IMG/VR virus record: IMGVR_UViG_3300020220_002918
Span: 1 to 20,291 of that record
Direction: 5' to 3' (one strand)
Source: a virus
DNA: 20,291 bases
Within the stretch, counting starts at the first letter, position 1. The number at the start of each line of letters is the position of its first letter. This document shows, piece after piece, positions 1 to 20,291 of this stretch. The notes beneath the pieces were generated by a model, which saw nothing but the letters and a program-made list of their open reading frames with translations, searched no databases and was not told the DNA's origin. Both the position numbers and the translations under genes were made by a program.

Positions 1-97
1 CCTTATTCTCATAAGCAATCTGCCGGCTGTTGTTTCGCTTTTGCTTGTATTCTTCGAAAGTATCGAAAAAGTTGGGCTTTTCGTCTTTCTCCATCAT
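1..97 (-). CDS. Partial gene downstream of the recombinase, N-terminus only
   Basis: The 5' end of a minus-strand gene that leaves the window; about 32 codons are visible. The first ATG (97-95) overlaps the TGA stop of the recombinase (ATGA) and is followed at once by a second ATG (94-92), so either may be the start. The visible peptide begins MMEKDEKPNFFDTFEEYKQ and is highly charged. The overlap implies translational coupling to the recombinase. No family can be recognised from so short a piece. Confidence 0.75.
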   Translation of the reverse strand, partial: MMEKDEKPNFFDTFEEYKQKRNNSRQIAYENK

Positions 98-1341
98 CGC
101 TCCAATTCGTCAGAATTTGTAATAGTATTGACTCCTAGTTTTGGATAACGTACTTCTTCATAAATAGCCTTATCCTCTATGTTCAGCTTTGGATAAACTT
201 TCATACGATTAATACCAAGTGCGTCCGAAATACGTTCCCGTAGATCTACAGCATTACGAATAGCTGCACCCATCTCAGAATCGGTAACTGCTACTAAGCC
301 CAACTCTTTACAACTGTACTTATTGCTGTTGACCGTTACATTGATAATGTCCTTAAGGCGTCCCTTGACGCCAGTAGGGCTATCATCCGTGAGTAGCATT
401 CCAGTAGCGGCATCCCAGTCAAACCAGCATTCGGCTATCTGACCTGTTTCTTCGTCACCCTTCCAGCGATACGGTATTTCAATGTTGCGCTTGCTAGCAC
501 CCATTGAATTTTTGTTTACAGTGATCTTGAGCACCTTTTCCGTAAAGCCACGAGTAGCCCTATATACTGGAGTACCTTTTACCACAGAAAACCAGAAATC
601 CAACACCGCATGATAGTCCTGGCCAGTACCACCAGGCTTGCGCTTTGCGCCCTGAATGGGGCTATTTGGATCATCAGATAAATGGTTGATATACACCAGT
701 GCATACGGCTTCATATACAAGTGCTTATTTACATGTCGGAAGAACTCGTTGTGAGACTTACACTTGATCATGCCGCCCGTATTGCGAGGATTAACTCCAC
801 CCTCTTTTTCAATACGAATATCGCTTTCCTTAGTATCTACGCCACCAAGAGAGTCAATAATGAACATAACCGGAACATCCGCCATAGAGGAGTCTTCAGA
901 AGCAAATTTAAGAGCTCCTAGAATCTGCTCTTGCCACTCCTCAGTATTAAAAGCTATGTGGTCAATTGTGCGGTAAGTGTTTTTCTTACCTACCACTGCT
1001 TGATATAAAGCCGGACTTTTCTTGTTTTCGGTGTCGACGTATATACATGCGCCGCCTAGATCCATCCAGACTTTAGCTAAGGTCATTGCAAATGCCGACT
1101 TGCAGCTTTCTTTCATACCTGCTACGCCGATGATTCTACTCATCTGATAACAAGTGTTGTCACAAAGCCACCGATAGGATAAATGATCACAGGGAATACC
1201 CCACACTCTATCGGCCAGGTCTGCTGCAAGGCAGACCTGGCCGGTGCCGGCCTTCATAGCATGAGCCATGAGTGCCTTAATACCGACAAATGCGGGATCT
1301 TGATTTGCGCCACTTGATTCGTCTTTTTTCCTTTTTACCAT
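94..1341 (-). CDS. uvsX: UvsX/RecA-like recombinase
   Basis: A 415-aa RecA-fold protein, expected to form filaments on ssDNA and drive strand exchange and recombination-dependent replication. The Walker A region at residues 75-82 reads GMKESCKS, with Cys where bacterial RecA has the second Gly of GPESSGKT. As I recall T4 UvsX also has a non-Gly residue there (GPSKSFKS), which favours a UvsX-type assignment. YVDTEN (101-106) places the probable catalytic Glu at 105, and VPVMFIIDS (156-164) is the Walker B strand ending in Asp163. The ATG at 1341 has a weak upstream AGGT. The stop overlaps the start of the next gene. The order polymerase, accessory protein, recombinase fits one replication operon. 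The exact subfamily is less sure than the RecA fold. The gene contains a strong hairpin at 1213-1242. Confidence 0.88.
   Translation of the reverse strand: MVKRKKDESSGANQDPAFVGIKALMAHAMKAGTGQVCLAADLADRVWGIPCDHLSYRWLCDNTCYQMSRIIGVAGMKESCKSAFAMTLAKVWMDLGGACIYVDTENKKSPALYQAVVGKKNTYRTIDHIAFNTEEWQEQILGALKFASEDSSMADVPVMFIIDSLGGVDTKESDIRIEKEGGVNPRNTGGMIKCKSHNEFFRHVNKHLYMKPYALVYINHLSDDPNSPIQGAKRKPGGTGQDYHAVLDFWFSVVKGTPVYRATRGFTEKVLKITVNKNSMGASKRNIEIPYRWKGDEETGQIAECWFDWDAATGMLLTDDSPTGVKGRLKDIINVTVNSNKYSCKELGLVAVTDSEMGAAIRNAVDLRERISDALGINRMKVYPKLNIEDKAIYEEVRYPKLGVNTITNSDELER
1213..1242. repeat. Perfect 12-bp inverted repeat inside the recombinase gene
   Basis: GGCCAGGTCTGC (1213-1224) and its exact reverse complement (1231-1242) are separated by a 6-nt loop, about 100-130 nt downstream of the recombinase start codon. 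There is no U-run after it in the transcript, so it is not a classical terminator. It is markedly GC-richer than its surroundings. Confidence 0.85.
1239..1252. repeat. GGCCGG/CCGGCC palindrome overlapping the neighbouring hairpin
   Basis: GGCCGGTGCCGGCC is an inverted repeat with a 2-nt centre. Its right-hand arm in the transcript (1244-1239) shares four bases (1242-1239) with the 5' arm of the 12-bp hairpin at 1213-1242, so the two structures cannot form fully at the same time. Confidence 0.7.
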
Positions 1342-1358
1342 GGTGTTTTACCTATTTT

Positions 1359-2774
1359 TTAACCTTGTTTGTTCATGTTGTTTTGAAGCTTAGTCATCAT
1401 TGCCTGCATTTGAGAAGACAGGCTATTGCCCCCTGCGGGAGCAGGAGTTACCGGAGCGGCTGATGTCTTTTGCTTTGTCGTAGCCGAAGTAGGAGTACCA
1501 ACTTGTTTTACAGATTCGGAAGCGGGATATAACGGCTTGACTGTAGGCATGGGGACTCGTGTGACAGCGGCCTGTACGACCGGAGTTGGAATTACCGTAG
1601 CGGGAGCAGGCGTTGCAGCAGGAGCGGAAAAACCACCCATTGCCACACTATTGCTGCCATCCTGGATAATACCAGCTTCGATCAAAGCCCACTCATCGCC
1701 AGGGAACAGCTCAAGCAGCCATTGAATTTGCAGCTTCTCATTGTTCTCCAGGATATAGTCACTGAACGGACGAACCTTCTTCAGAACCTCGTCCGGGAGA
1801 ACGTAGCCCGGACCAAAGCGATCAACTAGATTTTGGACAGAGCAACAATAAGTAGCAATACCCGCTGCACCAGCAGCGTAGCTACTGAAAGTAACCATCT
1901 TTTGGTTAGTTGCAAAATCGCCGTGCTTAAAGCCTGCCTCCCAAGCCATCAAAGATTCTGAACTTTCAGAGATATTTCCGAAGGTGTTCTCAATCTCTCC
2001 AGGATCCATAGTCATGCCATCGACACGCTCAAACCAAGTGTCGTAGAAGCCCTCTTTAACACGAGCATCCTCACGACTCTTAATTGCAGACACCTGATTA
2101 ATCATCAAAATCTTATGACGAGGCCAGCAGGGCTGACCATCCTCGTCCTGTAAATAGTTGATACCAGCATTACTGGCAACAAAACCTTGCAGAAACATGG
2201 TACGAACGGCACGACCAAGTGGGGCGTTGAGATCGTTGCTATCAACAGGAACAAGCTCAAGAGCACGACGATACTTTGTAGTGCTGGTATCAACATTAAT
2301 GGTTGGTATGGAACGACGCTGAGTCTTGTCATACTTGTGACCGCCGCCAGTCTTCCAAAGGTACTCGCGAAGCTTGTACATCGGGCTCTTGTAACCGTTA
2401 CCCCAGTCACGCTCAGCCTGAACAGTCATGCCATCAGGGCCCTCAACCATGTTGATAGCCAGAATGTCCTTACGTTTACGAGGATCAGAATCGTTGCCGA
2501 TCTTACGGTAAACCATCACCCAGTCAATGCCGTATTGACCTAGGGTAGGAACAATTCCACGAAGCTGATCCTGACGGAAACCGCCAGAAGTCATTGCCAT
2601 GCTGACATTGTAGGTTGGATGCGGGGGAACGAGGATAAACTCGCACGGAGCCTTGCTGGACAGGTAGCCCAGGGTAGGAGCATCGTTGTTAAACATCTTT
2701 TGGTAATCCGAGTTGTGACTACCAGAATCTACCTGACTATTAATGTAAACAGCTTTGTTAAAATCGAAAGTCAT
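1359..2774 (-). CDS. Putative ssDNA-binding or replication accessory protein, function inferred from position
   Basis: A 471-aa protein not securely assignable to a family. The open frame extends to 2891, but the ATG at 2774 is preferred. It lies just past the polymerase stop, with an upstream AGGA and an A/C-rich leader, whereas the earlier start would overlap the polymerase gene. The globular part is about residues 1-375. Residues 380-448 are an Ala/Pro/Thr/Val-rich low-complexity linker, followed by a short Gln/Met/Asn-rich, probably helical C-terminus (450-471). There is no Walker motif and no acidic SSB-type tail. It sits between polymerase and recombinase in a T4-like module where no other ssDNA-binding protein is evident. 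That suggests a gp32-like role, but this is inference from position only. The coding status is secure. Confidence 0.9.
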   Translation of the reverse strand: MTFDFNKAVYINSQVDSGSHNSDYQKMFNNDAPTLGYLSSKAPCEFILVPPHPTYNVSMAMTSGGFRQDQLRGIVPTLGQYGIDWVMVYRKIGNDSDPRKRKDILAINMVEGPDGMTVQAERDWGNGYKSPMYKLREYLWKTGGGHKYDKTQRRSIPTINVDTSTTKYRRALELVPVDSNDLNAPLGRAVRTMFLQGFVASNAGINYLQDEDGQPCWPRHKILMINQVSAIKSREDARVKEGFYDTWFERVDGMTMDPGEIENTFGNISESSESLMAWEAGFKHGDFATNQKMVTFSSYAAGAAGIATYCCSVQNLVDRFGPGYVLPDEVLKKVRPFSDYILENNEKLQIQWLLELFPGDEWALIEAGIIQDGSNSVAMGGFSAPAATPAPATVIPTPVVQAAVTRVPMPTVKPLYPASESVKQVGTPTSATTKQKTSAAPVTPAPAGGNSLSSQMQAMMTKLQNNMNKQG

Positions 2775-2815
2775 TTTTGTGTTTTTCCTAGGGGTTTGTA
2801 AAAAGAGATTAAACA

Positions 2816-5695
2816 TTACTTCTTGTACTTGGCTAGAACAGGATACTGAGCTACGTCCTCGGAAGTCAAGGGTTCGCTCCAACGAATGCACACTTCGGGG
2901 TCAATGTCAAGCACCAAATCATTACCGGGAACAGTGCACTTTTCACACATTGCAATTTTTATTACTTCTAACGTCTCATCAACCTGCTCTACAGGACAGG
3001 TAACTATTATCTGATCGTGAACACTCATAATAACCTTATACTGAAGGTGAGGGCGTTCAGCCTCACGAATCATATACAGATTGACTAAAGCTAGCGACAT
3101 AAGATCGCCAACAGTACCTTGAATCGGCGCATTCATTGCTTGTCGCTTCTGATGTGCCAGCAGTTCATCGTCTTCCGTATGCTCAAACCGACGACGTCGG
3201 CCAAAGCCATTCTCGACATAGCCCTGACTGCTGACCTTCTCTTGCTGCGATATTAGCCAACGTGCAAGCTGAGGAAAAGTCTCTTTAAACTTATCCACAG
3301 ATTGCTGAGCCTCTTCTAACGTAATGTTGATGCCTTCCACATATACCGCTTCTTTGATGGCTGCTCCTCCACGACCATAAGCAATTCCAAATGTGATAGT
3401 TTTTGCAATTGTCCTATACTTTATATTCCCGCTTTCCTTGAGCCAATCTTTCTTGCCTTTGGTATAGCCCGCCGGTGGCCGATCCAGGCGGAACATTTCT
3501 ATGGCAACCTCAGAATGGAAGTCCGAACCAGGGTCTCCAAGCTTTTGTTGCATATTAGTATCTCCTGACAGCCAGGCCATAACAAATAACTCTGCCTGCA
3601 CCCAGTCACAATCCAACAGTACCCAACCAGGATCTGCGCGGAAACACGAACGTATGGATGGGATTTGTTGATTACTGTCTTTAAACGCTTTGTTGACCAA
3701 ATCTTCGGCAGTCTTTGGAAGCTGAGCCATGTTAGGGTCGGAGTGCCCATAGCGGCCAGTTTCTACGGTCTGTCGAATACGGGTGTGTACTCTGTCGTCG
3801 CTCCAGAGCTTAGACAGAGTGCCACCGGTTATCTTGTGTCCACCTGTGATAGGATCGTCAACAAACTCTCCAGTAAAGGTTTTAACAGTCTGGGCTACGG
3901 CTGTATATAGCAGCATAGCATTGAGCAATAAATTGTCCTTATGCTGTAATAGCAATCCTGTCAGCACAGACCTATCAGTAGATGGTGTATAGCTGGCCAT
4001 TTTCTCCGGGTTCTTGATGAGGTCTGCCCACTTTTTGTCATTTGTAGCCTTGATTGGCTCAAACTTACAAAGAGTGGCAGTGTCAGGAAAGCTAGGCTTG
4101 GCTCCCTGCTTCACCCAGCCAAACAAAGCTGCAGCCTTTTGTACTGGAGAATCAGGATTAAAATCAGGCCAAGAGAGCATTGTTCTAAGGGTCTCTGCCA
4201 GTTCAGTACGCTTAGCTGTGTACTTGTGGGATAGTAGTTCTAGGCGTTCCTGATCTACATTCATGCCGGTCATCTCTATCTCTAGGATAGGTAGCGTAGC
4301 TGGCATTACTACATTTTGAAAAAGCTCTTTGATCTTATCATTTTCCGGTCGCATCATCTCCGCGTACTGAATCAAAAATATGCGGAATGTAGCATCTACA
4401 TCCTTGGCAGCATACGGCAATAGCACCTCGTCAGGAATGCCGCTGTAGCCAAACTCATCCACGTCATACTTATTGGCCTTAATCCAATTGTTCAGTTCCA
4501 ACTCATAGCGACCCATCTGAGTGTGCCGTGCTGTGTATACTTCTAGGCCTTGAGCCCAGTTCTCGTCTAGCAAGTGGCCAGCAAGTGCTGTATCCCAGCC
4601 GGTAAGAGTAGGGACAGTGACGTTTACTCCATTGTGCTTTAGCCAAGGTAAGTCGGCACGTATGAAGTGGCCTATTAGTTTGGTCTTACCGTTCTCTATA
4701 AAACTTTTAATCAAAGTCCACGTTTCTTGTGGATTTTGACCAATTAGAGTTGGCTGCAGATTAACGTGGTTAAACACAACAACCAATGCTTTGCCTGGGG
4801 CCCAACTGAATTGAATGCATCGTAAAGAGCCAGAAAGATGGTTACTGCCGCCCCACTCGCAGTCAACAGCCACCCACCCAGAGTACTCCTGCTCAATTGT
4901 ATTGAGGCGATCCTTCAGTTGCTCGGGGCTATAGATGTACTGATATTCAATGTGAGTATTGTCTTCTACGGTAACCTTACCGCTTGCCAGTTCATTAGTA
5001 ATTCTACTCATGTCCATAGCGATAGCAGCCCGTACTTCTGGCATATGAATAATTGCGGAAAAGTCCGTTATGATTGCAGTCTTGACTCCAAGGGGGCTTT
5101 CCTCGGCAGACATAGTACGATTCTTGTACTTCTCTACGGTGGCCTTAGCGCCCAGTACAGCCTTGAGAGTTTTAGCTCCCAATAGAATCACAAGATCGGG
5201 CTTAACTAGCTCAAGCTCTCGCTTGAACATGGCAGCGTATTCCTGGACTAACTCTTTTGGAATAGCTGTTTTCTTTCCGTCTACATACTGCTTTACATAA
5301 GTAGTGTAATAGCAGTCGTTTACAGGAAATTCAGTCTTGTGCACTAAGTCCTCAAACTCCGTAACCCAATCGCCAACATAGAGTCTGGCATTTGCATTTT
5401 CTTTGGAGTTAGGCCAACAGCCCACGAACATAATTTTCTTATGCGCAGGGCCTACGACTGCTGCAGCTGTTTTACCGGGAATTACAGGACCATGGCCAAA
5501 CACAGAGTCTAAGTGAATACCAGGAATAATCTTTACTGGCATGAACTTACCGTTTGCTCCGGTAATGGTTACGTTGCTAATGTTATTAAGCATCTCTTCA
5601 AAGGAGTACTCAATCTGCTGCCCATACTGTTCTGCTCGCAAAACAGCAATAGACCCGTATTTTTCAATTTTTTCATTGATGGCTTCTGCTGGCAT
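2816..5695 (-). CDS. polA: Family A DNA polymerase with 3'-5' exonuclease and UDG-like N-terminal domain
   Basis: The replicative polymerase, 959 aa. Residues about 80-222 resemble a family-4-type uracil-DNA glycosylase fold (IMFVGCWPN at 88-96, LVILLGAKTL at 168-177, IIHMPE at 215-220), but the usual GEAPG active-site motif is degraded. I recall a similar fusion in SPO1-type phage polymerases. Exonuclease motifs are intact: DCE (D278, E280), D348 and YAAKD (Y428, D432). Polymerase motif A has D697 and E702. Motif B is R761-K765-F769-Y773. Motif C is VHDQ (H893, D894, Q895) where family A normally has HDE. Phe at the E. coli 762 position has been linked with lytic phages. The frame opens further upstream, but the ATG at 5695 is chosen: GAAAGG lies just before it and the upstream clpS ends at 5706. 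The same initiation region is duplicated at 6098-6148. Confidence 0.96.
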   Translation of the reverse strand: MPAEAINEKIEKYGSIAVLRAEQYGQQIEYSFEEMLNNISNVTITGANGKFMPVKIIPGIHLDSVFGHGPVIPGKTAAAVVGPAHKKIMFVGCWPNSKENANARLYVGDWVTEFEDLVHKTEFPVNDCYYTTYVKQYVDGKKTAIPKELVQEYAAMFKRELELVKPDLVILLGAKTLKAVLGAKATVEKYKNRTMSAEESPLGVKTAIITDFSAIIHMPEVRAAIAMDMSRITNELASGKVTVEDNTHIEYQYIYSPEQLKDRLNTIEQEYSGWVAVDCEWGGSNHLSGSLRCIQFSWAPGKALVVVFNHVNLQPTLIGQNPQETWTLIKSFIENGKTKLIGHFIRADLPWLKHNGVNVTVPTLTGWDTALAGHLLDENWAQGLEVYTARHTQMGRYELELNNWIKANKYDVDEFGYSGIPDEVLLPYAAKDVDATFRIFLIQYAEMMRPENDKIKELFQNVVMPATLPILEIEMTGMNVDQERLELLSHKYTAKRTELAETLRTMLSWPDFNPDSPVQKAAALFGWVKQGAKPSFPDTATLCKFEPIKATNDKKWADLIKNPEKMASYTPSTDRSVLTGLLLQHKDNLLLNAMLLYTAVAQTVKTFTGEFVDDPITGGHKITGGTLSKLWSDDRVHTRIRQTVETGRYGHSDPNMAQLPKTAEDLVNKAFKDSNQQIPSIRSCFRADPGWVLLDCDWVQAELFVMAWLSGDTNMQQKLGDPGSDFHSEVAIEMFRLDRPPAGYTKGKKDWLKESGNIKYRTIAKTITFGIAYGRGGAAIKEAVYVEGINITLEEAQQSVDKFKETFPQLARWLISQQEKVSSQGYVENGFGRRRRFEHTEDDELLAHQKRQAMNAPIQGTVGDLMSLALVNLYMIREAERPHLQYKVIMSVHDQIIVTCPVEQVDETLEVIKIAMCEKCTVPGNDLVLDIDPEVCIRWSEPLTSEDVAQYPVLAKYKK

Positions 5696-5720
5696 TGTAT
5701 GCCTTTCAAGAGGGTTCAAT
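5670..5720. repeat. 51-bp perfect direct repeat, copy at the clpS/polymerase junction
   Basis: This copy holds the last codons of the downstream clpS-like gene (encoding IEPS-stop), the GAAAGG ribosome-binding site, and the first nine codons of the polymerase (MPAEAINEK, last codon only in part). It is identical over 51 bases to 6098-6148, while the clpS bodies upstream of the two copies have diverged strongly. Confidence 0.97.
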
Positions 5721-5990
5721 TTGGCAAAGATGACCATCTCTCTGCAATTGTTCTTGCAGAAGTTCGGCATGCTCCTTGTGAGTTGTTGCCACGATGGTCT
5801 CGCGTTCTATTTTCCATTCTACAGCCTTCCGTAAAGCCGTAAGCTCGTCCATCTTCACCCAATGTATAAGGCTTGCAATGATGTCAGTTACACACAGGTC
5901 GTATCCATCCCTGTTATATAAGATTACGTTCCACTCCTTGAAACTACTTGTTTGCGGTGGAATAGGCGTGGTGGAATTTTGATTAGACAT
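5706..5990 (-). CDS. clpS: ClpS-like protease adaptor, copy 1 (divergent)
   Basis: A 94-aa protein of about normal ClpS length. ClpS binds the N-domain of ClpA/ClpC and hands it substrates with destabilising N-termini (N-degron pathway). After a flexible N-terminus (1-19), WNVILYNRDGYDLCVTDII matches the first strand and helix of ClpS. The conserved NDD is NRD (26-28), so one key acidic residue is replaced by Arg. The second signature, VATTHKEHAELLQEQL, fits the ClpS strand-helix. The His that contacts the N-degron amino group in E. coli ClpS (H66) is not evident. It starts at ATG 5990, overlapping the end of the 46-codon chimeric gene by 8 bp, and ends 10 bp before the polymerase start. It may target host or phage proteins to ClpAP/ClpCP or act as a decoy; this is inference. 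Confidence 0.82.
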   Translation of the reverse strand: MSNQNSTTPIPPQTSSFKEWNVILYNRDGYDLCVTDIIASLIHWVKMDELTALRKAVEWKIERETIVATTHKEHAELLQEQLQRDGHLCQIEPS

Positions 5991-6123
5991 GGTTGTTTCT
6001 TTGTTTGTTAATTACGGCTTCCATAAGTTCTGAGGTAGTCATGCTGGCAGGATCTTTACCCTTGGCCAATTCGACAGCAAAGCATCCTTTTGCAACCTTT
6101 TCATTGATGGCTTCTGCTGGCAT
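5983..6123 (-). CDS. 46-aa chimeric peptide: polymerase N-terminus fused to primase C-terminal tail
   Basis: A small gene starting at ATG 6123 with the same GAAAGG initiation site as the polymerase. Its first nine residues, MPAEAINEK, equal the polymerase N-terminus. Residues 9-38 then match the primase C-terminal tail (primase residues 339-368) at 23 of 30 positions, including VAKGC, AVEL, KGKDPA, MTT and ELME. This tail is the end of the Toprim domain, where DnaG-type primases carry a GKDP motif. The reading frame is intact and ends with TAA 8 bp inside the next clpS-like gene. It is either a recombination remnant or a small protein mimicking the primase tail. Translation is plausible given the shared initiation site; function is unknown. 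Confidence 0.7.
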   Translation of the reverse strand: MPAEAINEKVAKGCFAVELAKGKDPASMTTSELMEAVINKQRNNHV

Positions 6124-6148
6124 TGTATGCCTTTCAAGAGGGTTCAAT
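6098..6148. repeat. 51-bp perfect direct repeat, upstream copy
   Basis: Identical to 5670-5720. It spans the last codons of the upstream clpS-like gene, the shared GAAAGG ribosome-binding site and the first codons of the chimeric 46-codon gene. Identity stops exactly inside codon 9, where the sequence switches from polymerase-like to primase-like. Confidence 0.97.
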
Positions 6149-6424
6149 CGTGCATATAAGAAATACAGATTTCAACTGTTCTTGCAGTAATTCAGCATGT
6201 TCCTTGTGGGTTATTGCCACAACGGCCAGCCCCTTAGTGTCTACTTCTATTGTCTTTTGAATGGCCTCAGGGAGGTCCAACTTTATAAGATTTATAAGGT
6301 TTAAAATAACGTATGTATAAGTGTTTACGTTGTCGTTATGCAAAACTACACTCCATGGCGTAAACCCATTTGTTTGTGAGGTGGGTAGTATGGGTGTAAT
6401 AGAAGTTTGATTAGATATTGTCAT
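6134..6424 (-). CDS. clpS: ClpS-like protease adaptor, copy 2 (more canonical)
   Basis: A 96-aa protein with a clear ClpS core: WSVVLHNDNVNTYTYVILNL has Asn30-Asp31 of the NDD motif, with Asn32 in third place. Residues TKGLAVVAITHKEHAELLQEQ match the second half of the fold. ClpS proteins select N-degron substrates for ClpA/ClpC. At the position of E. coli H66 an Asp appears (EVDTKG), a substitution I recall from ClpS forms outside the proteobacteria. It starts at ATG 6424, overlapping the upstream 59-aa gene by ATGA. Its C-terminal THKEHAELLQEQL and final IEPS are shared with copy 1, so the pair arose by duplication. Copy 1 has drifted further at the ligand-binding positions, suggesting different substrates. 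Confidence 0.86.
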   Translation of the reverse strand: MTISNQTSITPILPTSQTNGFTPWSVVLHNDNVNTYTYVILNLINLIKLDLPEAIQKTIEVDTKGLAVVAITHKEHAELLQEQLKSVFLICTIEPS

Positions 6425-6600
6425 TTTTTTTCAGTCCAAGGTAGGAGGTAACCGTTTTCGTCTTCTGCCAAGCCGGTGTAGATCACAACCTGCCCGGTGT
6501 TGTCTTTCTCCATGTTCATGCCGTACACATCTGAAAGAGTTTTAAGTAGTGCAGCGAGTTGTTTTATTGTTTCGAGTGCTTGTTCTTCTTTGTTTCGCAT
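6421..6600 (-). CDS. Small protein, 59 aa, unknown
   Basis: The frame from ATG 6600 begins MRNKEEQALETIKQLAALL and ends LLPWTEKK. The N-terminal half is probably a charged amphipathic helix; the C-terminal half (GQVVIYTGLAEDENGY) could be beta structure. The stop overlaps the clpS copy 2 start as ATGA, the junction style used throughout this operon, which supports it as a real gene. The ribosome-binding site is weak, and a candidate -10 element overlaps the start codon. Met28 or Met30 is therefore an alternative start if transcription begins there. I recognise no family. Confidence 0.65.
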   Translation of the reverse strand: MRNKEEQALETIKQLAALLKTLSDVYGMNMEKDNTGQVVIYTGLAEDENGYLLPWTEKK

Positions 6601-6627
6601 TATATTAGCCCAGTCTACGATGTTTAA
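6599..6627 (-). promoter_or_regulatory. Candidate sigma70-type promoter upstream of the clpS/polymerase genes
   Basis: On the minus strand TTAAAC (6627-6622) is followed after exactly 17 nt by a perfect TATAAT (6604-6599). It lies next to the only clearly non-coding A/T-rich gap in this part of the operon (about 6601-6686), after a T-run at about 6656-6650 of the transcript. The -35 matches consensus at only three of six positions. A start near 6591 would give a transcript lacking the ATG of the 59-aa gene. Confidence 0.3.
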
Positions 6628-6686
6628 TTTATCGCAAAAATAACATTAAAAAAATCACACTAATGCCCCAATACGAGTTTTAAATT

Positions 6687-6821
6687 TCATTTCTTTTTAT
6701 GTTTGGAAATTGATTTTAGCCATTTATTTTCGCTAACGATAATAATCGTAGTAGAAATCAAACCAACAAATAATGCAACAGAGCCCACTATGATAATGAT
6801 CTTAAAATTTTCCACGATCAT
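6687..6821 (-). CDS. Small single-pass membrane protein, 44 aa
   Basis: The frame from ATG 6821 begins MIVENFKIIIIVGSVALFVG, continues through a hydrophobic segment to about residue 29, and ends in a basic tail (NKWLKSISKHKKK). This is a single transmembrane helix with a positive cytoplasmic end. It overlaps the 3' end of the 23-codon frame in another reading frame and has only a weak GGTG upstream. The clean hydrophobic-then-basic pattern argues for a real gene. Function unknown. Confidence 0.5.
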   Translation of the reverse strand: MIVENFKIIIIVGSVALFVGLISTTIIIVSENKWLKSISKHKKK

Positions 6822-6873
6822 CACCAAGTTTTATCATTAAAAGGAGTATTACAAATGCTATTACAAGTATCAT
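6802..6873 (-). CDS. Tiny hydrophobic peptide, 23 aa
   Basis: The frame from ATG 6873 overlaps the stop of the upstream 57-aa gene as ATGA. It encodes MILVIAFVILLLMIK, about one membrane span, followed by a short charged end (LGDDRGKF). The ATGA junction and coherent hydrophobic composition are the only support; at this length chance is a serious alternative. Confidence 0.35.
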   Translation of the reverse strand: MILVIAFVILLLMIKLGDDRGKF

Positions 6874-7043
6874 TTTGGCGGCTCAATAGGACTTATTGGT
6901 GGTTCAAGAAGGCGTATTTCCCACGCGAGATAGCCTGTTGCAGCAGCATCTGTATAGAATTCGCTTTGCAGATAATCCAAGTATTTCAGCACATCATCTA
7001 GCGTGGAATCCTCTCCAATATCAATTTCTATTTTAACTTTCAT
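6870..7043 (-). CDS. Small protein, 57 aa, unknown
   Basis: The start is ATG 7043, overlapping the preceding TAA as TAATG, with GGGAG about 10 nt upstream. A longer frame exists from 7073, but it would lie inside the upstream gene. The protein begins MKVKIEIDIGEDSTLDDVLK and ends in a Pro-rich tail (EPPISPIEPPK). This suggests a small strand-helix fold. No family recognised. Confidence 0.7.
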   Translation of the reverse strand: MKVKIEIDIGEDSTLDDVLKYLDYLQSEFYTDAAATGYLAWEIRLLEPPISPIEPPK

Positions 7044-7342
7044 TAAGTAATTACTCCCGCTTTTTCTCCGCAATATTGTATTTTTATATCTTTAACAAAA
7101 TTTGGAAAAATCGATGAAAGGTATTTAATCACTGTCAGCAAATATCTCCAATCCGAACTTTGAAATAGTATCTCGCAATTTACATGGTCAATATGCCTAT
7201 ATGCGATTGCGACAGAATACTTAGATACTTTGTCAAAAATACTGAAATCTATAGTCGCAACCATTTTAAAAGACCGCTGGTTTTTTCTTTTTTGTTTACG
7301 AATTTGTTTCCAGTCGCCGTCACTAGGTAGATCAATCCACAT
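7043..7342 (-). CDS. Hypothetical protein, 99 aa
   Basis: Starts at ATG 7342 with GAGG eight bases upstream and ends in TAATG overlap with the next gene. The N-terminus is strongly basic (KQIRKQKRKNQR, residues 12-23). The rest alternates predicted strands and helices, with Trp and aromatic residues (SSDWRYLLTVIKYL). A second Met at residue 27 lacks a good ribosome-binding site. Unknown function; the basic segment could bind nucleic acid, but that is inference. Confidence 0.72.
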   Translation of the reverse strand: MWIDLPSDGDWKQIRKQKRKNQRSFKMVATIDFSIFDKVSKYSVAIAYRHIDHVNCEILFQSSDWRYLLTVIKYLSSIFPNFVKDIKIQYCGEKAGVIT

Positions 7343-7352
7343 TCAACCATCC

Positions 7353-7802
7353 TCATTCTGCCTTAGATTTACTGAAGTGTTTCATGCTCGTGTAAAACTT
7401 TTTGATCTGATCCGTATTTTCCAAGCGAATCTCAAGAGACACATAATTAGTCCCTTGCATGCCATGTTCGGTGTAATCAGTCTTTTTTGCTATCCAACTC
7501 AATGATGGGAAACGATCTGCAAACTGTGTTCGGAAATCCTTGAGCCACCCTTCATCGGTGTAAATCAGACCATGCTTATCGGTATCCCATACCTTCTTTG
7601 TAAAGAAGACATTTAAGTAAATCGTCATATTGACGGCGAACTCTTGTAGATTGGTATAAACTTCACCAATTTTTATTTCGATCGTGGAAGAGGTAACGGT
7701 TCGTACCTCCTCCGACCACAGGCCGTGGCCTGTAGTTTTACAACGGAGCGGAAGCTTAGGGGTCAAAATGATGCAGCTGTTTTCTTTAATTAACGTTTTC
7801 AT
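7353..7802 (-). CDS. Hypothetical protein, 149 aa
   Basis: A soluble 149-aa protein starting at ATG 7802, just after the primase. AAGGA is present but about 15 nt upstream, so initiation may depend on coupling. It shows a predicted strand-rich N-terminal half (VTSSTIEIKIGEVY), then IYTDEGWLKDFRTQF and DYTEHGMQGTNYVSLEIRL. The pattern is of a compact alpha/beta protein with no recognised catalytic motif. A 16-bp palindrome lies in its 5' part at 7718-7733. It is the first gene of the accessory stretch between primase and polymerase. Confidence 0.78.
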   Translation of the reverse strand: MKTLIKENSCIILTPKLPLRCKTTGHGLWSEEVRTVTSSTIEIKIGEVYTNLQEFAVNMTIYLNVFFTKKVWDTDKHGLIYTDEGWLKDFRTQFADRFPSLSWIAKKTDYTEHGMQGTNYVSLEIRLENTDQIKKFYTSMKHFSKSKAE

Positions 7803-7814
7803 TTTTATTTATCG

Positions 7815-8942
7815 CTATCCTTGTATGTTTACTTTTCTATTCAAAACTTCCATCAATTCTAACGTTGTCATATTGGCGGGGTCTTTACCTTTATCCAGCT
7901 CGACAGCAAGGCACCCTTTTGCAACTTTGTCATTCAGTCTCGCAATGACATCGAAGATACGCTTATTGGCTGCAGCCTCATGCTCGACCATGAAAACAAT
8001 CTGCCCGTCTTTAAACGTATTTGCAAGCAACTCTTCTTGTATTGGCCTTGGGTACATGCCAAAGGTGCACACGCCAGCAAAACCACAAGCTATTGCGGAC
8101 AGCGCACCCTCGCAAACAATACAGAAGTCGCCGTTGCTGAATGCTTTGGCAGACTCCAAATGATAGACGCTTGAGCTGAAGGAGTACCCTGGGGCATTCA
8201 AATACTTTTGTATGACAGGCTTACCAGAGTTAGGATCTTTTGGGATGTCTCCGATGTACCTTGCCATCCAGCCCTGCCATATGCCTTGTTGAACATTAGG
8301 AATGATAAGTCTGTTCTGTGGGGTTATCGTATGCCAGTTGCCGCTTGAGTCCGTGAATCGTTTTTGCCATGGGCTTTTATTACAAAAACAAAATTGATAC
8401 TCGTTTGCCAGCATATTGATGTCTGTAAAGTTTCTAGAGATCAAATACTGAATAACGGGATGATCTTCAGCCAATTGATTAATTGGAATAAGATCTTCCA
8501 CAGGACCTGGCAACTCCATTCTTTTAGCATCTACATCTACTCCTGTCCTGAGATCTTCGGACTTTTGCTCTATGGCGGGATCGTAGTCTGTGCCAAATAA
8601 CACATTCCACAAATCTCCCCAGTAGCAACTCTCATTGTGACACTTCACGCACGAGAACAATTTTTTATTTGCTTGCTCGCAGTGAGTGCCCCAGATGTGA
8701 CTGATGTACAGTCGGGATCTCTTGTCATTGCATCGAGGACAATTTACAGCATATGTCTCGCCCCAATTAATTAGGTTTACGCGCTTTGTGGAAGCACCAA
8801 GATTGCCGTTACGGGCCGAGGCCCAAGCAGCAACCTTATCTTCAACCACGTGGTACTTAGCCTCGATTCCAGCATTGGTTACCTGTACCTTTCCGAATCT
8901 TTTCTTCAAGGCTTTGAAAAGAGATTCATTTATATGCTTCAT
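7815..8942 (-). CDS. DNA primase: zinc-binding domain plus Toprim-like domain
   Basis: A 375-aa primase of T7/DnaG type that makes RNA primers for lagging-strand synthesis. The zinc-binding domain has CPRC (C68, C71) and CVKC (C98, C101), in spacing typical of phage primases. The middle part (RLIIPNVQQGIWQGWMARYI, 211-230; KYLNAPG, 246-252) is the conserved region before the Toprim fold. The Toprim Glu is in VCEGALSAI (E278). The usual DxD is replaced by ExE in FMVEHEAAANKR (E320, E322). The tail at 339-368 (VAKGC ... GKDPANMTT) is duplicated in the 46-codon gene at 5983-6123. The ATG overlaps the helicase stop as ATGA, so the two should be made in step. A separate priming RNA-polymerase fold cannot be excluded. 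Confidence 0.9.
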   Translation of the reverse strand: MKHINESLFKALKKRFGKVQVTNAGIEAKYHVVEDKVAAWASARNGNLGASTKRVNLINWGETYAVNCPRCNDKRSRLYISHIWGTHCEQANKKLFSCVKCHNESCYWGDLWNVLFGTDYDPAIEQKSEDLRTGVDVDAKRMELPGPVEDLIPINQLAEDHPVIQYLISRNFTDINMLANEYQFCFCNKSPWQKRFTDSSGNWHTITPQNRLIIPNVQQGIWQGWMARYIGDIPKDPNSGKPVIQKYLNAPGYSFSSSVYHLESAKAFSNGDFCIVCEGALSAIACGFAGVCTFGMYPRPIQEELLANTFKDGQIVFMVEHEAAANKRIFDVIARLNDKVAKGCLAVELDKGKDPANMTTLELMEVLNRKVNIQG

Positions 8943-10411
8943 CCCAGATATGTCCTAATGGTTTCATTGAACGCTAAAGGATCTCGGCGACGGCTAACCT
9001 TAAGCTCACTGTCCTCTCCATCAGACTTGGATTCTGTCTTTTGTCTATAAATCTGCATTGTTTCTGTATTTACTTCTGATTTATCGACCAGCCTCCAACA
9101 AGACATGGCGCCGTCCATCTGAATCAGAGAGTCCATGAACGGTACACCATTACGAACCTTTGGAGCATTTACCCAAGCCATATTGCTTTCCTTATCTCGA
9201 TTGCCTACACAGATGACTGTATCCATGTAGTGATGTAAGGTGCGGCACATGTAGGCATCTGTTGCTTCAGGTTTACGCTGGGGGCCACTAGCCGAAGCCG
9301 TGGTTCCCAACTGATGATATACAAATATATTGACCTTAAGATTGCTGCCAACCTTGCGCAAATCATCAGCCATCTGATTCATAATCTTTGTCTGTTCAGC
9401 AGTATTAAGATTACGAACAGCCATATAGTTATTTGCCATTGGACCAAGCCAATCAATACCCACATATCGAGGATTTTTGCCAGAGTCTCTAGCTTGCTTA
9501 ACAATTAGTTCTATTTCTGTAGCGCCTCCACCACCTCCACCATTATTATGCGCAGCTTCTAGCATGTCTACAATCATCAACTTGCCAGCCAAGCGCTCCC
9601 TCACTTGATCATACTTTGCTTTGAGGCCCTTATCTGCATGAAATCCTTCTTTGCTCAGACCTGTAAATCGAGCGATAGGGATACCGAGGGCAAATGCATA
9701 AATACGATTTGTAATGCCTTCTGCATTTTGCTCGTAAGTGAGAATCAAGGAATCCTCACCGCAAAGAGCAGCAGTAGTAGCGATCTGAATATTGGTAAGG
9801 GTCTTACCGCCACCAGAAGGGGCTAGGAACAAAGTGGTCTCGCCGGTAGTCGCCCCACCGGAAGTCACGATGTCCACCCAGTCAACACCCCAAGGCTTAC
9901 GAACCGCATTTGACAGCATAGGGGTATTGCTCATAAACGGATCGATAAATTTAGCCTTACTGATTGAGGCGCTGGCAATCGTTCGATTGAGATCTTGCAC
10001 CCTATCTATAATGTTTTCCGCTCTATCCAATCCAAATGCTGCAGGACGAACTTTGCGATCAACTAAAAACTTGTGCAAAAACTCTAAAACATAAGTCTTA
10101 TGTTCCTCAAATGTATTTATAGAGCTATATGCCCATTGCAGAATTTCCCCAAACTGCAGAGCATCCGCTTCGTTCAATACGTGATTAGGAACAAGCTCGT
10201 CCATAAACGCGCTTACCGCAACTTCGTAAGGAACGGGGGTTGTACTATTAGTAGTATACCAGCGACTACCAATAATAAACGCAACTCTCAAAGGAATTTC
10301 ATTATCTCGAAAGTCCTCAAGCTTTAGTCTTTGAACAATCATGCCCATTACTTCGCTTGACCTGAGCATGCCCAGGACAAGCCACTTATTATTTGCGTGA
10401 CTTAAGTCCAT
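8939..10411 (-). CDS. dnaB: DnaB-like replicative helicase
   Basis: A 490-aa hexameric helicase. The N-terminal half (about 1-150) is helical, like DnaB N-terminal and linker regions. The RecA-like motor starts near 170. Walker A is APSGGGKT (197-204). TYEQNAE (225-231) carries the expected acidic residue. YVGIDWLGP (317-324) ends the Walker B strand at Asp320. FVYHQLG (363-369) supplies the motif-3 Gln. A run of six glycines (291-296) sits in an exposed loop. The start at ATG 10411 has AGGAG a little far upstream and overlaps the preceding gene by 10 bp. The stop is coupled to the primase. It is the replication fork motor of this phage. Confidence 0.93.
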   Translation of the reverse strand: MDLSHANNKWLVLGMLRSSEVMGMIVQRLKLEDFRDNEIPLRVAFIIGSRWYTTNSTTPVPYEVAVSAFMDELVPNHVLNEADALQFGEILQWAYSSINTFEEHKTYVLEFLHKFLVDRKVRPAAFGLDRAENIIDRVQDLNRTIASASISKAKFIDPFMSNTPMLSNAVRKPWGVDWVDIVTSGGATTGETTLFLAPSGGGKTLTNIQIATTAALCGEDSLILTYEQNAEGITNRIYAFALGIPIARFTGLSKEGFHADKGLKAKYDQVRERLAGKLMIVDMLEAAHNNGGGGGGATEIELIVKQARDSGKNPRYVGIDWLGPMANNYMAVRNLNTAEQTKIMNQMADDLRKVGSNLKVNIFVYHQLGTTASASGPQRKPEATDAYMCRTLHHYMDTVICVGNRDKESNMAWVNAPKVRNGVPFMDSLIQMDGAMSCWRLVDKSEVNTETMQIYRQKTESKSDGEDSELKVSRRRDPLAFNETIRTYLG

Positions 10412-10971
10412 GGAATGAACAACTCCTCTGGAATGATGCCTTTAAACTTATCAGCATATACAGGTTGACACTGCACTTGATGTTGTGCGCGAAGCAGTAT
10501 ATCTGATGGTAGCTCGTTCTGGCGTTCCATCTTTCTAGAAATTGTATAAATGAAGACGGGGTCAAAAGTATTTAAAGGATCCAGCAAGCATTCAATTAAA
10601 TCAGCCTCTTGCGTCAGTTTCTCGAGCCTCTTCACCATAAGCTCGTATTTCAACTGAAGCTTTGAATACTCTGGATCTGGTTTTCCTGCCTTTATGTATT
10701 CACTCTTAAACGAAGTAGAGTCAAATTTTGAAGGCATTGGATATCCGGGAAACTCACGCATGAAACACCACTCAATATAGGCCCGGGGATCGATGCTATT
10801 GGCTTGACACCAAGCAGCAATCGAATCCCAGCGAGCCTTCAAGGTAGTGTTAGTGCTGTTCATCGCCGCGTAATAATCACGCTTCGATCCGGTAACAGAC
10901 ATTTTGTTTATTGCATACAGTTTCCGTAAGCGATAACTTAGTGATTGAGATTCACTGGAAGAATTTCCCAC
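10402..10971 (-). CDS. Hypothetical protein between the two helicases, possible helicase loader
   Basis: A 189-aa protein read from GTG 10971, chosen because AAGGA lies six bases upstream. Met24 (10902) is an alternative without a ribosome-binding site. It is mostly helical and charged, with a likely coiled-coil segment around residues 107-128 (YSKLQLKYELMVKRLEKLTQ), and no Walker motif. It overlaps the UvsW-like gene upstream by 34 bp and DnaB downstream by 10 bp. In T4 a helix-rich protein of similar size, gp59, loads the replicative helicase. The adjacency suggests such a role, but there is no sequence motif to support it. Confidence 0.82.
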   Translation of the reverse strand: MGNSSSESQSLSYRLRKLYAINKMSVTGSKRDYYAAMNSTNTTLKARWDSIAAWCQANSIDPRAYIEWCFMREFPGYPMPSKFDSTSFKSEYIKAGKPDPEYSKLQLKYELMVKRLEKLTQEADLIECLLDPLNTFDPVFIYTISRKMERQNELPSDILLRAQHQVQCQPVYADKFKGIIPEELFIPWT

Positions 10972-12377
10972 TGTTTTTCCTTATAACTCTGAAATCTAGT
11001 TTTTGATCTTCGTGCAGTCCATACGTCATAGTTGTCGGCAAAATCAACCAAAATACCCTTTGACTTATCGTTAGTAATACGACAAACACGACCAGGCATT
11101 TGAATATCTTTGATCGCAGAAGAGCCGCCATCTGCACGCATGACAACTAAAAGCTGAGGAAAATCAACACCAGTGCTCCAAATTCCTGTTGCGATTGCTC
11201 GCTTTAGGGTTCCTGCCGAAAACTGTATACGTATGTCTTCAACGTCTTTGCGAGAAATTGGATCGCCTTTAAGTAATTTGGCTTGTTGAAATTTCTTTGC
11301 GGTGTCATCGTCCATCTCACCGTAAACACACTTGAAGTCTGGCAGATACTTATGTAGTTCCAAAGCGTGTTCAATCTTATCCACAAGAATGAGGATCTGC
11401 GGATCCTTTTCTGATAGACGCTTGGGTATTTCTTCATAAATCACTCTAGCAATAGCATTATTACGAGCAAGGTTACTCCAATACCCTACTCTAGAGCGCT
11501 TTACATCAGACTTGAATTTGCGAATTGCATCCACTGGAGTGCAACCCCAGTCTACTTTCCACACCTCAATAGGAACTACAAGCCCAAGATCTACACCATC
11601 CTGATAATCTATTTTGCATATTTTTTTGCCAAAATATGCCTCCATAGCCAATGCTGAATTGTCCATGCGCTGATCGGGAGATGCAGAATATGAAATCATC
11701 TTACACCCACTAAATGCCGGATAATATTCCAGAAACGTGGGTATCAAAAGCTCATGAACCTCGTCAAGTTGCACTACGTCGAAATCCTCTAGAGTAAGAC
11801 CTCCTAGAGAACCGCATGTGCAAATCATCGGATTGCCCTCAACATGTTTGCTGGAATTCCAGCAGCCTGCTTTCGGGAATGTCTTTTTGAGACGTTCATA
11901 CAGCTGGTTACAAACACTTTTGGACTTGGTGATTACGGCATGCTTTTGCTTGGGATAGAGCTCAATAATCTTCTCTATCACTACGCTTTTACCAAAACCC
12001 GTAAGGGCATCTACTATGCCAAAATCTGCCTTGACAATTTCTTGGATTACCTCCAACTGGCCGGGTCGAAGCCCGGCCAGTTTGGAGGCATCCAAAACAG
12101 AAAGTTTCTTTGGTCGCAGATCAGAGAGCTCCGGCTTGTAGCCCGCTTTGGCAAGAACTTGTAGGCACCTTTCCTGCAACCCGCAGGGGAAATACATCCA
12201 GTTGTCCTGCATTGCAAATAGCTCCACAGGCGTATTAATAAATCTAGGAGCTCGGCCGGGCACTCGCTCCTGACTTTTATGAAGATATCGAAACTCCCTT
12301 TGAAGAATCTCATTATGCGGGCCCTCTGGAGTTCTAATGAATCGCATTATGCGTTGCAAAACTACTTTTTGGCTCAT
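10938..12377 (-). CDS. uvsW: UvsW-like superfamily 2 DNA helicase
   Basis: A 479-aa SF2 helicase, probably acting on branched DNA and R-loops during recombination-dependent replication as T4 UvsW does. LAGLRPGQLEVIQ (100-112) is the Q-motif-like region. Motif I is TGFGKS (126-131). Motif II is DEVH (205-208). Motif III is SYSASP (229-234). Motif VI is QMPGRVCR (426-433), with the conserved arginines. The start is ATG 12377, preceded by AGGAG, rather than the upstream end of the open frame at 12431. UvsW has about 500 residues, so the length fits. It is followed by overlap with the 189-aa gene. A large hairpin lies in its 5' part at 12050-12088. Confidence 0.9.
   Translation of the reverse strand: MSQKVVLQRIMRFIRTPEGPHNEILQREFRYLHKSQERVPGRAPRFINTPVELFAMQDNWMYFPCGLQERCLQVLAKAGYKPELSDLRPKKLSVLDASKLAGLRPGQLEVIQEIVKADFGIVDALTGFGKSVVIEKIIELYPKQKHAVITKSKSVCNQLYERLKKTFPKAGCWNSSKHVEGNPMICTCGSLGGLTLEDFDVVQLDEVHELLIPTFLEYYPAFSGCKMISYSASPDQRMDNSALAMEAYFGKKICKIDYQDGVDLGLVVPIEVWKVDWGCTPVDAIRKFKSDVKRSRVGYWSNLARNNAIARVIYEEIPKRLSEKDPQILILVDKIEHALELHKYLPDFKCVYGEMDDDTAKKFQQAKLLKGDPISRKDVEDIRIQFSAGTLKRAIATGIWSTGVDFPQLLVVMRADGGSSAIKDIQMPGRVCRITNDKSKGILVDFADNYDVWTARRSKTRFQSYKEKQWEILPVNLNH
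12050..12088. repeat. Long inverted repeat inside the UvsW-like helicase gene
   Basis: CCTCCAACTGGCCGGG (12050-12065) pairs with 12072-12088 over 16 bp with a single bulged base; the central 10 bp (12056-12065 with 12072-12081) are perfect. The loop in the transcript is CUUCGA. The structure lies about 290-330 nt into the gene, over codons for LAGLRPGQ, and is not followed by a U-run. Confidence 0.85.
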
Positions 12378-12400
12378 GCCAAACTCCTGTTTAAATATGC

Positions 12401-12715
12401 TTAAGCGTGGACTGAAACGACGACACCACAATCTTTAGTTTCAGCATCAGCGAGAGTTTCGACAAAACTCAACATCTCGTTATTGAATATGGAAATTCTA
12501 CAGAGCGAGTCAAGTCCATAGTATTTCATAAACCTAATGTAATCGTCAGTACTACGAACCTTGATAAAGTTAAGAAGCTTGCGAGACAAGGCCTGCACCT
12601 GGTGTCTGGGAATGCACTGAATGTCATATAAATTAATCTTTGCGATTAGACAAACAGCCTCGACCATATCAGAGCTAATAGAAACATGAATAATGTTAGA
12701 ATTAGTAATAACCAT
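12401..12715 (-). CDS. Hypothetical protein, 104 aa
   Basis: Starts at ATG 12715, whose A is the last base of the SbcC-like TAA stop (TAATG), so it is translationally coupled. It encodes a mixed alpha/beta protein (NIIHVSISSDMVEAVCLIAK ... FIKVRSTDDYIRFMKYYG) without a recognised motif. It extends 25 bp beyond the helicase start at 12377. Its constant place between the gp46-like ATPase and the UvsW-like helicase suggests a recombination accessory role, which is inference only. Confidence 0.8.
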   Translation of the reverse strand: MVITNSNIIHVSISSDMVEAVCLIAKINLYDIQCIPRHQVQALSRKLLNFIKVRSTDDYIRFMKYYGLDSLCRISIFNNEMLSFVETLADAETKDCGVVVSVHA

Positions 12716-14892
12716 TATTTGTAGCCTTCGAGAGAGATATTCTTGCAGCCCAGGGCGGCAAGAGCATTGCTGTGAGTAATTACGATGAACTGACGACCAG
12801 TTTGCTGTCCTGTCCTCGCCAGGTAGTTGAATGCTTCTGCAAGATCTCGAGAATTAGACTCCTGCATGGCCCCTGAGGGCTCGTCAAGAGCAAGAATTCC
12901 AAGAGTGCTAGCAAATACGTCATTCACGGCCAACAGGTAACAAACACTAGCCTGTTGCTTCTGGCCTCCAGAAAGTCTTTTGGCAGCATGTACCAACCCG
13001 TCAGATTTTCGCGCCACGAACTCTAGGTTTTCGTCAATGTAAGCAGAGAAATCTGCATTAATTGTACGGAGATAAAACTCCAAACGGTCATTGAGCTTCT
13101 GCATGTACTGCAAGGAAAGCAGTCTTGGTAGACCGTCCTTCATGAGAATATCGTTAACCTTACTTAAGACTTTACGGAAATCCTCAATAGGTTTTACTGA
13201 GGCTGCTCGCTTCTCGTAAATATCAACCTTGGATTTTGCTCGCTCTACGCTTTGGGTGGCAGTCTCTAGACTGCCCTCCAATTTATCTGCTTTTTGCTTT
13301 AATAGCATGCCGTCTTGATGAATTTTCTGCAATCGAACATACTCATGCGCATCATATCGAGCAGAGGGTATATCAGCCAGCTTATTGTCTATCATAGAAA
13401 TCATATCCAGTTGAGATTGTATATGGCCTTTGATAGCGCTAATGCTGCTAATAGCATTATTGATACTGCGCTCTAGTAAATCGTACTCACTTACTGTACG
13501 AGCAAATTGAGCTTTTATCTCTGGCGTCATTACCGGCAAATCCTGCAGTCTCTGAAGCTCTTGATCTACCTCTACGGCTTTGACCATCATGGCCTCAGCA
13601 TGTTGGGTAGACTCATTAAAAACCTTGTCGTAGTCTTGCCACTCTAGTTCTAGTTTACGCACTTCTTGTAAAGTTTGAGTGGCGATATCTACTTCCGCAG
13701 ACTTGCTAATAACATCAGACTTAAGTTGGTCCATGTCATGATTGCATACAGCTGTAACCGTACCGCACTCTGGACACTGACCCTTTTCAGCCAACTGCAT
13801 TCGCTTTATAGTTGTAACTAACTCTTGCTTAAGTTCTGATATACGATCTACAAGCCGGGTGACAAATTCCGCTTGTGGTCTTTCTTTGGTAGGCGCTTGA
13901 GGTTGTGTTTGCACACACTCTTGTAGTCTGGCCATCAATTTTTCTGCAGTCTCCAACAGCTTTGTTTTACGCCTATTATTTTCCAATAATAGATCCGCAG
14001 AATACAAAGATTTTTTAGCGGCCTCCACGTTAAAAGCTTTTGCTGCTTTCTGCTGCTCTAACTCTGCCAAACCACACTCTTGAACCTTTTGTTGTTGCAG
14101 TAATTGAGTATGAGCATTTGCAGCAGTAGTTCTACTAGACTCCAACTGTGCACGCTTTTCATCATTTCTCTTGATGTGCTCAAGAGTATCCAGACGTATG
14201 CCAACGTCTTTTAGTTGCAAACCCAAGTATTCAGAGACTAGATTTTTAAGTTCCGACTCCATCTTGGCTACTTCGCCACTAAGCAAGTTGTATTCGGTCT
14301 TAGCCTCCAACAACGGACCTTCAACATCAGGTACTGTTACAGACATCATTACATCTCTAACTTGACCACGTAGAGTTTCTAGCTCGTTGGTTCGAGTCAA
14401 AGTATGAATAATTTCCTTAAACTTCGCCGGTGTTGATGATACAGGCGCTGTAATAGAATCTTGATCTACAATCAAATGCCCGTCAATAATGCTAGCCGTA
14501 ACTGGTATCAGTGAGTAAGTTTTTTCTAAAGCCTCCTTTGATGCAAATATATCCTCGACTTTTCCATCGTCGTGTTCAATGCGCAGTCTTGGAATATCTA
14601 ACGCATTAAATCTTTTCTCACCAGCAACCGCCTTAGCTATGTGTAGAACTTTATTTCCTATACGCCAGGAAGCAATAAAATAGCAAGCCTCCTGGAGTGG
14701 TGTACCCCAGGAGGCCCAGCTATTTGCGTTCCCTGGAAACGAATTAGTCAGCGAGGCTCGGATCATCGTAAGAATAGTTGACTTACCGCAGCCGATTGGT
14801 CCAGTTATGACCGTCAGCGCGTCGTCAAACTCAAACTCAAAGTCTCCTTTAAGAAGACCGATGTTCCTGCCCTTCAGGGAGAGCAGCTTCAT
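12715..14892 (-). CDS. sbcC: SbcC/Rad50-like ATPase (T4 gp46 type)
   Basis: A 725-aa SMC-like ATPase that partners the SbcD/Mre11-like nuclease to process DNA ends. Walker A is GPIGCGKS (31-38). Two long coiled-coil arms (about 190-370 and 390-575) flank a zinc-hook CPEC (C373-C376) that joins two molecules. The ABC signature is LSGGQKQQ (640-647), Walker B is LGILALDEP with D670 and E671, and the H-loop is VITHSNA (H707). Length is between T4 gp46 and E. coli SbcC. The ATG at 14892 is 8 bp after the previous stop and has no visible Shine-Dalgarno sequence, only an A/C-rich leader. The nuclease subunit is upstream, separated by two genes. Confidence 0.95.
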   Translation of the reverse strand: MKLLSLKGRNIGLLKGDFEFEFDDALTVITGPIGCGKSTILTMIRASLTNSFPGNANSWASWGTPLQEACYFIASWRIGNKVLHIAKAVAGEKRFNALDIPRLRIEHDDGKVEDIFASKEALEKTYSLIPVTASIIDGHLIVDQDSITAPVSSTPAKFKEIIHTLTRTNELETLRGQVRDVMMSVTVPDVEGPLLEAKTEYNLLSGEVAKMESELKNLVSEYLGLQLKDVGIRLDTLEHIKRNDEKRAQLESSRTTAANAHTQLLQQQKVQECGLAELEQQKAAKAFNVEAAKKSLYSADLLLENNRRKTKLLETAEKLMARLQECVQTQPQAPTKERPQAEFVTRLVDRISELKQELVTTIKRMQLAEKGQCPECGTVTAVCNHDMDQLKSDVISKSAEVDIATQTLQEVRKLELEWQDYDKVFNESTQHAEAMMVKAVEVDQELQRLQDLPVMTPEIKAQFARTVSEYDLLERSINNAISSISAIKGHIQSQLDMISMIDNKLADIPSARYDAHEYVRLQKIHQDGMLLKQKADKLEGSLETATQSVERAKSKVDIYEKRAASVKPIEDFRKVLSKVNDILMKDGLPRLLSLQYMQKLNDRLEFYLRTINADFSAYIDENLEFVARKSDGLVHAAKRLSGGQKQQASVCYLLAVNDVFASTLGILALDEPSGAMQESNSRDLAEAFNYLARTGQQTGRQFIVITHSNALAALGCKNISLEGYK
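14687..14715. repeat. 9-bp perfect inverted repeat in the SbcC-like gene
   Basis: GCCTCCTGG (14687-14695) and CCAGGAGGC (14707-14715) form a 9-bp GC-rich stem with an 11-nt loop, about 180-205 nt downstream of the start codon. No U-run follows. Confidence 0.7.
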
Positions 14893-14900
14893 GTGTTTAT

Positions 14901-15551
14901 TTAGTCGCTAGTCTTACGGCGGCCCTTTTGACGAATCGGAACATTGTTACGCTTCAAAGTACTAATGACACAGGAAACCGAAACCAAAAACTTTTCAGCA
15001 ATGGTTCTGGCGCTGACCCCCTCAGTGTAAAGGCGACAAGCCTCATCAGCGTTCTCAGTGAGCTTATGTGGAGCACCACGCTTCTTAGTACCCTCGTCGG
15101 CAGACTTAGTTGTGGACTGCTTAGGGGCAGTCTGTGCAGAAGTTTCGTTAGTTTTATTGTCCATGGTTTTCTTAATTTTTCTTACCTTTGACTGCTTTGG
15201 TTTTTCGACATACTGAGTCGATGCAGTGAGTACCGGCTCAGATTTACTGGTATCAAACTTATTTTCCTTTATGTGCTCCTCGACCCACTCATCCGAAGGT
15301 ATATCTAAATCGGTTTCAGGGGTATCATCAGTATTTTCGTCATTAACATCTTCAGATGAAAAGTATTCATCAAAATCCTCATCTCCATCCTCATCGGTAG
15401 CAACTTCCTCCTCCTCCTCGTCAGGGTTGAAGGGGAGTTCAGAAGAACAGGTTGCCTCCAAATCTTGCTGATTGTGGGTCTTAGTAGCAGGAACGTCAAC
15501 GTTTTCTTTGTCGTTAAAATCACCTTTAAGAATTCGATCAATAAGGTTCAT
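14901..15551 (-). CDS. Acidic protein with C-terminal helix-turn-helix
   Basis: A 216-aa, two-part protein. Residues 40-92 are extremely acidic, with a run of five Glu (45-49) and many Asp/Glu after it. Residues 115-160 are Lys/Thr-rich and probably disordered. Residues 160-210 (RGAPHKLTENADEACRLYTE, then VSARTIAEKFLVSVSCVIST) form a helix-turn-helix like those of resolvases and phage regulators, closed by a basic end (RQKGRRKTSD). Start ATG 15551 has AGGA eight bases upstream. An internal ATG (15164, Met130) would give the DNA-binding part alone but lacks a strong site. It may be a transcription or replication regulator; the acidic half could act as a partner-binding or DNA-mimic segment. 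Specific function unknown. Confidence 0.85.
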   Translation of the reverse strand: MNLIDRILKGDFNDKENVDVPATKTHNQQDLEATCSSELPFNPDEEEEEVATDEDGDEDFDEYFSSEDVNDENTDDTPETDLDIPSDEWVEEHIKENKFDTSKSEPVLTASTQYVEKPKQSKVRKIKKTMDNKTNETSAQTAPKQSTTKSADEGTKKRGAPHKLTENADEACRLYTEGVSARTIAEKFLVSVSCVISTLKRNNVPIRQKGRRKTSD

Positions 15552-15596
15552 TAGTTTGTCCTATCGTATGTTTGATTTAAAAATTTGTTTAATTAC

Positions 15597-16439
15597 TCAG
15601 ATCTCATCATTCAAATATAAACTTGCTGCTTTGATAATATTCTCCTTTGTAATGTCTTGGTCGGGTATAAAAGTACCTTTATTACGAATAATATTGTTCA
15701 TAATAGCCGTCATCCGCTCTGCAGCATTCTTGTAACGAATAACATACGAGTAAGCAATAAGCTTATCGTCTCCACTATATGCGCTGTCATCAGGTCCAGA
15801 TGAGCGATCACCTAAGTTATAATGAAATGTGCGAGAATATAAAGAAGACTTTGGGGTTAGATCTCCATAAAGGTGGGTGTGTAGCCCCTCAAAGCAAGCT
15901 TCAATAAGTGCAAGTTGTTTTATAGAAAAATACTTCCCAATTGGTGAAACATTTAAGTCTTTAAATATGTAACTATACCAAGCATATTCTTGCGAAACAT
16001 TGTCACGTGCAAGCGCATTGTATTTACCGGATAAAGTAATTTTTTTCAAAATGTTCATCTGGGACATAAAAATAGCGCCGAGAGCACACACACTACACCT
16101 CTTTATCTCGTCGAGGTATTTCTTTACGTCTACTTTGTAATCAACTTTTTTGTAAAAATCTTCAATATCCTGTTTTGTTGGGTTAGTTGGTTTCCAACGA
16201 CATGGATCACCAATAAAGGAAGACAGATTTACAAGTTTAGTTGTAATAAAGTAATCCGGAGCTACATTGTTACAGTTCTCCAGCCACACACCTGCTATCG
16301 GCCGATAGCGGCCATTGGCAATTTGTGTAACAATGTCTTTAGCAATTGCTACTCGCATTTGCACGGGAGTCTTGGTGTTGGTTTTCTTGATCGCTGTAAT
16401 AGATTTCTTTACTTTACGAGTTTTATTTGTGGTTGTCAT
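15597..16439 (-). CDS. Hypothetical protein, 280 aa
   Basis: Starts at ATG 16439, overlapping the nuclease stop as ATGA. It has a basic, Thr/Lys-rich N-terminus (1-24). Then follow VAIAKDIVTQIANGRYRPIA and a CSVCALGAIFMSQ segment near residue 115, a Cys/Ala-rich pattern I have seen in uncharacterised phage proteins. The C-terminal third is helical. There is no catalytic motif I can name. It sits between the two SbcCD subunit genes, so it may belong to that complex, which is inference. It contains a perfect 16-bp palindrome at 16294-16309. Confidence 0.82.
   Translation of the reverse strand: MTTTNKTRKVKKSITAIKKTNTKTPVQMRVAIAKDIVTQIANGRYRPIAGVWLENCNNVAPDYFITTKLVNLSSFIGDPCRWKPTNPTKQDIEDFYKKVDYKVDVKKYLDEIKRCSVCALGAIFMSQMNILKKITLSGKYNALARDNVSQEYAWYSYIFKDLNVSPIGKYFSIKQLALIEACFEGLHTHLYGDLTPKSSLYSRTFHYNLGDRSSGPDDSAYSGDDKLIAYSYVIRYKNAAERMTAIMNNIIRNKGTFIPDQDITKENIIKAASLYLNDEI
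16294..16309. repeat. Perfect 16-bp palindrome
   Basis: GCTATCGGCCGATAGC is its own reverse complement. It lies about 130-145 nt into the 280-aa gene. It could be a site for a dimeric DNA-binding protein or a cruciform; coding for RYRPIAG alone does not require the symmetry. Confidence 0.75.
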
Positions 16440-17560
16440 TGTATTTTTACCTTTTGCTTTAAATTAGCTACTGCTGCTTCAAAGCCAAGCTCCATTGCTT
16501 GCTTTACAAATTCTGCAGCTTCAAGATCTACTGACTCTTTTTCATCTACTAGTTGCTTCAAAGCTGTGCTCAAATCTACCTGTTCATCCAAGGACCCCTT
16601 TGTCTCATCAAGATCTCGATCATGGGAAGTATTTATTCTCTCAAATACAAAAGCTCGTTGTCTTAAAGACTCGAGTCCAGCTAAAAGCGCTGCCGACATA
16701 TCTGGCAGTATTTCAACATGCAATCTAGGCAGTTTTTCACCCATGAATGATTTCATTTCAGAAACATACGGCAACTTCTCGCAGTTGTCAAGCCATATTT
16801 GAATTCTTTTAATATCCTCCTCTGATTTAAGATCAGTGTGTAAGAAAGGTCGGCAGTGCAAAGGTACACGCTCCACACTCAAATCGCTATAAACTACGAT
16901 AAAAGATTTTGCTTCCGGTTCCCCAAGTCTATGCATCCACATAGAGCCGGAGTACAAAAAGCGAGTGCCTTGAGATCCTCGCTTATCCCACTCCATATGA
17001 ATGTCACCCATCAATACTAACTTGTATTTACCATCAAACCAATCTAAATCAATGTCACATAGAGGAGCTTCATCTGAGGGAATACCAAGGGCTGGAATAA
17101 CTTGAGATGCAAAGCCGTGCAATATAAGAACATCCGCCGGTTGCAAAATGTTTTGTTCTAGATAGGCCTCCCATTGACGTCTAGTACGCCAGTTGTAACC
17201 CACAATACTCGTATCTGAATTTATTACGCATCCCTTTTCCTCTAGATTGTGAGCAACGGCGGCATCGCCACCCTCCATACAAAGTCTTTTAAATCCTCGT
17301 TCATGATTTCCATCCACATAATAAGTTTTTTGTAACGGAACATCCATAAGGATTTTACGAATCTCTATGGTGTGCTCATCTGAGATGGTTGGACTGTCGA
17401 CCTGGTCGCCCCCTAGAAACAACGCCAGTTTGTTATTTACGCAGTAATCAACGACCTGCCTAAGCGCGTATAGGTCATCGCCACGCAGCTCCTTGACAGA
17501 TCTGTACGCCGACTCTCTAGCCTGCAGGTCAGCACAAAATACAAATATTGGGTATCGCAA
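16436..17560 (-). CDS. sbcD: SbcD/Mre11-like nuclease (T4 gp47 type)
   Basis: A 374-aa calcineurin-like metallophosphoesterase, the nuclease partner of the SbcC-like ATPase. Motifs in order: FCADLQ (D11, Q13), GGDQVD (D52), DGNHER (N85, H86), LILHGF (H148) and MGDIH (H188). Motif I has Gln13 where Mre11/SbcD carries a metal-binding His (DxH). No ATG is available: the start is read as TTG 17560, giving the expected first strand RYPIFVFCADLQ. AAAGG is about 11 nt upstream, across a TATATATATA tract. The C-terminal part (about 300-374) is helical and may bind the ATPase coiled coil. The stop is coupled to the 280-aa gene. Confidence 0.9.
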   Translation of the reverse strand: MRYPIFVFCADLQARESAYRSVKELRGDDLYALRQVVDYCVNNKLALFLGGDQVDSPTISDEHTIEIRKILMDVPLQKTYYVDGNHERGFKRLCMEGGDAAVAHNLEEKGCVINSDTSIVGYNWRTRRQWEAYLEQNILQPADVLILHGFASQVIPALGIPSDEAPLCDIDLDWFDGKYKLVLMGDIHMEWDKRGSQGTRFLYSGSMWMHRLGEPEAKSFIVVYSDLSVERVPLHCRPFLHTDLKSEEDIKRIQIWLDNCEKLPYVSEMKSFMGEKLPRLHVEILPDMSAALLAGLESLRQRAFVFERINTSHDRDLDETKGSLDEQVDLSTALKQLVDEKESVDLEAAEFVKQAMELGFEAAVANLKQKVKIQ

Positions 17561-17591
17561 GTATATATATACCTTTACAATTGCTGTTGAT

Positions 17592-17906
17592 TTATTTCTT
17601 TTCAGTTAAAGGGTCAACTCTGACCGCAAACAAAGCCACTAGACAAGCTAGGAGTGTAATTATAATCCAAGTCCACAAGCCTAGTGTAAACGTTAGACAG
17701 TGTATTGAGGATAAAACCAAAACTGTTTGCACACTAAAACACATAGGACAAGAAATTAATTTTTGTAAAAATGACTCTTGCTTATCGGCCCACGCCATAA
17801 CTGTATCTGCAGTAATTTCAAAATTATGTACACCCCAGACAATCATATAAGCTGTAGAGCCAAGCAAAAGTGAAGACGAAATAACAATAAAAATCCAATC
17901 ACTCAT
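17592..17906 (-). CDS. Small membrane protein with CxxC motif (DUF1360-like)
   Basis: A 104-aa membrane protein. It has hydrophobic helices at about 4-25 and 72-96, with a third hydrophobic stretch near 57-70 after LISCPMCFSVQ (C53, C56). The short CPxC-then-hydrophobic pattern resembles phage and bacterial DUF1360-type proteins (usually CxxCxxxW), an assignment from memory. ATG 17906 directly follows the stop of the upstream 37-codon gene, with GAGG five bases before it. Function unknown; location in the inner membrane is inferred. Confidence 0.8.
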   Translation of the reverse strand: MSDWIFIVISSSLLLGSTAYMIVWGVHNFEITADTVMAWADKQESFLQKLISCPMCFSVQTVLVLSSIHCLTFTLGLWTWIIITLLACLVALFAVRVDPLTEKK

Positions 17907-18020
17907 TTATTCCTCATTTAGTATGCAGTAACCAATTAATAGTAGCAAAACGATTGCGACTGTAAGGCAAGGATTAATAAAAAAGAATAACAAAAGTATG
18001 ATACAAATAAGCGCAAACAA
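17907..18020 (-). CDS. Tiny hydrophobic membrane peptide, 37 aa, TTG start
   Basis: Read from TTG 18020, preceded after seven bases by AAGGGAG, one of the best ribosome-binding sites in the window. That site overlaps the stop of the 61-aa gene. The product (FALICIILLLFFINPCLTVA ... IGYCILNEE) is almost wholly hydrophobic and could span the membrane once or as a hairpin. Its stop abuts the ATG of the next gene. Strong initiation signal, exact fit between neighbours and coherent composition all support it; function unknown. Confidence 0.6.
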   Translation of the reverse strand: MFALICIILLLFFFINPCLTVAIVLLLLIGYCILNEE

Positions 18021-18032
18021 TAAAGATCTCCC

Positions 18033-18218
18033 TTATTTATGACTTTTACAATCCTTGGATTCAGTACCGTCTTTAGGCTGATACAAGGATTTTAAAAGGT
18101 CTTTGTCTATTGAAGGCTTTGTTGCGCCAGGTTCAGTCAATGTTTCATCGTAACCAGGCAACCCTACTTGCTTTAAAAACTCATCTGGAGATTCTGATTT
18201 TGGGGGTTTCTTCGGCAT
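18033..18218 (-). CDS. Small hydrophilic protein, 61 aa
   Basis: ATG 18218 is preceded by AAGGA. The protein is rich in Lys, Pro, Asp and Glu (MPKKPPKSESPDEFLKQVG ... SKDCKSHK), with no hydrophobic segment, and is probably largely unstructured. It lies in a run of small genes, three of them membrane proteins. No family recognised. Confidence 0.7.
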   Translation of the reverse strand: MPKKPPKSESPDEFLKQVGLPGYDETLTEPGATKPSIDKDLLKSLYQPKDGTESKDCKSHK

Positions 18219-18276
18219 TATATTTTTTCCTTAATGTTCGCATTCTAAATCGTACTTGTAAATGTTGATTGCTGTT

Positions 18277-18498
18277 TTAGGCATTTACGTCTCTATTAGA
18301 AATAGAAGACTCTACAAACTTTTTATGCAGCTGTCTTTGTTTATTTTTTTCTACCCAGGTATGTAGGATATCAAACACAAACTTACCTAAAATAATAAAA
18401 CCAGTTGCCAGCAATATTAAAAGCTCATATGATGTAATTACAAATCGCTTTATCCATATAAAAATTAAATCTTCAGTCTTTTTTTTAGAGTTTAACAT
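18277..18498 (-). CDS. Small membrane protein, 73 aa, first gene of the minus-strand block
   Basis: Start ATG 18498 is chosen over the upstream end of the frame because GGAG lies six bases before it. Residues about 20-50 hold one long or two short membrane helices (FVITSYELLILLATGFIILG), followed by a basic, hydrophilic tail (VEKNKQRQLHKK). Its start codon overlaps that of the divergent terminase gene in the palindrome CATG, so its ribosome-binding site lies within terminase codons. Function unknown. Confidence 0.72.
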   Translation of the reverse strand: MLNSKKKTEDLIFIWIKRFVITSYELLILLATGFIILGKFVFDILHTWVEKNKQRQLHKKFVESSISNRDVNA

Positions 18499-20291
18499 GA
18501 ATGACTCCAACAGGGTTAATGAAGAGAGAACCAAAATTGACTTAAAAACCCTAGCTCCAAGCTGGGTTGTTGATATGGTTCAAAATATGAAATCTATTTG
18601 CGAGATCGACAATATTGACGATAAAGTATTTTCTTTATCTCCCAATAAACTCGCTGAACTACACGCTAAATTAGACATAAACGAATTTTCAAAATTTCTT
18701 GACACGTACTTATCGCAAAACCAATCCTCCCCTATTCACTTAACGTCAATACTCAGATTAAACGGCAAACCATTTACTTTAGCTAAACACAGATTTTTTG
18801 AGCCTTTGTTTTATCCAAATCTTCCAGATAGAACTTTGTTAGTGTGTGCTCGTCAGGTTGGTAAGTCTACCCATATTGCAGCTCAAGGTGTTCTACAAGC
18901 AGCGGCAATTAGTAGATTTAAAGTTTTATATATGGCTCCGCAGTTTGAGCAAATTAGAAGATTCAGCCATCAGTACATTCGACAGTTTGTCCACGAGTCT
19001 TATATCAAAGACACTCTTATGGATAAAAACTGCGTTGATTCAGTGATGCAAAAAAGCTTCAAAAACGGGTCAGAACTTTGGTTCTCGTTTGCTAAACTAT
19101 CAGTAGACAGAATTCGCGGTTTATCTGTTGACGGCATTCGAATGGACGAAATTCAGGATCTTAATCCAGACTTTTTAGACATTGTTCGAGAATGTATGTC
19201 CGCTTCTGAGCGACGCTCTGAAATGTATGCTGGCACTAGCAAAACTATTGATAACGTTATCGAACAGCTGAGATTACAATCAAGCCAAGCTGAATGGTTT
19301 ATGAAATGCGAGGCGTGTAATCATTGGAATATTCCCACTATAGAAGGGTCTGGCCCAGGACTGACCGTCTTGGACATGATGCGACCGGAAGGATTTTGTT
19401 GCGCTAAGTGCCACAAACTCCTGGAGCCAGAAAAAGGACTCTGGGTTCATAAATACGCAGAAAAGGCCAAGATTTTTCCTAGCTATCATGTGCCCCAAGT
19501 TATTGCACCGGTGCATTACGCCAATCCAAAGAATTGGAAATCCCTGCTACTGAAGCGAGAGCTTAACTCTCCAGCAACCTTTATAAACGAAATACTTGGA
19601 GAAGCCTGCGACGAAGGGCAAAGACTTGTAAGCCTCGCGGAACTTAAGGATGTCTGCATACTGAAGCCAAACTCCAAAGACAACGGCGCAGACGTTCACA
19701 AATACGCAGACAGAGTTCTAGGGGTTGATTGGGGTGGAAAGGGCAGCAGGTTTCAATCTATGACAGCTGCCGCTGTGGCTTGCTACAGGCCCGTAGAACA
19801 AAAAATTGATATTGTTTTTGGTCACGTATTTCAAGCTATGACCGACTCGGTAGTTGAAACAAAAGAAATTATTGATATTGCCAATACGTTTCAATGCTCG
19901 GCCATTGCACACGACGTTGCAGTAGCTGGCGAGGTAAGACTAAGTATTATGCGCAACATTGGAGTTCCTGACTCCAGACTGATCAACTGTCGATATACGG
20001 GTAGCGGCAGCATTAAGTCTATATTGCAGTTTGTACCGCCGACGGATGTAAACCCCACCAGCTACTACAACTTAGATAAAAGCAGAGTAATTGCGGCTGT
20101 GTGCCTTGGCATTAAAAATAAAAATATTAGGTTTCCTCAATATGATAGCTTACAGGATTCTGCTGGGGAAAACATAATGAATCACTTCTTGGCTGTTTAT
20201 GAGGAAAGTAACGAAAGCACGTTTGGCACTGAGCGTCGATTTATTAGACGCAACCCAGGAATGCCAGATGACTTTCTGCATGATGTTGCTT
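18497..20291 (+). CDS. terL: Terminase large subunit, 3' end outside the window
   Basis: An open frame of 598 codons to the window end; the only plus-strand gene. It encodes the DNA-packaging motor ATPase and nuclease. Walker A is ARQVGKST (118-125). Walker B is IRMDEIQ, with D217 and E218. The RNase H-like nuclease shows GVDWGG (D411), AHDVAVAGE (D473) and a terminal PDDFLHDVA (D592 or D596 as the third acid). Between ATPase and nuclease are two Cys pairs, C271/C274 and C302/C305, which look like an inserted zinc knuckle. An alternative Met at about residue 26 lacks a ribosome-binding site. ATG 18497 has only a weak AGAG upstream and overlaps the divergent gene's start codon. Only a few residues past the third nuclease motif appear to be missing. 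Confidence 0.95.
   Translation, partial: MNDSNRVNEERTKIDLKTLAPSWVVDMVQNMKSICEIDNIDDKVFSLSPNKLAELHAKLDINEFSKFLDTYLSQNQSSPIHLTSILRLNGKPFTLAKHRFFEPLFYPNLPDRTLLVCARQVGKSTHIAAQGVLQAAAISRFKVLYMAPQFEQIRRFSHQYIRQFVHESYIKDTLMDKNCVDSVMQKSFKNGSELWFSFAKLSVDRIRGLSVDGIRMDEIQDLNPDFLDIVRECMSASERRSEMYAGTSKTIDNVIEQLRLQSSQAEWFMKCEACNHWNIPTIEGSGPGLTVLDMMRPEGFCCAKCHKLLEPEKGLWVHKYAEKAKIFPSYHVPQVIAPVHYANPKNWKSLLLKRELNSPATFINEILGEACDEGQRLVSLAELKDVCILKPNSKDNGADVHKYADRVLGVDWGGKGSRFQSMTAAAVACYRPVEQKIDIVFGHVFQAMTDSVVETKEIIDIANTFQCSAIAHDVAVAGEVRLSIMRNIGVPDSRLINCRYTGSGSIKSILQFVPPTDVNPTSYYNLDKSRVIAAVCLGIKNKNIRFPQYDSLQDSAGENIMNHFLAVYEESNESTFGTERRFIRRNPGMPDDFLHDVA

Follow-up and report, generated by a model that had tools for sequence, protein, structure and literature searches.

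Two divergent ClpS-fold genes in the replication cluster of a virus, with a probable origin of the pair by recombination

The stretch of DNA considered here, referred to as the window, corresponds to a virus record 20,291 bases long, and a cluster of replication genes lies on its minus strand. In the direction of transcription, the cluster begins with genes for SbcD-like and SbcC-like proteins, a UvsW-like helicase, a DnaB-like helicase and a primase, followed by four small ORFs; clpS copy 2, a short chimeric ORF, clpS copy 1 and a family A DNA polymerase come next, and the order then continues with a 510-aa ORF and a UvsX-like recombinase. The polymerase gene, which starts at 5695, is directly downstream of clpS copy 1. 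An initial sequence-only reading had placed two ORFs with the ClpS core at 5706-6424, immediately upstream of the polymerase within a replication operon; the coordinates are right (minus strand), as is the setting within a replication gene cluster. The features of the locus are as follows.

2816..5695, minus strand: family A DNA polymerase with an N-terminal uracil-DNA-glycosylase-like domain (Pfam)
5670..5720, minus strand: 51-bp exact direct repeat, at the start of the polymerase gene
5706..5990, minus strand: clpS copy 1 (94 aa), a diverged ClpS (below the Pfam cut-off; ClpS by AlphaFold2 and Foldseek)
5983..6123, minus strand: chimeric ORF (46 aa), a recombination scar made up of the polymerase start MPAEAINEK and a second primase C-terminal tail
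6098..6148, minus strand: 51-bp exact direct repeat, at the end of clpS copy 2
6134..6424, minus strand: clpS copy 2 (96 aa), a planctomycete-type ClpS (Pfam ClpS; AlphaFold2 and Foldseek)
6421..7802, minus strand: four small ORFs of unknown function (149, 99, 67 and 59 aa), in the interval from primase to clpS copy 2
7815..8942, minus strand: primase (PHROG DNA primase, 1.1e-23)

The polymerase has Pfam matches to DNA_pol_A (4.7e-54), an exonuclease (5.1e-14) and UDG (E=2.4e-9), and its UDG-like domain is fused N-terminally to the exonuclease and polymerase domains. A scan for promoters and terminators gave a number of sites that was not above that obtained with shuffled sequences.

The two ClpS proteins are about 46-47% identical to each other. 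Copy 2 is a ClpS by both sequence and predicted fold: it matches Pfam family PF02617 (ClpS) at E=4.1e-15, with 55.8 bits against a gathering cut-off of 23, its best sequence match in the PDB is plant CLPS1 (E=7e-6), and its AlphaFold2 model (pLDDT 86) gave 38 Foldseek matches at E<=0.001, all to ClpS and the best at 0.7 A. Copy 1 scores 16.3 bits with PF02617 (E=0.0086) and, since this is under the cut-off, is described as a diverged ClpS homologue and not as a Pfam-grade member; its nearest relative, the ClpS of the related contig L020, also falls under the cut-off (13.6 bits). Copy 1 is 80% identical to the ClpS of L020, 62% to that of L015 and 55% to that of L016, and the top 38 solved structures found by Foldseek with its AlphaFold2 model (pLDDT 89) are all ClpS. 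Of the checks proposed in the sequence-only reading, the profile search thus identifies copy 2 and leaves copy 1 sub-threshold, and structure prediction gives both proteins the ClpS alpha/beta core; both are accordingly ClpS-fold proteins.

Relatives of the phage were gathered by scanning IMG/VR with the polymerase, which yielded 16 contigs. A single clpS occupies the primase-polymerase junction in 12 of these (polymerase identity 68-94%), from which one clpS at this site can be taken as the normal state of the group; the 12 amount to about six lineages, since several of them are near-duplicates. In these relatives the primase is the gene that precedes clpS, and the four small ORFs of 6421..7802 are absent. 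No clpS was found by tblastn in three contigs, which are among the more distant ones (polymerase identity 64-67%). One contig, L019 (the same contig as L001), carries the window's clpS pair, and the pair was seen solely in the window's virus population, a second contig included.

The best matches to the phage ClpS in the genome collection are from Planctomycetota, mostly Phycisphaerales, and none of these bacterial matches has the replication genes of this phage alongside clpS. In a tree built from a short alignment (84 columns), the phage ClpS proteins lie inside a Planctomycetota clade with support of 100/99, and a single phage clade is supported at only 58/5. The THKEHAELLQEQL segment and IEPS end that the sequence-only reading had noticed in both copies are real but not peculiar to the pair, being found in nearly every planctomycete ClpS, where the signature is THKE(R/H)AEL..(E/D)Q...IEP. 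Clp_N chaperones, the candidate docking partners, are encoded in all 10 bacterial genomes tested and were found in none of six virus records. Judging from one short gene, clpS, the virus probably infects Planctomycetota.

Planctomycete-type ClpS also occurs in virus contigs that do not have this replication cluster, namely L116 (5989-6273) and L117, where its neighbours are a RecA/DnaB-like ATPase and ORFs that by eye resemble a MoxR ATPase and a metallopeptidase/VWA-type protein; in the tree, the ClpS of L116 lies near those of the phages considered here. L033, filed as a Bacteroidia MAG, has a ClpS almost identical to that of the Planctomycetota MAGs among L031-L037 and is probably a binning error.

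The alpha-amino contacts of the ClpS pocket are Asn47, Asp49 and His79 in Caulobacter (PMC12493166), which correspond by our own alignment to Asn34, Asp36 and His66 of E. coli ClpS, and the contacts of ClpS with ClpA are Glu79, Glu82 and Lys84 (PMC12493166). Neither phage protein has all three pocket residues. Copy 2 keeps Asn34, with Asn at Asp36 and Asp at His66; copy 1 keeps Asn34 and Asp36, with Lys at His66 and Arg at the neighbouring Asp35, so that two pocket positions are Asp in copy 2 and basic in copy 1. Further pocket changes in copy 1 are Met40 to Val, a conserved Gly to Arg, and two additional residues in the pocket loop. The NRD motif ascribed to copy 1 at the outset is therefore correct, and so is its lack of the His, but copy 2 lacks this residue as well; the Asn-Asp said to be kept in copy 2 is present in a motif that reads NDN, the third residue being lost. 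The loss of His66 is nothing special to copy 2, since the single ClpS of L014-L017 and L023, many bacterial relatives and also Leptospira ClpS1 have Asp at this position.

The docking helix has hardly changed. Of the ClpA contacts, Glu79 and Glu82 show no variation among the phage copies and Lys84 is Leu in copies 1 and 2; the THKEHAELLQEQL...IEP block sits on the ClpA/ClpC-docking helix. When the copy-1 allele is compared with the ClpS of L014 and L015, differences fall at 9-10 of 12 pocket positions and at 1-2 of 19 docking-strip positions (p 0.003-0.015), an enrichment in the pocket that drops to p 0.04-0.09 once the strip is omitted; the sparing of the strip itself has p 0.00004-0.0007 (vs L015/L014). 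Between L020 and L014, amino-acid-changing sites were altered at 14.3/37 and 10.5/23 in the pocket segments and at 4/45 in the docking strip. The differences between copy 1 and L020 taken alone show no pocket enrichment (p 0.33). The DNA alignment, inspected by eye, gave no clear shifted frame that would make a compensated frameshift the source of the copy-1 pocket. With pocket residues so different and docking residues so alike, a different substrate choice of the two copies, as the sequence-only reading had proposed, is plausible.

Rates of evolution set the copy-1 allele apart. The clpS gene is normally well conserved, given a dN/dS of only 0.02 between L014 and L015, and copy 2 gives 0.17 to L015. 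Values for the copy-1 allele, from pairs that have branches in common, are 0.69-0.94 for L020 against L015 and L014, 0.69-0.88 for copy 1 against the same two, and 2.45 for copy 1 against L020; those of five other genes (0.03-0.10) are lower (Fisher p 1e-11 or less). The copy-1 allele has evolved fast. Its dN/dS is not significantly above 1 (p 0.31), and relaxed constraint therefore fits as well.

The sequence-only reading had suggested that the phage redirects or blocks host proteolysis, which it may do. At about an even chance, the pair can be read as two adaptors for the host ClpA/ClpC-ClpP protease, copy 1 having a changed substrate range. Two other accounts of copy 1 are live rivals to this. 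In one, which we consider less likely, copy 1 is a decoy (anti-adaptor) that docks on the host Clp chaperone and cannot hold substrates; it would keep host ClpS, and perhaps copy 2, off the chaperone and so spare viral or host proteins. The near-unchanged docking helix is what such a protein would show, as are the replacements of Asp35 by Arg, His66 by Lys and the conserved Gly by Arg in the pocket. However, copy 1 also retains the N-terminal tail of its allele group, and in E. coli ClpS this tail is required for delivery. Of the three published amino-group contacts, copy 1 moreover has two, Asn34 and Asp36, and in L020 a ClpS of the copy-1 type is the sole one.

The other account, that copy 1 is redundant and decaying under relaxed constraint after having been brought in by recombination, and has no present use, is in our view about as likely as the decoy role. 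It draws on a dN/dS of the copy-1 allele that is indistinguishable from 1 and on Pfam scores under the cut-off in both the window and L020. A decaying gene would not be expected to have a reading frame that is intact in the window, L019 and L020, to give a confident ClpS model, or to have changes that avoid the docking strip to the extent described above.

The history of the pair itself is legible in the DNA. In the tree, copy 1 and the one ClpS of L020 form a group at 100/100, apart from copy 2; the dS of copy 1 is 0.046 to L020 compared with 1.26 to copy 2, and five other genes of the window have a dS of 0.22-1.07 to L020. The 51-bp exact repeat consists of the end of clpS and the start of the polymerase gene, its two copies are 428 bp apart, and L020, L014 and L015 each differ from it at several positions. 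Between the clpS genes, the primase tail in the chimeric ORF is 93-95% identical as protein to the primases of L003-L005 and 71% to the window's own; the DNA repeat D1 is 80% identical to the window's own primase tail, and by identity profile the window primase diverges from its relatives mainly over the last ~75 bp. The last residue of copy 1 is Ser, as in copy 2, and not Ala, as in L020, which fits a crossover at the polymerase start. The pair thus appears to have arisen by recombination and not by duplication and divergence, and the second primase tail and 51-bp repeats that explain this origin had been left out of the sequence-only reading.

That reading had called the two genes paralogs. 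An in-place tandem duplication that later diverged, with direct repeats 428 bp apart and copies 47% identical in its favour, was rejected as highly improbable on the grouping of copy 1 with L020, its low dS to L020 and the presence of a relative's primase tail in the cassette. Scarcely more credible is an assembly artefact fusing two phage strains, even though misjoins typically occur at repeats such as these 51-bp exact ones: IMGVR_UViG_3300020196_002520 carries both clpS genes and the scar, and the ~190 bp, including a partial repeat, that it has beyond the window just upstream of clpS copy 2 mark this second contig as a variant assembled separately.

The stretch from primase to clpS copy 2 (window 6421-7802; L129:6463-7010; L019:240-365) is an insertion hot spot. 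A search for donors of the inserted small ORFs found one near-identical contig, L129, which is 99.94% identical to the window as far as the 149-aa ORF extends and carries other sequence beyond it, and partial relatives of the 59-aa ORF. The latter (window 6421-6600) is perhaps a small mobile gene, its partial relatives (L131-L139), several of them to the C-terminal half only, being spread over virus contigs that are otherwise unrelated. ClpS appeared in none of the contigs from this search except the known second contig.

On the reading of the pair as two adaptors, a clpS gene would have been captured from a Planctomycetota-type bacterium and have then settled between primase and polymerase, and from this position it is probably expressed early, together with the replication proteins. 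In the simplest history, recombination at the start of the polymerase gene gave an ancestor with copy 2 a cassette of 428 bp (primase tail and clpS copy 1) that came from an L020-like phage. Both proteins would keep the face used for docking on the N-domain of the Clp chaperone; copy 2 has the pocket type of many planctomycete relatives, with Asp replacing His, and copy 1, its pocket rebuilt with basic residues, would most likely bring different proteins to the host protease that both serve. Against two adaptors stands the replacement of the ClpA contact Lys84 (E. coli) by Leu in both copies. If copy 1 is active, a phage can reset the targets of a host protease through changes in an adaptor of 10 kDa, and the two copies, which have the same docking face and opposite pocket charge, lend themselves naturally to tests of ClpS specificity. 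A broader proposal, which we hold to be doubtful, is that this phage group uses ClpS as a modular retargeting device with a constant docking face and a fast-changing degron pocket, two pocket types being stacked here; copy 1 would then recognize something other than a free hydrophobic N-terminus, for instance an end that is blocked or acidic, and bring a new degron class to host Clp.

Phage-encoded ClpS is already known from jumbo phages through two papers (PMC7824862; PMC6102473), in one of which delivery of targets to host ClpAP is proposed; the phage genes found in the literature are genome listings, without experiment on the phage protein. The jumbo phage examples (Atu_ph07 gp708, PA5oct, GAP32 and AMM43882.1) resemble the window in encoding ClpS, but they have a single copy of E. 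coli-like sequence in much larger phages and, in the three examined, clpS is not at the primase-polymerase site. Matches to E. coli ClpS occur in 22 of 50,697 phage records, at one place per record in all 22 and at two places in none, tblastn with copy 1 and copy 2 gave no match in the same records, and the phage ClpS genes met in literature searches were all single; the sequence-only reading was not aware of a described phage system with paired ClpS, and to this extent that holds. Planctomycetota ClpS with Asp at His66 (e.g., L030-L037) are the closest bacterial relatives, that of L030 being 61% identical to the ClpS of L015. They share the NDDVNT(Y/F), THKE/THRE and IEP signatures and the Asp for His with the phage proteins, but are chromosomal, stand without the replication genes of this phage, and in none was the copy-1 Arg/Lys pocket seen. 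Leptospira ClpS1 and ClpS2 are likewise two adaptors with different pockets in one genome, and ClpS1 resembles copy 2 in the changes of His to Asp and Met40 to Tyr and in the loss of Lys84 (PMC12493166); in contrast to the phage pair, they are bacterial and encoded by unlinked genes, and Arg/Lys of the copy-1 type is absent from the ClpS1 pocket in its published description. In the present phage group, the position of clpS within the replication cluster is fixed, and the change lies in the substrate pocket and not in the protease-docking face. As far as these searches reach, what is new is a planctomycete-type ClpS fixed at the primase-polymerase site, two of its alleles in one genome, and a fast-evolving, charge-reversed pocket.
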